A DNA stretch of 64,000 nt, taken from contig NZ_BMYK01000003.1 of the NCBI RefSeq assembly GCF_014652235.1, positions 322,547-386,546 of the forward strand. Reading direction: 5' to 3'. The stretch's first letter is position 1; each line of letters starts with the position of its first letter. This DNA comes from Pseudorhodoferax aquiterrae. GTDB taxonomy: Bacteria; Pseudomonadota; Gammaproteobacteria; Burkholderiales; Burkholderiaceae_C. The position numbers were made by a program, and so were the translations under genes. Positions 1 to 64,000 of the stretch are shown in pieces. Under the pieces are notes generated by a model, which worked only from the letters and a program-made list of their open reading frames with translations, made no database searches and had not been told where the DNA came from.

Positions 1-605
1 TGGCCGGCTGCGTCGCGCCACCGCCCGCACCGCCGCCTGCGCCGCCGCCTCCGCCGCCCGCCGTCGCACCGGCGCCGCCCCCGACCGCCGCGCCGCCGTT
101 GGCATCGGCCGTGCCGCAGCCTGTGCAGGGCGGGCAGCCTGGCGGCGTGCGCACCGACAGCAGCACCGTGGCCCAGGGTCTGCTGTTGTATGCCGACCGT
201 GTGCGCCGCATGGCGCCTGCCGAACTGGCGCAGGAGGTCACGCGGCTGTCCGACATCCCCGAAGCGCAGCGCCAGCCGGCCGAGGAGATGCAGTTGGCCA
301 TCCTGCTCGCGCAGACGCGCGTGCCGGCCGACCTGGTACGCGCCCAGGGTCTGGCCCAGCGCGTGCTGGGCAACCCGCGCGAGGAAGCGCGCGGCCTGTA
401 CCCGCTGGCCGGCATGCTGGTGGCGCGCTATGCCGAGCAGCGCCGTGTGGAGGAAGCGCTGGACCGCCAGGCCCAGCAGCTGCGCGAGCAGCAGCGCCGC
501 ATCGACCAGCTGACCGAGCGCCTCGAAGCCGTGCGCGCCATCGAGCGCAGTCTGACCTCGCGTCCCCCCCCGAACGGCCACCGCCCTCCGCCGGGGCAGC
601 CCTGA
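1..605 (+). CDS. QseG-like lipoprotein, 5' end missing
   Basis: The reading frame is already open at the window edge. The first complete codons read A-G-C after a codon ending in TG, so the window probably opens on an L-A-G-C lipobox and the start codon and signal peptide lie outside. The mature protein begins with a proline/alanine-rich linker of about 35 residues and ends in a charged coiled coil rich in Q, R and E. A TTG at 99 is in frame but falls inside the mature protein and is not the real start. It ends two bases before a GlrR/QseF-type regulator gene. In enterobacteria the order is qseE (sensor kinase), qseG (outer membrane lipoprotein), qseF, so this fits the QseG position, with the kinase expected upstream. 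Assignment is by context and architecture; the sequence is too divergent for me to claim orthology. Confidence 0.7.
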   Translation, partial: AGCVAPPPAPPPAPPPPPPAVAPAPPPTAAPPLASAVPQPVQGGQPGGVRTDSSTVAQGLLLYADRVRRMAPAELAQEVTRLSDIPEAQRQPAEEMQLAILLAQTRVPADLVRAQGLAQRVLGNPREEARGLYPLAGMLVARYAEQRRVEEALDRQAQQLREQQRRIDQLTERLEAVRAIERSLTSRPPPNGHRPPPGQP

Positions 606-607
606 AC

Positions 608-2026
608 ATGCCCGGCAGCGACTCCTCCCCGGCGCGCACCAACATCCTCGTCGTCGACGACGACGCGGACATGCTGCGCCTCTTGTCCATGCGCCTCACG
701 GCCGCCGGCTACCGCGTCACGGCGGTGGGCTCGGCCGAAGCCGCGCTGAACCAGCTGGACATCGAGCAGCCGCAGCTGGTGCTGTCCGACGTGCAGCTGC
801 CCGGCCGCGACGGCCTGGCGCTGTTCGACCTCGTGCGCGCCCGGCATCCGGCTTTGCCCGTGATCCTGCTGACCGCGCACGGCACCATTCCCGACGCCGT
901 GGAGGCCACGGCGCGCGGCGTCTTCACCTACCTGACCAAGCCCTTCGACGGCAAGGCGCTGCTGGACAAGATCGCGCAGGCGCTGTCGCTGTCGGCGCCC
1001 ACGGCCGCCGTGGTGCCCAAAGGCGGCCACGACGAGAGCTGGCGCGACGAGATCGTGAGCCGCTCGGCCCGCATGGCCGAGGTGCTGGCCGAGGCCAAGA
1101 TGGTGGCCCAGTCCGATGCCAGCGTGCTGATGCTGGGCGACAGCGGCACCGGCAAGGAGTTGCTGGCACGCGCCATCCACAAGGCCAGCGCGCGCGCCAA
1201 GAAGCCGTTCGTGGCCGTGAACTGCGGCGCCATCCCCGAGGCGCTGCTGGAGTCCGAGCTGTTCGGCCACATGCGCGGCGCCTTCACCGACGCCGTGACC
1301 AACCACAAGGGCCTGTTCCAGACCGCCGACGGCGGCACGCTGCTGCTCGACGAAATCGGCGACATGCCGCTGGCGCTGCAGGTCAAGCTGCTGCGCGTGT
1401 TGCAGGAGCGGGCCGTGCGGCCGCTGGGCTCCAGCCAGTCCATTCCGGTGGACGTGCGCATCCTCTCGGCCACGCACCGCGACCTGGAGCAGGCCATGGC
1501 GGCCGGCCAGTTCCGCGAAGACCTCTACTACCGGCTCAACGTGGTCACGCTCACGCTGCCGCCGCTGGGCGAGCGGCGCGAGGACATCGCGCTCCTGGCC
1601 CAGCACTTCCTGCAGCTGCTGGCGGCCAAGTACCACAAGCGCCTGTCGGGCTTCGCGCCCGAGGCGCTCAAGGCGCTGACCACCGCCGCCTGGCCGGGCA
1701 ACGTGCGCCAGCTGCACAACGTGGTCGAGCAGGTCTGTGCGCTGTCGACCACGCCGCTGGTGCCGCTGGCCCTGGTGCAGCGCGCGCTGCGCCAGCCCGC
1801 CATCGAGGTGCTGCCCTATGCCGAGGCCAAGCGCAAGTTCGAGCGCGAGTACCTGATCAACCTCTTGAAGCTGACCGACGGCAACGCCGCCGATGCGGCC
1901 CGGCTGGCCGACCGGAACCGCACGGAGTTCTACCGGCTGATGCAGAAGCACGAGCTCACGCCGGGGCTGTTCAAAGGGGATTCTGCGGCTTCCGGCGAGG
2001 GCGTCGCCGAACCGCGACAAGGCTAA
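608..2026 (+). CDS. glrR: Sigma-54-dependent response regulator, GlrR/QseF type
   Basis: This 472-residue activator of sigma-54 RNA polymerase has a receiver domain (about 10-125, phosphoacceptor D61 in LSDVQLPG), an AAA+ domain with Walker A GDSGTGKE near 177 and Walker B LLLDEIGDMP, and a C-terminal Fis-type helix-turn-helix near 432-456. The sigma-54-contacting loop reads GAFTDA (224-229) instead of GAFTGA. The lipoprotein gene two bases upstream gives the qseG-qseF order, and receiver plus domain layout match GlrR. Just downstream are three sites resembling the TGTC-N10-GACA sites known for enterobacterial GlrR, followed by a sigma-54 promoter for opgH; the first site lies within the last codons of this gene. 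I infer that it activates opgH. Other NtrC-family regulators share this architecture, so the GlrR name rests mainly on the neighbour and the sites. Confidence 0.85.
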   Translation: MPGSDSSPARTNILVVDDDADMLRLLSMRLTAAGYRVTAVGSAEAALNQLDIEQPQLVLSDVQLPGRDGLALFDLVRARHPALPVILLTAHGTIPDAVEATARGVFTYLTKPFDGKALLDKIAQALSLSAPTAAVVPKGGHDESWRDEIVSRSARMAEVLAEAKMVAQSDASVLMLGDSGTGKELLARAIHKASARAKKPFVAVNCGAIPEALLESELFGHMRGAFTDAVTNHKGLFQTADGGTLLLDEIGDMPLALQVKLLRVLQERAVRPLGSSQSIPVDVRILSATHRDLEQAMAAGQFREDLYYRLNVVTLTLPPLGERREDIALLAQHFLQLLAAKYHKRLSGFAPEALKALTTAAWPGNVRQLHNVVEQVCALSTTPLVPLALVQRALRQPAIEVLPYAEAKRKFEREYLINLLKLTDGNAADAARLADRNRTEFYRLMQKHELTPGLFKGDSAASGEGVAEPRQG

Positions 2027-2086
2027 GTCCTTGTTTTTCCTGGAGATCGCCGAACTGCGACCAGCGCTTGTCGCTGTTCGGCGACA
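2002..2086 (+). promoter_or_regulatory. Three candidate GlrR enhancer sites
   Basis: Three dyads with the spacing TGTC-N10-GACA are visible: CGTC-N10-GACA at 2002-2019, GATC-N10-GACC at 2045-2062 (weaker) and a perfect TGTC-N10-GACA at 2069-2086. This is the site form known for E. coli GlrR upstream of glmY. They lie about 120-195 bases upstream of the predicted start at about 2205, a normal enhancer distance. The first overlaps the end of the regulator's own gene. Confidence 0.7.
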
Positions 2087-2178
2087 AAAACCAGGGTTCT
2101 GGGGGCCGTTTTCCGGCCAAGTCCAAGAAAACCGCGACAGAAGCACCCAACCCATTGATCCATAAGGTGTTTTTACGC

Positions 2179-2194
2179 TGGCATGGGGTTTGCA
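2179..2194 (+). promoter_or_regulatory. Sigma-54 (-24/-12) promoter for opgH
   Basis: TGGCATGGGGTTTGCA matches the TGGCACG-N4-TTGCW consensus at 11 of 12 fixed positions, with GG at 2180-2181 and GC at 2192-2193 exactly ten bases apart. The predicted start is about 2205. That is only 3 bases before the ATG at 2208, which argues for the internal ATG at 2250 as the opgH start. Confidence 0.85.
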
Positions 2195-2249
2195 CTAGGA
2201 CAGGCATATGAGCTCTGTCTCTCCCCACTCCTCCCACAGCGAGAACACC

Positions 2250-4295
2250 ATGGACCAACCCAATATCGTCCGCGTTGGCCGGCAGATCGTCGGTCGCTCC
2301 TGGGACAAACAGCGCAGCCCGCTGCGCTCTGAACGCCATCCCAATTCCGTCACCGCACCGCCCGTGAACCGCGGCTCCATGACGCCCCGCCCCTGGCGCG
2401 GCTTCTGGAACAGCGTGGGCACGGCGCTGCTGATGTCCGTCCCCGGCATGCGCCCGGCTGCCGCCAAGGCCGCTGCGCCCGCACCGGAAGCCTGGCAGCA
2501 GGCCGCCAGCCGCCGCCGCATGGCGCTCATGCTGATCGTGCTGGTCACGACCGCGCTGGCCACCACCCTGTTCGCCAGCATGCAACCCGACTACGACAGC
2601 CTGCTGCTCGAAGTTGGCCAGCTGTCGCTGTTCGCGCTGCTGTCGGCCTGGATCGTGTCGGGCTTCGGCACGGCGCTGATGGGCTTTTTCGTCGTGCTGC
2701 GCGGCGACAAGCACGCGCTCTCGGTCAAGGAAGTGCGCGACCACGCGATGCCCACCGGCGCCGACGCGCGCACGGCCATCATCATGCCGATCTGCAACGA
2801 GGACGTGGCCACCGTGTTCGCCGGCCTGCGCGCCACCTGCGAATCGGTGCTGGCCACGGGCCATGGCCGCGCCTTCGACGTGTTCGTGCTGTCCGACAGC
2901 AACGACCCCGAGAAGCGCCGCGCCGAGCGCGCCGCCTGGGAAGACCTGCGCGCCGTGCTGGCCGCCGAGGCCAATGGTGCCCCGGCCATCGAGGTCTACT
3001 ACCGCCTGCGCACCCGCCGCACGCACCGCAAGGCCGGCAACGTGGCCGACTTCTGCCGCCGCTGGGGCAAGGACTACAAGTACATGGTCGTGCTGGACGC
3101 CGACAGCGTCATGAGCGGCGACTGCCTGACCTCCATGGTCAAGCTCATGGAAGCCCACCCGCGCGCCGGCATCATCCAGACCGCCACCCAGTCCATCGGC
3201 CACCAGACCCTGCACGCCCGTGCGCAGCAGTTCGCCTCGCGCATGACCGGCCGTCTGTTCACGCTGGGCATGCAGTACTGGCAGCTGGGCGAATCCCACT
3301 ACTGGGGCCACAACGCCATCATCCGCGTCAAGCCCTTCATGGAACACTGCGCGCTGGCCCCGATCAAGGGCACGGGCGGCCTGTCGGGCGGCATCCTGTC
3401 GCACGACTTCGTCGAAGCTGCGCTGATGCGCCGTGCCGGTTTCCACGTGTGGCTGGTGTCCGACCTGGTCGGCAGCTACGAGCAGCAACCGCCGGACCTG
3501 CTGTCCGAGCTGCAGCGTGACCGCCGCTGGTGCCAGGGCAACCTGCAGAACGCCCGCCTGATGGCCGAACCCGGCATCGCCGGCGTGCACCGCGCGATGT
3601 TTATCACGGGCGCGATGTCCTACCTGTCGGCCCCGCTGTGGCTGGCCTTCATGACGCTGGGCACCGCGCTGTGGCTGTCCGGCCATGCCCAGGCCACCGG
3701 CCTGGCGAACGTCGGCCAGGCCCTGTCGGCCATCCCGGCCGAGCTGATCGGTCTGTGGGTCTGGACGCTGGCCGTGCTGTTCCTGCCGCGCCTTTTGGGC
3801 ATCGCCGCCGTGCTGATCCAGGGCGAGCAGCGCCGCTACGGCGGCACTGCCGGCCTGATCAAGAGCGCCGCGCTGGAAAGCGTGCTGGCCATGCTGCAGT
3901 CGCCGGTGCGCATGCTGGCCCACTCGCTGTTCGTGCTGGTCGCGCTGACCGGCGTGAAGCTGGAGTGGAAGTCGCCCCCGCGGGATGCCGAAGCCCTGCG
4001 CTGGCGCGATGCGGCCCGCAGCCTGGCGCCCATGAGCGGCATCATCGCGCTGCTGGCCGTGGGCATCGCGCTGATCGACCCGAGCGCCCTGGTCTGGCTG
4101 ATCCCGGTCGGTCTGCCGCTGCTGCTGGCCATCCCGGCCAGCGTGCTGACCAGCCGCAGCGACCTGGGTGCCGCCATGCGCCGCCAGCGCTGGCTGCTGA
4201 TCCCGGAAGAAAGCTGGTCGCCGGCCGTGCTGCGCCGCGCCTGGATGCACGCCAAGCTGCCGCTGCGGCAGGCTCCGCTCGCCCTGGCGGCCTGA
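2250..4295 (+). CDS. opgH: Glucan glucosyltransferase OpgH (MdoH)
   Basis: This inner-membrane family 2 glycosyltransferase polymerises glucose from UDP-glucose into osmoregulated periplasmic glucan and exports it. It has two N-terminal membrane segments, a cytoplasmic GT-A domain with the D-x-D of VVLDADS near 283 and the QRDRRW (QxxRW-type) motif near 421, then several C-terminal membrane segments. At 681 residues it is shorter than E. coli OpgH (847). An in-frame ATG at 2208 has a good AGGA upstream, but the sigma-54 promoter would put the RNA 5' end only 3 bases before it; starting at 2250 leaves a leader of about 45 bases. The usual partner opgG is absent here: the upstream gene is the GlrR-type regulator, which I infer controls it. 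Family identity is clear; the start is less certain. Confidence 0.9.
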   Translation: MDQPNIVRVGRQIVGRSWDKQRSPLRSERHPNSVTAPPVNRGSMTPRPWRGFWNSVGTALLMSVPGMRPAAAKAAAPAPEAWQQAASRRRMALMLIVLVTTALATTLFASMQPDYDSLLLEVGQLSLFALLSAWIVSGFGTALMGFFVVLRGDKHALSVKEVRDHAMPTGADARTAIIMPICNEDVATVFAGLRATCESVLATGHGRAFDVFVLSDSNDPEKRRAERAAWEDLRAVLAAEANGAPAIEVYYRLRTRRTHRKAGNVADFCRRWGKDYKYMVVLDADSVMSGDCLTSMVKLMEAHPRAGIIQTATQSIGHQTLHARAQQFASRMTGRLFTLGMQYWQLGESHYWGHNAIIRVKPFMEHCALAPIKGTGGLSGGILSHDFVEAALMRRAGFHVWLVSDLVGSYEQQPPDLLSELQRDRRWCQGNLQNARLMAEPGIAGVHRAMFITGAMSYLSAPLWLAFMTLGTALWLSGHAQATGLANVGQALSAIPAELIGLWVWTLAVLFLPRLLGIAAVLIQGEQRRYGGTAGLIKSAALESVLAMLQSPVRMLAHSLFVLVALTGVKLEWKSPPRDAEALRWRDAARSLAPMSGIIALLAVGIALIDPSALVWLIPVGLPLLLAIPASVLTSRSDLGAAMRRQRWLLIPEESWSPAVLRRAWMHAKLPLRQAPLALAA

Positions 4296-4312
4296 GCGGC
4301 CTCTCTCCCAGG

Positions 4313-4336
4313 AACGCCCCTCGCCGAGGGGCGTTT
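4313..4336 (+). terminator. Intrinsic terminator after opgH
   Basis: A perfect 10-bp stem AACGCCCCTC/GAGGGGCGTT with loop GCC is followed by TTTCTGTTTC, 18 bases after the opgH stop. A second small hairpin, CGTGCG-T7-CGCACG, follows at 4351-4369. Confidence 0.85.
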
Positions 4337-4389
4337 CTGTTTCTGCGGCGCGTGCGTTTTTTTCGCACGGCTAGCACGAAAATCGGCGC

Positions 4390-4418
4390 TTGAGAGCAGC
4401 ACCCCGTTTGCCTAGGAT
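4390..4418 (+). promoter_or_regulatory. Sigma-70 promoter for the nucleoside lipoprotein gene
   Basis: TTGAGA (4390-4395), a 17-base spacer and TAGGAT (4413-4418) form a good sigma-70 promoter about 35 bases before the ATG at 4453. Confidence 0.65.
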
Positions 4419-4452
4419 GCGGCCCCATTCCCAACAGCACAAGGCGAACCCC

Positions 4453-5502
4453 ATGCGTGCCCCGCGATCCACCCTGGCCTGGCTGGCCGCCGCCGCTCTG
4501 CTGGCCGGCTGTGCCAGCCCCCCACCGTCCACGCCATCCGCCAGCGCGGCGCCGACCCGGACCCAGGCCGCCGCGCCCGTGCGCGTGAAGGTCTTCGTCG
4601 CCGCCATGTTCGAGATCGGTCAGAACACCGGCGACCGCGCCGGCGAGTTCCAGCACTGGTACGAGCGCTACTGGAGGAACGCCACGCCGGTCCGCGTGCC
4701 GGGCGCGCTCGCGCCCGTGTACTGCAACAGCGACGGCGTCTGCGGTGCCGTGCTGGGCATGGGCAAGGTCAACTCCTCGGCCTCGATGCAGGCCATCCTG
4801 CTGCACCCGGGCTTCGACTTCTCGCAGGCCTACTACCTGATCACGGGCGTGGCCGGCACGCCGCCTTCGCGCGGCACCATCGGCGACGTGTTCTGGGGCA
4901 GCTGGCTCGTGGACTACGACCTCGGCCACCGCTGGGCGCCCGAAGAGAACACGCCGGGCGCGCCGACCTTCATGCCGCGCAAGGGCTACGAGGAATACCG
5001 CCGCTTCCGGCTCAACCCGGCCTTGCAGGCCTGGGCCATGCAGCTGTCGGCCAAGACCCCGCTCTTGGACTCGGACAGCGCGCGCGCCTACCGGCTGCGC
5101 TACCCCGAGCCGCGCGCGCGGCAGGCACCCTCGGTGGGGCTGGGCACGCACATGACGGGCGACACCTTCTTCCACGGCCCCGGCCTGTCGAAGCAGGCCC
5201 AGTACATCGCCAGGCTGTACGGCGCCGACGACTACGTGATCACCGAGATGGAGGCGGCCGCCATCACGCTGGTGATCCAGCGCACCCACGGCACGGACCG
5301 CATCATGAGCCTGCGCGGCGCCGTCAACTTCGACCAGGGCAACCCGCGCGAGACCACGCTGCAGCACCTGGACCCGGCGCCCGGCGAGACCGCCGGCGGC
5401 TTCGCCGAGACGGTGGAGAACATCGCGCGCGTGGGCGAGCGCGTCGTCGACCACATCGTGAGCCAGTGGACGGAGTGGGCGGGCGGCGTGCCGCCGCGCT
5501 GA
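4453..5502 (+). CDS. Purine nucleoside permease (NUP) family lipoprotein
   Basis: A 349-residue lipoprotein: the signal peptide ends in LLAGC (C20), and I chose the ATG at 4453 because it places that lipobox correctly. No other membrane segment is visible, so despite the family name (NUP, first known from yeast nucleoside uptake) it cannot be a conventional permease. The body carries phosphorylase-like elements: GMGKVNSSAS, GVAGTPPSRGTIGD, and ITEMEAAA, which resembles the E-M-E active-site segment of purine nucleoside phosphorylases. I infer an envelope-anchored nucleoside-binding or nucleoside-cleaving protein. A LysR regulator gene starts 7 bases after the stop on the same strand and probably shares the transcript. 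Family assignment is fairly sure; function is not. Confidence 0.75.
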   Translation: MRAPRSTLAWLAAAALLAGCASPPPSTPSASAAPTRTQAAAPVRVKVFVAAMFEIGQNTGDRAGEFQHWYERYWRNATPVRVPGALAPVYCNSDGVCGAVLGMGKVNSSASMQAILLHPGFDFSQAYYLITGVAGTPPSRGTIGDVFWGSWLVDYDLGHRWAPEENTPGAPTFMPRKGYEEYRRFRLNPALQAWAMQLSAKTPLLDSDSARAYRLRYPEPRARQAPSVGLGTHMTGDTFFHGPGLSKQAQYIARLYGADDYVITEMEAAAITLVIQRTHGTDRIMSLRGAVNFDQGNPRETTLQHLDPAPGETAGGFAETVENIARVGERVVDHIVSQWTEWAGGVPPR

Positions 5503-5509
5503 CCCTTCC

Positions 5510-6424
5510 ATGCACGCCAGCGTCCTCAGCTACTTCATCGAGGTGGCGCGCAGCGGCTCGGTGCGCAAGGCATCGGAGCGGCTGCACGTGGCGGCCAGCG
5601 CCGTGAACCGCCAGATCCTGAACCTGGAAGAGGAGCTGGGCACGGATCTGTTCGACCGCCTGCCCGGCGGCATGCGGCTGAACCCCGCTGGCGAGCGCTT
5701 GCTGCGCCATGCGCAGGAGACGCTGCACGGCTACCAGGTGCTGCGCACGGAACTCGACGCGCTGCGCGGCGAGCGCAGCGGCCATGTGAAGCTGGCGGCG
5801 ATGGATTCATGCTTCGAGGGTCTGCTGCCCGCCGCGGTGGAAGAGTTCTCGCAGCTGTTCCCCGCCGCCACCTACACCATCGTCTCGACCCAGCCCATGG
5901 AGGTGCCGCAGCTCGTGGCGTCGGGCCAGGTCGACCTGGGCATCAGCTTCGTCACGCGGCTGCCGGCGGGCGCAGTGGCCGTGAGCCTGGCGCACCTGCC
6001 CCTGGGCGTCGTGATGCCGCCGGGCCACCCGCTTGCGGCGCACGAGCGGGTGGCGCTGCGCGACTGCGCGCGCCACCCCTTCATCCGTTCGGGCGCGCAG
6101 CCGGTGTTCGGTCCCACGCTGTCGGCCGAGTACACCGCCTTCTGGGAGGCCATGGAGCCGGTCGCCACCTGCAACTCCACACCCTTGGTCAAGCGCCTGG
6201 TCATGGCCGGCAAGGGCATCACGACCTTCTCCAAGATCGCGCTGCTGGACGAGTTGCGCCGCGGCGAGCTGGTCTGGCGGCCGTTCGCGCTGCCGGTGCT
6301 GGCCCAGCTGCAGGTCGGCATCGTGGTGCCGGCCCAGCGCGCACTGCCGCAGCTCACGCAGAACTTCGTGGGCCGGCTCGCGCGCCGGCTGGCGCAGCTG
6401 GAGCAGGAAGCGGCCGCGCTGTAG
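5510..6424 (+). CDS. LysR-family transcriptional regulator
   Basis: A 304-residue LysR-type regulator with an N-terminal winged helix (about 1-60, pattern RKASERLHVAASAVNRQI) and a periplasmic-binding-protein-like effector domain from about 90. It follows the NUP-family gene by 7 bases on the same strand, so it is likely co-transcribed with it rather than divergent as LysR genes often are. I infer that it responds to a purine or nucleoside-related ligand, by context only. No strong ribosome binding site precedes the ATG at 5510, which suggests coupling to the upstream gene. Confidence 0.85.
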   Translation: MHASVLSYFIEVARSGSVRKASERLHVAASAVNRQILNLEEELGTDLFDRLPGGMRLNPAGERLLRHAQETLHGYQVLRTELDALRGERSGHVKLAAMDSCFEGLLPAAVEEFSQLFPAATYTIVSTQPMEVPQLVASGQVDLGISFVTRLPAGAVAVSLAHLPLGVVMPPGHPLAAHERVALRDCARHPFIRSGAQPVFGPTLSAEYTAFWEAMEPVATCNSTPLVKRLVMAGKGITTFSKIALLDELRRGELVWRPFALPVLAQLQVGIVVPAQRALPQLTQNFVGRLARRLAQLEQEAAAL

Positions 6425-6427
6425 GCG

Positions 6428-6447
6428 CGTCCGCACCTGTGCGGACG
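6428..6447 (+). terminator. Hairpin after the LysR gene
   Basis: CGTCCGCAC and GTGCGGACG form a perfect stem with a 2-base gap three bases after the LysR stop codon. No T-run follows, so it is either a weak terminator or an RNA 3'-end stabiliser. Confidence 0.35.
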
Positions 6448-6563
6448 AAGCGGCCCCACGCGGGGCGACATGTCATGCACACGTCGTGCTGTGTCACTGC
6501 CTTGTCGCGTGCACTGCCGACACTGCGCGGCTCCGGGCAAGCGCCCACAACCGCTCCAGTGCA

Positions 6564-8645
6564 ATGACCCAAGAACCACGCGACGCCATCGAGCCGGACG
6601 CCGCGACAACACCAACGCACCCCTTCGCCAGCGACCGCCGCAACATGCTGCGCGGCGCGGCCGGCCTGTCCGCCGTGGCGGTGGGTGGCGGCTTTCTGCA
6701 GGCCGCGCAAGCCGCGACCGCAGCCACCACAAGCTTCGCGATCGCCGTGCTGCCCGACACGCAGTTCTATTCGCGCTATGCGACGACCGATGAAGGCCAG
6801 CAATTCCAGAACCGCTACGGTTCCACGCCCTACGCCGCGCAGACCAGCTGGATCGCCAACAACGCGGGCCGCTACAACATCCCGTTCGTGATCCACCTGG
6901 GCGACGTGGTCGACCAGGTCGGCAAGCCCAACCAATGGCGCGTGGCCGACGAGGCCATGCGGCAGCTGGAGAACGCCAGCGTCCCCTACGCCATCCTGGC
7001 CGGCAACCACGACGTGCTGGCCGACCACGACTACCACGGCCCGAGCGACCAGGGCTTCGGCACCGATGCCCAGCGCAACCTGGCGGCCGAGCCCTACCTG
7101 CAGTGGTTCCCGACCAGCCGCGCGGCCCGCCAGAGCAGCTTCCGCGAGCGTGACAGCTCGGGCTTCCACGAGTGCCACGTGTTCACGGCCCATGGCGTGC
7201 CGTTCATGGTGCTGTCGATGTCCTGGCGCGTCTCCGACGCCGCCATCGCCTGGGCCCGCGACGTGATGCGCCGCAACCCGACGCTGCCCGTGATCCTGTC
7301 CAACCACCAGCTGCTCAATATCGCTGCCGACGGCATCACGCCGGCCGAAACGGACTACGGCCAGATGCTGTGGGACAAGCTGATCTGCGACAACGACCAG
7401 ATCTTCATGACGCTGAACGGCCACCACCACGGCGCGGCCTACCTCAAGAAGTTCAACAACTTCGGCAACGAGGTGCACCAGATGGTGGTGGACTACCAGA
7501 TGGACTACCAGGGCGGCAACGCCATGATGCGCCTCTACGAGGTGGATTTCAGCGCCAACAAGATCGACGTGATGTCGTTCTCGCCCTGGGTCGTCGGCAA
7601 ACCCGCCAGCACGCTGACGCAGTTCGACTTCGCCGAGCTCAGCGCGGCCAACCAGCGCTTCTCGATCCCCATCAACTTCAAGAAGCGCTTCGCGGGTTTC
7701 CTGCGCTGGCGCCCGCTGCTGGCCACCACGGGCACGCCCATCCTGCCACGCGTGCGCAGCGAGCTCCTGGCCAGCTACGTGGAGCCCACGCCCACGGTGC
7801 AGCGCCCGCCGGCGGACGCCAACGACTTTCCGCTGATTGCGGGCGAGGACAACTACGCCCACTGGCGCGCACCGGCCGGCATCGCCGAGGGCCAGGTCGT
7901 GCGCGTGGGCGAGGCCCTGCCCAACATCACCACCAGCGGCCAGCACGTGGGCCAGCACATGTACCGCGCCGCGCCCGTGGGCGCCGCGCAGCTGGGCGAT
8001 GTGGTCTGGTCCACCGACAAGCACTACCTGTCGTCGGCCCCGGGCAGCGTGCGCGTCCTCAACAGCGACAAGACCGTCGGTCGCCTGAACGCCTTCCTGA
8101 CCCAGGTGGGCGCGTCCATCAACAACCGCAGCTTCTGGAACGGCTACACCATCGAGGCCTTCATCAAGCTGCCGGCCGACTGGGATTCGAACAAGCACCG
8201 CTGGGCCAACCTGCTCGGCCGCGTCGGCCGGCGCGGCAACGTGCCGGGCGGTTTCCGCGGCGGCGACCCGGAAGCCTCCAGCGTGCTGTTCGCCATCTCC
8301 AGCCTGCGCGAAGTGCAGTGGGAGATCGTGCCGGCCAGCAACGCGCAGTACCCGCAGACGGCCTGGTCGGGCGAGCTGATCCGCAACACCTGGTACCACG
8401 TGGCCCTCGTCAACGACCCGACCACGCGCACGACCACGATGTACTTGGACGGCGCGCCGGTGCTGCGCAACATCGCCAACGCCGAGACGGGCACGCGCTC
8501 GCAGAGCGTCAACAACCCCTGGATCGTCGGCGCCGGCTGGTGGGACACCGTGCTCACGGACGGCTACTACGGCTGGATCGGCGAGATCCGCCTGGTCGGC
8601 CGCCCGCTGCCGTCCGCGCAGTGGCTGACGGCCCGCCGCAGCTGA
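6564..8645 (+). CDS. Tat-exported metallophosphoesterase with LamG-like domain
   Basis: This 693-residue secreted protein has a twin-arginine leader (DRRNMLRGAA, followed by a hydrophobic stretch ending QAAQA near 50). The calcineurin-like phosphoesterase domain shows the full metal-binding series: PDTQ, GDVVDQ, GNHD, SNHQ and GHHH, at about residues 60-300. The last 190 residues resemble a concanavalin A/LamG-type jelly roll (YTIEAFIKLP, WYHVALV, MYLDGAPV). I infer an extracellular or periplasmic phosphoesterase tethered to a glycan or surface ligand by the C-terminal domain. The substrate is unknown. The next gene encodes a PEP-CTERM protein 77 bases downstream, suggesting a shared extracellular role. 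The frame is open upstream, but the ATG at 6564 gives the Tat signal. Confidence 0.85.
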   Translation: MTQEPRDAIEPDAATTPTHPFASDRRNMLRGAAGLSAVAVGGGFLQAAQAATAATTSFAIAVLPDTQFYSRYATTDEGQQFQNRYGSTPYAAQTSWIANNAGRYNIPFVIHLGDVVDQVGKPNQWRVADEAMRQLENASVPYAILAGNHDVLADHDYHGPSDQGFGTDAQRNLAAEPYLQWFPTSRAARQSSFRERDSSGFHECHVFTAHGVPFMVLSMSWRVSDAAIAWARDVMRRNPTLPVILSNHQLLNIAADGITPAETDYGQMLWDKLICDNDQIFMTLNGHHHGAAYLKKFNNFGNEVHQMVVDYQMDYQGGNAMMRLYEVDFSANKIDVMSFSPWVVGKPASTLTQFDFAELSAANQRFSIPINFKKRFAGFLRWRPLLATTGTPILPRVRSELLASYVEPTPTVQRPPADANDFPLIAGEDNYAHWRAPAGIAEGQVVRVGEALPNITTSGQHVGQHMYRAAPVGAAQLGDVVWSTDKHYLSSAPGSVRVLNSDKTVGRLNAFLTQVGASINNRSFWNGYTIEAFIKLPADWDSNKHRWANLLGRVGRRGNVPGGFRGGDPEASSVLFAISSLREVQWEIVPASNAQYPQTAWSGELIRNTWYHVALVNDPTTRTTTMYLDGAPVLRNIANAETGTRSQSVNNPWIVGAGWWDTVLTDGYYGWIGEIRLVGRPLPSAQWLTARRS

Positions 8646-8722
8646 CACGCGCCGCTCCTCACCCGCCAGGGCAGACCGCAGGCGGCTGCCCTGCTCTCAT
8701 TCGTTCTTCGGAGTTTTTCACC

Positions 8723-9511
8723 ATGTTCTCTCGCATCGTCATGGCCGCAGCCGCTGCGTTGCTGCTCGGCACCGCCGCGCACGCCGCGCCCCTGCAGGCC
8801 ACCCCCGGCATCTTCAACGGCAGCGGTTACGGCAGCAGCTACACCGGCCCGGGTGGCAGCAGCTCGCCGAGCAACGCCGCCCTGGGCTGGGTCGTCGACG
8901 GCGGCAACGGCGCCTTCGACGCCTTCGGCTTCTACAACAGCGGCACCGCCGGCCTCACGCAGACGCGCCAGGTCGAGCTGCTGAGCGGCAACGTGTTCCG
9001 CTTCTTCGACAGCTTCGCCAACACCTCCAGCCAGGTCATCACTACCACGCTGAACTTCTTCGGCAACCTGGGTTCGGACGGCGACGAACTGGTCCACACC
9101 CACCAGAACGGCCTGATCGTCAGCTGCGAGGACGACTGGACCGGCCACTGCGGCAGCGACCCCGTGCTGGCGCTGGTCTCGGGCAACAACGGCCTGGGCA
9201 TCGCGTCGATCAGCCCGGACCGCTACAACGTGAGCTTCTCGGTCAGCATCGCGCCCGGCGAGGTCCTGAGCCTGCTGAACTTCGCCTTCCTGGCCAGCGA
9301 CGAGAACGGCCCGACCTTTGAAGATGTGGCCCTGGCCCAGTCCACCGGTCTCGCCCTGCTGGACGCGCCGCGCCTGGAAGGCCTGACTGCGGAGCAGCTC
9401 GCCACGTTGGCCAACTACACGCTGGCGGGCGAGGTGCCCGAGCCCTCGGGCATGGCGCTGGTGCTGGCCGGCCTGGCGGCACTGGGCTGGCGCGCCCGGC
9501 GCAAGGTCTAG
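8723..9511 (+). CDS. PEP-CTERM sorting domain protein
   Basis: A 262-residue exported protein with a Sec signal peptide (hydrophobic core AAAAALLLG, cleavage near AHA-AP at about 21) and a C-terminal sorting tail: VPEPSGMALVLAGL, a hydrophobic helix and then RARRK. This tail is the PEP-CTERM signal recognised by exosortase, which couples secretion to extracellular polysaccharide in Gram-negative bacteria. The body is rich in G, S and N with no domain I recognise. The ribosome binding site is GGAG 8 bases before the ATG. The gap before it holds an 8-bp stem (8667-8674/8686-8693) followed by a pyrimidine-rich run. No exosortase gene is in this window, so it must act elsewhere in the genome. Confidence 0.85.
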   Translation: MFSRIVMAAAAALLLGTAAHAAPLQATPGIFNGSGYGSSYTGPGGSSSPSNAALGWVVDGGNGAFDAFGFYNSGTAGLTQTRQVELLSGNVFRFFDSFANTSSQVITTTLNFFGNLGSDGDELVHTHQNGLIVSCEDDWTGHCGSDPVLALVSGNNGLGIASISPDRYNVSFSVSIAPGEVLSLLNFAFLASDENGPTFEDVALAQSTGLALLDAPRLEGLTAEQLATLANYTLAGEVPEPSGMALVLAGLAALGWRARRKV

Positions 9512-9520
9512 AACGCCATG

Positions 9521-9554
9521 AAAAAAGCCCGCGGCGCTGGCGCATCGCGGGCTT
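9521..9554. terminator. Intrinsic terminator between PEP-CTERM gene and ffh
   Basis: AAGCCCGCG (9525-9533) pairs with CGCGGGCTT (9546-9554). Read on the minus strand the stem is followed by a T6 run (complement of 9521-9526), so it is a good terminator for ffh. Read on the plus strand only TTGT follows, so it would be a weaker terminator for the PEP-CTERM gene. Confidence 0.8.
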
Positions 9555-9572
9555 GTCGGGCCGGGGAGCCGT

Positions 9573-10964
9573 TCAGAACGGCAGCTTGGGCATGCCGCCC
9601 CCGCCGCCCATGAGGCCCTTCATGCCGCCCATGCGCTTCATCATCTTCATGAGGCCGCCGCCCTTCATCTTCTTCATCATCTCCTGCATCTGGCCGAACT
9701 CGTTGAGCAGACGGTTGACTTCCTGCACTTGAACGCCGGCCCCGGCGGCGATGCGGCGCTTGCGCGTGGCCTTGATCAGATCGGGCTTCTTGCGCTCGGC
9801 CGGCGTCATGCTGTGGATGATGCCCTGCTTGCGGCGGATCTCCTTCTCGGCGCGGTCCATGTCGACCTGGCCGGCCTTGGCCGCCATCTGCGTGGGCAGC
9901 TTGTCCATCAGGCTGGACAGGCCGCCCATCTGGTTCATCTGCTGGATCTGGGCCAGGAAGTCGTTGAGGTCGAAGCCCTCGCCGCCCTTGACCTTGGCCG
10001 CCAGCTTCTGCGCGGCCGCCATGTCCACGTTGGCCGTCACCTGCTCGACCAGGGCCACGATGTCGCCCATGCCCAGCACGCGGCCGGCATGGCGCTCGGC
10101 GTCGAACACCTCCAGGCCGTCGATCTTCTCGCTGGTGCCGGCGAACTTGATCGGCACACCCGTGACATGGCGGGCCGACAGCGCGGCACCGCCGCGCGAG
10201 TCGCCGTCGGTCTTGGTCAGCACGATGCCGGTGAGCGGCAGCGCCTCGCCGAAGGCCTTGGCCACGTTCATCGCATCCTGGCCCTGCATGGCGTCAACGA
10301 CGAACAGCGTCTCCACCGGGTTCAGCGCCGCGTGCAGCTCGCGGATCTCCTGCATCAGCGCCTCGTCGACGGCCAGGCGGCCGGCCGTGTCGACCAGCAG
10401 CACGTCGAAGTAGTGGCGGCGGGCGTGGTCCAGCGCGGCGCGCGCGATGTCCACGGGCTTTTGCTCGCCCGTGCTCGGGAACCACTCGGCACCGGCCTGC
10501 TTGGTCACCGTCTTGAGCTGCTCGATGGCAGCCGGGCGGTAGACGTCGGCCGAGACCGTCAGCACCTTCTTCTTGCGCCGCTCGGTCAAGAGCTTGGCCA
10601 GCTTGGCCGTGGTGGTGGTCTTGCCGGTGCCCTGCAGGCCGGCCATCAGCACCACGGCGGGCGGCTGGGCCGCCAGGTTGAGCTCGGCACCCGGCTGGCC
10701 CTGGCCCATGGTGGCGGCCAGTTCGCGGTTGACGATGCCGACCAGGGCCTGGCCCGGCGACAGCGAGCCCAGCACCTCCTGGCCCAGCGCCTTCCCCTTG
10801 ACGCGCGCGATGAAGTCGCGCACCACGGGCAGGGCCACGTCGGCCTCCAGCAGCGCCATGCGCACCTCGCGCAGCATGTCGGTGACGTTGGCTTCGGTGA
10901 TGCGGGCCTGGCCGCGGATCTCCTTGACCAGACGCGAGAGTTTTTCGGTGAGGGCGGACGCCAT
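9573..10964 (-). CDS. ffh: Signal recognition particle protein Ffh
   Basis: Ffh is the GTPase subunit of the signal recognition particle and delivers inner-membrane proteins co-translationally to FtsY. The 463-residue protein has the N-domain helical bundle (1-90), the G domain with GLQGTGKT (109-116), the DTAGR motif and the TKTDGDSRGG motif, and a methionine-rich M domain (about 300-450) ending in glycine-rich G-G-G-G-G-M-P-K-L-P-F. An AAGGAC ribosome binding site precedes the ATG. It is divergent from the ccsA-like gene, with only 87 bases between the two starts. In many betaproteobacteria ffh sits opposite this cytochrome assembly gene, so the context is ordinary. Confidence 0.98.
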   Translation of the reverse strand: MASALTEKLSRLVKEIRGQARITEANVTDMLREVRMALLEADVALPVVRDFIARVKGKALGQEVLGSLSPGQALVGIVNRELAATMGQGQPGAELNLAAQPPAVVLMAGLQGTGKTTTTAKLAKLLTERRKKKVLTVSADVYRPAAIEQLKTVTKQAGAEWFPSTGEQKPVDIARAALDHARRHYFDVLLVDTAGRLAVDEALMQEIRELHAALNPVETLFVVDAMQGQDAMNVAKAFGEALPLTGIVLTKTDGDSRGGAALSARHVTGVPIKFAGTSEKIDGLEVFDAERHAGRVLGMGDIVALVEQVTANVDMAAAQKLAAKVKGGEGFDLNDFLAQIQQMNQMGGLSSLMDKLPTQMAAKAGQVDMDRAEKEIRRKQGIIHSMTPAERKKPDLIKATRKRRIAAGAGVQVQEVNRLLNEFGQMQEMMKKMKGGGLMKMMKRMGGMKGLMGGGGGMPKLPF

Positions 10965-11039
10965 GGAGGTCCTTTGCTCCTGCGCAAGGAGCGCGGTTGC
11001 GAGACGGGGGAAGCGGCCGGCGCCCAGAAGGCGTGCCGG

Positions 11040-11045
11040 TAAACT
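11040..11045 (+). promoter_or_regulatory. -10 element implying a leaderless ccsA mRNA
   Basis: TAAACT ends 6 bases before the ATG at 11052, so transcription would begin at or within a base or two of the start codon. No Shine-Dalgarno sequence precedes this ATG. No convincing -35 is visible. Confidence 0.5.
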
Positions 11046-11051
11046 GAGCGC

Positions 11052-11864
11052 ATGATTTTAGCGAGCGCCTCCATGGCCACCGTGTTGCTGTCGGCCGCCG
11101 CCGCCGCGGCCTATGCGGTGCCCGCGGCGGTCGCCTCTCGCCTGCAGCCCGAGCGCAGCCGCCACGCCCTGCTGCCGGCCTGGGTGCTGCACGCGCTGCT
11201 GCTGTGCTGGGGCCTGTGGTTCACGGCCACGCCGCGCTTCGGTTTCGCGCCGGCGCTGTCGGTCACGGCCTGGCTGGTGCTCACGGTGTACGCCGTGGAA
11301 AGCCATGTGTTCCCGCAGCTGCGCGCGCACTGGGCGCTGGCCGGTTTCGGCGCCGTGGCCGTGCTCATGGCCCTGGTGTTCCCGGGCACGCCGCTGCACG
11401 AGAACGCCTCGCCCTGGCTGCCGCTGCACTGGGCCTTGGGCATCGCCTGCTACGGCCTGTTCGCCGCCGCCGTGCTGCACGCCTGGCTGATGCGCCGCAG
11501 CGAGCGTGCCATGCGCGACGCCGGCCCCTCGTTCAGCGGCGTGCCGCTGCTGACGCTGGAGCGGTTGACCTTCCGCTTCGTGCAGGCCGGCTTCGTGCTG
11601 CTGACGGCCACGCTGGCGGCCGGCTGGCTGTTCGGCGAATCGCTCTACGGTGCGGGCGCCGGCCGCTGGCGCTGGGACCACAAGACGGTGTTCTCGCTGC
11701 TGTCGTGGGTCAGCTTCGCGGTGCTGCTGATCGGCCGGGCGCGCTTCGGCTGGCGCGGCCGCACCGCCGTGCGCGTGCTCTATGCGGGCGCAGCGCTGCT
11801 GCTGCTGGCCTATGTGGGCTCGCGTTTCGTGCTCGAAGTCTTGATCGGCCGGGGAGCCGCATGA
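11052..11864 (+). CDS. CcsA/YpjD-like cytochrome c assembly membrane protein
   Basis: A 270-residue polytopic inner membrane protein with about eight hydrophobic segments. It contains the W-rich periplasmic signature of the CcsA/ResC family (GAGAGRWRWDHKTVFSLLSW), where a tryptophan-rich loop handles haem in cytochrome c maturation. At this length and beside ffh it matches the YpjD/HemX-like group, whose exact role is less well defined than that of CcsA. The ATG at 11052 is preceded by a -10-like TAAACT rather than a ribosome binding site; an in-frame ATG at 11073 is an alternative. The stop overlaps the next gene's start by 4 bases (ATGA), implying translational coupling. Confidence 0.8.
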   Translation: MILASASMATVLLSAAAAAAYAVPAAVASRLQPERSRHALLPAWVLHALLLCWGLWFTATPRFGFAPALSVTAWLVLTVYAVESHVFPQLRAHWALAGFGAVAVLMALVFPGTPLHENASPWLPLHWALGIACYGLFAAAVLHAWLMRRSERAMRDAGPSFSGVPLLTLERLTFRFVQAGFVLLTATLAAGWLFGESLYGAGAGRWRWDHKTVFSLLSWVSFAVLLIGRARFGWRGRTAVRVLYAGAALLLLAYVGSRFVLEVLIGRGAA

Positions 11865-12082
11865 AGTTCCTGATCGTCCTCGCGGTGGTGGCCTTCGGCA
11901 TCTGGCTGTGGCGCTCGCGCCGGCCACCGCCACCACCGGCCAAACCGCGCAGCCGCGCGAACCAGCCCGCCGAGATGGCGCGCTGCGCCGCCTGCGGCCT
12001 GCACCTGCCGCTGGCCGACGCCGAGCGCAGCCCGCGCGGCGTGTACTGCAGCAAAGAGCACCGGCGCCAGATCGAGGGCTGA
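11861..12082 (+). CDS. PP0621-like small membrane protein with zinc-binding motif
   Basis: A 73-residue protein with one N-terminal hydrophobic helix (about 3-17), a basic proline-rich linker (RRPPPPPAKPRSR) and a C-terminal C-A-A-C ... Y-C-S-K-E-H cluster that looks like a small zinc site. This layout matches the PP0621 family of uncharacterised proteins. The ATG overlaps the stop of the ccsA-like gene (ATGA), and pilS starts 23 bases later, so it sits in the middle of a ccsA-pilS-pilR run. Function is unknown; the context suggests nothing firm beyond membrane association. Confidence 0.75.
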   Translation: MKFLIVLAVVAFGIWLWRSRRPPPPPAKPRSRANQPAEMARCAACGLHLPLADAERSPRGVYCSKEHRRQIEG

Positions 12083-12105
12083 GAAACTGTGAAGGCGAAG
12101 ACGGC

Positions 12106-13806
12106 GTGACCGCCCTCGACGACGCCTGGCCACCGTCCGATTTCGATCCGCGCGCCACCATCCAGGCGCCCGTGGGCGACCTGGCCATGACACGCGCCTG
12201 GTACGGTTTCATGACCGCACGCGCCACGATCGCGCTGGCCCTGCTGCTGCTGCAGGCCACGCAGTACGCGTTGACGGGCACCGTGCCGGTCTGGGTGCTG
12301 GCCATGTGCGCGCTCTACCTGGCCAGCGCACTGGCCACGCGGCTGCTCGCGCGGCCCCGCCTGCCGCGCCACGCGCTGGAGCCGACCTGGCTGCTGACGG
12401 TGGGCATGGACGTGCTGGTCATCGCGCTGCTGCAGCTGTTCCAGTCCGGCACCGTCAGCTACACGCCCCTGCTGGGCGTTCCCGTGCTGCTGACGGCGGT
12501 GCTGGGCACGCGACCCATGGCCATCGGCATGGCGCTGGCCATCACCTTGCTGCTGTTGCTGGAAACCTGGTGGACATCCGCGCACGGCCAGGCCGAAAGC
12601 ACGGGCCGCTACCTGCAGGCCGGCCTGGCCGGCCTGGGCTACCTGCTGCTGGCCTTCCTGGCCAACCAGCTGGCGGCCCGGCTCGTGCGCGAGGAGCAGC
12701 TCGCGCTCGCGGGGCTGCACGCCGCGCGGCTGCAAGCCCAGGTGAACCAGCTCGTGATGGAGACGCTGACGGACGGGGTCGTGGTGGTGGACGCGCAGAC
12801 CCGCCTGCGCAGCGCCAACCCCGCGGCGCGCACGCTGCTGGGCCTGGACGCCGCGCAGCCGCCGGCGCTGGACGCGCAACCCAGCTGGACGCCGCTGCTC
12901 GAGCTGGCGCGCGCCACGTTCGACCAGGCCGCGCCGCAGGCGGCCGACCTGACGCTGCGCAGCGCCAGCCGCGGTGCCCGGCGCCTGCGCGTGCGCACGC
13001 GCATGACCGAGGCGCCGGGCCGCGCCCACGAACGGCTGTGCGTGATCTTCCTGCACGACCTGCGCGAGGCGGAGGCGCGCACGCGCACCGAGAAGATGGC
13101 GGCCATGGGACGCATGTCCGCCGCCGTCGCGCACGAGATCCGCAACCCGCTGGCCGCCATCGCCCAGGCCAATGCCCTGCTGGAGGAGGAGCTGCAGGCC
13201 CCCGGCCAGCGTCAGCTCACGCAGATGATCCGGCACAACGCCCAGCGCCTGTCCAAGATCGTCGACGAGGTGCTGGACGTGGCCCGCGTGCCCGAGGCCG
13301 GCCGCACGGCGCCGCCCAGCCTGCTGCTCGATGCCAACGTACAGGACATCTGTGCCGACTGGGTCCGGCGCGCGCCGCAACGCCGCCGCGTGCAGCTGGA
13401 CCTGGCCACCGAGGGCTTGCCGGTGGATTTCGACAGCGAGCACCTGCGCCGCGTGCTGGTCAACCTGCTGGACAACGCGCTGCGCTACGCCAGCGAGCGG
13501 CCGGCCGCGATCCAGGTGACGACACGGTTGTCGGCCGAGCGCCAGTCCAGCCTGCAGGTCTGGAGCGACGGCGCACCGCTGGAGGAGTCGGTCGAGCGCC
13601 ACCTGTTCGAGCCCTTCTTCTCCTCGGAGAGCCGCTCCAGCGGGCTGGGGCTGTACATTTGCCGCGAACTCTGCGAGCGCCACCGCGCCAGCATCGGCTA
13701 CCAGCGCAGCGCGCGGCAGCTCGATGGCGCCAGCGTCCAGGGCAACGAGTTCTCCGTGCAGTTCCGTCCCCCGAAACCTGCAGACCGCACCACCGCCGCC
13801 CATTGA
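12106..13806 (+). CDS. pilS: Sensor histidine kinase PilS
   Basis: PilS is the inner-membrane kinase that senses pilin levels and controls phosphorylation of PilR for sigma-54-dependent pilA transcription. The 566-residue protein has six hydrophobic segments in about 30-190, a PAS-like region (about 215-320), the phospho-histidine box VAHEIRNPLA (H343), and a catalytic domain with the N box NLLDNALRYA and the GLGLYICREL box. I chose the GTG at 12106 because it is the first in-frame start after the preceding gene and has GAAGGCGAAG just upstream. It ends 3 bases before pilR. No pilin gene is in this window, so the target promoters lie elsewhere. Confidence 0.93.
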   Translation: MTALDDAWPPSDFDPRATIQAPVGDLAMTRAWYGFMTARATIALALLLLQATQYALTGTVPVWVLAMCALYLASALATRLLARPRLPRHALEPTWLLTVGMDVLVIALLQLFQSGTVSYTPLLGVPVLLTAVLGTRPMAIGMALAITLLLLLETWWTSAHGQAESTGRYLQAGLAGLGYLLLAFLANQLAARLVREEQLALAGLHAARLQAQVNQLVMETLTDGVVVVDAQTRLRSANPAARTLLGLDAAQPPALDAQPSWTPLLELARATFDQAAPQAADLTLRSASRGARRLRVRTRMTEAPGRAHERLCVIFLHDLREAEARTRTEKMAAMGRMSAAVAHEIRNPLAAIAQANALLEEELQAPGQRQLTQMIRHNAQRLSKIVDEVLDVARVPEAGRTAPPSLLLDANVQDICADWVRRAPQRRRVQLDLATEGLPVDFDSEHLRRVLVNLLDNALRYASERPAAIQVTTRLSAERQSSLQVWSDGAPLEESVERHLFEPFFSSESRSSGLGLYICRELCERHRASIGYQRSARQLDGASVQGNEFSVQFRPPKPADRTTAAH

Positions 13807-13809
13807 GCC

Positions 13810-15246
13810 ATGCCGCCGCACCAGCCCGCCTCTTCCGCACACCCGCCCGCCAGCGTCCTGGTGGTGGACGACGAGCCTGACCTGCGCACGCTGTACGAAC
13901 TTACGCTGCTGCGCGAGGGCCACCGCGTGGAGACGGCCGGCACCCTGGCCGAGGCGCAGGCGGCGCTGCAGCGCCAGCGCTTTCGCGCCGTCATCACCGA
14001 CATGCGGCTGCCCGACGGTCTGGGCCTCGCGCTGCTGCAGGATCTGCGCGCGCAGCAGCGCCCCGAGCGCTGCATCGTGATCACGGCCTACGGCTCGGCC
14101 GAGAACGCCGTGGAGGCACTGAAGGCCGGCGCCTTCGACTACCTGACCAAGCCCGTGGACCTCAAGCAGTTCCGCGCGGTGGTCGCGTCGGCGCTGCAGG
14201 AGCACGATGCCGCGCCGCCGCGCCCGGTGGCACGCAGCAGCCAGCCCGAGGGCGCGGTCCATGCGGCACCGGCGCTGGACCGGCTGGTCGGCGAATCCGA
14301 GCCCATGCGCCAGGTCAAGCAGCGCATCCTCAAGGTGGCGCGCAGCATGGCGCCGGTGCTGGTGCGCGGCGAATCGGGCACCGGCAAGGAGCTCGTGGCC
14401 CAGGCCCTGCACGCGGCCAGCCACCGGGCCGCCGCGCCGCTCGTGGCCGTGAACTGCGGCGCCATCCCCGAGAACCTGCTGGAGGCCGAGTTCTTCGGCG
14501 CCAAGAAGGGTTCGTACACGGGCGCGCTGGCCGACCGGCTGGGCTACTTCCAGGCCGCGCGCGGCGGCACGCTGTTCCTGGACGAGATCGGCGACCTGCC
14601 GCTGGCCATGCAGTCCAAGCTGCTGCGCGCGATCCAGGAGCGCAGCGTGCGTCCGCTGGGCTCCACCCAGGAGGATGCGGTCGACGTGCGCATCGTGAGC
14701 GCCACCCACAAGGATCTGGCGGCCGAGGTCAAGGCCGGTCGCTTCCGCCAGGACCTGTACTACCGCCTCAACGTGATCGAGATCGTGGTGCCGCCGCTGC
14801 GCGAGCGGCGCGACGACCTGCCGGCGCTGTGCACGGCGCTGCTGGGCCGCATCGCGCACGAATCCGGCATGCCGGTGCCGCCGCCGTCCAGCGCGCTGCT
14901 GGCCGAGCTGCAGCTGCATCCGCTGGCCGGCAACGTGCGCGAGCTCGAGAACCTGCTGCACCGCGCCGTGGCCATGAGCGAGGGCGACGAGCTCAGCGCC
15001 GATTTCTCCGACAGCGGCAACCAGGCCCTGGCGCCGCTGCCGCCGCCCGAAGAGGCCACGCCCAGCGACCTGCAGGCCTACCTGGACCGGCAGGAGCGCG
15101 CCATCCTCGTGCGCGTGCTGCACGAGACGGGCTTCAACCGCACGGCGGCGGCGGCGCGGCTGGGCCTGTCGCTGCGGCAGATCCGCTACCGCATCGCGCG
15201 GCTCGCCATCGCCACACCGCAGGACAACGAACCGCATGACGAGTGA
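13810..15246 (+). CDS. pilR: Sigma-54-dependent response regulator PilR
   Basis: PilR activates type IV pilin transcription with sigma-54. The 478-residue protein has a receiver domain with phosphoacceptor D64 ([10 protein letters not shown]), an AAA+ domain with Walker A GESGTGKE and Walker [11 protein letters not shown], the sigma-54 loop GSYTGA near 234-239 (an F-to-Y variant usual in PilR), and a Fis-type DNA-binding helix-turn-helix at the end ([20 protein letters not shown]). It is the partner of pilS, which ends 3 bases upstream, and its last 11 bases overlap ampD. The overlap with ampD is common in this group of bacteria. Confidence 0.95.
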
Positions 15247-15829
15247 CGCGCTGTGGCAGGACGGCTGGTACCGCTTCGCGCGGCACCAGCCCTCGCCCAA
15301 CTTCGGCCCGCGGCCGGCCGGTGCGTACATCGACCTCGTGGTGCTGCACTCCATCAGCCTGCCGCCTGGGCAGTACGGCGGCGACGAGATCCTGGCCCTG
15401 TTCGACAACCGGCTGGACTGGGACGCCCATCCCTACTTCGCGCAGATCCGCGGCCTGCAGGTCTCGGCGCACTTCCTGATCCGCCGCGGCGGCGAACTCT
15501 GGCAGTTCGTCGACGCGGACGCACGCGCCTGGCACGCCGGACGCTCGCACTGGCGCGGCCGCGACGAGTGCAACGACGACTCCATCGGCATCGAACTCGA
15601 AGGCCTGGAGGGCGAGCATTTCGAGCCGGCCCAGTACGACACGCTGACCAGCCTGTGCACCGCGCTGGCCCAACGCTATCCGATCGCCCATGTGGCCGGC
15701 CACGAGCATGTGGCGCCCGGCCGCAAGCAGGACCCCGGCCCGGGTTTCGACTGGGCCGCGCTGCGCCAGGGCACGGGCTGGCCAGCCGACTGGTTCCCGC
15801 TTGCGGTGCGCGGATCCGCCCCCACCTGA
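15236..15829 (+). CDS. ampD: 1,6-anhydro-N-acetylmuramyl-L-alanine amidase AmpD
   Basis: AmpD is a cytoplasmic zinc amidase that cuts the stem peptide from 1,6-anhydroMurNAc-peptides during peptidoglycan recycling; its loss derepresses AmpC beta-lactamase where AmpR is present. The 197-residue protein has the three zinc ligands of the family: H38 (VVLHSIS), H156 and D166 (AGHEHVAPGRKQDPG), plus the conserved DDSIGIELEG segment. Its start lies inside the pilR 3' end (11-base overlap), so it is probably co-transcribed with pilSR. Together with mpl at 27.4 kb it supplies two steps of murein recycling in this window. Confidence 0.95.
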   Translation: MTSDALWQDGWYRFARHQPSPNFGPRPAGAYIDLVVLHSISLPPGQYGGDEILALFDNRLDWDAHPYFAQIRGLQVSAHFLIRRGGELWQFVDADARAWHAGRSHWRGRDECNDDSIGIELEGLEGEHFEPAQYDTLTSLCTALAQRYPIAHVAGHEHVAPGRKQDPGPGFDWAALRQGTGWPADWFPLAVRGSAPT

Positions 15830-15969
15830 AGACAGGCCCAGCAACCATGCCGCCTGCGGGGCGGAATGCGGCGCGATCCCGCATGAAACCTCATCTTTGC
15901 GCGACCATGGCGCACCGCTGCTGGCGTTGCGGCGGGTGTCGAAAAGCAACACACAAAAAGCTGCGCAAC

Positions 15970-16016
15970 ACGCTACCTGTAGTGGCTAGAATGCCGCCGG
16001 ACCCTAGATATGGGGC
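15970..16016 (+). promoter_or_regulatory. Pair of NrdR-like boxes and -10 element
   Basis: Two 16-base imperfect palindromes, 15970-15985 (ACGCTACCTGTAGTGG) and 16001-16016 (ACCCTAGATATGGGGC), each match about 11 of 16 positions of the NrdR box acaCwAtATaTwGtgt. Their starts are exactly 31 bases apart, three helical turns, the classic NrdR arrangement. A -10-like TAGAAT (15987-15992) lies between them, so bound NrdR would block the promoter. The leader to nrdA is about 110 bases. The rest of 15830-16110 shows no gene. Confidence 0.7.
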
Positions 16017-16110
16017 CCTGCGCAAGACCCGTTCCGGGCGCGCCCGGCCCCGTCCGCGGTGACATCGCACCGCCAGATTTCGATCCCGTACCCAGCACCA
16101 CAAGGAAGCC

Positions 16111-19050
16111 ATGCAAACTGCAGCTCACCTCCCATCCGCCTCGCAACTGTCTCCCACGGCCGCCACCGCACGCGCCGCCACGGCCGACAGCACGGCGCCG
16201 AACGCGCTGGCGCACTACCAGATCATTCGCCGCAACGGCGCCGTCGTGCCGTTCGAGCCGAACAAGATCGCCGTGGCCATGATGAAGGCCTTCCTGGCCG
16301 TGCACGGCACCCAGGGTGCGGCCTCGGCCAGCGTGCGCGAGACGGTGGACGGCCTCACGCAGACGGTCACGCGCGCGCTGATGCGCTCGCGTCCGGGCGG
16401 CGGCACCTTCCACATCGAGGACGTGCAGGACCAGGTCGAGCTGGGCCTCATGCGCGGCGGCCACCACGAGATCGCCCGCGCCTACGTGCTGTACCGCGAG
16501 CGCCGTTCGCAGGAACGCCACCGCCAGGGCGAGCAGGAGCAAGCGGCCGCTGCGCCCACGCTGCATGTGCTGGACGGCGGCGAGCGCGTGGCGCTGAACC
16601 TGGCGGACCTGCAGCAGCTGATCGCCGATGCCTGCGCCGGTCTGGGCGCGGACGTCAAGCCCGAGCCCATCGTGGCCGAGACCATGCGCAACCTGTACGA
16701 CGGCGTGCCGATCGAAGAGGTCTACAAGGCCGCCATCCTGGCCGCCCGCACGCTGATCGAGAAGGACCCGGACTACACCTACGCCACGGCCCGGTTGCTG
16801 CTGCACACCATCCTCAAGGAAGTGCTGGGCGAGGAAGTGCCGCGCGCCCAGATGGCCACGCGCTACGCCGACTACTTCCCGCTCTACATCAAGAAGGGCG
16901 TGGAGAACGAGCTGCTGGACGAGAAGCTGCTCCAGTACGACCTGGCCCGTCTGGGTTCGGCACTGAAGGCCGAGCGCGACGAGAAGTTCGACTACCTGGG
17001 CCTGCAGACCCTGTACGACCGCTACTTCCTGCACGTGCGCAAGACCCGCATCGAGTTGCCGCAGGCCTTCTTCATGCGCGTGGCCATGGGCCTGGCGCTG
17101 AACGAGATCGACCGTGAAGCCCGCGCCATCGAGTTCTACGAGGTGCTGTCCTCGTTCGACTTCATGTCCTCCACGCCCACGCTGTTCAACAGCGGCACGC
17201 TGCGCTCGCAGCTGTCCTCCTGCTACCTGACCACCGTGCCCGACGACCTGGACGGCATCTATGAGTCGATCAAGGAGAACGCGCTGCTGTCCAAGTTCGC
17301 GGGCGGTCTGGGCAACGACTGGACGCGCGTGCGTGCGCTGGGCAGCCACATCAAGGGCACGAACGGCGAATCGCAGGGCGTGGTGCCCTTCCTCAAGGTG
17401 GTCAACGACACGGCCGTGGCCGTGAACCAGGGCGGCAAGCGCAAGGGCGCGGTCTGCACCTACCTGGAGAGCTGGCACCTGGACATCGAGGAGTTCCTGG
17501 AGCTGCGCAAGAACACCGGCGACGACCGCCGCCGCACGCACGACATGAACACGGCCAACTGGATTCCGGATCTGTTCATGCGCCGCGTGATGGAAAAGGG
17601 CAACTGGACGCTGTTCTCGCCCTCCTCCGTGCCCGACCTGCACGACCTGTTCGGCGCCGAGTTCGAGCGCGCCTACGTGGCCTATGAAGAGAAGGCCGCG
17701 CGCGGCGAGATCAAGCCCAGCAAGACGGTCCCGGCGACCGACCTGTGGCGCAAGATGCTCTCGATGCTGTTCGAGACCGGCCACCCCTGGATCACGTTCA
17801 AGGACGCCTGCAACGTGCGCTCGCCGCAGCAGCACGTGGGCGTGGTGCACTCGTCCAACCTGTGCACCGAGATCACGCTGAACACCAGCGACACCGAAAC
17901 CGCCGTCTGCAACCTGGGCTCGGTGAACTTGCTGCAGCACCTGAAGAACGGCGCCGTCGACCACGAAAAGCTCAAGAAGACGATCTCGACCGCGATGCGC
18001 ATGCTCGACAACGTGATCGACATCAACTACTACGCCGTCAAGAAGGCGCGCGACTCCAATCTGCGCCACCGCCCCGTGGGCCTGGGCGTGATGGGCTTCC
18101 AGGACGCGCTGTACGAACTGCGCATCCCCTACGCCAGCGAAGCTGCCGTGCAGTTCGCCGACAACTCGATGGAAGCCGTGTGCTACTACGCCTACTGGGC
18201 CTCCACCGAACTGGCGGCCGAGCGCGGCAAGTACAGCAGCTTCAAGGGCTCGCTGTGGGACAAGGGCATCTTGCCGATGGACTCGCTGAACCTGCTCGAG
18301 CAGGCCCGCGGCGGCTACGTCGAGGTGGACCGCTCGTCCACGCTGGACTGGGACGGCCTGCGCGCCAAGATCAAGCAGGACGGCATGCGCAACTCCAACT
18401 GCGTGGCCATCGCGCCGACCGCGACCATCTCCAACATCATCGGCGTCGACGCCTCGATCGAACCCTGCTTCGGCAACCTGTCGGTGAAGTCCAACCTGTC
18501 GGGCGAGTTCACGGTCATCAACCACTACCTGGTGGCCGACCTCAAGCGCCTGAACCTGTGGGACGACGTGATGGTCATGGACCTCAAGCACTTCGACGGT
18601 TCGCTCGAGCCCATCGACCGCGTGCCGCAGGACATCAAGGCCCTGTACGCCACGGCCTTCGAGGTCGCGCCGCAGTGGCTGGTCGAGGCCGCGGCACGCC
18701 GCCAGAAGTGGATCGACCAGGCCCAGTCGCTGAACATCTACATGGCCGGTGCCTCGGGCAAGAAGCTGGACGACACCTACAAGCTGGCCTGGACGCGCGG
18801 CCTCAAGACCACCTACTACCTGCGCACGCGCAGCGCCACGCACGCCGAGAAATCGACCGTGGCACCGGGCCGTCTGAATGCGGTGTCGTCGGGTGCGAAT
18901 GCCGCGCCAAGCATGAGCGCGCTCGATGCCGCAGCAGCCAAGGCACGTGCCCAGATGGAAGCGCAGATGAACGCGCCGCTGGCCGCATCGGCCGCGACCG
19001 ATGTGAAGTTCTGCGGTGTGGACGACCCCACCTGCGAAGCCTGCCAATGA
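16111..19050 (+). CDS. nrdA: Class Ia ribonucleotide reductase alpha subunit
   Basis: NrdA reduces ribonucleoside diphosphates to deoxyribonucleotides with the NrdB radical. The 979-residue protein is about 200 longer than E. coli NrdA because the N terminus carries an ATP-cone (about 36-128, starting IIRRNGAVVPFEPNKI) followed by a second, degenerate cone-like region (about 155-240), as in Pseudomonas NrdA. Catalytic parts are present: LSSCYLT and AVCNLGS (redox cysteines), NLCTEI (thiyl radical cysteine), KTTYYLRT (radical-relay tyrosines), and a C-terminal C-E-A-C pair for re-reduction. The first 30 residues are A/T/S-rich. AAGGAAG precedes the ATG. It is controlled allosterically through the cone and probably by NrdR through the boxes upstream. 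Confidence 0.97.
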   Translation: MQTAAHLPSASQLSPTAATARAATADSTAPNALAHYQIIRRNGAVVPFEPNKIAVAMMKAFLAVHGTQGAASASVRETVDGLTQTVTRALMRSRPGGGTFHIEDVQDQVELGLMRGGHHEIARAYVLYRERRSQERHRQGEQEQAAAAPTLHVLDGGERVALNLADLQQLIADACAGLGADVKPEPIVAETMRNLYDGVPIEEVYKAAILAARTLIEKDPDYTYATARLLLHTILKEVLGEEVPRAQMATRYADYFPLYIKKGVENELLDEKLLQYDLARLGSALKAERDEKFDYLGLQTLYDRYFLHVRKTRIELPQAFFMRVAMGLALNEIDREARAIEFYEVLSSFDFMSSTPTLFNSGTLRSQLSSCYLTTVPDDLDGIYESIKENALLSKFAGGLGNDWTRVRALGSHIKGTNGESQGVVPFLKVVNDTAVAVNQGGKRKGAVCTYLESWHLDIEEFLELRKNTGDDRRRTHDMNTANWIPDLFMRRVMEKGNWTLFSPSSVPDLHDLFGAEFERAYVAYEEKAARGEIKPSKTVPATDLWRKMLSMLFETGHPWITFKDACNVRSPQQHVGVVHSSNLCTEITLNTSDTETAVCNLGSVNLLQHLKNGAVDHEKLKKTISTAMRMLDNVIDINYYAVKKARDSNLRHRPVGLGVMGFQDALYELRIPYASEAAVQFADNSMEAVCYYAYWASTELAAERGKYSSFKGSLWDKGILPMDSLNLLEQARGGYVEVDRSSTLDWDGLRAKIKQDGMRNSNCVAIAPTATISNIIGVDASIEPCFGNLSVKSNLSGEFTVINHYLVADLKRLNLWDDVMVMDLKHFDGSLEPIDRVPQDIKALYATAFEVAPQWLVEAAARRQKWIDQAQSLNIYMAGASGKKLDDTYKLAWTRGLKTTYYLRTRSATHAEKSTVAPGRLNAVSSGANAAPSMSALDAAAAKARAQMEAQMNAPLAASAATDVKFCGVDDPTCEACQ

Positions 19051-19212
19051 GCCTGCAGACACGGCCGCGATGAAGCGCTGAAGCGCAGTCCCGTCGCATC
19101 GCATGCGCAGCGCGGTTTTTGCGATGCACGGGAGCAACAAACATGCGCGGTGCCTGGGTGAAGCCTTTGCTTTTCAGGGCACCGCTTTCATAATCTCGGC
19201 ACTGGAAAATCT

Positions 19213-20457
19213 ATGCTTACCTGGGACGACGAAGTCAAGCCCTCCTCGCCATCGACGCAACACAGCGGGTCCACGGGACACCGCGAGGCAGCGGTCTCTC
19301 CCAATTCCGTGAATCCCCTTCCCGCCGCCGCAACGGCCGCGGTCCAAGCCCACAGCTTCAACGCACCCGCCGCATCGCGCCTGCCCGATGTGGCACTGCC
19401 GCCGGTGGCTGCACCGCGGGCTGCCGAAGGTGCGAGCGCACGCCGCGTGAACGCGGCCGACAAGCGCATCATCAACGGCCAGACCGACGTCAACCAGCTG
19501 GTGCCGTTCAAGTACAAGTGGGCCTGGGAAAAGTACCTCGCCACCTGCGCCAACCACTGGATGCCGCAGGAAGTGAACATGAACCGCGACATCGCGCTCT
19601 GGAAGGACCCGAACGGCCTGACGGAAGACGAGCGCCGCATCGTCAAGCGCAACCTCGGCTTCTTCGTGACGGCCGACTCGCTGGCCGCCAACAACATCGT
19701 GCTGGGCACCTACCGCCACATCACGGCGCCCGAGTGCCGCCAGTTCCTGCTGCGCCAGGCCTTCGAAGAGGCCATCCACACGCACGCCTACCAGTACATC
19801 GTCGAGTCGCTGGGCCTGGACGAGTCCGAGATCTTCAACGCCTACAACGAGGTGCAGTCGATCCGCGACAAGGACGAGTTCCTGATCCCCTTCATCGAGG
19901 CGATCATGGACCCGGACTTCAAGACCGGCACGCCCGAGAACGACCAGCGCCTGCTCAAGAGCCTGATCGTCTTCGCCTGCCTCATGGAAGGCCTGTTCTT
20001 CTACGTCGGCTTCACGCAGATCCTGGCGCTGGGCCGGCAGAACAAGATGACGGGTGCGGCCGAGCAGTACCAGTACATCCTGCGCGACGAGTCCATGCAC
20101 TGCAACTTCGGCATCGACCTGATCAACCAGCTCAAGCTCGAGAACCCGCACCTGTGGACGCCCGAGTTCAAGGCCGAGATCAAGGCGCTGTTCGAGAAGG
20201 CCGTTGCGCTCGAGTACCGCTATGCCGAGGACACCATGCCGCGCGGCGTGCTGGGCATGAACGCTTCGATGTTCAAGGGCTACCTGCGCTACATCGCCAA
20301 CCGGCGCGCCACGCAGATCGGCCTGGAGCCGCTGTTCCCGAACGAGGAGAACCCGTTCCCCTGGATGAGCGAGATGATCGATCTCAAGAAGGAACGCAAC
20401 TTCTTCGAGACGCGCGTCATCGAGTACCAGTCCGGCGGCGCGCTGTCCTGGGACTGA
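19213..20457 (+). CDS. nrdB: Class Ia ribonucleotide reductase beta subunit
   Basis: NrdB carries the diiron-tyrosyl radical used by NrdA. The 414-residue protein has the metal and radical site in [11 protein letters not shown] (E and H ligands and the radical tyrosine, spaced as E115, H118, Y122 in E. coli) and the second ligand set in DESMHCNFG. It lacks an ATP-cone, consistent with the cone being on NrdA. The N terminus has a low-complexity extension of about 80 residues rich in S, P and A, and the start context is weak (no clear ribosome binding site before the ATG at 19213). It lies 162 bases after nrdA; that gap contains an imperfect stem around 19149-19183 and no gene. Confidence 0.96.
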
Positions 20458-20545
20458 GGACCACACACTACAACACCATGTTCCACCGCACGTCACGCCC
20501 TCCGAACCGCACCGACAGAGTGCGGGCGTGCACGTGTCCTGAATC

Positions 20546-20578
20546 CATGGCGCTGGGGCTTTTGGCCCCAACGCCATG
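20546..20578 (+). terminator. Strong hairpin after nrdB
   Basis: CATGGCG (20546-20552) pairs with CGCCATG (20572-20578) and TGGGGC (20554-20559) with GCCCCA (20565-20570), with one mismatch and a TTTTG loop. No T-run follows, so it may be a weak terminator or an RNA stability element between nrdB and the H1-like gene. Confidence 0.45.
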
Positions 20579-20640
20579 CATCGCTTGTGGCGTACCAACG
20601 CGCCGCAAGTGCTCTTTGTAATCCGATCAAGGAGAACACC

Positions 20641-21162
20641 ATGGCAACTGCGAAGAAACCGGCCGCGAAGAAGGCCGCCCCGGCAAAGAAGGCCGCCGCT
20701 CCGGCGAAGAAGGCCGCTCCGGCCAAGAAGGCTGCTCCGGCGAAGAAGGCCGCTGCACCGGCGAAGAAGGCCGCTCCGGCCAAGAAGGCTGCGCCCGCCA
20801 AGAAGGCCGCTCCGGCCAAGAAGGCTGCACCCGCCAAGAAGGCCGCTCCGGCCAAGAAGGCTGCACCCGCCAAGAAGGCCGCTCCGGCCAAGAAGGCCGC
20901 TCCGGCCAAGAAGGCTGCGCCCGCCAAGAAGGCTGCGCCCGCCAAGAAGGCCGCCGCTCCGGCCAAGAAGGCTGCTGCCAAGAAGGCCGCTCCGGCCAAG
21001 AAGGCGACCGCCAAGGCCGCCCCTGCCAAGAAGGCCGCTGCCAAGAAACCTGCGAAGAAAGCGGCCCCTGCGCCTGCTGCCGCTGCCCCTGCCGCCGCGT
21101 CCACGCAGACCACGCTGAACCCGCAGGCCGCCTGGCCCTTCCCGACGGCCAGCAAGCCCTGA
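20641..21162 (+). CDS. Histone H1-like lysine/alanine/proline-rich DNA-binding protein
   Basis: A 173-residue, extremely basic low-complexity protein built almost entirely from repeats of A-K-K-A-A-P, ending in an uncharged alanine/proline-rich tail. This composition matches the histone H1-like / AlgP-like proteins of betaproteobacteria and pseudomonads, which bind DNA without sequence preference and compact the nucleoid. An AAGGAGAAC ribosome binding site precedes the ATG at 20641. The coding DNA is a run of near-identical 15-18 base repeats, so repeat number probably varies between strains by slippage. It is monocistronic, with its own terminator downstream. Confidence 0.9.
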   Translation: MATAKKPAAKKAAPAKKAAAPAKKAAPAKKAAPAKKAAAPAKKAAPAKKAAPAKKAAPAKKAAPAKKAAPAKKAAPAKKAAPAKKAAPAKKAAPAKKAAPAKKAAAPAKKAAAKKAAPAKKATAKAAPAKKAAAKKPAKKAAPAPAAAAPAAASTQTTLNPQAAWPFPTASKP

Positions 21163-21186
21163 GCCGTGCGTCGCAAGACGCATCCC

Positions 21187-21216
21187 AGCCCGGAGCCGCA
21201 AGGCCCCGGGCTTTTT
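21187..21216 (+). terminator. Intrinsic terminator after the H1-like gene
   Basis: AGCCCGG (21187-21193) pairs with CCGGGCT (21206-21212), followed by a T5 run. Confidence 0.88.
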
Positions 21217-21231
21217 CATTTCAAGAGGGGC

Positions 21232-22134
21232 TCACAGTCCCCAGGCCGCGCGGTCCACGCGGTAGTTCTGCGGCCCGCGGTGGGCGATCTTGAGGGCACC
21301 GATGCGGTTGCCCAGCTCCGCGCAACGCGCCAGCGGCCAGCCACGCTCCAGCCCGTACAGCAGCGCGCCGCGGTAGGCGTCGCCGCAGCCCGTGGGATCG
21401 ACCAGTTCGGCGGCCTGCACCGGCGCGACCAGCTGGCGCTCGCCCTCGATCCAGACCTCGCTGCCCTCGCCACCCAGCGTGACGACCAGGCCTTGCACCT
21501 GGCGCGACAGCTCGGCGAAGCCAAGGCCGGTGCGCTCGCTGAGCATCTTGCCCTCGTAGTCGTTGACCGTGACCCAGCTGGCCAGCGAGACGAAGTGGCG
21601 CAGCGCGGCACCGTCGAACATCGGCAGGCCCTGGCCCGGGTCGAAGAGGAAGGGAATGCCGGCAGCCGCGAACTGCTCGGCATGCTGCAGCATGGCGTCG
21701 CGCCCGTCGGGCGAGACGATGCCCAGCTTGACATCGCTGCGCGCCGCGATGCGGGTCTGGTGGGCCTGCATCATGGCGCCCGGGTGGAAGGCCGTGATCT
21801 GGTTGTTGGCCTGGTCCGTCATGATCATGGCCTGGGCCGTGTAGCTGCCCTCCACCACGCGCACGTAGTCGGTGGCGATGCCATGGTCCTTCAGGTGCTG
21901 CAGGTAATCGGCGCCATCGGTGCCCAACGTGGCCATGGGCAGCGGCTCGCCGCCCAATTGCTGGAGCGCGTAGGCGATGTTGCCGGCACAGCCGCCGAAG
22001 TCGCGGCGCAGGGACGGCACCAGGAAGGACACGTTCAGGTTGTGGATCTGGTCGGGCAGGATCTGGTCGGAGAACTTGCCCTCAAACCGCATGATGGTGT
22101 CGAACGCGAGCGAGCCGCAGATGATGCTGGCCAT
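21232..22134 (-). CDS. PfkB-family carbohydrate/adenosine kinase
   Basis: A 300-residue ribokinase-superfamily enzyme with the N-terminal GGCAGNIAYALQQLGG signature and the C-terminal DPTGCGDAYRG signature containing the catalytic aspartate and anion hole. The cysteine in GCGD, where sugar kinases usually have GAGD, is typical of the subgroup annotated as adenosine kinase in betaproteobacteria, so phosphorylation of adenosine to AMP is a reasonable guess. It is the last gene of a minus-strand run (accB, accC, prmA, DUF3426 gene, this gene) with gaps of 5-23 bases, so it is probably transcribed with them. The ATG is placed at 22134, preceded by CTCCCAGGAG. Confidence 0.85.
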   Translation of the reverse strand: MASIICGSLAFDTIMRFEGKFSDQILPDQIHNLNVSFLVPSLRRDFGGCAGNIAYALQQLGGEPLPMATLGTDGADYLQHLKDHGIATDYVRVVEGSYTAQAMIMTDQANNQITAFHPGAMMQAHQTRIAARSDVKLGIVSPDGRDAMLQHAEQFAAAGIPFLFDPGQGLPMFDGAALRHFVSLASWVTVNDYEGKMLSERTGLGFAELSRQVQGLVVTLGGEGSEVWIEGERQLVAPVQAAELVDPTGCGDAYRGALLYGLERGWPLARCAELGNRIGALKIAHRGPQNYRVDRAAWGL

Positions 22135-22157
22135 GAAAACTCCTGGGAGGTGGAAGG

Positions 22158-23357
22158 TCAGGGATAGAAGGGGTCGAGCCGGTAGCCCACGACGCGCGCG
22201 CGGCCCGCATTGTCGGCGATCTGCAGGTCGGCACTGGCCGTCCACTCGCCGTGCGCATCCAGCGCCGCGGGGGGACTGCCGAGCTCTTGCGGCATCAGCA
22301 CGCGGCGCAGCACGGGCTGCTCGGCGATGTCGGTCAGCGTCAGCGCGATGGCCGGCAGCGCCACCGCATGTGCGGCCCGGTTGCGCAGTGTCAGGCTGAG
22401 CCGGAAGCTGCCATCGCCCAGGGCCTGGAAGGCCGAGCCGTCGATGACGATGGCGTCGATGCGGCGCAGCGGCTCGACACGGCAGGACAGCGGTGCGCAC
22501 AACACGCCCAGCAGCGGCCGCAGACCAGGTGCCGTGGCGGCCAGGCGGTCGCGCTCGTGCACGGCCCATTGCCACAGCAGCAGCACCGCGGCCAGGCCCG
22601 CAGCCAGGGACCAGAGCAGGCGTGTGCGCTGCGTGGTGGCGGGCAGCGCCACCGGCGGCACGGGCGCGGCATCGCGCAGGAACGAGAGTTCGGCATGCGC
22701 AGGATCCGGCGGCACAGGCCGCACCACGGGCGGCGCTGCCACCACGCGCGGCGGCAGCGGTGCGGGCCGCGGCGCGTCTTCGGCGGCCGCGCGCAGCGGC
22801 AAGGGCAAGGCGTGGTCGGCCTGGGCGCTGCGCAGCGGCGGTGGTGCCGAACCGGCGGCCAGCGACACCACGAGGCGGCCGGGCGGCTCGGCCGGCGCAG
22901 GGGCCGGTCCCGGCTCGGCGCTGACGCGTTGCAGCTCCGGCACCACGGTGGTCCCGGGCAGGCCGGAGGCCGGCTCCACGGCCGGCACGGCGGCTTGCGC
23001 CTGCACGTAGTCGGCCAGGTCCTGCTCCAGCGATGCGACGGAATCGGTCACCGGGATCTCGGCGGGCGCATGGGGCAGCCAGGGCGGCACATCGTCGTCG
23101 GCGACGGGCGGCTGCGCCTGGCGCGCGTCCGCCACCAGGTCCTCGGCTTCGGCAGGCTGTGGCGCCGGCTCGGGCACGGGCTCGGCCGCCGCCAGCGCCG
23201 CCGGGGCGGCCTCGTCCGGAGCACCCAGGTGCCGGGCGGCGTCGAAGACCTCGGCGCAGTGGCCGCAACGCACCCAGCCTTCGGAGATGCGCAGCTGATC
23301 TGGCACGACCCTGAAGCGGGTTCCGCATGCAGGGCAGCGCGTGATCAACTGGGCCAT
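22158..23357 (-). CDS. DUF3426 membrane protein with zinc ribbon
   Basis: A 399-residue protein with an MJ0042-type N-terminal zinc ribbon (C8, C11, C31, C34: RCPACGT ... RCGHC), a long acidic and proline-rich disordered linker (about 45-240), one membrane helix (about 245-265, RLLWSLAAGLAAVLLLW) and a C-terminal DUF3426 domain of about 130 residues predicted to be periplasmic. The function is unknown. The order accB-accC-prmA-this gene is conserved in related bacteria. I chose the ATG at 23357 because it places the zinc ribbon at the very start, 8 bases after prmA stops. Confidence 0.85.
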   Translation of the reverse strand: MAQLITRCPACGTRFRVVPDQLRISEGWVRCGHCAEVFDAARHLGAPDEAAPAALAAAEPVPEPAPQPAEAEDLVADARQAQPPVADDDVPPWLPHAPAEIPVTDSVASLEQDLADYVQAQAAVPAVEPASGLPGTTVVPELQRVSAEPGPAPAPAEPPGRLVVSLAAGSAPPPLRSAQADHALPLPLRAAAEDAPRPAPLPPRVVAAPPVVRPVPPDPAHAELSFLRDAAPVPPVALPATTQRTRLLWSLAAGLAAVLLLWQWAVHERDRLAATAPGLRPLLGVLCAPLSCRVEPLRRIDAIVIDGSAFQALGDGSFRLSLTLRNRAAHAVALPAIALTLTDIAEQPVLRRVLMPQELGSPPAALDAHGEWTASADLQIADNAGRARVVGYRLDPFYP

Positions 23358-23365
23358 GGACGCGC

Positions 23366-24265
23366 TCAGCCCGGTGCGCCGCGCGTGGCTGTCATCAGGA
23401 TCCAGCCGTCTTCCTCGTCGGAAACCTGCAGCGCCAGGTAGGGTGCATAGGCGGCCTTGAGCTCGTCGGCCTGGCGCGCGAGGATGCCGGCCAGCACCAG
23501 GGCACCGCCCGGCGCCACATGGGCGCTGAGCAGGGGTGCCAGCATCTTGAGCGGCGTGGCCAGGATGTTGGCCAGCACCACCTGGTAGGCGCCGCTGGCC
23601 GCATCGGGCAGGCCGGCGCGCAGCTGCACGCCATTGGCGCGGGCGTTGTCTCCGGTGGCCTGCACGGCCGCCTCGTCGATGTCGACGGCATCGACCTCGG
23701 TGGCGCCATGCTTGGCGGCCGCGATGGCCAGGATGCCGGAGCCGCAGCCGTAGTCCAGCACGCGGCCCCAGTCGCCGCCAGTGCCGCGGCCGGCGATCCA
23801 GCGCAGGCACATGCGCGTGGTCGGGTGCGTGCCCGTGCCGAAGGCCAGGCCCGGGTCCAGCCGCAGCACGCGCTGCGCCGCGGCCGGCGGCTCGTGCCAG
23901 GTCGGAACGATCCAGAAGGCCGGCGTGATCTCGACCGGCGCGAACTGCGATTGCGTGAGCCGCACCCAGTCCTCGTCCGGGACGGCGCTCACGCCCTGCA
24001 GCGTGCAACCGGCGAAGAAGTCCTGCGCCTGCAGCAGCAGAGCGGCCTCGTCGGCCAGCGCCTCGGTGGCGAACAAGGCCACCAGGCGCGAGCGCTGCCA
24101 GCCCTCGGCCGGCGGCGGCATGCCCGGCTCGCCGAACAGGGCCTGCTCGGCCGCGGTGTCGCCGTCGGCGTCCTCGACGCTGACGGACAGCGCGTCCAGC
24201 GCCTCCAGCGCATCGCTCAGGGTCTCGACCCGGTCCTCCGGGCACAGCAGGCGCAGTTCGAACAT
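23366..24265 (-). CDS. prmA: Ribosomal protein L11 methyltransferase
   Basis: PrmA trimethylates lysines and the N terminus of ribosomal protein L11 using S-adenosylmethionine. The 299-residue protein has an N-terminal ferredoxin-like substrate-binding domain (about 1-60) and a Rossmann methyltransferase domain with the SAM motif LDYGCGSGILAIAAAKHGA, preceded by the conserved GLAFGTGTHPTTRMCL. The ATG at 24265 is 5 bases after the accC stop, indicating co-transcription with accBC. Confidence 0.95.
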   Translation of the reverse strand: MFELRLLCPEDRVETLSDALEALDALSVSVEDADGDTAAEQALFGEPGMPPPAEGWQRSRLVALFATEALADEAALLLQAQDFFAGCTLQGVSAVPDEDWVRLTQSQFAPVEITPAFWIVPTWHEPPAAAQRVLRLDPGLAFGTGTHPTTRMCLRWIAGRGTGGDWGRVLDYGCGSGILAIAAAKHGATEVDAVDIDEAAVQATGDNARANGVQLRAGLPDAASGAYQVVLANILATPLKMLAPLLSAHVAPGGALVLAGILARQADELKAAYAPYLALQVSDEEDGWILMTATRGAPG

Positions 24266-24270
24266 CGCGC

Positions 24271-25620
24271 TCACCGCTTGTGCTGCGCCAGCCACTCTTC
24301 CAGGTAGTGGATGTTGGTGCCGCCCGCCATGAACTTGGCGTCCACCATCAGCTCGCGGTGCAGCGGGATGTTGGTGTTGATGCCCTCGATGACGGTCTCG
24401 GCCAGCGCCGTGCGCATGCGTGCCATGGCCTGCTCGCGCGTGTCGCCGTGCACGATGATCTTGCCGATCATGGAGTCGTAGTTGGGCGGCACGAAGTAGT
24501 TGGCGTAGGCATGCGAGTCCACGCGCACGCCAGGCCCGCCCGGCGGGTGCCAGGTCGTGATGCGGCCCGGGGACGGGGTGAACTTGTACGGGTCTTCGGC
24601 GTTCACGCGGCACTCGATGGCGTGGCCGCGGATCTCGATCTGGCGCTGCGTGAACGGCAGCTTCTCGCCGAAGGCCACCATGATCTGCGTGCGCACCACG
24701 TCCACGCCCGTGATGAGTTCCGTCACCGGATGCTCGACCTGCACGCGCGTGTTCATCTCGATGAAATAGAACTCGCCGTTCTCGTACAGGAACTCGAAGG
24801 TGCCGGCGCCGCGGTAGCCGATGCGCTTGCAGGCCGTCACGCAGCGTTCGCCGATGCGTTCGATCAGCTTGCGCGGGATGCCGGGGGCGGGCGCTTCCTC
24901 GATGACCTTCTGATGGCGCCGCTGCATCGAGCAGTCGCGCTCGCCGAGGTACACGGCGTTCTTGTGCTTGTCCGCCAGCACCTGGATCTCCACGTGCCGC
25001 GGGTTCTGCAGGAACTTCTCCATGTAGACGGCCGGGTTGCCGAAGGCCACGCCGGCCTCGGCCTTGGTCATCTGCACCGCATTGACCAGCGCCGCCTCGG
25101 TGTGCACCACGCGCATGCCGCGCCCGCCACCGCCGCCGGCGGCCTTGATGATGACCGGGTAGCCGATGGTCTTGGCGATGCGGCGCATCTGCACCGGATC
25201 GTCGGGCAGTTCGCCGTCCGAGCCCGGCACGCAGGGCACGCCGGCCTTGATCATGGCCTGCTTGGCCGAGACCTTGTCACCCATCATGCGGATGTTCTCG
25301 GGCGTCGGGCCGATGAACTGGAAGCCGCTCTTCTCGACGCGCTCGGCGAAATCGGCGTTCTCGCTCAGGAAGCCGTAGCCGGGGTGGATGGCTTCGGCAT
25401 CGGTGACCTCGGCGGCCGAGATGATGGCCGGCATGTTGAGGTAGCTCTGGGCCGAGGGCGCAGGACCGATGCAGACCGCCTCGTCGGCCAGGCGCACGTA
25501 CTTGGCGTCGCGGTCGGCTTCGGAATAGACCATCACGGCCTTGATGCCGAGTTCGCGGCAGGCGCGCTGGATCCGGAGAGCAATCTCTCCCCGGTTCGCG
25601 ACCAGGATCTTCTTGAACAT
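24271..25620 (-). CDS. accC: Biotin carboxylase subunit of acetyl-CoA carboxylase
   Basis: AccC carboxylates the biotin on AccB using ATP and bicarbonate, the first half of the committed step of fatty-acid synthesis. The 449-residue protein starts with the family's [17 protein letters not shown] and contains the glycine-rich ATP lid ([11 protein letters not shown]), the ERDCS segment and the catalytic region [12 protein letters not shown]. Length equals that of E. coli AccC. It starts 8 bases after accB, in the usual accB-accC pair. Confidence 0.98.
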
Positions 25621-25628
25621 GAGGCGGC

Positions 25629-26093
25629 TTATTCGATGACGAACAGCGGCTGGCCGTACTCGACGGCCTGGCCGTTCTCGCACAGGATCTGCGTGATCGT
25701 GCCGGCCTTGTCGGCCTCGATCTCGTTGAGGATCTTCATGGCCTCGATGATGCAGACCGTGTCGCCTTCCTTCACCGTGCTGCCGACCTCGACGAAGGCC
25801 TTGGCGCCGGGGCTGGGCGAACGGTAGAAGGTGCCAACCATGGGCGATTTGGCCACATGGCCCTTGATGGCCGGCGCTGCGGGCGCGGGCGCAGGAGCGG
25901 CTGCAGCCGCGGGTGCGGTGGCGGCCTCGGCCGCAGGCTGGGCGGCTTGTACGGGTGCGGCCACGTAGGCCACGGGGCCCGGGGGGACGCCCTTGACGAT
26001 GCGGACCTTGCCCTCGGCTTCGGTGATTTCCAGCTCGGAGACGTTGGAGTCCGAGACCAGGTCGATCAAGGTCTTGAGTTTGCGTAAATCCAT
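25629..26093 (-). CDS. accB: Biotin carboxyl carrier protein
   Basis: AccB carries the biotin that shuttles carboxyl groups between AccC and the AccAD carboxyltransferase. The 154-residue protein has an N-terminal AccC-interaction region (1-38), an alanine/proline-rich flexible linker (about 45-75) and the biotinyl domain with EAMK, K120 being the biotinylated lysine. AGGAG precedes the ATG. It is the first gene of the accB-accC-prmA run. The 123 bases upstream, to the TlpA-like gene, are AT-richer than average and probably hold its promoter, but I could not settle on hexamers. Confidence 0.97.
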
Positions 26094-26216
26094 GAAGGCT
26101 CCTGTCGCCCAGACGAAAACGCTGGAATCTAACTCAAATCCAGCAAACTTTCGCCTATTGCAGGCAATTTAGACGTTCTTCGCCGATCAACGACGAAGTG
26201 AATTGCAGCGACGGAC

Positions 26217-26765
26217 TTAGGAAGCGCGGATTTGCGCTGCCCACCGTTGCAAATCTTGGGGGGTGATTTGCCCTATTTTACGTTCGACCACATGTCCGGC
26301 CGCGTCCAGCACCAAAGTGAAGGGCAGGCCGCCGGCTTGGTTGCCGAGTTCCTTGACCACCGATAGGCCCGCCAGGCCCAGGATGCCGACCGGGAAACCG
26401 ACGGGCGTCTTGTCCAGGAATTTCTGTACCGCTGCCGGTTTATCGACGGCGAGGCCGACGACTTGCCAGCCGTTGGGGCCATGTTGACGGAAGAAGGCGT
26501 CGATCATGGGCAGCTCCTCGACGCACGGCGGGCACCAGGGGGCCCAGAAATTGACCAGCAGCGCTCGCCCCCGGAAGTCGGCCATGGGCAGCTTGCCACC
26601 GTCCGGACGCTCGCTCTGCAGAGACCACAGGCCGGCGCTTTCGGGCGGAACCGCGGCACCGAAGCGGCGCGACCACCACGCCGCGCCGGCGCCGGCCACC
26701 AGGGCACAGGCGCCCGCGGCCAGCAGCACGCCACGCCGGGCCGCAGAGAAGGTCTGGTCCGTCAT
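26217..26765 (-). CDS. TlpA/ResA-like thioredoxin-fold protein
   Basis: A 182-residue membrane-anchored or exported thiol-disulfide protein: an N-terminal basic stretch (SAARRGVLL) and hydrophobic helix to about 31, then a thioredoxin fold with the active site WCPPC (C78, C81) and the cis-proline segment GGLPFTLV. The family reduces or isomerises disulfides in the periplasm, for instance in cytochrome c maturation. The double arginine is only a weak Tat-like motif. Its start overlaps the stop of the upstream unknown gene (ATGA), so the two are coupled. Confidence 0.85.
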   Translation of the reverse strand: MTDQTFSAARRGVLLAAGACALVAGAGAAWWSRRFGAAVPPESAGLWSLQSERPDGGKLPMADFRGRALLVNFWAPWCPPCVEELPMIDAFFRQHGPNGWQVVGLAVDKPAAVQKFLDKTPVGFPVGILGLAGLSVVKELGNQAGGLPFTLVLDAAGHVVERKIGQITPQDLQRWAAQIRAS

Positions 26766-27358
26766 GCCGCAGCCTCCTCGACCACGAGCTTGCGCACGGC
26801 CTCGAGGCTGCCGCGTGGCGTGCGGCCTCGCGCATCGGGCTTCAAGGCACCGCGCAGGTCGCCCAGGTCGTGCACCAGCAGGTGAACGCCGATGGTCTCG
26901 CCGAGTTCGGCGCAGGAGCTGTGCAGGCTCAGGGCATCGACCGGGTCGCCCCGGAAGCCGGGCACGGTGCTGGGCTCGTAGCGCACGCCGCGGTCGATCA
27001 GCAGGATTTCGGCCGACTTGGGGTCGTCGCAGAACAGCTGCAGGTAGATGTCGGAGCGGCGCGTGGCCGTGCCGTACCACACGGCGCCAGCCAGGTGCGG
27101 GCGAAAAATCTCCAACCGCTCCATCCAGGTCAGAGCCAGCCGGCGCAGCGCCGCGAGCTCCCGGGGCTGTGTATCGGCGCAGAAGATGGCGATGTGCTCG
27201 CGCACCGCGTCCTCCAGCTCGTCGTTGCCCGGCAGCCGCGCGCGCGGCCCCAGGCCCAGCTGCTGGACGGCGCGGCGCTTCGCGGCGCCCCACTCCAGCC
27301 CGTCGTCGACCACCATGCGCGCTGCGACAGCCGCGATCTCTGCACTTGCGTTGTCCAT
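26762..27358 (-). CDS. Conserved protein of unknown function beside mpl
   Basis: A 198-residue cytoplasmic protein with no signal peptide or membrane helix. The middle contains AVWYGTATRRSDIYLQLF, which loosely resembles the G-S/T-x-x-R-x-S-D-x-D/L pattern of nucleotidyltransferase folds; this is a pattern impression, not an established assignment. It is divergent from mpl with 55 bases between starts, and I recall relatives carrying misleading MurC-type ligase names because of this neighbour; no ligase motif is present. Its stop overlaps the TlpA-like gene by 4 bases. A CACAAT lies 6 bases before the ATG, suggesting a leaderless transcript. Confidence 0.7.
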   Translation of the reverse strand: MDNASAEIAAVAARMVVDDGLEWGAAKRRAVQQLGLGPRARLPGNDELEDAVREHIAIFCADTQPRELAALRRLALTWMERLEIFRPHLAGAVWYGTATRRSDIYLQLFCDDPKSAEILLIDRGVRYEPSTVPGFRGDPVDALSLHSSCAELGETIGVHLLVHDLGDLRGALKPDARGRTPRGSLEAVRKLVVEEAAA

Positions 27359-27364
27359 GGGCGG

Positions 27365-27407
27365 ATTGTGCGCCCCGTCCGAACAGCCCCTGCGCCACTC
27401 CTAGAAT
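27365..27407. promoter_or_regulatory. Back-to-back -10 elements between the unknown gene and mpl
   Basis: On the plus strand TAGAAT (27402-27407) ends 6 bases before the mpl ATG. On the minus strand CACAAT (27365-27370) ends 6 bases before the other gene's ATG. Both would give mRNAs starting at or next to the start codon, and neither gene has a Shine-Dalgarno sequence. -35 hexamers are not convincing. Confidence 0.5.
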
Positions 27408-27413
27408 CCCGCG

Positions 27414-28811
27414 ATGCACATCCATATCCTGGGCATCTGCGGCACCTTCATGGGCGGCCTGGCGGCGCTGGCGCGCAGCGCCGGCCACCGCGTGACCGGC
27501 TGCGATGCCGGCGTCTACCCCCCCATGAGCGACCAGCTCCGTGCGCTCGGCATCGAGCTGATCGAAGGCTTCGGCGCGGACCAGATGGCGCTGAAGCCCG
27601 ACGTCTTCGTGGTCGGCAACGTGGTGTCCCGCGCACGCCTGCCCGACGGCACGCCCAAGTTTCCGCTCATGGAGGCCATCCTGGACGCGGGCGCGGCCTA
27701 CACCAGCGGCCCGCAGTGGCTGGCCGAGCAGTTGCTGCAAGGCCGGCATGTGCTGGCCGTCGCCGGCACACACGGCAAGACCACCACCACCTCCATGCTG
27801 GCCTGGATCCTCGACTGCGCGCGCCTGAACCCCGGCTTCCTGGTCGGCGGCGTGCCATTGAATTTCGGCATCTCGGCCCGCCTCGGCGCGCCCGGTGGCT
27901 GCTTCGTGATCGAGGCCGACGAGTACGACACGGCCTTCTTCGACAAGCGCAGCAAGTTCGTGCACTACCGGCCGCGCACCGCCGTGCTGAACAACCTGGA
28001 GTTCGACCACGCCGACATCTTCGACGACCTGGCCGCCATCGAGCGCCAGTTCCACCACCTCGTGCGCACCGTGCCGGGCCGGGGCCGCGTGGTCGTCAAC
28101 GCCGAGGAGAGCAGCCTCGCGCGCGTGCTGGCCCAGGGCTGCTGGAGCGAGACCGTGGGCTTCGGTGCAGGCGGGCGCTTCACGGCCGAAGGCACGGCCG
28201 AACAGTTCAGCGTGCTGGACCAGGGCCGGCCCGTCGCCCAGGTGCACTGGTCGCTCTCGGGCCTGCACAACCGCATGAACGCGCTGGCGGCGATCGCCGC
28301 GGCCGAGCACCTGGGCGTGGCGCCGGCCGTAGCGGCCGAGGCCCTGCAGCGTTTCGAGAACGTGCGCCGCCGCATGGAACTGCGCGGCGAGGTCGCGGCC
28401 GCCGGCGGCACGGTGCGCGTCTACGACGACTTCGCCCACCACCCCACGGCCATCCGGACCACGGTGGACGGCCTGCGCGCGCAGATCGGCCCCGCCGGCG
28501 GCCGCATCCTGGCCATCTTCGAGCCCCGCAGCAACACCATGAAGCTGGGCAGCATGAGTGCCAAGCTGCCCTGGAGCCTGGAATCGGCCGACCTGGCCTT
28601 TTGCCACGCCGCGGGGCTGGGCTGGAACCCGCGCGAGGCCCTGGCGGCCATGGGCGAGCGCCTGCAGGTGGCCGACAGCATCGACCAACTGCTCGTCCAG
28701 GTGCTGGCCGCCGTGCAACCGGGCGACCATCTGCTGTGCATGAGCAACGGTGGCTTCGGCGGCGTGCACACCCGCCTGCTCGACGCACTGAAGGCGCGCT
28801 TCACTCAGTAG
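27414..28811 (+). CDS. mpl: UDP-MurNAc:tripeptide ligase Mpl
   Basis: Mpl reattaches recycled L-Ala-gamma-D-Glu-meso-DAP to UDP-MurNAc, bypassing MurC, MurD and MurE. The 465-residue Mur ligase has an N-terminal Rossmann-like domain beginning HILGICGTFMGG, the ATP-binding loop GTHGKTTTT (from 118), the EADEYDTAFFDKRSKF segment characteristic of Mpl, and the C-terminal domain with YDDFAHHPTA. GICGTFMGG, where MurC has GVGGAGMSG, separates it from MurC, which is also in this window at 49.8 kb. Its last 7 bases overlap a convergent small gene. Confidence 0.96.
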   Translation: MHIHILGICGTFMGGLAALARSAGHRVTGCDAGVYPPMSDQLRALGIELIEGFGADQMALKPDVFVVGNVVSRARLPDGTPKFPLMEAILDAGAAYTSGPQWLAEQLLQGRHVLAVAGTHGKTTTTSMLAWILDCARLNPGFLVGGVPLNFGISARLGAPGGCFVIEADEYDTAFFDKRSKFVHYRPRTAVLNNLEFDHADIFDDLAAIERQFHHLVRTVPGRGRVVVNAEESSLARVLAQGCWSETVGFGAGGRFTAEGTAEQFSVLDQGRPVAQVHWSLSGLHNRMNALAAIAAAEHLGVAPAVAAEALQRFENVRRRMELRGEVAAAGGTVRVYDDFAHHPTAIRTTVDGLRAQIGPAGGRILAIFEPRSNTMKLGSMSAKLPWSLESADLAFCHAAGLGWNPREALAAMGERLQVADSIDQLLVQVLAAVQPGDHLLCMSNGGFGGVHTRLLDALKARFTQ

Positions 28812-29116
28812 CTGACGCTCAGCTGATCGAGATCCAGCCGCACGACGGGCTTGGCCAGCGCCGCGCTCGCCGCACGCGCGAAGCTGGAAAACCACTGCGG
28901 ATCGGCCAGCAGCTCGGGGCCCGCTGCGCGCGCGATGGCGATCAGCTTGTCGGCCAGCAACACCTTGCCGGTGGCGCGCAGCGGCTCGCATTCCAGCTGC
29001 ACGAACTGCGTGTCCAGCCAGCTGCGCGCCTGCTCCTGCAGCATGGGCGTCGCGTCTTCGAGGTCGAAACGCAATTCCTGGCCACCGGCCAGCCGCACGG
29101 ACACTTCACTGCGCAT
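28805..29116 (-). CDS. Small conserved protein of unknown function
   Basis: A 103-residue soluble protein without signal peptide, cysteines forming metal sites or other motifs I recognise. It is mixed alpha/beta in appearance, with an N-terminal segment V-R-L-A-G-G-Q-E-L-R-F-D-L-E-D and a C-terminal V-V-R-L-D-L-D-Q-L-S-V. I place the start at 29116 because GGGAGCG lies 5-11 bases upstream. It converges with mpl (7-base overlap) and follows no gene closely on its strand: aroG ends 68 bases before its start, so it may be transcribed with aroG. Confidence 0.6.
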   Translation of the reverse strand: MRSEVSVRLAGGQELRFDLEDATPMLQEQARSWLDTQFVQLECEPLRATGKVLLADKLIAIARAAGPELLADPQWFSSFARAASAALAKPVVRLDLDQLSVSY

Positions 29117-29184
29117 GCTCGCTCCCTGCAAAGCGCCCAGCATCGCCGCGGAGCCGCACCGCCGCAATCGACGCAAACCCGACT

Positions 29185-30303
29185 TCAGCCGGCTGCACGG
29201 CGCTTGGCCACGGCCCGTGCCAAGGTGTCCAGCACGTCGACCGAAGGCTCCCAGCCCAGGCAGGCATCGGTGATGCTCTTGCCGTAGGCCAGCGCCTGCA
29301 CGCTGTCCTTGCCCGGCGTGAACTTCTGCGCACCGGCCACGAGGTGGCTCTCCACCATGACGCCGAAGACCTGGCGCGATCCGCCCGCGATCTGGGCCGC
29401 GATGTCGCCGGCCACCTCGGCCTGCTTCTCGTGCTGCTTGCTGCTGTTGGCATGGCTGCAGTCCACCATGAGGCTCGGCTGCATGCCGGCGGCGGCCAGT
29501 TCCTTGCAGGCAGCGGCCACGCTGGCGGCGTCGTAGTTGGGCGCCTTGCCGCCGCGCAGGATCACATGGCAATCCTTGTTGCCGTTGGTCTGCACGATGG
29601 CGACCTGGCCGTTCTTGTGCACCGACAGGAAGTGGTGGCCGCGCGCAGCCGCCTGGATGGCATCGGTGGCGATGCGGATGTTGCCGTCCGTGCCGTTCTT
29701 GAAGCCGATCGGCGCCGACAGGCCGGAGGCCAGTTCGCGGTGCACCTGGCTTTCGGTCGTCCGCGCGCCGATCGCACCCCAGGCGATCAGGTCGCCGATG
29801 TACTGCGGCGAGATCACATCCAGAAATTCACTGCCGGCCGGCAGGCCCAGGCGGTTGATATCGGTCAAGAGCTGGCGTGCGATGCGCAGGCCTTCGTCGA
29901 TGCGGTAGCTCTCGTCCAGGTAGGGATCGTTGATCAAACCCTTCCAGCCCACGGTGGTGCGCGGCTTCTCGAAGTAGACCCGCATGACGATCTCCAAATC
30001 GTCCGCGTACTTGTCGCGCAGCGGCTTCAAGCGGCGCGCGTACTCCAGCGCGGCGGCCGGATCGTGGATCGAACAGGGGCCGATGACGACCAGCAGGCGG
30101 TCGTCCTTGCCGGCCATGATGTCGTGGATGCGGGCCCGGGTGCGGCTGATCAGCGCCTCGACCGGCGTGCCGCGGATCGGGAAGAAGCGGATCAGATGTT
30201 CGGGAGGCGGGAGCACGTTGATGTCCTTGATGCGTTCGTCGTCGGTCTGGCTGGTTTTCTCGACGTTCGCGTACCAGGCGTCGGGGATCTGTTGCGTGCT
30301 CAT
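29185..30303 (-). CDS. aroG: 3-deoxy-7-phosphoheptulonate (DAHP) synthase
   Basis: This class I DAHP synthase condenses phosphoenolpyruvate with erythrose 4-phosphate, the first step of the shikimate pathway and the usual point of feedback by Phe, Tyr or Trp. The 372-residue protein has the family's IGPCSIHDP, EKPRTTVGWKGLINDP, KNGTDGN and the metal-site segment DCSHANS. It belongs to the AroF/G/H type; which amino acid inhibits it cannot be read safely here. GGAAGAG precedes the ATG. Just upstream, within the RNA leader, are a 13-bp intrinsic terminator and a 24-codon leader peptide gene rich in Phe, Tyr and Trp codons, so expression is probably set by transcription attenuation. aroE at 39.6 kb is a later step of the same pathway. 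Confidence 0.96.
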   Translation of the reverse strand: MSTQQIPDAWYANVEKTSQTDDERIKDINVLPPPEHLIRFFPIRGTPVEALISRTRARIHDIMAGKDDRLLVVIGPCSIHDPAAALEYARRLKPLRDKYADDLEIVMRVYFEKPRTTVGWKGLINDPYLDESYRIDEGLRIARQLLTDINRLGLPAGSEFLDVISPQYIGDLIAWGAIGARTTESQVHRELASGLSAPIGFKNGTDGNIRIATDAIQAAARGHHFLSVHKNGQVAIVQTNGNKDCHVILRGGKAPNYDAASVAAACKELAAAGMQPSLMVDCSHANSSKQHEKQAEVAGDIAAQIAGGSRQVFGVMVESHLVAGAQKFTPGKDSVQALAYGKSITDACLGWEPSVDVLDTLARAVAKRRAAG

Positions 30304-30335
30304 GGTCTCTTCCGTTGGTTGAAATCGATGGGGCC

Positions 30336-30373
30336 AAAAAAAACCGCCGGTCCTTGCGGTACCGGCGGTTTTT
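30336..30373 (-). terminator. Attenuator terminator in the aroG leader
   Basis: On the minus strand AAAAACCGCCGGT (30373-30361) pairs perfectly with ACCGGCGGTTTTT (30351-30339) around a 9-base loop, and the T-run continues to 30336. It lies 32 bases before the aroG ATG and after the leader peptide stop. The 7-mer CCGGCGG of its second arm also occurs inside the leader peptide gene (30422-30416), where it could pair with the first arm (CCGCCGG, 30368-30362) as an antiterminator. Confidence 0.85.
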
Positions 30374-30396
30374 GGAGGTTCTTTGCTAGCTGCTGT

Positions 30397-30471
30397 TTAC
30401 GCGCGCGCCTCTCGTCCGCCGGATTCCGGGAACCAAAAGTAGGCAAAGTAAAAAGCGCGGGAGGCAGACAT
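30397..30471 (-). CDS. aroG leader peptide (aromatic-rich)
   Basis: A 24-codon open frame from ATG at 30471 to TAA at 30397. Codons 7-14 encode F-Y-F-A-Y-F-W-F: four Phe, two Tyr and one Trp in eight residues, in an otherwise unremarkable short peptide. It ends 24 bases before a perfect intrinsic terminator, itself 32 bases before aroG (DAHP synthase). This is the layout of ribosome-mediated attenuators such as the pheA and trp leaders. The expected logic is that stalling at aromatic codons leaves the downstream CCGGCGG free to sequester the first arm of the terminator. One reservation is that this segment lies inside the peptide gene, 5-7 codons before the stop, not after it. A -10-like TAGAGT lies 8 bases before the ATG, with no ribosome binding site. 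Confidence 0.8.
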   Translation of the reverse strand: MSASRAFYFAYFWFPESGGREARA

Positions 30472-30479
30472 CGGGCGCG

Positions 30480-30485
30480 ACTCTA
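30480..30485 (-). promoter_or_regulatory. Extended -10 element for the aroG leader
   Basis: TGC-TAGAGT on the minus strand ends 8 bases before the leader peptide ATG, placing the RNA start about 1-3 bases before that ATG. It lies in the 3'-flank of tldD. No good -35 hexamer was found; read-through from tldD is the alternative source of the leader RNA. Confidence 0.45.
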
Positions 30486-30500
30486 GCACATCCCAACGGG

Positions 30501-31973
30501 TCAGGCCGTGCCGCCGACCGTGAGGCCGTCGATGCGCAGCGTGGGCTGGCCCACGCCGACCGGCACGCTCTGGCCTTCCTTGCCGCAGGTGCCCACGCCC
30601 GAGTCGAGCTTCATGTCGTTGCCGATCATGGACACGCGGGTCAGCGCATCCGGGCCGTTGCCGACCAGCGTCGCGCCCTTGACCGGGTACTGGATCTTGC
30701 CGTTTTCGACCCAGAAGGCCTCGCTCGCAGAGAACACGAACTTGCCCGAGGTGATGTCGACCTGGCCGCCGCCGAAGTTGCTCGCGTACAAGCCCTTCTT
30801 GATGCTGGCGATGATCTCGGCCGGGTCCTTGTCGCCGCCCAGCATGTAGGTGTTGGTCATGCGCGGCATCGGGATGTGGGCATAGCTCTCGCGCCGGCCG
30901 TTGCCCGTGGGCCGGACCTTCATGAGCCGCGCGTTCATGGCGTCCTGGATGTAGCCCTTCAAGATGCCGTCCTCGATCAGCACGTTGCGCTGGCTGGCGT
31001 TGCCCTCGTCGTCCACGTTGAGCGAGCCGCGGCGGTCGGCGATGGTGCCGTCGTCCAGCACGGTCACGCCCTTGGCGGCCACGCGCTGGCCGATGCGGCC
31101 GCTGAATGCGCTCGATCCCTTGCGGTTGAAGTCCCCTTCCAGCCCGTGGCCGATGGCCTCGTGCAGCAGGATGCCGGGCCAGCCCGCCCCCAGCACCACG
31201 GTCATCTCGCCGGCCGGCGCGGGGCGCGCGTCCAGGTTGGTCAGCGCGGCCTGGACGGCCTGGTTCACGTACTCGTCGATGCGCGCGGAATCGAAGTAGG
31301 CCAGGCCGAAGCGGCCGCCGCCGCCGCTGGAGCCGACCTCGCGGCGCGTCTGGCCGGCCACCTGGGCCTCGGCGATCACGGTGACCGACAGGCGCACGAG
31401 CGGCCGCACGTCGGCCGCCAGCGTGCCGTCGGCGCGCGCCACCAGCACCACGTCGTACTCGCTCGCCAGGCCAGCCATGACCTGCACCACGCGCGGGTCC
31501 TTGGCCCGGGCGCGTTGCTCCACCTGTTCGAGCAGCTTGACCTTGGCCGTGCTGTCCAGCGTGGCGATGGGGTCCAGACCGTCGTACAGCGAACGGCTGC
31601 CCGCGATCTTCTGCGCCGGCACCTTGGCACGCCTGCTCTGCGCGGCCGAGGAGATCGCGCGCACGGTGCGCGCGGCGTCCAGCAGCGAGGCCTCGGAAAT
31701 GTCGTCGGAATAGGCGAAGGCGGTCTTCTCGCCGCTGACCGCGCGCACGCCCACACCCTGGTCGATGCTGAAGGAGCCCGTCTTGACGATGCCCTCCTCC
31801 AGGCTCCAGCCCTCGCTGCGCGTGTACTGGAAGTACAGGTCGGCATCGTCGACCTTGTGCGCCTGGATCTCGGCCAGCGCGCGCTGCAGGTGCGCGGGCG
31901 TGAGGCCGAAGGGATCGAGCAGCAGTTGCTGAGCGGTGGCGATGCGGGCCAGGGTGGGTTCGCGGGAAATCAT
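30501..31973 (-). CDS. tldD: TldD metalloprotease subunit
   Basis: TldD, with its partner TldE/PmbA, forms a zinc protease that degrades unfolded peptides and processes antibiotic and toxin precursors such as microcin B17 and CcdA. The 490-residue protein has the zinc motif HEAIGHGLEGD and the conserved glycine-rich segments ASNFGGGQVDITSG and GNGPDALTRVSMIGNDMKLDSG. Length equals the family norm. PmbA is not in this window. The ATG at 31973 is preceded by TAGAAT at 6 bases, suggesting a leaderless transcript separate from rodA 23 bases upstream. Confidence 0.95.
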   Translation of the reverse strand: MISREPTLARIATAQQLLLDPFGLTPAHLQRALAEIQAHKVDDADLYFQYTRSEGWSLEEGIVKTGSFSIDQGVGVRAVSGEKTAFAYSDDISEASLLDAARTVRAISSAAQSRRAKVPAQKIAGSRSLYDGLDPIATLDSTAKVKLLEQVEQRARAKDPRVVQVMAGLASEYDVVLVARADGTLAADVRPLVRLSVTVIAEAQVAGQTRREVGSSGGGGRFGLAYFDSARIDEYVNQAVQAALTNLDARPAPAGEMTVVLGAGWPGILLHEAIGHGLEGDFNRKGSSAFSGRIGQRVAAKGVTVLDDGTIADRRGSLNVDDEGNASQRNVLIEDGILKGYIQDAMNARLMKVRPTGNGRRESYAHIPMPRMTNTYMLGGDKDPAEIIASIKKGLYASNFGGGQVDITSGKFVFSASEAFWVENGKIQYPVKGATLVGNGPDALTRVSMIGNDMKLDSGVGTCGKEGQSVPVGVGQPTLRIDGLTVGGTA

Positions 31974-31979
31974 CCGGTC

Positions 31980-31985
31980 ATTCTA
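31980..31985 (-). promoter_or_regulatory. -10 element implying a leaderless tldD mRNA
   Basis: TAGAAT on the minus strand ends 6 bases before the tldD ATG, inside the 23-base gap after rodA. No Shine-Dalgarno sequence is present. Confidence 0.5.
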
Positions 31986-31996
31986 GGAAGGTGGAC

Positions 31997-33151
31997 CTAG
32001 GTCTGCAGCAGGCGTTTGGATTTCGCGATGGACATCAGGATTCCGAGGCCCATGCCCAGCGTGACCATGGCCGTGCCGCCGTAGCTCACGAAGGGCAGCG
32101 GCACGCCCACCACGGGCAGCATGCCGCTGACCATGCCCATGTTGACGAAGGCGTAGGTGAAGAAGATCAGCGTCACGGCCCCGGCCAGAAGCCGCGAGAA
32201 CAGCGTGGGCGCCTCCAGCGCGATGACCAGTCCGCGCAGGATCAGGAACACGAAGGCCAGGATCAGGAAACCGTTGCCGAGCAGGCCGAACTCCTCGGAA
32301 TAGGCGGCGAAGATGAAGTCGGTCGTGCGCTCGGGAATGAACTCCAGGTGCGTTTGCGTGCCCTGCATGAAGCCCTTGCCGAACACGCCGCCCGAGCCGA
32401 TCGCGATCATGCCCTGCAGGATGTGGAAGCCCTTGCCCAGCGGGTCGCGCGTGGGGTCCATCAGCGTGCAGATGCGCTGCTGCTGGTATTCGCGCAGCAC
32501 CACCCAGCGCACGCCGTCCTGGCACAGGTCGGAGGAGAACCAGACCAGCAGGCCGATGCCGATCGCCCCCAGCAGCACCGGCGGCACGACCAGCCGCCAG
32601 GGCAGGCCGGCGAAGAAGATCACCGACATGCCCGCCGCCGCCACCAGGATGGACGTGCCCAGGTCGGGCTGGTGCATGATCAGCAGCACCGGCACGGCCA
32701 GCAGCACGAAGGCCACGACGAAGTCGAACGGCTGGCGGTGCCCCTCGCGCCGCTGGAACCACCAGGCCAGCATCAGCGGCGTGGCGATCTTGAGGATCTC
32801 GCTGGGCTGGATCACCACGCCCACGTTGATCCAGCGCGTCGCACCTTTCTTGGTGATGCCGAAGAACTCCACGCCCAGCAGCAGCACCACGCCCACCACG
32901 TAGACGGGCACGGCGAACTTCATGAGCTGCTGCGGCGGCACCTGGGCCACGACGAACAGGATGGCGCCGGCCAGCAGCATGTTGCGGCCGTGGTCGACGA
33001 AGCGCGTGCCATGGTCGTAGCCCGAGGAGTACATGGCCAGCAGGCCGGCCCCGCAGAGCAGCAGCACGGCGAAGGCCAGCAGCGCGTCGAAGCCGCGGAA
33101 CAGCGGCAGCGCACGGCGCCACAGCGGAGGATTGTCGAGAACGGCGGCCAT
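31997..33151 (-). CDS. rodA: SEDS peptidoglycan glycosyltransferase RodA
   Basis: RodA polymerises lipid II into glycan strands in the elongation machinery with PBP2 and MreBCD. The 384-residue polytopic protein has about ten membrane segments and SEDS-family signatures: WINVGVVIQPSEILKI, HQPDLGTSILV (containing the catalytic aspartate), and near the end VGVPLPFVSYGGTAM. It differs from FtsW (52.4-53.7 kb) in the Q-P-D-L-G and VPLPFVSYGG wording. Usually mrdA (PBP2) and mreBCD lie just upstream; here the upstream gene is a diguanylate cyclase, so rodA appears separated from the rest of its operon. Confidence 0.94.
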   Translation of the reverse strand: MAAVLDNPPLWRRALPLFRGFDALLAFAVLLLCGAGLLAMYSSGYDHGTRFVDHGRNMLLAGAILFVVAQVPPQQLMKFAVPVYVVGVVLLLGVEFFGITKKGATRWINVGVVIQPSEILKIATPLMLAWWFQRREGHRQPFDFVVAFVLLAVPVLLIMHQPDLGTSILVAAAGMSVIFFAGLPWRLVVPPVLLGAIGIGLLVWFSSDLCQDGVRWVVLREYQQQRICTLMDPTRDPLGKGFHILQGMIAIGSGGVFGKGFMQGTQTHLEFIPERTTDFIFAAYSEEFGLLGNGFLILAFVFLILRGLVIALEAPTLFSRLLAGAVTLIFFTYAFVNMGMVSGMLPVVGVPLPFVSYGGTAMVTLGMGLGILMSIAKSKRLLQT

Positions 33152-33217
33152 GGGAGAGAAAAAATCCGAGCGCGGATTATCCGGCGCGCGCGGCCCGCGG
33201 CGCGCACGGCGGCGCGA

Positions 33218-34750
33218 TCACCCGCCCAAGACGCGGTTCTTGCCGGTCCGCTTGGCCAGGTACATGGCCGCGTCGGCACGCTTGAGCGCATCGGCCACGG
33301 CCTCTTCCTCGCCCAGCTGGGCCACGCCGGCGCTGAAGGTGATCAGCACCTTGTCCTTGCCGTTGAGGAAGTAGCGCGTGGTCAGTTCGCGCTGCAGGCG
33401 TGTGAGGATGGCGATGGCATCGGCCAGCACGGTGTCGGGCAGCACGATCACGAACTCCTCGCCACCGTAACGCGCGAGCGAATCCTGCGGCCGGATCGCC
33501 GCGCGCGCCACCTCGGTCAGGTGCAACAGGGCGTTGTCGCCGGCGTCGTGGCCGAGCTGGTCGTTCAGCCGCTTGAAGTTGTCCACGTCCAGCAGCGACA
33601 CGCACAGCGCCTGGCTCTTGCGCCGCGCCGTGGCCACCTCGCGCTGCAGCGTCTCGTCCAGACCGCGGCGGTTGAGCACCCCGGTCAGCGCGTCGTGGCG
33701 GGCCAGCGCGCTCACGCGGTCCAGCTCCACATGCAGCTTGGTGATTTCCACCTCGGCCTCCTGGGTCTTGGCCCGCATGGCCTGCAGTTCGTCGCGCGAG
33801 TGCACGGTGTCGCGCGCCATCGCGCGCGTGGCAGCGATGGCTTCCTGCAGCACGGGGCCCAGCTCCTCGAACGAGGTCGCCTGTTCGATCTGCCGCGCGC
33901 AGTGTTCGATCTTGCTGTGGTAGGTGCTGCTGCTCTCGGTCATGAGCGACAGGCGGTCGACGAAGGTCGCCAGCAGCTGGCGCATCTGCAGCTGTGCCTC
34001 GTAGGCGCGGCCCTTGGCCTCGGTCTGCTTGAAGATGACGTCCTTGAGCCGGCGTTCCACGTCGTCGAGGCGGCGCAGGTTCAGTGGCGGCGTGGCCGCG
34101 TTGCGCAGCGCATCGATCTGGCCGCGCATCCAACGGTCGTCCACGCAGAGTTCGCCGATGTTCTCGAACACCAGGTTCAGCAGGCTCAGCAGGCCGTTGC
34201 GGATCTCGGCCTGGTCCTCGGCCGCGAACGACAGGCGCAGGGCGTAGTTGCCCAGCACCGAGCGCGCGTCGCGCAACTGGAGCTGGGGCCGGCGCAGCAG
34301 CTGCAGCACCTCGGCCGTCTGCTCGGCGAAGCGGTCGTCTTCCTTGCCCAGGGCCGGCTGCGCGCACTCGATCAGCCGCGCCACCTGCTCCAGCACCAGC
34401 GCGGCGGCCGCATCGGCCTGCGCATCGGCGGCCACCGGCTCCAGTGCGGCGAAGGAAGAAGGCCCGGCCGCGAAGCTGCCATAGGCCACCAGCGCGGCAC
34501 CCACCTTGTCCCAGCTGCGCTGGCCAATGGCCGACTCCAGCAGGCCCAGCTGCTTCTCCTGACCCGGGTTGCGCGCGGGCATGGCGGCCGCGATCTGGCG
34601 CAGGGAATCGGACGGGAAGTAGGCCGGCGGCAGCGTGCCTGCCACCTCGTGGTAGAGCGTCTGGTAGTTCTCGGGCGTGGGCGGCAGGCGCTTCTCGGCC
34701 AGCCGCTTGAAGGCTTCTCTGGCGATTTCGCTGGGCGATCGGTCGAGCAT
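33218..34750 (-). CDS. Diguanylate cyclase (GGDEF domain)
   Basis: A 510-residue cytoplasmic protein with a C-terminal GGDEF domain (about 345-505) that makes cyclic-di-GMP from two GTP. The active-site loop reads YGGEEF, a functional variant, and RPQD five residues before it is an intact inhibitory I-site, so an active, product-inhibited enzyme is expected. The first 340 residues are mainly helical with no recognised sensor domain and no membrane helix; a coiled coil (RAKTQEAEVEITKLHVELDR) links to the catalytic domain. I placed the start at 34750, since nothing conserved lies in the long upstream open frame. A 16-bp perfect palindrome lies 84 bases upstream and may be an operator. Confidence 0.9.
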   Translation of the reverse strand: MLDRSPSEIAREAFKRLAEKRLPPTPENYQTLYHEVAGTLPPAYFPSDSLRQIAAAMPARNPGQEKQLGLLESAIGQRSWDKVGAALVAYGSFAAGPSSFAALEPVAADAQADAAAALVLEQVARLIECAQPALGKEDDRFAEQTAEVLQLLRRPQLQLRDARSVLGNYALRLSFAAEDQAEIRNGLLSLLNLVFENIGELCVDDRWMRGQIDALRNAATPPLNLRRLDDVERRLKDVIFKQTEAKGRAYEAQLQMRQLLATFVDRLSLMTESSSTYHSKIEHCARQIEQATSFEELGPVLQEAIAATRAMARDTVHSRDELQAMRAKTQEAEVEITKLHVELDRVSALARHDALTGVLNRRGLDETLQREVATARRKSQALCVSLLDVDNFKRLNDQLGHDAGDNALLHLTEVARAAIRPQDSLARYGGEEFVIVLPDTVLADAIAILTRLQRELTTRYFLNGKDKVLITFSAGVAQLGEEEAVADALKRADAAMYLAKRTGKNRVLGG

Positions 34751-34833
34751 GGGACGGCGGGCAGGCAGGGTCGAAGCGTGGCGCAGGGCGCACGGGTCCG
34801 CGATCCTACCGAATTCGGCCTCCAGCATCCAAT

Positions 34834-34849
34834 TTGTGTGTACACACAA
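34834..34849. promoter_or_regulatory. 16-bp perfect palindrome upstream of the diguanylate cyclase gene
   Basis: TTGTGTGTACACACAA is fully self-complementary and stands out in an otherwise GC-rich gap, 84 bases before the diguanylate cyclase start. It looks like a dimeric repressor site (GntR- or TetR-like in general form); the binding protein is unknown. Confidence 0.45.
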
Positions 34850-34878
34850 CAGCCTGAAGGCGCCCTCCCAGCGCAGTG

Positions 34879-34902
34879 GCCGCGCCGCCCCTGGGGCGCG
34901 GC
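34879..34902 (-). terminator. Hairpin after the cyclase-family gene
   Basis: GCCGCGCC and GGCGCGGC form an 8-bp stem around GCCCCTGG, about 19 bases past the cyclase-family stop on the minus strand. It lacks a T-run. Confidence 0.4.
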
Positions 34903-34920
34903 ACCGCGTTCTCGCCCTGT

Positions 34921-35880
34921 CTATCGGATCGCGATCGGGTTCACGATCGCTTGCACGCCACCGGTCATCCGGCTGGCGCCCAGCACGAACATGAACTCCC
35001 AGGCCTTGTCCTTCACGAGCTCGGCCGTGTCCACGTTCTCGAGGATGTAGATGCCGTTCTTCGGGATCAGGATCTGGTGGATCTCGAAGATGCCCACGCC
35101 CTGCTCGAACGGAATCGCCTCCACGCCCCAGGTGTCGGCGCCCACGGCCACCACCTGCTTGCTGGCCAGGTACTCCGCACCCTCCTTGCCGACGCCGGGC
35201 TCGCCGCCGATGTAGCGCTTGTCGTCCTTGCCCACCAGGCTCAGCCAGCCGCTGTAGAACAGCACCACGTCGCCCTTGCGGATCTCCACGCCCTGGCGCG
35301 CGGCCTGCTCGTCGATTTCCTTGCGGTTGTAGGCCGTGCCCTCGGGCACGGGGTTCTTGCCGTAGTAGGCCGTCATGTCCAGCACCACGCCGCGCGTGAC
35401 GATGGCCGGCACTTTCTCGATGCCCAGCTTGGTCAGGCCGTTGGCCTGCACGAACTCGCTGTTCTTGTTGCAGTTGTAGTAGACGTTGTCCACGCCGATG
35501 TGGCCCATGCCGTCGATCTGCGTGCCGGTGCCCACGTAACCCATGTAGATGTCGTCGTTGTAGTTGGTCTTGGTGTGGCCCAGGCCGATACCGCCCACCT
35601 GGCCAGGCTGGTTGATGACCAGCGCCCAGCTGCGCGGGCCGAAGGCCGGCGTCTTGGCATTGGTTTCCACGCCCAGGCGGTAGGTCTTGCCGGTCTTGAC
35701 GAGCTTGGACGCGGCCAGCGCCAGCTCCGAAGTCAACAGGTTGCCGGCGCCGATCTCGTCGGCCGCACCCCATTTGGACTTGCACCAGTCGGGCTGTTGC
35801 GGCTGCTGCGCACAGGCCGGCAGCACCGCCAGGCTGGCCGTGGCCAACAGCAGCGGGATGAAACCTCGCTTGATTCCCAT
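34921..35880 (-). CDS. Exported cyclase-family (kynurenine formamidase-like) protein
   Basis: A 319-residue protein of the cyclase family (metal-dependent amidohydrolases including kynurenine formamidase and isatin hydrolase). The N-terminal signal peptide ends VLPACAQ, either a marginal lipobox or a signal peptidase I site. The metal-binding region appears as TGTQIDGMGHIGVDN, a variant of the usual H-x-G-T-H-x-D, and a second segment is VVLFYSGW. The substrate is unknown. AAGGAGGAG precedes the ATG at 35880. It is divergent from the YqiA-like esterase; the 206 bases between them show no gene. Confidence 0.75.
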   Translation of the reverse strand: MGIKRGFIPLLLATASLAVLPACAQQPQQPDWCKSKWGAADEIGAGNLLTSELALAASKLVKTGKTYRLGVETNAKTPAFGPRSWALVINQPGQVGGIGLGHTKTNYNDDIYMGYVGTGTQIDGMGHIGVDNVYYNCNKNSEFVQANGLTKLGIEKVPAIVTRGVVLDMTAYYGKNPVPEGTAYNRKEIDEQAARQGVEIRKGDVVLFYSGWLSLVGKDDKRYIGGEPGVGKEGAEYLASKQVVAVGADTWGVEAIPFEQGVGIFEIHQILIPKNGIYILENVDTAELVKDKAWEFMFVLGASRMTGGVQAIVNPIAIR

Positions 35881-36086
35881 GTCGTCTCCTCCTTGGCGAG
35901 GGCCGGCAGATGGCTGAATGTCGATCGCCCCCGCGGGTCTCCTCGCGAACATGCCGGCGCACAGGGGCGGCGCATCATCGCCAGAAATCCCGGCGCTGGG
36001 AACGCTGCAAGATGCAAGCGGGCGTAACGCGGTGCACGCTGCCGCCACCGATGCTGCGTACCATCGCCTGCCAACCCCCATCCCCC

Positions 36087-36674
36087 ATGCCACTCACCCA
36101 CCTGCTCTACCTGCACGGCTTCCGCTCCTCGCCGCAATCGACCAAGGCCCGCCTCATGGCCGCACGTGTGCAGGCGCGGCACCCCACGCTGCGCTGGTGG
36201 TGCCCGCAGCTGCCGCCTTCGCCACGCCAGGCCATGGAGGCGGTGCTGGCCGGCGTGCAGGACTGGCCACGCGAGACCATGGCCGTGGTCGGCTCCTCGC
36301 TGGGCGGCTTCTACGCCACCTGCGTGGCAGCACACACCGGCTGCCGCGCCGTGCTGCTCAACCCTGCCGTGCATCCGGCGCGCGACCTGTCGCGCCACAT
36401 CGGCGAGCACAGCGGCTGGCACGACCCGGCGCAGCGCTTCGTCTTCACGGCCGAGCATGTGGCCGAGCTGCGGGTGCTCGAGCAGGCCGCCGCCGCAGCC
36501 GACACCGCGCGCATGTTCGCTGTCGTGGCCAAGGGCGACGAGGTGCTGGACTGGCGCGAGATGGTGGCGCGCTATCCGCAGGCCCGCCTGCGGCTGCTCG
36601 AAGGCAGCGACCACGCCATCAGCGGGTTCCCCGAGTACATCGACGAAGTCTTCGAATTCCTGCTGGCCGGCTAG
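36087..36674 (+). CDS. YqiA-like alpha/beta-fold esterase
   Basis: A 195-residue YqiA/YcfP-type serine esterase: it starts with LLYLHGFRSSPQSTKA, typical of YqiA, has the nucleophile elbow GSSLGGFYAT and a late histidine in GSDHAI. E. coli YqiA hydrolyses short acyl esters and its biological role is unclear. I chose the ATG at 36087, which brings the LHGF segment to residues 9-12 as in the family. It lies 31 bases upstream of the RNase II-like gene on the same strand. Confidence 0.85.
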   Translation: MPLTHLLYLHGFRSSPQSTKARLMAARVQARHPTLRWWCPQLPPSPRQAMEAVLAGVQDWPRETMAVVGSSLGGFYATCVAAHTGCRAVLLNPAVHPARDLSRHIGEHSGWHDPAQRFVFTAEHVAELRVLEQAAAAADTARMFAVVAKGDEVLDWREMVARYPQARLRLLEGSDHAISGFPEYIDEVFEFLLAG

Positions 36675-36692
36675 ACCGGCATCCGCCTCGGG

Positions 36693-36698
36693 GACAAT
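36693..36698 (+). promoter_or_regulatory. -10 element implying a leaderless RNase II-like mRNA
   Basis: GACAAT ends 7 bases before the ATG at 36706 and there is no ribosome binding site. Transcription would begin at or just before the start codon. Confidence 0.45.
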
Positions 36699-36705
36699 AC
36701 GGCCC

Positions 36706-38763
36706 ATGTACGCATTGTTCGAAGAAGCCGGCAAGTTCATGACCGGCCGGGTGCTGTCCGAGGCCGAGGCCTCGGCCCAGGTGGAGCTGGACAGCGGCAA
36801 GCGGGTCAAGGTCAAGGCCGCCAACCTGCTGCTCAAGTTCGACAAGCCCACGCCGCAGCAGCTGCTGGCCGAGGCCCGCGCGCAGGCCGAGTCCATCGAG
36901 CTCGAGCTGGCCTGGGAGTTCGCCAGCGAGGACGAGTTCGGTTTCGCCGACCTGGCCCGGGTCTATTTCAGCGACGACGCCACGCTGGCCCAGCAGGTCG
37001 GGGCGCTGCTGCGCCTGTTCGAGGCACCGCACTACTTCCGCCGCGCCGGCAAGGGGCGCTTCCGCAAGGCGCCGGCCGAACAGATCCAGCAGGCCCTGGC
37101 CGCCATCGAGAAAAAACGCCTGCTGCAGCTGCAGATCGACGACTGGGCCCAGGAGCTGGCCGAGGGCCGCTGCCCCGCGCCCATCCGCGACCAGCTCTAC
37201 CGCATCCTGTTCAAGCCCGACAAGAACGGCCCCGAGTACAAGGCCGTGGTCGAGGCCGCGCGCGCCACGCAGCGTGCGCCGCTGGACCTGCTGCAGCGCG
37301 CCGGCGCGATCGACTCGCCCTACCAGTTCCACTGGCGGCGCTTCCTGTTCGAGCACTTCCCCAAGGGCACGGGCTTCGCGGCCCTGCAGGCGCCGGCCAT
37401 CACCGACGAACTGCCGCTGGCCCCGGTGCGCGCCTACTCCATCGACGACTCGATGACCACCGAGATCGACGATGCGCTTTCGCTGCAGGGCCTGGGCACG
37501 GACGAGGTCACGGTGGGCATCCACATCGCCGCGCCGGGCCTGGCCATCGCGCCGGGCACGGCGATCGACCAGGTGGCGCGCGCCCGCCTGTCCACCGTCT
37601 ACATGCCCGGGCACAAGCTGACCATGCTGCCCGACGAGGTGGTGCAGCGCTACTCGCTGCAGGAAGGGCGCGACTGCCCGGCCGTCTCGCTGTACGCGCG
37701 CTTCGACGCCCAGACGCTGGAGTTGCGCGGCACCGAGACGCGCCTGGAGCGCGTGCCGATCGCCGTGAACCTGCGCCACGACCAGCTCGACACGCTGATC
37801 ACCGAGGACTGGCTGGCACAGGAGACGCCGCCGGCCCTGCCCGATCTGCCCGCCGGCGTGCAGCCGGCCGAGCTGGCCTTCCTGTACCGCCTGGCGCGCC
37901 ACCTCAAGGCCCAGCGCGAAGTGGTGCGCGGCAAGCCCGAGACCTTCAACCGGCCCGACTACAACTTCCGTCTGGTCGAGAGCCCCGAAGCCCCGCTGGG
38001 CGACGAGCCGGCCGGCCGCGAGCGCGTGGAGATCAGCGTGCGCCAACGCGGCGCGCCGCTGGACCTGATCGTGGCGGAGGCCATGATCCTGGCCAACAGC
38101 AGCTGGGGCCAGTGGCTCGCGGCCTGTGGCGTGCCCGGCATCTACCGCAGCCAGACCAGCCTGGCGCCGGGCGTCAAGGTGCGCATGGGCACCAAGGCGC
38201 TGCCGCATGCCGGCATCGGCGTGCCGGCCTATGCCTGGAGCACCTCGCCGCTGCGCCGCTACACCGACCTCGTGAACCAGTGGCAGATCATCGCCTGCGC
38301 GCGCCACGGCAAGACGGCCGCGCTGGCCGCGCCGTTCAAGCCCAAGGACGCCGACCTGTTCTCCATCATCTCCAGCTTCGACGCGGCCTACAGCGCGTAC
38401 AACGGCTTCCAGGGCGGCATGGAGCGTTTCTGGACGCTGATGTACCTGCAGCAGAACGGCATCACCGAGATCGACGGCCAGGTCATCAAGGACGGCCTGG
38501 TGCGCGCCGACAGCCTGCCGCTGGTGCTGGGCGTGATGGGCGCACAGGGCCTGCCGCGCGCCGCCCACGTGCGCGTGAAGCTGGGCGCCATCGACCTCAT
38601 CACGCTGGACGTGGCCGGCACCGTGACCGAGCGGCTGGACCCGCTGGACGCGCCCACGGCCCCCGAGGAAGAGGCGGACGAGGAAGAAGCCACGGCCGGC
38701 CCCATTGCGATCGCCGTGGACATGGACGCCCCCGCCACCACCGAGGACGCGCCCACGCCATGA
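36706..38763 (+). CDS. RNase II family exoribonuclease (RNB domain)
   Basis: A 685-residue 3'-to-5' exoribonuclease. The catalytic RNB domain (about 240-580) has the aspartate cluster SIDDSMTTEIDDALS (from about 246) that binds two metal ions, and the family's STSPLRRYTDLVNQW segment. The N-terminal 200 residues replace the usual tandem cold-shock domains with a divergent helical region, and the C-terminal end is an acidic tail (EEEADEEEA). It is therefore an RNB-domain protein close to RNase II, not full-length RNase R. A TonB-like gene starts in its stop codon (ATGA), opening a coupled run through aroE, mtgA and the acyltransferase gene. Confidence 0.88.
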   Translation: MYALFEEAGKFMTGRVLSEAEASAQVELDSGKRVKVKAANLLLKFDKPTPQQLLAEARAQAESIELELAWEFASEDEFGFADLARVYFSDDATLAQQVGALLRLFEAPHYFRRAGKGRFRKAPAEQIQQALAAIEKKRLLQLQIDDWAQELAEGRCPAPIRDQLYRILFKPDKNGPEYKAVVEAARATQRAPLDLLQRAGAIDSPYQFHWRRFLFEHFPKGTGFAALQAPAITDELPLAPVRAYSIDDSMTTEIDDALSLQGLGTDEVTVGIHIAAPGLAIAPGTAIDQVARARLSTVYMPGHKLTMLPDEVVQRYSLQEGRDCPAVSLYARFDAQTLELRGTETRLERVPIAVNLRHDQLDTLITEDWLAQETPPALPDLPAGVQPAELAFLYRLARHLKAQREVVRGKPETFNRPDYNFRLVESPEAPLGDEPAGRERVEISVRQRGAPLDLIVAEAMILANSSWGQWLAACGVPGIYRSQTSLAPGVKVRMGTKALPHAGIGVPAYAWSTSPLRRYTDLVNQWQIIACARHGKTAALAAPFKPKDADLFSIISSFDAAYSAYNGFQGGMERFWTLMYLQQNGITEIDGQVIKDGLVRADSLPLVLGVMGAQGLPRAAHVRVKLGAIDLITLDVAGTVTERLDPLDAPTAPEEEADEEEATAGPIAIAVDMDAPATTEDAPTP

Positions 38764-39629
38764 AGGCGCCGGCCTGGCTGCGCCGACTCAGCACGCTGCA
38801 GGCGGCGTTGCTGTTCTCGGTCGCCGCGCATGCCGCTCTGCTGGCCGTGCGCTTCGCCGATCCGGCCGCGTTCGACCGGCTGTTCCAGGACACGCCGCTG
38901 GAGGTCATCCTCGTCAACGCCAGGTCCGACGAGCGGCCCGACAAGGCCCAGGCCATCGCCCAGGCGTCCCTGGCCGGCGGCGGCGATGCCGCGGCCGGGC
39001 GCGCCACCTCGCCGCTGCCGCCCTCGCCACGCGCCGACATCGGCGATGCCGTGGAAGAGGCGCAGCGCCAGATCGAGGCCATGCACCAGCAGCAGACCCT
39101 GCTGCTGGCCCAGGTCACGCGCATGCTGGCCGCGCTGCCGCCGCCCGACCCGCGCAACGTCAGCGATTCGGCCGAGGCGCGCGAGCAGGACGAGCGCCGG
39201 CGCCAGCTGCTGCAGCACCTGGCCGAGATCGAGCGCCGCATCGAGATCGAGAACGCACGGCCCAAGCGCCGCGTGGTCAGCCCCTCCACGCGCGAGGAGG
39301 TCTACGCCGTCTACTACGACGCGCTGCGCCGCAAGGTGGAGGAGCGCGGCACGCAGAACTTCCCCGAGCACAACGGCCGCAAGCTCTACGGCGAGCTCGT
39401 CATGATCATCACCGTGGACCACCGCGGCCAGGTGCTGTCCACCGAGGTCGCCGAAAGCTCGGGCAACCGCCTGCTGGACCAGCGTGCCCAGGCCATCGCG
39501 CGCGCCGCCGGCCCCTATGGCGGCTTCACGCCGGCCATGCGCATGCAGGCCGACCAGATTCTCGTGGTCTCGCGCTTTCGCTTCGCGCGCGACGCCACGC
39601 TGCAAACCAATGTCAGCACACCTCCATGA
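38760..39629 (+). CDS. TonB-like energy transducer protein
   Basis: A 289-residue protein with an N-terminal membrane anchor (about 10-30, LQAALLFSVAAHAALLAVRF, with the S-x-x-x-H pattern typical of TonB), a long coiled-coil and charged periplasmic stretch (about 85-185), and a C-terminal TonB-like domain (GELVMIITVDHRGQVLSTEV). It lacks the strong proline-lysine spacer of classical TonB. ExbB and ExbD genes are not adjacent, so it may serve as an alternative energy transducer or a structural envelope protein. Both ends overlap neighbours by ATGA. Confidence 0.8.
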   Translation: MKAPAWLRRLSTLQAALLFSVAAHAALLAVRFADPAAFDRLFQDTPLEVILVNARSDERPDKAQAIAQASLAGGGDAAAGRATSPLPPSPRADIGDAVEEAQRQIEAMHQQQTLLLAQVTRMLAALPPPDPRNVSDSAEAREQDERRRQLLQHLAEIERRIEIENARPKRRVVSPSTREEVYAVYYDALRRKVEERGTQNFPEHNGRKLYGELVMIITVDHRGQVLSTEVAESSGNRLLDQRAQAIARAAGPYGGFTPAMRMQADQILVVSRFRFARDATLQTNVSTPP

Positions 39630-40459
39630 GCTTTGATTACTGCGTGATGGGCAACCCCGTGGCCCACAGCCGCTCGCCCTGGATCCACGCCCGCTTCGCC
39701 GAACTGACGGGCCAGGCCATGGCCTACGACCGGCTGCATGTGGAGCTGGACGGCTTCCAGGCCGCCGTGCAGGACTTTCGCGCGCGGGGCGGCAAGGGCT
39801 GCAACGTGACCGTGCCGTTCAAGCTCGAAGCCGCGGCGCTGGCCACAGCGCATTCCGGCCGCGCCCGGCTGGCCCAGGCCTGCAACACGCTCCACTTCAC
39901 GCCCGAGGGCATCTACGGCGACAACACCGACGGCGCCGGCCTGGTGCAGGACATCACGCAGCACGCGGGCCAGGCGATTGCCGGCCATGACCTGCTGCTG
40001 GTCGGCGCGGGCGGGGCCTCGGCCGGGGTGCTGGGTCCGCTGATCGAGGCCGGCGCCCGGCGCATCACGGTCGCCAACCGCACGGTCGCCAAGGCCCAGG
40101 CGCTGGTCGAGCGCCATGCGCCGCTGGCCGCGCCGCGCGGCTGCGTGCTGTCGGCCTGCGGACTTGACGATGCGCCCGGCCGGTACCACATCGTCGTCAA
40201 CGCCAGCGCGAGCAGCCTGGCCGGTGCCGGCGTGCCCGTGGCCGCCGGCGTGCTGGCCGAAGGCGCGCTGGCCGTGGACATGATGTACGGCCCCGCAGCC
40301 GCCCCCTTCCTGGCTTGGGCACGCGCCCATGGCGCGCGTGCGCGCGACGGCCTGGGCATGCTGGTCGAGCAGGCGGCCGAATCCTTCGCGCTGTGGCGCG
40401 GCGTGCGCCCCCCCTCGGCCCAGGTGCTGGCCGAACTGCGCGCCATCGTGGACGCCTGA
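39626..40459 (+). CDS. aroE: Shikimate dehydrogenase
   Basis: AroE reduces 3-dehydroshikimate to shikimate with NADPH. The 277-residue protein has the substrate-binding start VMGNPVAHSRSPWIH, the catalytic lysine in NVTVPFK, the GDNTDGAG segment with the catalytic aspartate, and the nucleotide loop GAGGASAGVLGPL with NRT (ANRTVAKA) selecting NADPH. Starts in the TonB-like gene's stop (ATGA) and is directly abutted by mtgA. Confidence 0.96.
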   Translation: MSFDYCVMGNPVAHSRSPWIHARFAELTGQAMAYDRLHVELDGFQAAVQDFRARGGKGCNVTVPFKLEAAALATAHSGRARLAQACNTLHFTPEGIYGDNTDGAGLVQDITQHAGQAIAGHDLLLVGAGGASAGVLGPLIEAGARRITVANRTVAKAQALVERHAPLAAPRGCVLSACGLDDAPGRYHIVVNASASSLAGAGVPVAAGVLAEGALAVDMMYGPAAAPFLAWARAHGARARDGLGMLVEQAAESFALWRGVRPPSAQVLAELRAIVDA

Positions 40460-41176
40460 ATGCGCCAGATCGGCCGCTGGCTGCTGTTGCTCGCCGTCGC
40501 CGCGCTCGCGCTGCAGCTGTTCTTCGTGGGCCGCATCGCGGCGATGGCCGTGCTCGCCCCACAGTCCACGGCCTTCCAGCGTTCCGAAGCCTGGCGCCTG
40601 GCGACCGGTGGCGGCAGCTTCCACTGGCGCCAGCAGTGGGTGGACGCCGACAGGATCTCGGACAACCTCAAGCGCGCCGTGATCGCCTCGGAAGACGCCG
40701 GCTTTCCCGACCATGACGGCGTGGACTGGCAGGCGATGGAGAAGGCCTGGGAGAAGAACGAGCAGGCGGCCGCCCGCGCCGCGACGCGCCCCAACGCCAA
40801 GCCGGCCAAGATCGTCGGCGGCTCCACCATCACCCAGCAGCTGGCCAAGAACCTGTTCCTGTCGGGCGAGCGCACGCTGCTGCGCAAGGGCCAGGAGTTC
40901 GTGCTGACCCTCATGCTCGAGGCCCTGCTGGACAAGCGCCGCATCCTCGAGATCTACCTCAACAGCGTGGAATGGGGCGAAGGCGTGTTCGGCGCCGAGG
41001 CCGCTGCGCGCCACTACTTCAAGAAGAGCGCGGCACAACTGACGGCCTACGAATCCGCGCGCCTGGCCGTGATGCTGCCGCGGCCGCGCTACTTCGAGAA
41101 GCTGCCGAACTCGGCCTACCTCGCCGGCCGCAGCCGAACCATCGTGGCCCGGATGGGCGATGTGCAGCTGCCATGA
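40460..41176 (+). CDS. mtgA: Monofunctional peptidoglycan transglycosylase
   Basis: MtgA polymerises lipid II into glycan strands without transpeptidase activity. The 238-residue protein has a single N-terminal membrane anchor (about 5-30) and the GT51 domain with the catalytic EDAGF (VIASEDAGFPDHDG), GGSTITQQLAKNLFL and the RKGQEFVLTLMLE and EIYLNSVEWGEG motifs. The ATG follows the aroE stop with no gap. Confidence 0.96.
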   Translation: MRQIGRWLLLLAVAALALQLFFVGRIAAMAVLAPQSTAFQRSEAWRLATGGGSFHWRQQWVDADRISDNLKRAVIASEDAGFPDHDGVDWQAMEKAWEKNEQAAARAATRPNAKPAKIVGGSTITQQLAKNLFLSGERTLLRKGQEFVLTLMLEALLDKRRILEIYLNSVEWGEGVFGAEAAARHYFKKSAAQLTAYESARLAVMLPRPRYFEKLPNSAYLAGRSRTIVARMGDVQLP

Positions 41177-41796
41177 GAAGCGGCACGCGCGCCAAGATCG
41201 TCGGCTGGCTGCTGCTGGGCCTGGTGCGCCTGCTCACCGGCGCGCAGGCGCGCTGGTGGGGCTGCCCGCCCAAGGCCGAGCAGCGCATCTACTTCGCCAA
41301 CCACCAGAGCCATGCCGACCTGGTCATGATCTGGGCCGCGCTGCCGGCCGAGCTGCGCGGCATCACGCGGCCCATCGCGGCCAAGGACTACTGGACCAAG
41401 ACGCCGCTGCGCCAGTGGATCACCACGGCGGTGTTCAACGCCGTCTACGTGGACCGCGAGCGCACCGAAGGCCAGGATCCGCTGGCGCCGCTGGTGCAGG
41501 CGCTGGACGCGGGCGACTCCATCATCCTGTTCCCCGAGGGCACGCGCGGCCATGCCGAGGAACCGCAGGCCTTCAAGGCCGGGCTGTACAACCTGGCGCT
41601 GCGCTTTCCGCAGGTGGTGCTGGTGCCGGCCTGGATCCACAACGTGCAGCGCGTGATGCCCAAGGGCGAGGTCGTGCCCGTGCCCATCCTGTGCTCGGTG
41701 ACCTTCGGGGCTCCCATGCAGCTGCAAGCCGATGAATCCCGCCAGGACTTCCTGGTCCGTGCGCGCGATGCGGTGATCGCGCTGCGAGATGTATGA
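41173..41796 (+). CDS. PlsC-like lysophospholipid acyltransferase
   Basis: A 207-residue membrane-associated acyltransferase of the PlsC family. It has the catalytic NHQSHAD (H44-x4-D49) and the phosphate-binding FPEGTRG (120-126). It is shorter than typical PlsC. The next gene is a CDP-diglyceride synthase-like gene, so making phosphatidate, its substrate, is a sensible role; which acyl acceptor is used is not certain. The start overlaps mtgA by ATGA. An 81-base gap containing a hairpin repeat follows. Confidence 0.85.
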   Translation: MRSGTRAKIVGWLLLGLVRLLTGAQARWWGCPPKAEQRIYFANHQSHADLVMIWAALPAELRGITRPIAAKDYWTKTPLRQWITTAVFNAVYVDRERTEGQDPLAPLVQALDAGDSIILFPEGTRGHAEEPQAFKAGLYNLALRFPQVVLVPAWIHNVQRVMPKGEVVPVPILCSVTFGAPMQLQADESRQDFLVRARDAVIALRDV

Positions 41797-41802
41797 GCGA
41801 CG

Positions 41803-41875
41803 CGCCGGGCCGCCCCAAGCAAGCTCGCACCCCCTTGGGGGGTAGCGAACCTCGCGCAGCGGGGAGCGTGGGGGC
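41803..41875 (+). repeat. Comamonadaceae-type dispersed hairpin repeat, copy 1
   Basis: A 73-base element beginning CGCCGGGCCGCCCCAAGC and ending GAGCGTGGGGGC, with a C5/G6 hairpin in the middle. It fills the gap between the acyltransferase and cdsA-like genes. A second copy lies inverted at 61515-61590. I recognise the general form as a repeat frequent in intergenic spaces of Comamonadaceae. Confidence 0.75.
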
Positions 41876-41878
41876 GTC

Positions 41879-42862
41879 ATGAGCGCCTGGCTGCGAAACC
41901 TCACCCCCTCGGAGCAGGTCGGCGCGCTGTTCGTGCTCGTGTTCGGCCTGCTGATCCTCGTGACGGGCACACTGGTCACGCTGTCGGTGCGCAGCCGCCA
42001 CGAAACCGACGAGACGCGCGCGGCCTTCCATGCCGACTGGTGGGCGCTGCTCAAGACCAGCTGGTTCATGGTCAGCGTGTTCTGGGTCGGCTGGGTGCTG
42101 GGCGAAACCGCCGCCACCGTGCTCTTCGCACTGGTGGCCTTCCTCGCGCTGCGCGAGTTCATCACCTTGTCGCCGACGCGGCGCGGCGACCACCGCAGCC
42201 TGGTGCTGGCCTTCTTCGCCGTGCTGCCAGTGCAGTTCTGGCTCGTGGGCAGCAAGCACTTCGACCTGTTCACGGTGTTCATCCCGGTCTACGTGTTCCT
42301 GGCCATCCCGGTGGTCAGCGCGCTGGCGGACGACCCGCAGCGCTTTCTCGAACGCAATGCCAAGCTGCAATGGGGCATCATGGTCTGCGTCTACGGCATG
42401 AGCCACGTGCCGGCGCTGCTGCTGTTGAACCTGCGCCACTACGAGGGCCGCGGCGCCTTCCTGGTGTTCTTCCTGGTCTTCGTGGTGCAGACCTGCATGC
42501 TGGTGCAGCACCTTGCGGCGCGGCATTTCCCGCGCCCGCCGGCCGCGCCCCACGTGAGCCGCAGCTTCAACTGGACCAGCTGGGCCGTCGCCGTGCTGGC
42601 CGCCAGCAGCCTCGGGGTGGTGCTCTACGCGATCACGCCGTTCCGCCCGCTGGAGGCGCTGGCCATGGGTGCCATCGCCTGCGTGGCCGGCAGCATGGGC
42701 CATCTGGTCATGAAGGCGCTCAAGCGCGACCGCGGTGTCACCAACTGGGGGCCGCAGGGCCGCTCGGTCACGGGCGCCAATGGCCTGCTGGACCGCGTGG
42801 ACGCGCTGTGCTTCGCGGCGCCGGTCTTCTTCCACTCTGCACGCTGGTACTTCGGCGCATGA
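41879..42862 (+). CDS. Phosphatidate cytidylyltransferase-like (CdsA family) protein
   Basis: A 327-residue polytopic protein with about eight membrane segments and the C-terminal CdsA-type signature in degenerate form ([19 protein letters not shown] ... [17 protein letters not shown]; the D-R-x-D block matches the family). CdsA makes CDP-diacylglycerol from phosphatidate and CTP. It follows a PlsC-like gene, consistent with consecutive steps. Genomes in this group usually carry a second, canonical cdsA elsewhere, so this is best seen as a paralogue or accessory enzyme. Confidence 0.8.
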
Positions 42863-42869
42863 ACCCCGC

Positions 42870-43421
42870 ATGAGGATTCTCGGCATCGATCCCGGCCTGC
42901 AATGCACCGGCTTCGGCGTGATCGACGCCGACGGCCCGCACCTGCACTACGTGGCCAGCGGCACGATCAAGACCATGGCCAGCGCGGCCATGGGCGACCT
43001 GCCGGCCCGGCTCAAGGTGCTGTTCGACGGCATCGGCGAGATCAACGAACGCTACGCGCCGCAGACGGCCGCCGTGGAGATCGTGTTCGTGAACGTGAAC
43101 CCGCAATCCACGCTGCTGCTGGGCCAGGCGCGCGGCGCCTGTGTCACCGCGCTCGTGGCGCGCGAGCTGCCGGTGGCCGAGTACACCGCGCTGCAGATGA
43201 AAAAGGCCGTGGTCGGCAGCGGCCGGGCCGACAAGAGCCAGGTGCAGGAGATGGTCAAGCGCCTGCTGCAGCTGCCCGGCGTGCCCGGCAAGGACGCGGC
43301 CGATGCGCTGGGCATCGCGATCACGCACGCGCATGTGGGCCAGGCCATGGCACGCATCGCCCAGGCCGCGCCGCTCAAGCGCACGACGACGGGGATGTAC
43401 CGGGGCGGGCGCGCGCGCTGA
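42870..43421 (+). CDS. ruvC: Holliday junction endonuclease RuvC
   Basis: RuvC resolves Holliday junctions with RuvAB. The 183-residue protein has the N-terminal [13 protein letters not shown] (catalytic D7), a second acidic residue in [14 protein letters not shown] and the C-terminal pair in [15 protein letters not shown]. It starts 7 bases after the cdsA-like gene. ruvA and ruvB are not adjacent here, as is common in this family. Confidence 0.97.
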
Positions 43422-43429
43422 GCCGCAGA

Positions 43430-43451
43430 TATGTACAATTAAACGTACATA
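43430..43451. promoter_or_regulatory. YefM operator overlapping the -10 element
   Basis: TATGTAC (43430-43436) and GTACATA (43445-43451) form an inverted repeat around an 8-base AT-rich centre, giving the TGTAC core typical of YefM operators. TACAAT (43434-43439) inside it is a plausible -10 and AAGGAG follows at 43451-43456, so repressor binding would block the promoter. Confidence 0.7.
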
Positions 43452-43464
43452 AGGAGTGCCACCC

Positions 43465-43716
43465 ATGGACGCCATCACCTATTCCTCCGCCCGCGCGAAC
43501 CTGGCCCGTACGATGGACCGTGTCTGCGAAGATCACGAGGCCCTGATCATCACGCGCAATGGGGAGCAGTCGGTCGTGATGCTGTCACTGGAGGACTACC
43601 AGGCGCTGGAAGAAACGGCCTACCTGCTGCGCAACCCGAGCAATGCCAAGCGCTTGCTGGCAGCGACGGCCCAGTTGGCTGCGGGCAAGGGTGTGGAGCG
43701 CAGGCTGACCAAATGA
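43465..43716 (+). CDS. yefM: Antitoxin YefM (Phd/YefM family)
   Basis: An 83-residue antitoxin whose N-terminal half forms a DNA-binding dimer and whose C-terminal part neutralises YoeB. It carries the family's [20 protein letters not shown] and [20 protein letters not shown]. The AAGGAG ribosome binding site at 43451-43456 makes the ATG at 43465 the start; an in-frame GTG at 43456 overlaps that site. It is autoregulated through the palindrome upstream and coupled to the toxin gene by a 4-base overlap. Confidence 0.93.
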
Positions 43717-43967
43717 AGCTCGTCTTCGCGGACGAAGCCTGGGAAGACTACCTGTACTGGCAAAAGCAGGACCGCAAGATGGTCGAGCGCATCAACAAGC
43801 TGATCGCCGAAGTGCAGCGCGAGCCGTTCTCCGGTGTCGGCAAGCCAGAACCCTTGAAGCATGCACTGTCGGGCTACTGGTCCCGTCGCATCAACGACGA
43901 GCACCGCATGGTCTACCGGGTGGAAGACGGCGCGCTGCTGCTGGCACAGCTGCGCTACCACTACTAG
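43713..43967 (+). CDS. yoeB: Toxin YoeB (ribosome-dependent mRNA endonuclease)
   Basis: An 84-residue toxin, identical in length to E. coli YoeB, with all four active-site residues at the same numbers: E46, R65, H83 and Y84 (ending RYHY). It cuts mRNA in the ribosomal A site when freed from YefM. The gene looks intact. Its stop codon lies in a CTAG that flanks the inverted-repeat element downstream. Confidence 0.95.
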
Positions 43968-44233
43968 GAGCGCGGGCGGCAGAAATCCGGCCCCGCGCCG
44001 GGGCGAGTGGCGGTGCCAGCCGAGGCGTCGGCGAGGCCGTGTGGCCTGCCACACAACGAGCCGGCAACGAAGGCTGGCGCTGCCAATCGCCCCGGCCCGA
44101 AGGGTGCGGCCTGCAAGGGGGCGCATGCGTCGTTGCCGTCCTCGCGCAGGCGGCCAGCCTGCGCTTCGTCCGGCGCCTAGCCTGCGCCCCCTTGCAGGCC
44201 GCACGCGGGGCCGGATTTCTGCCGCCCGCGCTC
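43968..44233. mobile_element. MITE-like nested inverted-repeat element
   Basis: A 266-base non-coding element with 30-bp perfect terminal inverted repeats (34 bp including a flanking CTAG on each side: 43964-43997 and 44204-44237). Inside are a 22-bp perfect inverted repeat (44104-44125/44183-44204), a 19-of-22 inverted repeat (44000-44021/44072-44093) and a small hairpin (44039-44054), so the strand can fold into a branched cruciform. CTAG on both sides could be a 4-base target duplication. No transposase is present. Both convergent neighbours end with the TAG of a flanking CTAG. Confidence 0.6.
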
Positions 44234-44410
44234 CTAGGCAATGCGTTCGAGGATCAGCACCGCGAAAAAGCCCAGTGCCGCGAGGATGGTCCACTTGAGC
44301 GTGAGCAGCCCCCAACGCCGGTAGTGCGGCCGCCCGGTGCCGGCGTAGAACGCGAACATCACGCCCGCGGCCAGCAGCAGGAAGAAGATCGCCCAGCGGA
44401 ACAGCAGCAT
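44234..44410 (-). CDS. 58-residue two-helix membrane protein
   Basis: A short open frame from ATG at 44410 to TAG at 44234 encodes 58 residues with two strongly hydrophobic helices (about 5-22 and 35-55) joined by a basic loop (GRPHYRRWG). No function is known to me. It lies 12 bases after lpxC on the same strand and may be the last gene of the dcw transcript. The stop codon is in the CTAG flanking the inverted-repeat element, so an insertion may have set or changed its C terminus. Confidence 0.65.
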   Translation of the reverse strand: MLLFRWAIFFLLLAAGVMFAFYAGTGRPHYRRWGLLTLKWTILAALGFFAVLILERIA

Positions 44411-44422
44411 CGGCCCGGCGAC

Positions 44423-45346
44423 TCACCAGGCCCGCAGCGGCTGCGCGAAGCCCTTGGGCGCCTTGCGCTCGTCGTCGAAGCTGACGATCTCGTAGCACTC
44501 GGGGTGGGCCAGCAGTTCGCGCAGCAGCTTGTTGTTCATCGCATGGCCCGAACGGAAGGCGCTGTAGGCCGCCAGCAGCGGCTTGCCGACGATGTAGAGG
44601 TCACCCATGGCGTCCAGGATCTTGTGCTTGACGAACTCGTCGTCGTAGCGCAGCCCGTCGGCATTGAGCACCTTGTAGTCGTCCATCACGATGGCGTTGT
44701 CGAGACCGCCGCCCAGGGCCAGGCCGTTCGCGCGCATCATCTCCACGTCCTTGGTGAAGCCGAAGGTGCGCGCACGCGCGATGTCGCGCGCATAGGAGTC
44801 GGACGACATGTCGAACTCCACGCGCTGGCCCGTGCTGTCCACGGCCGGGTGGTGGAACTCGATCTCGAAGCTGAGCTTGAAGCCGTGGTAGGGCTCCAGC
44901 CGCGCCCACTTGAGGTTGGCGCCCTCGCCTTCGCGCACTTCCACGGGCTGCGTCACGCGGATGAAGCGGCGCGGCGCGCGCTGCAGCTCGATGCCCGCGC
45001 TCTGCAGCAGGAACACGAAGGACGCGGCCGAGCCGTCGAGGATCGGCACTTCCTCGGCGCTGATGTCCACGTACAGGTTGTCGATGCCCAGGCCGGCGCA
45101 GGCCGACATGAAGTGCTCCACCGTGTGCACCTTGGCACTGCCGTTGGCGATGGTGGAGGCCAGCCGCGTGTCGCTGACCGACTGGGCCGTGACGGGAATG
45201 TCCACGGGCTCGGGCAGGTCGACGCGGCGGAACACGATGCCGGTGTCGGGCTGGGCCGGGCGCAGCGTCAACTCCACACGCTGGCCGCTGTGCAGGCCCA
45301 CGCCCACGGCCTTGGTGATGGATTTGAGGGTGCGTTGCGCAAGCAT
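44423..45346 (-). CDS. lpxC: UDP-3-O-acyl-N-acetylglucosamine deacetylase
   Basis: LpxC carries out the committed step of lipid A synthesis, a zinc-dependent deacetylation. The 307-residue protein starts [18 protein letters not shown] and has the zinc ligands in [11 protein letters not shown] and in [12 protein letters not shown], plus the catalytic [10 protein letters not shown]. It lies downstream of ftsZ, the usual place in proteobacteria, but the 77-base gap contains a hairpin and a TAAAAT 7 bases before the ATG, so it may have its own leaderless transcript. Confidence 0.97.
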
Positions 45347-45353
45347 GGCCTGG

Positions 45354-45359
45354 ATTTTA
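45354..45359 (-). promoter_or_regulatory. -10 element implying a leaderless lpxC mRNA
   Basis: TAAAAT on the minus strand ends 7 bases before the lpxC ATG. No Shine-Dalgarno sequence stands in the usual place. Confidence 0.5.
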
Positions 45360-45387
45360 AAGGCGTGGTACCGACCTGCGCCTTGCA

Positions 45388-45411
45388 GGGCCATCGCGTT
45401 CGCGATGGCCC
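45388..45411 (-). terminator. Hairpin between ftsZ and lpxC
   Basis: GGGCCATCGCG (45388-45398) and CGCGATGGCCC (45401-45411) form a perfect 11-bp stem with a 2-base gap, 13 bases after the ftsZ stop. No T-run follows on the minus strand. It may end or stabilise the dcw transcript. Confidence 0.5.
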
Positions 45412-45423
45412 GCATTGCCAGGA

Positions 45424-46641
45424 TCAATCGGCCTGCTTGCGCAGAAAGGCCGGGATCTCGTAGTCGTCCATGCCGCCCGAGGACAGCGCGTCCACGCGCG
45501 CCGTGGCCTGGGTGCGGTTCGGCGTGCGCCAGACCGCCGGGCCGCGCAGCGACTCGTAGTCGGGCTGCACGTTGCCCAGGCCGGCCATGCCGCTGGCCGC
45601 GGTCAGCGTGGGGATCGCGAAGCCCTGGTTGTCGGTGCCGGTGCGCTGCACCACCTGCAGTGGGGGCGCGGCACGGCGCTGGTTGCGCGCCAGGCCGGTG
45701 GCGACCACGGTCACGCGGATCTGGTCGCCCAGGCTTTCGTCGTAGGCCGTGCCGTAGATCACATGCGCTTCGGCCGAAGCGTAGGCGCGGATGGTGTTCA
45801 TGGCCAGGCGCGATTCGGACAGCTTCAGCGAGCCCTTGGCCGCCGTGATCAGCACCAGCACGCCCTTGGCGCCGGACAGGTCGATGCCTTCCAGCAGCGG
45901 GCAGGCCACGGCCTGCTCGGCGGCGATGCGCGCGCGGTCCGGGCCGGCGGCCAGGGCCGTGCCCATCATGGCCTTGCCGGGCTCGCCCATCACGGTGCGC
46001 ACGTCTTCGAAGTCGACGTTCACATGGCCGGGCACGTTGATGATTTCGGCGATGCCGCCGACGGCGTTCTTGAGCACGTCGTTGGCGTGGGCGAAGGCTT
46101 CGTCCTGCGTGGCGTCGTCGCCCATCACCTCGAGCAGCTTCTCGTTGAGCACCACGATCAGCGAGTCGACGTTGGCTTCGAGCTCGGCCAGGCCGGCGTC
46201 GGCGTTGGACATGCGCTTGGGACCTTCGAAGTCGAAGGGCTTGGTGATGACACCCACGGTCAGGATGCCCATCTCCTTGGCCACGCGTGCGATCACGGGC
46301 GCAGCGCCCGTGCCCGTGCCGCCGCCCATGCCGGCCGTGATGAACAGCATGTGCGCGCCGCTGATGGCCTGGCGGATGTCGTCGATCGCGGCCTCGGCCG
46401 ACTCGCGGCCCTTTTCGGGCTTGCTGCCGGCGCCCAGGCCCGTGGTGCCGAGCTGGATGGTCTTGTGCGCGGCCGTGCGCGTGAGGGCCTGGGCATCGGT
46501 GTTGGCGCTGATGAACTCCACGCCTTGCACGCCGCAGCCGATCATGTGCTCGACCGCATTGCCACCGCCGCCGCCGACGCCGATGACCTTGATTTGGGTG
46601 CCGAGGTTGAACTCTTCGACTTCGATCATTTCGATGGGCAT
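45424..46641 (-). CDS. ftsZ: Cell division GTPase FtsZ
   Basis: FtsZ assembles the cytokinetic ring. The 405-residue protein has the tubulin signature [10 protein letters not shown], the N-terminal [18 protein letters not shown] and a short C-terminal conserved tail, [14 protein letters not shown], that contacts FtsA and other partners. AAGGAA precedes the ATG. A 193-base gap separates it from ftsA; that gap shows no gene and probably contains an ftsZ promoter, but no hexamers stand out. Confidence 0.98.
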
Positions 46642-46834
46642 GTTCTTTTCCTTCAATCTCAAAAAATGTTGCAGTTGCCTGAGGTGTTCCGACGTTCTAG
46701 ATGCTCTTGTGTCTTCGCTGCGGGGGCGGGTGCGGGCTTCGCCATCGGCCGCCATCCCCGGCATGCCAGGGGCCGGCGCGGGCCAGCCGGGCAGGCCAGT
46801 TCAGTTGGAGTGATCGGTGCGACATGGCCGGGCC

Positions 46835-48064
46835 TCAGAAGTTTCCGATGAACCAATCTTTGACACGGCCCATGGCGGTCTTCATCGAGCCCGCCTTCTG
46901 CGCCACCTTGTAGCCGCGCATGCGCGCCACGCGGCCCTCTTCGAGCAGGCCCATGACGGTGGCCGCGCGCGGCTGCGCCACCATGTCGGCCAGCGCGCTG
47001 GCGTACTTGGGCACGCCGCGCCGCACGGGCTTGAGGAAGATGTCCTCGCCGAGCTCGACCATGCCGGGCATGACCACACTGCCACCCGTCAGCACGATGC
47101 CCGAGGACAGCACCTCCTCGAAGCCCGACTCGCGGATGACCTGCTGCACGAGCGAGAAGATCTCTTCCACGCGCGGCTCGATCACGCCGGCCAGGGCCTG
47201 GCGGCTCAGCATGCGCGGGCCGCGGTCGCCCAGGCCCGGCACCTCGACCTGGGTGTCCGGGTCGGCCAGCAGCTGCTTGGCGCAGCCGTTCTCGACCTTG
47301 ATGTCCTCGGCGTCCTTGGTCGGCGTGCGCAGCGCCATCGCGATGTCGCTGGTGATGAGGTCGCCCGCGATCGGGATCACGGCCGTGTGGCGGATCGCGC
47401 CGCCCGTGAAGATCGCCACGTCGGTGGTGCCCGCGCCGATGTCCACCAGCGCCACGCCGAGCTCGCGCTCGTCCTCGGTCAGCACCGACAGGCTGGAGGC
47501 CAGCGGGTTCAGCATGAGCTGGTCCACGTCCAGGCCGCAGCGGCGCACGCACTTGATGATGTTCTCGGCGGCGCTCTGGGCGCCCGTCACGATGTGGATC
47601 TTGGCCTCCAGCCGGATGCCGCTCATGCCGATCGGCTCCTTGACGTCCTGGCCGTCGATCACGAATTCCTGCGGCTCCACGAGCAAGAGACGCTGGTCGG
47701 TCGAGATGTTGATGGCCTTGGCCGTCTCGACCACGCGCGCCACGTCGGCCTGCGTGACCTCGCGGTCCTTCACGGCCACCATGCCCGCGGAGTTGATGCC
47801 GCGGATGTGGCTGCCCGTGATGCCCGTGTAGACATGGGCGATCTTGCAGTCGGCCATGAGCTCGGCCTCCTTCAAGGCCTGCTGGATGCTCTGCACGGTG
47901 GCGTCGATGTTGACGACCACGCCGCGCTTCAAGCCGTTGCTGGGCGCCACGCCGAAGCCGGCCAGCTTGAGGTCGCCGCCCGGCATGACCTCGGCCACCA
48001 CGGCCATCACCTTGGCCGTGCCGATGTCCAGCCCCACCACCAGATCTTTGTATTCCTTCGCCAT
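46835..48064 (-). CDS. ftsA: Cell division protein FtsA
   Basis: FtsA is the actin-like membrane tether of FtsZ. The 409-residue protein has the phosphate-binding LVVGLDIGTAKV, the SHIRGINSAGMV region of the 1C domain and the second phosphate loop VDIGAGTTDVAIF. The C-terminal amphipathic membrane-targeting helix is present as the last dozen residues (GRVKDWFIGNF). It follows ftsQ by 21 bases. Confidence 0.98.
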   Translation of the reverse strand: MAKEYKDLVVGLDIGTAKVMAVVAEVMPGGDLKLAGFGVAPSNGLKRGVVVNIDATVQSIQQALKEAELMADCKIAHVYTGITGSHIRGINSAGMVAVKDREVTQADVARVVETAKAINISTDQRLLLVEPQEFVIDGQDVKEPIGMSGIRLEAKIHIVTGAQSAAENIIKCVRRCGLDVDQLMLNPLASSLSVLTEDERELGVALVDIGAGTTDVAIFTGGAIRHTAVIPIAGDLITSDIAMALRTPTKDAEDIKVENGCAKQLLADPDTQVEVPGLGDRGPRMLSRQALAGVIEPRVEEIFSLVQQVIRESGFEEVLSSGIVLTGGSVVMPGMVELGEDIFLKPVRRGVPKYASALADMVAQPRAATVMGLLEEGRVARMRGYKVAQKAGSMKTAMGRVKDWFIGNF

Positions 48065-48085
48065 GTCGGTTCCTGTTGTTGGCGT

Positions 48086-48874
48086 CTATTTGCGTTTGGG
48101 CACGGCCGTCGTGACCGTGGTCACGCCGCGCAGCTTGAGGGCGAACCCGGTCGGGTAGCGCAGGTCGGCCGACTCGAGCGCATCCGCGCCGCGGCCGTAC
48201 TGCTGCGCCACCGTGGGCAGGGTCTTCACGAAACGCTCGATGCGCTCGGTGATCTCCTCGGGCGTGCCGCGCCCCAGTTCCACCACGGCGCCCGAGCCGA
48301 GCTGCACGCGCCAGCTGCCACGGCCCGTGAGTTCCAGCTGCGCCACCTCGGCATCGAGCGGGTCGAACAGCGGGGCCAGCGTGCGGTACATGCCCAGGAT
48401 CTGGTCCGACTCGCCATCCGGGCCCAGCAGGCGTGGCAGGTCGCTGCGGTGCACCTCGTCCACGTTGGCCTCGAACACCTCGCCGAAGCTGTTGAGCAGC
48501 TGCGAGCCGCTCTCCGGCCCCCAGTAGGCGGCGGCCTGGTGCTCCTGCAGCGTCACGCCCAGCCGGTTCGGGAATTCGCGGCGCACGGTGGCGCGGCGCA
48601 CCCAGGGCACGGCCTCGAAGGCGCTGCGCGTTTCATCCAGGTTCACGGTGAAGAAAGTGCCGCGCAGGTGCGGCGCCACGTTGGCCTTGAGCGTGAGCAC
48701 GTTGTTGTGCGTGACCTCGCCGCGCACCTCGATGCCGCCCAGTGCGAACACCGGCTGGCGCAGCACCCACAGGCACAGCGCGCCCAGCGACAGGGCGGCG
48801 AAGATCAGGAACAGCACCGAGGCGGTGATGTTCATGAGCTTGACGTCCATGGGCGCGGGCAGCGTGGCGTTCAT
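48086..48874 (-). CDS. ftsQ: Divisome protein FtsQ
   Basis: FtsQ is the bitopic scaffold that joins FtsB and FtsL to the divisome. The 262-residue protein has a short cytoplasmic tail, one membrane helix (about 15-38), a POTRA domain (about 43-115, starting [12 protein letters not shown]) and a C-terminal beta domain. Its ATG overlaps the ddlB stop by 4 bases. Confidence 0.93.
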
Positions 48875-49841
48875 GCGGCGGCGGCTCCCGGGGAATCGAG
48901 TGCGGCCGAGGCCAGCACGCGCAGGCACAGGTCGGGGTAAGCGATGCCGGACGCGCGCGCGGCCATGGGCACGAGCGAGTGGCCCGTCATGCCCGGCGAG
49001 GTGTTCATCTCCAGCAGGAAGGGCTTGCGGTCGCTGGCGCGGACCATGAGGTCGGCCCGGCCCCAGCCGCGGCAGCCCAGCGCGCGGTAGGAGGCCAGCA
49101 CGATGCGCCGGATCTCCATCTCCTCGGCCTCGGGCAGACCGCTCGGGCACAGGTAGCGCACCTCGTCGGTGAAGTACTTGTTCTGGTAGTCGTAGGCGCC
49201 CTCGGGGGCCTGGATGCGGATCACGGGCAGCGCCTGGGCATCGGCGCCCGTGCCCAGCACGGCGCAGGTGACCTCTTCGCCCGCGATGAACTCCTCGCAC
49301 AGCACGTCGGGGTCGTACTGGGCCGACAGGCGCACGGCGTCCAGCATCTGCGAGTAGCCCTGCACCTTGCTCACGCCGATGGACGAGCCCTCGCGCGGCG
49401 GCTTGACGATCAGCGGCAGGCCCAGCGCGTCGGGCACCTGGCGCACGTCGGCCAGTTCCTGGCTGCCGGGCTGCAGCACCACATGGCGCGGCGTGGGCAG
49501 GCCGCAGGCCTCCCAGATGCGCTTGGTCATGACCTTGTCCATGGCGATGCTGGAGGCCATGACGCCGGAACCCGTGTAGGGAATGCCCAGCAGCTCCAGC
49601 GCGCCCTGCACCGTGCCGTCCTCGCCGTGGCGGCCGTGCAGCGCGATGAAGCAGCGGGCGAAGCCGTCGGTCTTGAGTTCATGCAGGCCGCGCTCGGCCG
49701 GGTCGAAGGCGTGGGCGTCCACGCCGACCTGGCGCAGCGCGTCCAGCACGCCGTGGCCCGACAGCAGCGAAATCTCGCGCTCGGCCGAACTGCCGCCCAT
49801 CAGGACCGCGACCTTGCCCATGCTGGCTGCCAAGCCCGTGC

Positions 49842-49845
<4 letters not shown>
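48871..49845 (-). CDS. ddlB: D-alanine-D-alanine ligase
   Basis: DdlB makes the D-Ala-D-Ala dipeptide used by MurF. The 324-residue ATP-grasp enzyme has [15 protein letters not shown], the [10 protein letters not shown] phosphate loop and the metal-binding ending [17 protein letters not shown] chose the ATG at 49845, nine residues before the GKVAVLMGG segment, because it overlaps the murC stop (ATGA), as do the other junctions in the cluster. Confidence 0.96.
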
Positions 49846-51244
<1,399 letters not shown>

Positions 51245-51248
<4 letters not shown>

Positions 51249-51334
51249 CGCGCGGCACCTCCCGAACGCTGCGCCACTTCGTGGGCCCCGCAGTGCTCGA
51301 CGAAGTGGATGGAATGACGGATGGCGTGCTTCAT
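51245..51334 (-). CDS. 29-codon relic duplicating the murC start
   Basis: An open frame of 29 codons whose first residues, [13 protein letters not shown], duplicate those of murC ([12 protein letters not shown]) with one inserted serine. Its ATG overlaps the murG stop (ATGA) and its own stop overlaps the murC ATG (ATGA), so it is coupled on both sides. The first 11 shared codons differ at several third positions but almost not in amino acid. The rest of the frame ([16 protein letters not shown]) resembles nothing I know; its last codons supply the murC ribosome binding site. Probably a decayed tandem duplication retained as a translational bridge. Confidence 0.6.
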
Positions 51335-52404
51335 GCGCGGGCCAATGCTTCGATCTGGTCGGCGACACGTGCGGCCGCCTGGGGTTTCGCCAATGCGCGC
51401 GCCTTGGCCGCCATGGCCTGCAGTGCGTCGCGCGAGAGTCCGGCCAGCAGCTGTGCCAGCCGGCTCGGGTTGAGTTCGGTCTGCGGCAGGTGCATGCCGG
51501 CACCCTGGCCGGCCAGCCACTGCGCGTTGTCGCGTTGGTGCGCCGTGGTGCTCACGATCAGCGGCACCAGCACCGCGGCCACGCCCGCGGCGCACAGTTC
51601 GCTGACCGTCACGGCGCCGGCCCGGCAGACCACCACGTCGCAATCGGCCAGGGCCTGGGCCATGTCCTCGATGAAGGGCACGGCCTGGGCCGTGACGCCG
51701 GCGGCCGCATAGGCCTGGGCCACGGCCGCGTCGTTGCCCTGGCCGCACTGGTGCAGCACCTGGGGCCGCTGGGCGGGGTCCATCGCGGCCAGCGCCTGCG
51801 GCAGGCATTCGTTGAGCACGCGCGCGCCCAGGCTGCCGCCGACCACCAGCACGCGCAGCGGGCCGCTGCGGCCGGCGAAGCGCTGGGCCGGCGCCGGCAG
51901 CGCCTCGATCTCGCGCCGCACCGGGTTGCCCGTGACCTGCGACTTCTTGACGCGCGCCACGTCCGGGCCGTCGAAGCCGAAGGCAACGAAGTCCGCCACG
52001 GGCAGCAGCGCCTTGTTGCTCATGAGCAGGGCCGCGTCGGCATTGACCAGGGCCAGCGGCTTGCCGAGCGCGGCCGCCATCAGCCCGCCCGGGAAGCAGA
52101 CGTAGCCGCCCATGCCGAGCACCACGTCGGCGCGGCGCCGGCGCAGGATCTGCAGGCAGGACCAGAAGGCACCCAGCATGCGCATGCCGCCGGTCAGCGT
52201 GTGCACGAGGCCCTTGCCGCGCAGACCCGAAAAGCCGATGGCGTCCAGCGCGATGCCCGAGGGCGGCACGAGGCGGTTCTCCATCCCCGTGCGCGTGCCC
52301 AGCCAGCTGACGGTCCAGCCGCGCGCTTGCAGCTCGCGCGCCACCGCCAGGCCCGGCATCACGTGCCCGCCCGTTCCTGCCGCCATGACCACCAGATGCG
52401 TCAC
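51331..52404 (-). CDS. murG: UDP-GlcNAc transferase MurG
   Basis: MurG adds GlcNAc to lipid I to make lipid II on the inner face of the membrane. The 357-residue GT-B enzyme has the N-terminal [14 protein letters not shown] loop, [12 protein letters not shown], and the donor-site region [15 protein letters not shown]. The start is GTG at 52404, overlapping the ftsW stop (GTGA). It precedes the murC relic ORF. Confidence 0.96.
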
Positions 52405-53660
52405 AGGCCGCGGCCTCCGTGCATGAGTTGCCGGCTTTCGTAGTCGACCCGCAGCACCACCGCGATGGCCACCACGTTGAGCAGGATGGCCGAGCCGCCG
52501 AAGCTCATGAGCGGCAGCGTGAGCCCCTTGGTCGGCAGCGCGCCCAGGTTCACGCCCATGTTGATGAAGGCCTGAAAGCCCATCCACACGCCGATGCCCT
52601 GGGCCGCGAGGCCGGAGAACACGCGGTCCAGCGCGATGGCCTGGCGGCCGATGTGCATGATGCGGCGGATCAGCCAGTAGAACAGCACGATCACGCAGAC
52701 CACGCCGACCAGCCCGAACTCCTCGCCGATCACCGCGAGCAGGAAGTCGGTGTGGGCCTCGGGCAGCCAGTGCAGCTTCTCGACGCTGCCGCCCAGCCCC
52801 ACGCCGAAGACCTCGCCGCGGCCGATGGCGATCAGCGAGTGCGACAGCTGGTAGCCCTTGCCCAGCGCGTGCTTCTCGTCCCAGGGGTTGAGGTAGGCGA
52901 AGATCCGCTCGCGCCGCCATTCGGAGGTCAGGATCATGAGGCTGAAGGCGGTCAGCAGCACGGCCGCGATCAGGAAGAACATGCGCGCGTTGACGCCGCC
53001 CAGGAACAGGATGCCCATGGCGACGATGGCGATCACCATGAAGGCGCCCATGTCGGGCTCCAGCAGCAGCAGCACACCGACCAGCGCGATGGCCACGCCC
53101 ATGGGCAGCACGGCGCGCCAGAAGTTCTCCTTCACTTCCATCTTGCGGACCATGTAGGCCGAGGCATAGAACACCACCGCGAGCTTGGCCAGTTCGGAGG
53201 GCTGGAAGTTCATGATGCCGATGGAGATCCAGCGCCGCGCACCGTTGACGCCCTTGCCGATGAACGGCACCAACACCAGCACCAGCAGCGCGACCGAGAA
53301 CACGAACAGCCAGCCCGAGTACTTCTCCCAGGTCTGCATCGGCACCTGGAAGGCCAGCAGCGCGAAGACGAAGGCCACGCCGATGGCGATGGCATGGCGC
53401 ACCAGGAAGTGGGTCTGGGTGTAGTTCTTGAAGCGCGGGTTGTCCGGCATCGCGATGGAGGCCGAATACACCATGACCAGCCCCCAGGCCAGCAGTGCCA
53501 CGCAGACCCACAGCAGCGTCTGGTCGAAGCCCAGCACGCGCACGGGCGTGGCGCGCGTCTGGGCATAGCCGCCCAGACCCAGGCGCACGGGCAGCGCGTC
53601 GGCGGCGGCCTGCGGCAGGCCGCGGAACCAGTTGGGCAGGCGCAGGAATGGCAGATTCAC
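52401..53660 (-). CDS. ftsW: Divisome SEDS glycosyltransferase FtsW
   Basis: FtsW polymerises septal peptidoglycan with FtsI. The 419-residue protein has about ten membrane helices and SEDS signatures: [28 protein letters not shown] (catalytic aspartate), and near the end [16 protein letters not shown]. About 45 cytoplasmic residues precede the first helix. Its start overlaps the murD stop by 4 bases. Confidence 0.96.
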
Positions 53661-55369
53661 AGGGAGCCCTCCATGCCGACACCGGCGGCATCGGCCAGCA
53701 CGCCCACCGCGGCGCGGAAGACCTCGGCGCGGTGCTCGTAGTTGCGGAACATGTCGAAGCTGGCGCAGGCCGGCGACATCAGCACGGCGTCGCCGGGCTG
53801 GGCTCGCTCGGTGGCCAGGCGCACGGCGTCTTCCATGCTGGCGGCATCGACCAAGGCGACGCCGGCCTCGGCCAGCGCGGCGCGGATCAAGGGCGCGTCG
53901 CGGCCGATCAGCACCACGGCGCGTGCGAACGCGGCCACGGGCGGCGCCAGCGGCGCGAAGTCCTGGCCCTTGCCGTCGCCGCCCAGGATCGCGACCACGC
54001 GGCGCTCCGCGCCCAGACCGTTCAGCGCGGCGACGGTGGCGCCCACGTTGGTGCCCTTGCTGTCGTCGAAGTACTCGATGTCCTCAATGAGGGCGACGGG
54101 CTCCACGCGGTGCGGCTCGCCACGGTACTCGCGCAGCCCGTAGAGCATGGGCGCCAGCGCGCAGCCGGCGGACTGGGCCAGCGCCAGCGCGGCCAGCGCG
54201 TTCACGGCGTTGTGGCGGCCGCGGATGCGCAGCGCATCGGCCGGCATCAGGCGCTGCAGGCTCAGCTCCTCGGGCGCCTCGGAGCGCTTGCGCTTCAAGC
54301 CATCGCTCTCGCGCGCACGCACCAACCAGGCGATGCCGTTGACGACCTCCAGGCCCCAGTCGCCCGGGCGCTGCGGCAGGTCGGCGCCGAAGCTCTGGTA
54401 GTCGCGCGGCACCGGCCTGGCCTTGGAGCCCTTGGGCACCACCGGCTTGGGCAGCATGGCCATGACCTCGGCGTCGTCGCGGTTGAGCAGCATCAGCGTG
54501 CGTGCGCCGAAGATGCGCGCCTTGGCCTGGGCGTAGGCGGCCATGCTGCCGTGCCAGTCCAGGTGGTCCTGTGTGAGGTTGAGCACCGTCGCGGCCGTCG
54601 GCTCGAACCGGCTGCAGGCGTCGAGCTGGAAGCTGGACAGCTCCAGCACCCAGACCTCGGGCAGGTCGTCGGCGGCGATGCGCGCGGCCAGCGTGTCCAG
54701 CAGCGTGGGGCCGATGTTGCCGGCCACGGCCACGCGCTTGCCGGCGCGCTCGACCAATTGACCCGTCAGCGAGGTCACGGTGGTCTTGCCGTTGGTGCCG
54801 GTGATGGCCAGCACGGCAGGGCGGTAGCCGGTCTCCACCGGCGGCGGCGCGATGGGCGGCAGGCTGCTGTCGTCGTCATCGGCCAGTGCGGGCGCGGCCG
54901 GCGGCGGGGCCGATTCGGACGGTGCGGTGTCATCGGACGGCGCGGCGTGGATGGGTTCTTCGGCCTGCTCCGACTCTTGCGCTTCCTGTTCCGGGGCGTC
55001 TTCGGCCTCGGCTGGCACTTCCGCGTCGCGCAGGTCCTCGATCGCCTGCGCGAACAGGTCGAGTTCGCCGCCGACGACGAGGCCGATGGCGCGCGCGGCA
55101 TCCAGCACCGGCGCCAGCTGCGCGGGCGACAGGCCGGGCGAGCGGTAGACGGCGCGCACGTCCTGGCCCTCGACGAGGGCGGCGCTGAACGGGCCCGCGA
55201 CGAAGCGCACCTGCGGCAGCTCGGCCTGCAGCGGGCCCAGCTGCGGCGGCGCCTCGCGCGTGTCGGCCACGGTCACGCGCGCACCGTGGGCGGCGCACCA
55301 GCGCGCCATCGCCAGCCCGGAAGCGCCCAGGCCCAGGATCAGCACGGAGAGGTCTTGCAGGTGCTTCAT
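53657..55369 (-). CDS. murD: UDP-MurNAc-L-alanine:D-glutamate ligase, with insertions
   Basis: MurD adds D-glutamate to UDP-MurNAc-L-Ala. At 570 residues it is about 130 longer than E. coli MurD. The extra length is an acidic, proline-rich, probably disordered insert at about 116-180 (rich in E, A, P, D) between the UDP-binding and ATP domains, and a second insert at about 307-377 in the ATP domain. Core motifs remain: [23 protein letters not shown] (191-199), and YFDDSKGTN. The ATG overlaps the mraY stop (ATGA). It is in frame without interruptions, so the inserts appear to be real sequence, not frameshift artefacts. Confidence 0.95.
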
Positions 55370-56544
55370 CGGAGTTTCAGCGTCGACAGGCCGATGAGGC
55401 ACAGCAGCATGGTCACGATCCAGAAGCGCACGACCACCTGCGTCTCCTTCCAACCGCTCTTCTCGAAGTGGTGGTGCAGCGGCGCCATCTTGAGGATGCG
55501 CCGGCCCACGCCGTACTTCTTGCGCGTGTACTTGAACCAGCTGACCTGGATGATCACGGACAGCGCCTCGACCACGAAGATGCCGCCCATGATGGCCAGC
55601 ACGATCTCCTGGCGCACGATCACGGCGATGGTGCCGAGCGCACCGCCGAGCGCCAGCGCACCCACGTCGCCCATGAAGACCTGGGCCGGATGGGCGTTGA
55701 ACCACAGGAAGGCCAGGCCCGCCCCCGACATTGCGGCGCAGAAGATCATGAGTTCGCCCGCACCCGCGATGTTGGGCAGCAGCAGGTACCGGGCGAACAC
55801 GGCGTTGCCGGTCACATAGCAGAACAGGCCCAGCGCCGCCCCGACCAGGATCACGGGCATGATGGCCAGGCCGTCCAGCCCGTCGGTCAGGTTCACGGCG
55901 TTGGACGCGCCGACGATCACCAGGTAGGTCATGACCACGAAGCCCAGGACGCCCAGCGGGTAGCTGACCTCCTTGAAGAACGGCACCTGCAGGCCGGCCT
56001 TGGGCGGCAGGCTCAGGTCGAAGCCGGACTGCACCCAGGCCATGAACAGCTCGAACACGCGCTGGTTGGAGTTCTCGGAGATCGAGAACACCAGGTAGAC
56101 CGCGGCCACCAGCCCGATCAGCGACTGCCACAGGTACTTCTCGCGCGAGCGCATGCCCTCGGGGTCCTTGCGCACGACCTTGCGCCAGTCGTCGACCCAG
56201 CCGATCGCGCCGAAACCGAAGGTGACCAGCATCACGATCCAGACGAAGCGGTTGGACAGGTCGAACCAGAGCAGCGTGGACAGCGCGATCGACAGCAGGA
56301 TCAGCACCCCGCCCATGGTCGGCGTGCCGCTCTTGGCCAGATGCGCCTCGATGCCGTAGCCGCGGATGGGCTGGCCGATCTTGAGCGCGCGCAGCTTGCG
56401 GATCACGAACGGCCCCATGCCGATGCCGATGACCAGGGCCGTCATCGCGGCCATGACCGCACGGAAGGTGATGTACTGGAACACGCGCAGGAAGCTCAGT
56501 TCCGGCGACAGCGTCTGCAGCCATTGGGCCAGGCTAAGCAGCAT
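55366..56544 (-). CDS. mraY: Phospho-MurNAc-pentapeptide transferase MraY
   Basis: MraY transfers phospho-MurNAc-pentapeptide to undecaprenyl phosphate, making lipid I. The 392-residue polytopic protein has ten membrane segments and the conserved [30 protein letters not shown] and APLHHHFE motifs. It is longer than E. coli MraY (360) owing to extra periplasmic residues at about 165-200. The start overlaps the end of murF by 11 bases. Confidence 0.97.
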
Positions 56545-57916
56545 GGGCGCCCTCCTGCTGCAGTGCCTCGACCACGCGCTCCATCTTCATGAAGCGCGAA
56601 CCCTTGACCAGCACGCTGGCCACCTGCGGCGCGAGCGCGCGGGCGGCTTCGATCAGCGCCTGCGCGTCGTCGAAATGCCGGCCGCCGGCACCGAAGGCCG
56701 CCACGCTGCCTGCGCTCTGCACGCCCAGCGCGAGCAGGTGCTCGATGCCGGCCGCGCGCGCCTGTTCGCCGGCCTCGGCGTGAAAGCGCGGGCCGGCGTC
56801 GCCGACCTCGCCCATGTCGCCCAGCACCAGGAGGCGCGGGCCCGGCAGCGCGGCCAGCACGGCGATCGCGGCCGCCACGGAGTCGGGGTTGGCGTTGTAG
56901 CTGTCGTCCACCAGCGTGCGGCCACCCGCCAGCGCGAGCGCACGCGAGCGGCCCTTGACCGGCTCGAAGGCAGCCAGGCCTGCGGCGATGGACGCGATGG
57001 GCACGCCGGCCGCCAGCGCGCAGGCCGTGGCGGCCAGCGCGTTCTGCACGTTGTGCCGGCCCGCGATGCGCAGGCGCAGCGCGAAACCGCCCTGCGGCGT
57101 GTGCACGCGCACCTGCCAGGCGCCGCCGGACCAGCGCGGCTCGTCGGCGCGGACTTCGGCGCCCGGTGCGTCCAGGCCGAAGGTGATGGCGCGGCGCTGG
57201 CCGGCCATCGCGCGCCACAGCGGCAGGTAGGTGTCGCCGGCCGGCAGCACCACGGTGCCGCTGGGCGGCAGCGCAGCGATCACGCTGCCGTTCTCGCGCG
57301 CCACGGCCTCGACCGTGGCCATGAATTCCATGTGCTCGCGCTGCGCGTTGTTGACCACGGCCACCGTGGGCTGGGCGATGGCGGCCAGCTGGGCGATCTC
57401 GCCCGGGTGGTTCATGCCCAGCTCGACCACGCCCAGGCGGTGGCCGGCGCGCAGGCGCAGCAGCGTGAGCGGCAGGCCGATGTCGTTGTTGAGGTTGCCC
57501 TGCGTGGCGAAAGCGCCCTCGCCAGCCGCCGCGCGCAGGATGGCCGCAACCATCTGCGTGACCGTGGTCTTGCCATTGCTGCCCGTCACGGCCACCAGCG
57601 GCAGCGTGAACTGGGCGCGCCAGCCACGCGCGAGCTGGCCCAGCGCGGCGATGGTGTCGTCGACCTCGATGCAGGGCAGGCCGTGCGCCGCGAAGCCGCC
57701 GCTGGCGCCGCGCAGGCACAGCGCGGCCGTGGCACCGGCGGCCTTGGCCTCGCGCAGCATGCCGTTGGCGTCGAAGCGCTCGCCGCGGATCGCGACGAAC
57801 AGGTCGCCTGGGGCCAGCGAGCGCGTGTCGCTGTGCACGCGCGCGCAGCGCACGGCGCCGTCGCCGTGCAATTCGCCGCCGGGGATCCAGGCCAGGGCCT
57901 GGCGCAGGCTCAGCAT
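56534..57916 (-). CDS. murF: UDP-MurNAc-tripeptide:D-Ala-D-Ala ligase
   Basis: MurF adds D-Ala-D-Ala to UDP-MurNAc-tripeptide. The 460-residue protein has the N-terminal [22 protein letters not shown], the ATP loop GSNGKTTVT and the C-terminal [12 protein letters not shown]. It overlaps the murE end by 7 bases. Confidence 0.97.
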
Positions 57917-59433
57917 GCGGCACCTCCGGCGGTCCGGGAGGTGCGCGCGGCCAGCGCGGCTTCGGCCTGCGTGCGGTCGGAGAACGGCAGCTTGGCGCCG
58001 GCGATCTCCTGGGTGGTCTCATGGCCCTTGCCGGCCAGCAGCACCACGTCGTGGGCGGCGGCCTGGGCCAGGGTTTCGGCGATGGCGCGGGCGCGGTCGG
58101 CCTGCACCTGTGCGCGGGCGCGCTCGGTGAGGCCCGCAAGAATCTGCTCGATGATGCTCTCCGGGGTTTCCTGCCGGGGGTTGTCGCTGGTCACCACCAC
58201 GCGGTCGGCGGCACGCTCGGCCACGGCGCCCATCAGCGGGCGCTTGCCGGCGTCGCGGTTGCCACCGCAGCCGAACACGCACCAGAGCCGGCCGCCGCGG
58301 GCCTGGGCCAGTGGGCGCAGGGCCCGCAGCGCCTGTTCGAGCGCGTCGGGCGTGTGGGCGTAGTCGATGGCCACCAGCGGCTGGCCGTCCAGCGCGATGC
58401 GCTCCATGCGGCCGGGAACGGGCAGCAGCGCCTGGCAGGCCGCAACGGCCGCCGGCAGCGCATGGCCCAGCGCACGCAGGGCGGCGATAACGCCCAGCAG
58501 GTTGTTGACGTTGTACTGGCCGATCAAGGGCGTGGCCAGTCGCAGGTGTTGCGCGCCTTCGCGCACCGTGAAGGCCAGGCCGCCGGCGGCGTAGCCAATC
58601 TCGGTGGCGACCAGGCGCGCGGCGCCCTGGGCCGAGACGGTCCACAGGTCCAGCGCGCCACCAGCCAACTGGTCGGCCAGGCCGCGGCCATGGGCATCGT
58701 CGACGTTGACGACGGCGGCCTGCAGGCCCGGCCAGGCGAACAATTCGGCCTTGGCCTCCCAATAGGCGGCCATGGAGCCGTGGTAGTCCAGGTGGTCCTG
58801 CGTGAAGTTCGTGAAGATGGCCACGCGGATGCGCGTGCCATCGAGCCGGCGCTCGGCGATGCCGATGGACGAAGCCTCGATGGCGCAGGCCGCCAGGCCG
58901 GTGTCCACGAACTCGCGCAGCCGCGCCTGCAGCAGCACCGGGTCGGGCGTGGTCATGCCCGTGGAGACCAGGGCCGGCGGCACGCCCGTGCCCAGCGTGC
59001 CGACCACGGCGCAGCCGCTGGGCACCTGGCCCGCGGCCAGCTGGGCCTGGCCCAGCGCCTGGGCCAGCCACCAGGCGGTGGAGGTCTTGCCGTTGGTCCC
59101 CGTCACGGCCAGCAGGTCCAGCGCCTGCGAAGGGTGTTCGTAGTAGGCCGCGGCGATCGGGCCGGAGCCGGCCTTCAGGCCCGCGAAGGTGGCCACGGCC
59201 TCGCCGTCGAAGCCGTAGGCCTCGCTGCCCGCGCGCTCGACCAGGCAGGCGGCCGCGCCCTGGGCCAGGGCCTGCGGCACGAAGCGCCGGCCGTCCGTGG
59301 CCGCGCCGGGCCAGGCGATGAAGCCGTCGCCCGGGCCGACCTGGCGGCTGTCGGTGTGCAGCACGCCCGTGACACGGCCGCGCAGCCAGGCGGCGCAGTC
59401 CTGCACGGTGGCGATGCTGGCCGGTGCTGGCAT
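57910..59433 (-). CDS. murE: UDP-MurNAc-L-Ala-D-Glu:meso-diaminopimelate ligase
   Basis: MurE adds the third residue of the stem peptide. The 507-residue protein has DSRQVGPGDGFIAWPG, the ATP loop GTNGKTSTA and the SDNPRQETPE motif; D-N-P-R indicates specificity for meso-diaminopimelate. Mpl in this window uses the same tripeptide. Its ATG shares one base with the stop of ftsI (TGATG). Confidence 0.97.
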   Translation of the reverse strand: MPAPASIATVQDCAAWLRGRVTGVLHTDSRQVGPGDGFIAWPGAATDGRRFVPQALAQGAAACLVERAGSEAYGFDGEAVATFAGLKAGSGPIAAAYYEHPSQALDLLAVTGTNGKTSTAWWLAQALGQAQLAAGQVPSGCAVVGTLGTGVPPALVSTGMTTPDPVLLQARLREFVDTGLAACAIEASSIGIAERRLDGTRIRVAIFTNFTQDHLDYHGSMAAYWEAKAELFAWPGLQAAVVNVDDAHGRGLADQLAGGALDLWTVSAQGAARLVATEIGYAAGGLAFTVREGAQHLRLATPLIGQYNVNNLLGVIAALRALGHALPAAVAACQALLPVPGRMERIALDGQPLVAIDYAHTPDALEQALRALRPLAQARGGRLWCVFGCGGNRDAGKRPLMGAVAERAADRVVVTSDNPRQETPESIIEQILAGLTERARAQVQADRARAIAETLAQAAAHDVVLLAGKGHETTQEIAGAKLPFSDRTQAEAALAARTSRTAGGAAC

Positions 59434-61175
59434 CAGAACGACTCCTCCACGGTGGTGGCGACCACCTGGGGCTTGACGGCCATGTCGGGCTGCACGCCCA
59501 TCATGCGCAGGGTCTGCTGCACGACCTCGCTGAACACCGGGGCGGCCACGGTGCCACCGTAGTAGGTGCCGTTGCTGGGCTCGTCCACCATCACGCCGAC
59601 GATGATGCGGGGCTTGTCGATGGGCGCCATGCCTGTGAACCACGCGCGGTACTTGCCGACGGCATAGCCCTTGCCGGCCTGCTTGCGCGCCGTGCCCGAC
59701 TTGCCGCCCACCGAATAGCCCACGGTCTGCGCCAGCTGGCCCGTGCCACCGGGGCCGGCCGCCATCTGCAGCATGCGGCGCACGGCAGCGGCGTTCTTGG
59801 CCGAGAACACCTGCGTGCCGACGGCCGGCTCGCTGTGCTTGAGCATGGTGACGGGGATGATGGAGCCGTCGTGCGCGAAGGCCGTGTACGACTGCACCAT
59901 CTGGAACAGCGAGGCCGACAGGCCGTAGCCGTAGGCCATGGTCGCCTGCTCGACGGGCTTCCAGCTCTTCCAGGGCCGCAGCCGGCCCGTGACGGCGCCG
60001 GGGAACTGCACCTGGGGCTTCTGGCCGTAGCCCAGCGCCGTGAAGGTGTCCCACATCTCGTGCGGCGTCATCTTCTGGGCGATCTTGAGCGCGCCGACGT
60101 TGGACGATTTCTGGATCACGCCCTCCACGGTCAGCGTGCCGTAGTTGTGCGTGTCGCTGATCGTGAAGCCACCGATCTGGAAACGCCCCGGGTTGGTCTC
60201 GATGATGGTCTGCGGCGTGACGCGGCCGGCCTCCAGCGCCATGGCGGCCGTGATCGGCTTCATGGTCGAGCCCGGCTCGAAGGTGTCGGTGATGGCCCGG
60301 TTGCGCAGCTGCTCGCCGGTCAGGTTGCGGCGCTGGTCCGGCACGTAGCTGGGGTAGTTGGCCAGCGCCAGCACCTCGCCCGTGATGGCGTCCAGCACCA
60401 CGACGCTGCCGGCCTTGGCCTTGTGCTGGGCCACGGCGTCGCGCAGCTTCTGGTAGGCGAAGAATTGCACCTTGCTGTCGATGGACAGCTGGATGTCGCG
60501 CCCGTCCACGGGCGGCACCTCGTCGCCGATGTCCTCGACCACGCGGCCGAGCCGGTCCTTGATCACGCGGCGCGAGCCGGCCTTGCCCAGCAGCTCGTGC
60601 TGGAAGGCCAGCTCCACGCCCTCCTGGCCCTGGTCTTCCACGTTGGTGAAGCCGACCACGTGGGCGGCGGACTCGCCCTCGGGGTAGTGGCGCTTGTACT
60701 CGGGGCGCTCGTGGACGCCCTTGATCTTGAGCGCCATGATCTGCTGGGCGATCGGTGCATCGACCTGGCGGCGCAGCCAGACGAAGGTCTTGTCCTCGTC
60801 CTCCAGGCGCTTGTTGAGGTCGGCGATGGGCATGTCCAGCAGCTTGGCCAGCTGGCGCAGCTTGGCCGGGTCGCGGTCCACCTCCTCGGGGATGGCCCAG
60901 ATGCTGGCCGCCACCACGCTGCCCGCGAGCAGCAGGCCGTTGCGGTCCAGCACGCGGCCGCGGCTGGCCGGCAGCTCCAGCGTGCGCATGAAGCGCACCT
61001 TGCCCTGGCGCTGGAAGAAGTCGTTCTCGATGACCTGGATGTAGGCGGCGCGCGCGGTCAGGCCGAGAAAGCCCAGGGCCAGCGCGGCCACGACGAACTT
61101 GCTGCGCCAGACCGGCGTCTTGCCGGCCAGCAGCGGACTGGAGGTGTAGCGCACGCTACGGCTGTTGCGGCTCAT
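59433..61175 (-). CDS. ftsI: Septal peptidoglycan transpeptidase FtsI (PBP3)
   Basis: FtsI crosslinks septal peptidoglycan; it is a class B penicillin-binding protein. The 580-residue protein has one N-terminal membrane helix (about 25-45), a non-catalytic pedestal domain with RGRVLDRNG, and the transpeptidase domain with S-T-M-K (S303, K306), S-S-N (357-359) and K-S-G-T (492-495). It is coupled by ATGA to ftsL. Confidence 0.97.
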   Translation of the reverse strand: MSRNSRSVRYTSSPLLAGKTPVWRSKFVVAALALGFLGLTARAAYIQVIENDFFQRQGKVRFMRTLELPASRGRVLDRNGLLLAGSVVAASIWAIPEEVDRDPAKLRQLAKLLDMPIADLNKRLEDEDKTFVWLRRQVDAPIAQQIMALKIKGVHERPEYKRHYPEGESAAHVVGFTNVEDQGQEGVELAFQHELLGKAGSRRVIKDRLGRVVEDIGDEVPPVDGRDIQLSIDSKVQFFAYQKLRDAVAQHKAKAGSVVVLDAITGEVLALANYPSYVPDQRRNLTGEQLRNRAITDTFEPGSTMKPITAAMALEAGRVTPQTIIETNPGRFQIGGFTISDTHNYGTLTVEGVIQKSSNVGALKIAQKMTPHEMWDTFTALGYGQKPQVQFPGAVTGRLRPWKSWKPVEQATMAYGYGLSASLFQMVQSYTAFAHDGSIIPVTMLKHSEPAVGTQVFSAKNAAAVRRMLQMAAGPGGTGQLAQTVGYSVGGKSGTARKQAGKGYAVGKYRAWFTGMAPIDKPRIIVGVMVDEPSNGTYYGGTVAAPVFSEVVQQTLRMMGVQPDMAVKPQVVATTVEESF

Positions 61176-61513
61176 CGCCGGGCTCCCGGACGTTGCGGCG
61201 CCGAGGCCGCCGAGGCCGCGGGAGCCGCGGGCAGCGGGATCAGGGCGCCGGTGCTGGCACTGACGTATTGCGTGATGGCCGGCGTGGTGGTGCGCATCTG
61301 CAGCTGCTCCTTGGCCAGCTTTTCCACGCGCAGCGGCGTGGCCTGGCCCCGGCGCTCGACCTGCAGGCGGTCGAACTCCACGTCGAGCCGGCGCGCGAGC
61401 CGCGTCTCGCGGTCCAGCTGCACCGTGAGGTTGCGCGACTCGTACTGCGTGCGCACGAGGTACATGGCGCTGGCCAGCACGGCCAGCAGCAGCACGAGGT
61501 TCAGGCGCGTCAT
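61172..61513 (-). CDS. ftsL: Cell division protein FtsL
   Basis: FtsL is a small bitopic activator of FtsWI. The 113-residue protein has a membrane helix (about 3-20) followed by a heptad-like coiled coil (to about 75, TQYESRNLTVQLDRETRLAR) and an alanine/proline-rich tail. Position between rsmH and ftsI settles the identity, since the sequence itself evolves fast. A 94-base gap containing the dispersed repeat separates it from rsmH. Confidence 0.92.
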   Translation of the reverse strand: MTRLNLVLLLAVLASAMYLVRTQYESRNLTVQLDRETRLARRLDVEFDRLQVERRGQATPLRVEKLAKEQLQMRTTTPAITQYVSASTGALIPLPAAPAASAASAPQRPGARR

Positions 61514-61514
61514 A

Positions 61515-61590
61515 GGGCCCCCACGCTTGTCACTGCGTGTACTGCGCTGCCCCCCGAGGGGGTCGCGTTCCGCCTTGGGGCGGCCCGGCG
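61515..61590 (-). repeat. Comamonadaceae-type dispersed hairpin repeat, copy 2
   Basis: Inverted relative to copy 1 at 41803-41875. It begins GGGCCCCCACGC and ends GGGGCGGCCCGGCG, with a C6/G5 hairpin centre (CCCCCCGAGGGGG). Roughly three quarters of positions match copy 1 by eye. It lies between rsmH and ftsL, breaking an otherwise coupled operon. Confidence 0.75.
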
Positions 61591-61607
61591 GCAGAACTTC
61601 GCTTCGC

Positions 61608-62549
61608 TCATGCGCCCGTCCTCTCCGCCACGCGCATGACCGCGCTGCGCGCGCGCGGGTTGGCGGCGACCTCGGCGGCCGAGGGCATCACGCGGCCCAG
61701 CGACTTGAGCGGCATGGCCGTGCCCTTGCCCAGCATCCAGTCGGGCGAACGGCGGTCCACCGTCTCCTTGGCATGGCGCGCGATGAACTGCTTGACGATG
61801 CGGTCCTCCAGCGAGTGGAAGCTGATCACCGCCAGCCGGCCGCCCGGCGCCAGCACGCGCAACGCGCCATTCAGCGCCTGTTGCAGCTCTTCAAGCTCGG
61901 CGTTGATGTGAATCCGAAGAGCCTGAAATGTGCGCGTTGCAGGGTCCTTGCCCGGCTCGCGGGTTTTGACCGCGCCAGCCACGAGTTGGGCCAGCTCGGC
62001 GGTGGTTGAAACAGGGCCCCGTTCCTGTCGGCGAGCAACAATCGCCTTTGCAATCGGAACAGCAAACCGTTCTTCGCCATAGTCACGAATCACCTCCGCG
62101 ATGGTTGTGGTGTCGGCCGTGGCAAGCCACTCGGCCACGCTAGCGCCGCGCGTCGTGTCCATGCGCATGTCCAGCGGTCCATCGGCACGGAAGCTGAAGC
62201 CCCGCGCCGGATCGTCGATCTGGGGCGAGCTGACCCCGATGTCCATCAGCACGCCGGCCACGCTGGCCTCGGGCAGCTCGCCCAGCGCGTGGAAGGCCTC
62301 GTGCCGGATCGAAAAGCGCGGATCGGTGATCTGCGCAGCAGCGGCAACGGCCTCGGGGTCGCGGTCGAATGCGACCAGCCGGTCGTTGGGGCCCAGCCGC
62401 GTCAGCAACAGCCGGCTGTGGCCGCCGCGGCCGAAGGTCGCGTCCACGAAGGTGCGTGCCGCACCCGGTGCCGGCTGTGCCTGCTTGTTGAAAAGAGCCT
62501 CGACTGCTTCGTTCAACAAGACGGTGGTGTGAATCCATGAGGTTTCCAC
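61608..62549 (-). CDS. rsmH: 16S rRNA (cytosine(1402)-N4)-methyltransferase
   Basis: RsmH (MraW) methylates N4 of C1402 in 16S rRNA. The 313-residue protein has the start [12 protein letters not shown], the SAM site [34 protein letters not shown] and the C-terminal [15 protein letters not shown]. The middle of the gene, about 61865-62115, has many A/T-ending codons unlike its ends or its neighbours, without damage to the reading frame. It follows mraZ by 9 bases. Confidence 0.97.
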
Positions 62550-62558
62550 CGTCTGCCC

Positions 62559-62993
62559 TTAAAAAGCGATGTCCTTGAACGCCTCGGGCGGCGCGGCCTT
62601 CATGGCCTCGGCTTCCTTGGCCAGGTAGGTCGGCTTGTCCCACAGCTCCAGGTGGTTGCCCATGCCCAGCAGCATGGTGTCTTTGGTGATGCCGACCGCC
62701 TCGCGCAGTTCGGGCGCGATCAGCACGCGGCCGCTGGCGTCCATGTCAACGTCCATGGCGTTGCCCAGGAAGATGCGCTTCCACCAGTGGGCCTCGGCCG
62801 GCAGGGCTGCGATGCGCGCGCGAAACAGCTCCCATTCGGGCCGGGGATAGACCATGAGACAGCCGTGGGGATGGCGGGTGATGGTCAATGCACCCTTGCC
62901 GCCGGCCTCCGATTCGAGCGCAGGCCGATACCGGGTCGGCATGGATAGCCGACCCTTTGCATCGAGACTGAGCGACGAAGGCCCTTGAAACAC
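62559..62993 (-). CDS. mraZ: Transcriptional regulator MraZ
   Basis: MraZ is a ring-forming AbrB-fold DNA-binding protein that represses the dcw operon. The 144-residue protein has two MraZ/SpoVT-AbrB repeats ([15 protein letters not shown] and [15 protein letters not shown]). I chose the GTG at 62993, giving [15 protein letters not shown] as in relatives; the frame is open upstream to 63053 but nothing conserved lies there. It is the first gene of the dcw cluster, with repeat sites upstream for its own binding. Confidence 0.95.
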
Positions 62994-63047
62994 CGCGCAC
63001 CACCTTGGGTTCGTGCCGGGGAAATTTGGGCTGAAATAGCCCCTCCA

Positions 63048-63072
63048 CCCCACAAAACTGCACCTTTTCCCA
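63048..63072 (-). promoter_or_regulatory. Candidate MraZ-binding repeats
   Basis: On the minus strand TGGGA (63072-63068), TGCAG (63062-63058, degenerate) and TGGGG (63052-63048) occur with a strict 10-base period, the TGGGN-N5 arrangement known for MraZ boxes upstream of mraZ. A TACAGT at 63077-63072, adjoining the first box, is a possible -10. They lie 55-80 bases before the mraZ GTG. Confidence 0.6.
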
Positions 63073-63088
63073 CTGTAGCACCAAACGC

Positions 63089-63119
63089 ACGGGCCACCCG
63101 ATGGGTGGCCCGTCTTTTT
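63089..63119 (+). terminator. Intrinsic terminator oriented on the plus strand
   Basis: ACGGGCCACCC (63089-63099) pairs perfectly with GGGTGGCCCGT (63103-63113), followed by CTTTTT. The T-run is on the plus strand, where no gene lies upstream for 19 kb; on the minus strand only GCGTTTGG follows. It may block antisense transcription, or act weakly for hslU. The remaining gap to 63275 is AT-rich with no convincing gene. Confidence 0.6.
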
Positions 63120-63275
63120 GTAATCAAATCAATGACTTAGCTAGCAGAATCGCAGCGCCATAAAAGGGTAAAAATCGTTAAAAAAGAAGTACTTAGCACG
63201 AATATTCAATGTACGTGTTGAGCTTCTCGACTTCGACCCACTGGCTGCATACACAGGTACGCCCTGGTACGCGTT

Positions 63276-64000
63276 TCACAGGATATAGCGCGACAGATCC
63301 TCGTCGCGGCTCAGCGCCTCCAGACGTGCATTGACGTAGGCGGCATCGACGACGACCGTCTGTCCGCCCAGTTTGGCAGCCTCGAAGCTGACCTCGTCCA
63401 GCAGCCGCTCGAGCACCGTGGACAGGCGGCGCGCGCCGATGTTCTCGGTGCGTTCGTTGACCTCGTAGGCGATGTGGGCCAGCCGCGTGACGCCCTCGGG
63501 CGTGAACTCCAGCGTGACGTTCTCGGTCGCCAGCAGCGCCTGGTACTGGCGCACCAGCGAGGCGTGGGTCTGCGTGAGGATGGCCTCGAAGTCCTGGACC
63601 GACAGCGACTGCAGTTCCACCCGGATCGGAAAGCGCCCCTGCAGCTCGGGGATCAGGTCGCTGGGCTTGGACAGATGGAACGCGCCCGAGGCGATGAACA
63701 GGATGTGGTCGGTCCGCACCACGCCGTACTTGGTCGTCACGGCCGTGCCCTCGACCAGCGGCAGCAGGTCGCGCTGCACGCCCTGGCGCGAGACCTCGCC
63801 GGCCTGCCCTTCGCTGCGCGAGGTGACCTTGTCGATCTCGTCGATGAAGACGATGCCGTTCTGCTCGGCGTTGTGCACGGCCTCGAGCTTGATCTCCTCC
63901 TCGTTGACGAGCTTGGCGGCTTCTTCCTCGGTCAAGAGCTTCATGGCCTCGCCGATGCGCAGCTTGCGCGTCTTGCGCTTGTGCTGGCCCATCTGGCTGA
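63276..64000 (-). CDS. hslU: HslU ATPase subunit, C-terminal part
   Basis: HslU (ClpY) is the AAA+ unfoldase of the HslUV protease. Only the last 241 residues lie in the window; the frame runs off the right edge. Visible are [14 protein letters not shown] (Walker B region), [13 protein letters not shown], the sensor segment [29 protein letters not shown] and the C-terminal ending SRYIL that inserts into HslV. In E. coli the protein has 443 residues. It precedes the dcw cluster, with about 280 bases between the two genes. Confidence 0.97.

Follow-up and report, generated by a model that had tools for sequence, protein, structure and literature searches.

A conserved candidate attenuator with a Phe/Tyr/Trp leader ORF upstream of the DAHP-synthase gene aroG

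The stretch of DNA analysed here, 64,000 nucleotides long and referred to below as the window, comes from a genome of 7.1 Mb and carries on its minus strand the gene order tldD, a 29 bp gap, a 24-codon leader ORF, a terminator and a DAHP-synthase gene (Table 1). An earlier note on this DNA had described a 24-codon leader gene with F-Y-F-A-Y-F-W-F at codons 7-14 followed by a perfect 13-bp intrinsic terminator with T8, and both were found at the locus, the leader occupying 30471-30397 of the minus strand. Its assignment of the downstream gene to DAHP synthase was borne out by a score of 541.4 bits against TIGR00034 (cut-off 173.2), with the isozyme name aroG being nominal because the product scores under the cut-off of the AroG equivalog model (547.1 against 568) and over that of the AroH subfamily model (502.1 against 463). 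A run in which seven of eight codons are aromatic was seen a single time when all six frames of the 64-kb window were read and never in 20 windows of equal size generated by a dinucleotide-Markov model, and the aromatic leader with a terminator before aroG is not due to chance. Another open-frame aromatic run, with six of eight residues aromatic (YFFFNDFY), lies on the minus strand at position 63191 of the window. The genome of the window has a second DAHP-synthase gene, and no leader lies ahead of it (L065); the second DAHP-synthase genes of this and 14 other genomes of the family (L054-L067, L069) were found to have no aromatic leader with terminator.

Table 1. Positions of the genes and of the proposed regulatory features at the aroG locus of the window.
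Feature	Position	Strand	Details
tldD, upstream neighbour, not part of the switch	30501..31973	-	same strand as aroG; ends at 30501
Predicted extended -10 promoter TGTGCTAGAGT	30480..30490	-	hexamer TAGAGT 30485-30480; no recognisable -35
Leader ORF, 24 codons, MSASRAFYFAYFWFPESGGREARA, probably leaderless	30397..30471	-	ATG 30471; stop TAA 30399-30397; no Shine-Dalgarno
Regulatory codons 7-14, Phe Tyr Phe Ala Tyr Phe Trp Phe	30430..30453	-	in-frame aromatic enrichment
Strand 1, 5' side of 1:2 hairpin	30426..30439	-	CTTTT 30439-30435, GTTC 30433-30430, CCGG 30429-30426
Strand 2, inside the leader ORF	30408..30422	-	CCGGCGG 30422-30416 and GAGG 30411-30408
Strand 3	30361..30378	-	CCTC 30378-30375 and terminator 5' arm AAAAACCGCCGGT 30373-30361
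Terminator loop ACCGCAAGG	30352..30360	-	between the arms of the perfect 13-bp stem
Strand 4	30336..30351	-	terminator 3' arm ACCGGCGGTTTTT 30351-30339 and remainder of the T8 tract
T-tract, eight T, five within the stem	30336..30343	-	terminator end
aroG, regulated gene (DAHP synthase; isozyme name nominal)	29185..30303	-	ORF and profile match; start 30303

AroG was looked for in the genomes of 60 relatives, 56 of which gave a match. In the GTDB family of the window an aroG orthologue was present in 36 of 36 genomes with at least 77% identity, one being truncated by a contig end. The comparison of regions upstream of aroG that had been proposed in the earlier note returned an in-frame aromatic leader in all 36 sampled family genomes and a terminator satisfying the rule of the script in 34, the stems being interrupted in L012 and L024, with terminator arms that covary (see below). 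A pattern taken from the part of the element that follows the aromatic codons was scanned over one genome per species, covering 84,980 species and giving at least 120 matches. Among the matches listed (at least 120), 101 have an aromatic leader and a terminator; of these 101 elements among the matches listed, 96 lie directly before aroG and for five the locus ends within 200 bases. Hosts among the matches listed include Acidovorax, Comamonas, Variovorax, Hydrogenophaga, Polaromonas and Rhodoferax, together with Limnohabitans, Roseateles, Rhizobacter, Aquabacterium and Ottowia. The remaining 19 of the matches listed look like chance, having at most four aromatic codons and no visible aroG. The script for leader and terminator was applied to 132 upstream regions (30 and 22 from relatives and 80 from the pattern scan), passing 101 and failing 31. 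Seven of the 31 failures (L012, L024, L053, L076, L113, L124 and L140) have an aromatic leader with a stem rejected by the rule, L086 starts inside the leader, and the rest are without an aromatic ORF and terminator, being order-level aroG regions or chance matches.

The leader ORF carries codons for the end products of the pathway, as is expected of an attenuator. Across 66 non-redundant leaders, six of which come from other families and those from named hosts carrying no GTDB family assignment, the aromatic codon fraction is 0.594 in frame as against 0.209 and 0.143 in the other two frames. Phe is encoded in these 66 leaders by TTT 182 times and by TTC 117 times, and Tyr by TAC 71 times and by TAT 36 times; the use of TTT seems high for such hosts.

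The intrinsic terminator stands between the leader ORF and the first structural gene, and the RNA can be divided into four strands (Table 1). Strand 1 overlaps the final regulatory codons of the leader ORF and strand 2 is a copy of part of terminator strand 4. In agreement with the earlier observation that CCGGCGG in the leader equals part of the second arm of the terminator and is complementary to the first arm, its partner was located as CCGCCGG at 30368-30362. Folding of the window RNA gave -15.2 kcal/mol for 1:2, -20.2 kcal/mol for 2:3, which forms after strand 1 has been covered, and -24.2 kcal/mol for the terminator 3:4. The antiterminator 2:3 is mutually exclusive with the terminator, some order-level sequences being unpaired at one position, and a 1:2 hairpin that sequesters strand 2 is found in the leaders of alignment A1 (described below), being weaker in some relatives (L026). 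In the 66 leaders the duplex of strand 2 with its own strand 3 has a mean of -21.8 kcal/mol compared with -19.7 kcal/mol for swapped partners and -13.6 kcal/mol for shuffled sequences, the own partner winning over the swapped one in 47 of 66, with a Wilcoxon p of 3.4e-5 that is only indicative because the leader sequences are related. The consensus fold of the full alignment contained the terminator alone, which is expected because the helices exclude each other, and therefore the three helices were tested separately.

Two hand-picked alignments were used for covariation, A1 comprising 56 of the 66 non-redundant leaders with L018 left out for its probable GTG start, and the order-wide A2 comprising 48 of 56 candidates. 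In A1 the terminator 3:4 is paired in 93.3% of cells with seven two-sided changed cells (shuffled mean 0.8), the antiterminator 2:3 in 94.6% with nine (shuffled 3.1) and the hairpin 1:2, whose covariation was computed for the outer helix and on A1 only, in 93.6% with seven (shuffled 0.8), each of these numbers of changed cells being reached in 0/500 shuffles. The covariation scores of all three helices in A1 were likewise matched by 0/500 shuffles, and sliding the partner along reduced pairing to 15-73%. The number of pairs changed on both sides in A1 was reached by 0, 12 and 8 of 500 shuffles for 3:4, 2:3 and 1:2 respectively, and counts of pair types do not stand out, those for 2:3 being reached by 259/500 shuffles in A1 and by 499/500 in the order-wide alignment. 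Order-wide, 3:4 has 23 two-sided cells (0/500 shuffles) and 2:3 has 11 (3/500 shuffles), and the second helix position is unpaired in 14 of the 48 sequences; the order-wide number of 2:3 pairs with two-sided change was reached by 274/500 shuffles and so is not distinct.

Across families this second helix position tends to vary in all strands together, with CCGGCGG / CCGCCGG / CCGGCGG in most of f1 and also in f3, and CTGGCGG / CCGCCAG / CTGGCGG in f11, f13 and f32, two of the three f4 sequences and one of the three from f23. The position pairs in 94 of 121 sequences (77 C-G, 10 T-A and 7 T-G) and is unpaired in 27, including f8, f30 and two of the three f44 sequences, a tally in which the pattern of the script finds no strand 2 in L037, L251 and L212, the latter two having near versions by eye. 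The covariation of strand 2 with strand 3 bears on whether the hairpin could instead be a constitutive terminator of the tldD unit next to a chance short ORF, with the aroG promoter lying further downstream, an explanation in keeping with the location of tldD upstream on the same strand, where such a terminator could serve it. In addition to that covariation, the leader codons are aromatic in one frame only, and leader, terminator and competing strand are also present at loci where no tldD end adjoins them, such as L008 and L011 (by eye), all of which makes this explanation extremely unlikely.

The conserved segment that follows the aromatic codons is not read in a fixed frame, with strand 2 starting in frame 0, 2 or 1 in 54, 9 and 3 of the 66 leaders respectively. 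The peptide tails that follow the aromatic run therefore differ by lineage (PGGREA, KADERQ, RRLRGD and LAEEG) because a conserved RNA is read in different frames, and the retention of strand 2 even though it is read in all three frames argues that it acts as RNA. Unlike the tail, the aromatic run stays in the frame of the start codon. Arrest by the nascent peptide, as for TnaC, would have the leader peptide stall the ribosome on a free metabolite rather than at codons awaiting charged tRNA, and the frequency in the family of YFWF followed by S or P could be taken to favour it. However, F, Y and W interchange within the run, the length of the run varies and the peptide after it is one of several unrelated tails according to lineage, such that peptide arrest is very unlikely to account for the element.

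Ribosome stalling at the codons themselves was modelled with a fixed ribosome edge, equilibrium pairing and an RNA ending at the end of strand 3, the standard edge being 16 nt beyond the first base of the P-site codon. Over the 66 leaders the mean P(2:3) is 0.82-0.99 with the A site 4-8 codons before strand 2 (0.82 at 4), drops to 0.10 at three codons and is 0 later, and 444 of 477 tallied aromatic codons sit 12 to 4 codons before strand 2. In the window leader, a stall at codons 5-14 gives a P(2:3) of 0.79-1.0 and one at codon 15 or beyond gives 0.0. Varying the footprint from 12 to 18 nt gave a mean P(2:3) of 0.88-0.93 over 470 aromatic codons compared with 0.26-0.34 over 919 others (0.92 and 0.27 for a footprint of 16), a contrast that is largely positional because a good share of the other codons fall in strand 2 or beyond it. 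In the model, the control codons are placed such that a stalled ribosome covers strand 1 and not strand 2, the edge of that range shifting by about 1-2 codons between the 12- and 18-nt footprints. In RNA free of ribosomes 2:3 forms with a mean P of 0.29 over the 66 leaders and of 1.0 in L026, so that in the model the 1:2 strand is not equally strong in all relatives.

The competing segment does lie before the leader stop codon, as noted earlier, and the accompanying doubt as to whether the trp model would apply was resolved by the geometry of the ribosome. The leader stop codon is 6-32 nt past the start of GGCGG in the 66 leaders, and therefore a terminating ribosome should cover strand 2 wholly or in its 3' part, in which case the location of strand 2 within the ORF is compatible with the trp scheme. 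When strand 4 was included, most sequences preferred the terminator at equilibrium, even behind a ribosome that had stalled (mean P at least 0.91 everywhere), with exceptions such as L049, and antitermination would therefore need co-transcriptional (kinetic) folding. Kinetic folding is likewise assumed for known attenuators.

A candidate promoter is placed very close to the leader, the -10 element in the window ending 8 nt before the leader ATG and an extended -10 ending 6-9 nt ahead of the start codon being present in 88 of the 101 leaders that pass the script. When leaders were aligned on the -10, 55 of 65 were close to TGTGCTACATT with no conservation farther upstream, five columns of this alignment (TG, TA and the final T) being set by the search pattern and the other columns free. 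A standard scan of the window for consensus sigma-70 promoters found nothing. Pairing of the leader start with the anti-Shine-Dalgarno sequence averaged -2.1 kcal/mol compared with -2.2 kcal/mol for shuffled sequences and was below -6 in 0/65. The spacing of the -10 together with the lack of Shine-Dalgarno pairing indicates that the leader RNA probably begins at or beside the AUG, such that the ORF would be leaderless. Several Streptomyces leaders have also been reported to start at or near the AUG (PMC8079986).

In the proposed scheme transcription would begin at the leader AUG or within about two bases of it, with the ribosome loading on the 5' end independently of any Shine-Dalgarno sequence. 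With charged Phe, Tyr and Trp tRNAs in good supply, the ribosome would pass codons 7-14 and cover strand 2 while terminating, leaving strand 3 to pair with strand 4 such that transcription would end before aroG. A ribosome waiting at an aromatic codon would instead cover strand 1 and expose strand 2, which would pair with strand 3 (CCGGCGG:CCGCCGG and GAGG:CCTC), and with no terminator formed aroG would be transcribed. In an untranslated leader the 1:2 hairpin would hold strand 2, giving termination by default. As the arrangement is kept in many relatives, a shortage of its own end products probably switches the pathway on. The computed conservation before aroG, the covariation and the stall model support the earlier proposal of ribosome-mediated control, and the element is interpreted as a transcription attenuator of aroG of the trp/phe type with a probability of about 0.9.

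Elements of this kind were also sought across the order. Of 15 order-level genomes with a region upstream of aroG, seven had a leader (G054 by way of the model R1) and eight had none. R1, a covariance model built on 56 leaders, was run on 250 evenly sampled genomes of the order, in 188 of which AroG was detected at E <= 1e-100, and matched 77 of the 250 at E <= 0.01. At E <= 3.2e-4 there were 62 matches, 58 of them followed within 400 bases by a co-oriented aroG and eight of these 58 belonging to the training alignment of R1 itself. The 58 span 14 GTDB families (f1, f3, f4, f8, f10, f11, f12, f13, f20, f23, f30, f32, f40 and f44), the family labels in the order-wide listing running up to f51. 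Four of the 62 were not placed by aroG, namely G148:C66 and three whose AroG was not among the rows listed (G145, G101 and G220), and the count of neighbourhoods covers the matches at E <= 3.2e-4, a further 27 being weaker (E 0.0015-0.01). On the genome of the window R1 returned the present element, its seven other matches there having E values no better than 0.07. Sixty regions upstream of aroG were taken from the 188 genomes with AroG, a non-random choice in which the first entries of the list predominated; the script recognised an aromatic ORF and a terminator in 24, inspection by eye added two, and 34 of these 60 order-level regions had no leader. In the small f32 genomes L201, L203 and L204 (1.7-2.1 Mb) AroG is 76% identical to that of the window and has no recognisable leader, which suggests that these genomes lost the attenuator.

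A second covariance model, R2, was run on 321 genomes of the class, 37 of which match at E <= 0.001. Seven matches are strong (E <= 2.7e-12) and all seven lie before aroG, three in the family of the window and four outside the order, where leader and terminator are directly before aroG in two families, f63 (L263-L265) and f68 (L266), absent from the training set. The elements of L263-L266 are found at about position 1505 of the match-oriented strand with leaders such as FYFWYYFPKPLAEEG and YWFYFFY. Inspection of six loci of weak R2 matches revealed no aroG. At L272, about position 1508 in match orientation, a leader FYYFSSRFFF and a GC-rich terminator with T8 precede an ORF starting MQEDLNAMRRLID, which by eye looks like chorismate mutase/prephenate dehydratase and perhaps marks a pheA-type attenuator.

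The notion of one sensor for Phe, Tyr and Trp held for the family and its near relatives, codons for all three being present in 63 of the 66 non-redundant leaders, and did not hold for the order-level leaders, in which a Trp codon was counted by eye in 7 of 24 and was absent from 17. On codon content, three-input sensing is a predicted trait of the family of the window and some others, with Phe/Tyr commoner elsewhere in the order-level sample. The same switch might respond in vivo to limitation for Phe alone, or perhaps also Tyr, with the single Trp codon incidental, in keeping with the dominance of Phe codons, the one Trp codon of the window leader and the 17 order-level leaders without Trp. 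Set against this are the presence of F, Y and W together in almost all of the 66 leaders and the placing of the Trp codons, most of which precede strand 2 by 5-6 codons, a distance at which the modelled P(2:3) is 0.99, so that such a restricted response is judged rather unlikely. We lean slightly towards the broader interpretation that one leaderless ORF acts as an OR-gate on Phe/Tyr/Trp charging for entry to the shikimate pathway in Comamonadaceae and many families of the order, the set of amino acids being retuned with the RNA switch kept. The retuning, as suggested by the codons, would be to Phe/Tyr/Trp in the group of the window and to Phe/Tyr in most others.

In E. coli the aromatic pathway is described as controlled by TyrR and TrpR together with feedback on the DAHP synthases, with RNA-level control named for trp and a Phe biosynthesis gene (PMC5343134). 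In the same source, TyrR and TrpR are reported to be shared by many gammaproteobacteria and to be missing from other classes (PMC5343134), so that how betaproteobacteria control the first step is a genuine question. An attenuator that is conserved and senses the end products would be a direct and testable answer to it. The element would also be a naturally occurring sensor with three inputs whose codons have been retuned from lineage to lineage, and its leader ORF is a candidate for leaderless translation behind a minimal promoter of the extended -10 type.

No Rfam family reached its gathering score in the window or in 10 relatives. The best sub-threshold leader family in the window was Thr_leader (RF00506), which is alike in having a leader plus terminator and scored 22.3 bits, far under its gathering score of 55. 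The works of Vitreschak et al. 2004 and Panina et al. 2001 could hold predictions of such attenuators. Among open-licence papers in PubMed Central, a search that leaves those two works and supplementary tables (e.g. PMC2965389) outside its range, no aroG attenuator was found described for these bacteria.

With the E. coli pheA and trp leaders, in which codons for the end product, 1:2, 2:3 and 3:4 helices and a terminator precede a biosynthetic gene, the aroG element shares the leader ORF with end-product codons, the three helices and the terminator. It is unlike them in targeting the common first step, in combining codons for three end products within a single run, and in having strand 2 inside the ORF before the stop codon and a predicted leaderless ORF. 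The E. coli ilvGMEDA and thr leaders are multivalent attenuators that likewise use one leader for several amino acids sharing a pathway; they sense branched-chain amino acids or Thr/Ile, whereas the aroG leader is aromatic and has another sequence and other hosts. The name aroA in the Vibrio operon aroAI-alpha-Y > tyrA is one that we take to denote DAHP synthase. If so, the attenuators predicted before tyrA operons in Merino's database include one ahead of an operon starting with a DAHP-synthase gene (PMC1173090 Table 7), a computed attenuator that is similar in this respect and differs in its host, the tabulated material giving neither leader codons nor mechanism and listing Bordetella with another operon (PMC1173090). 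The uORFC-13-1 motif upstream of aroF, described from 24 examples in only Acholeplasma and environmental DNA (PMC8632094), is likewise a candidate for uORF-based attenuation of a DAHP-synthase gene and combines Phe codon(s) with a terminator; it differs in its ribosome-binding site and in a minimum of one Phe codon, and no relation to the aroG element is stated for it. In Sinorhizobium meliloti the attenuator RNA rnTrpL, encoding peTrpL, begins at the AUG of the leader ORF and is leaderless (PMC7298713), resembling the start predicted here; it is a Trp leader of trpE(G) in alphaproteobacteria with reported roles in trans, none being known for the aroG element. By analogy with S. meliloti TrpL, the short terminated RNA of the aroG leader or its peptide might also act in trans. 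The mechanism of attenuation is thus of a known kind, and what is new, as far as searched, is aroG as the target in these hosts, the run of codons for three amino acids, the strand 2 within the ORF, the probable leaderless start and the spread of the element.
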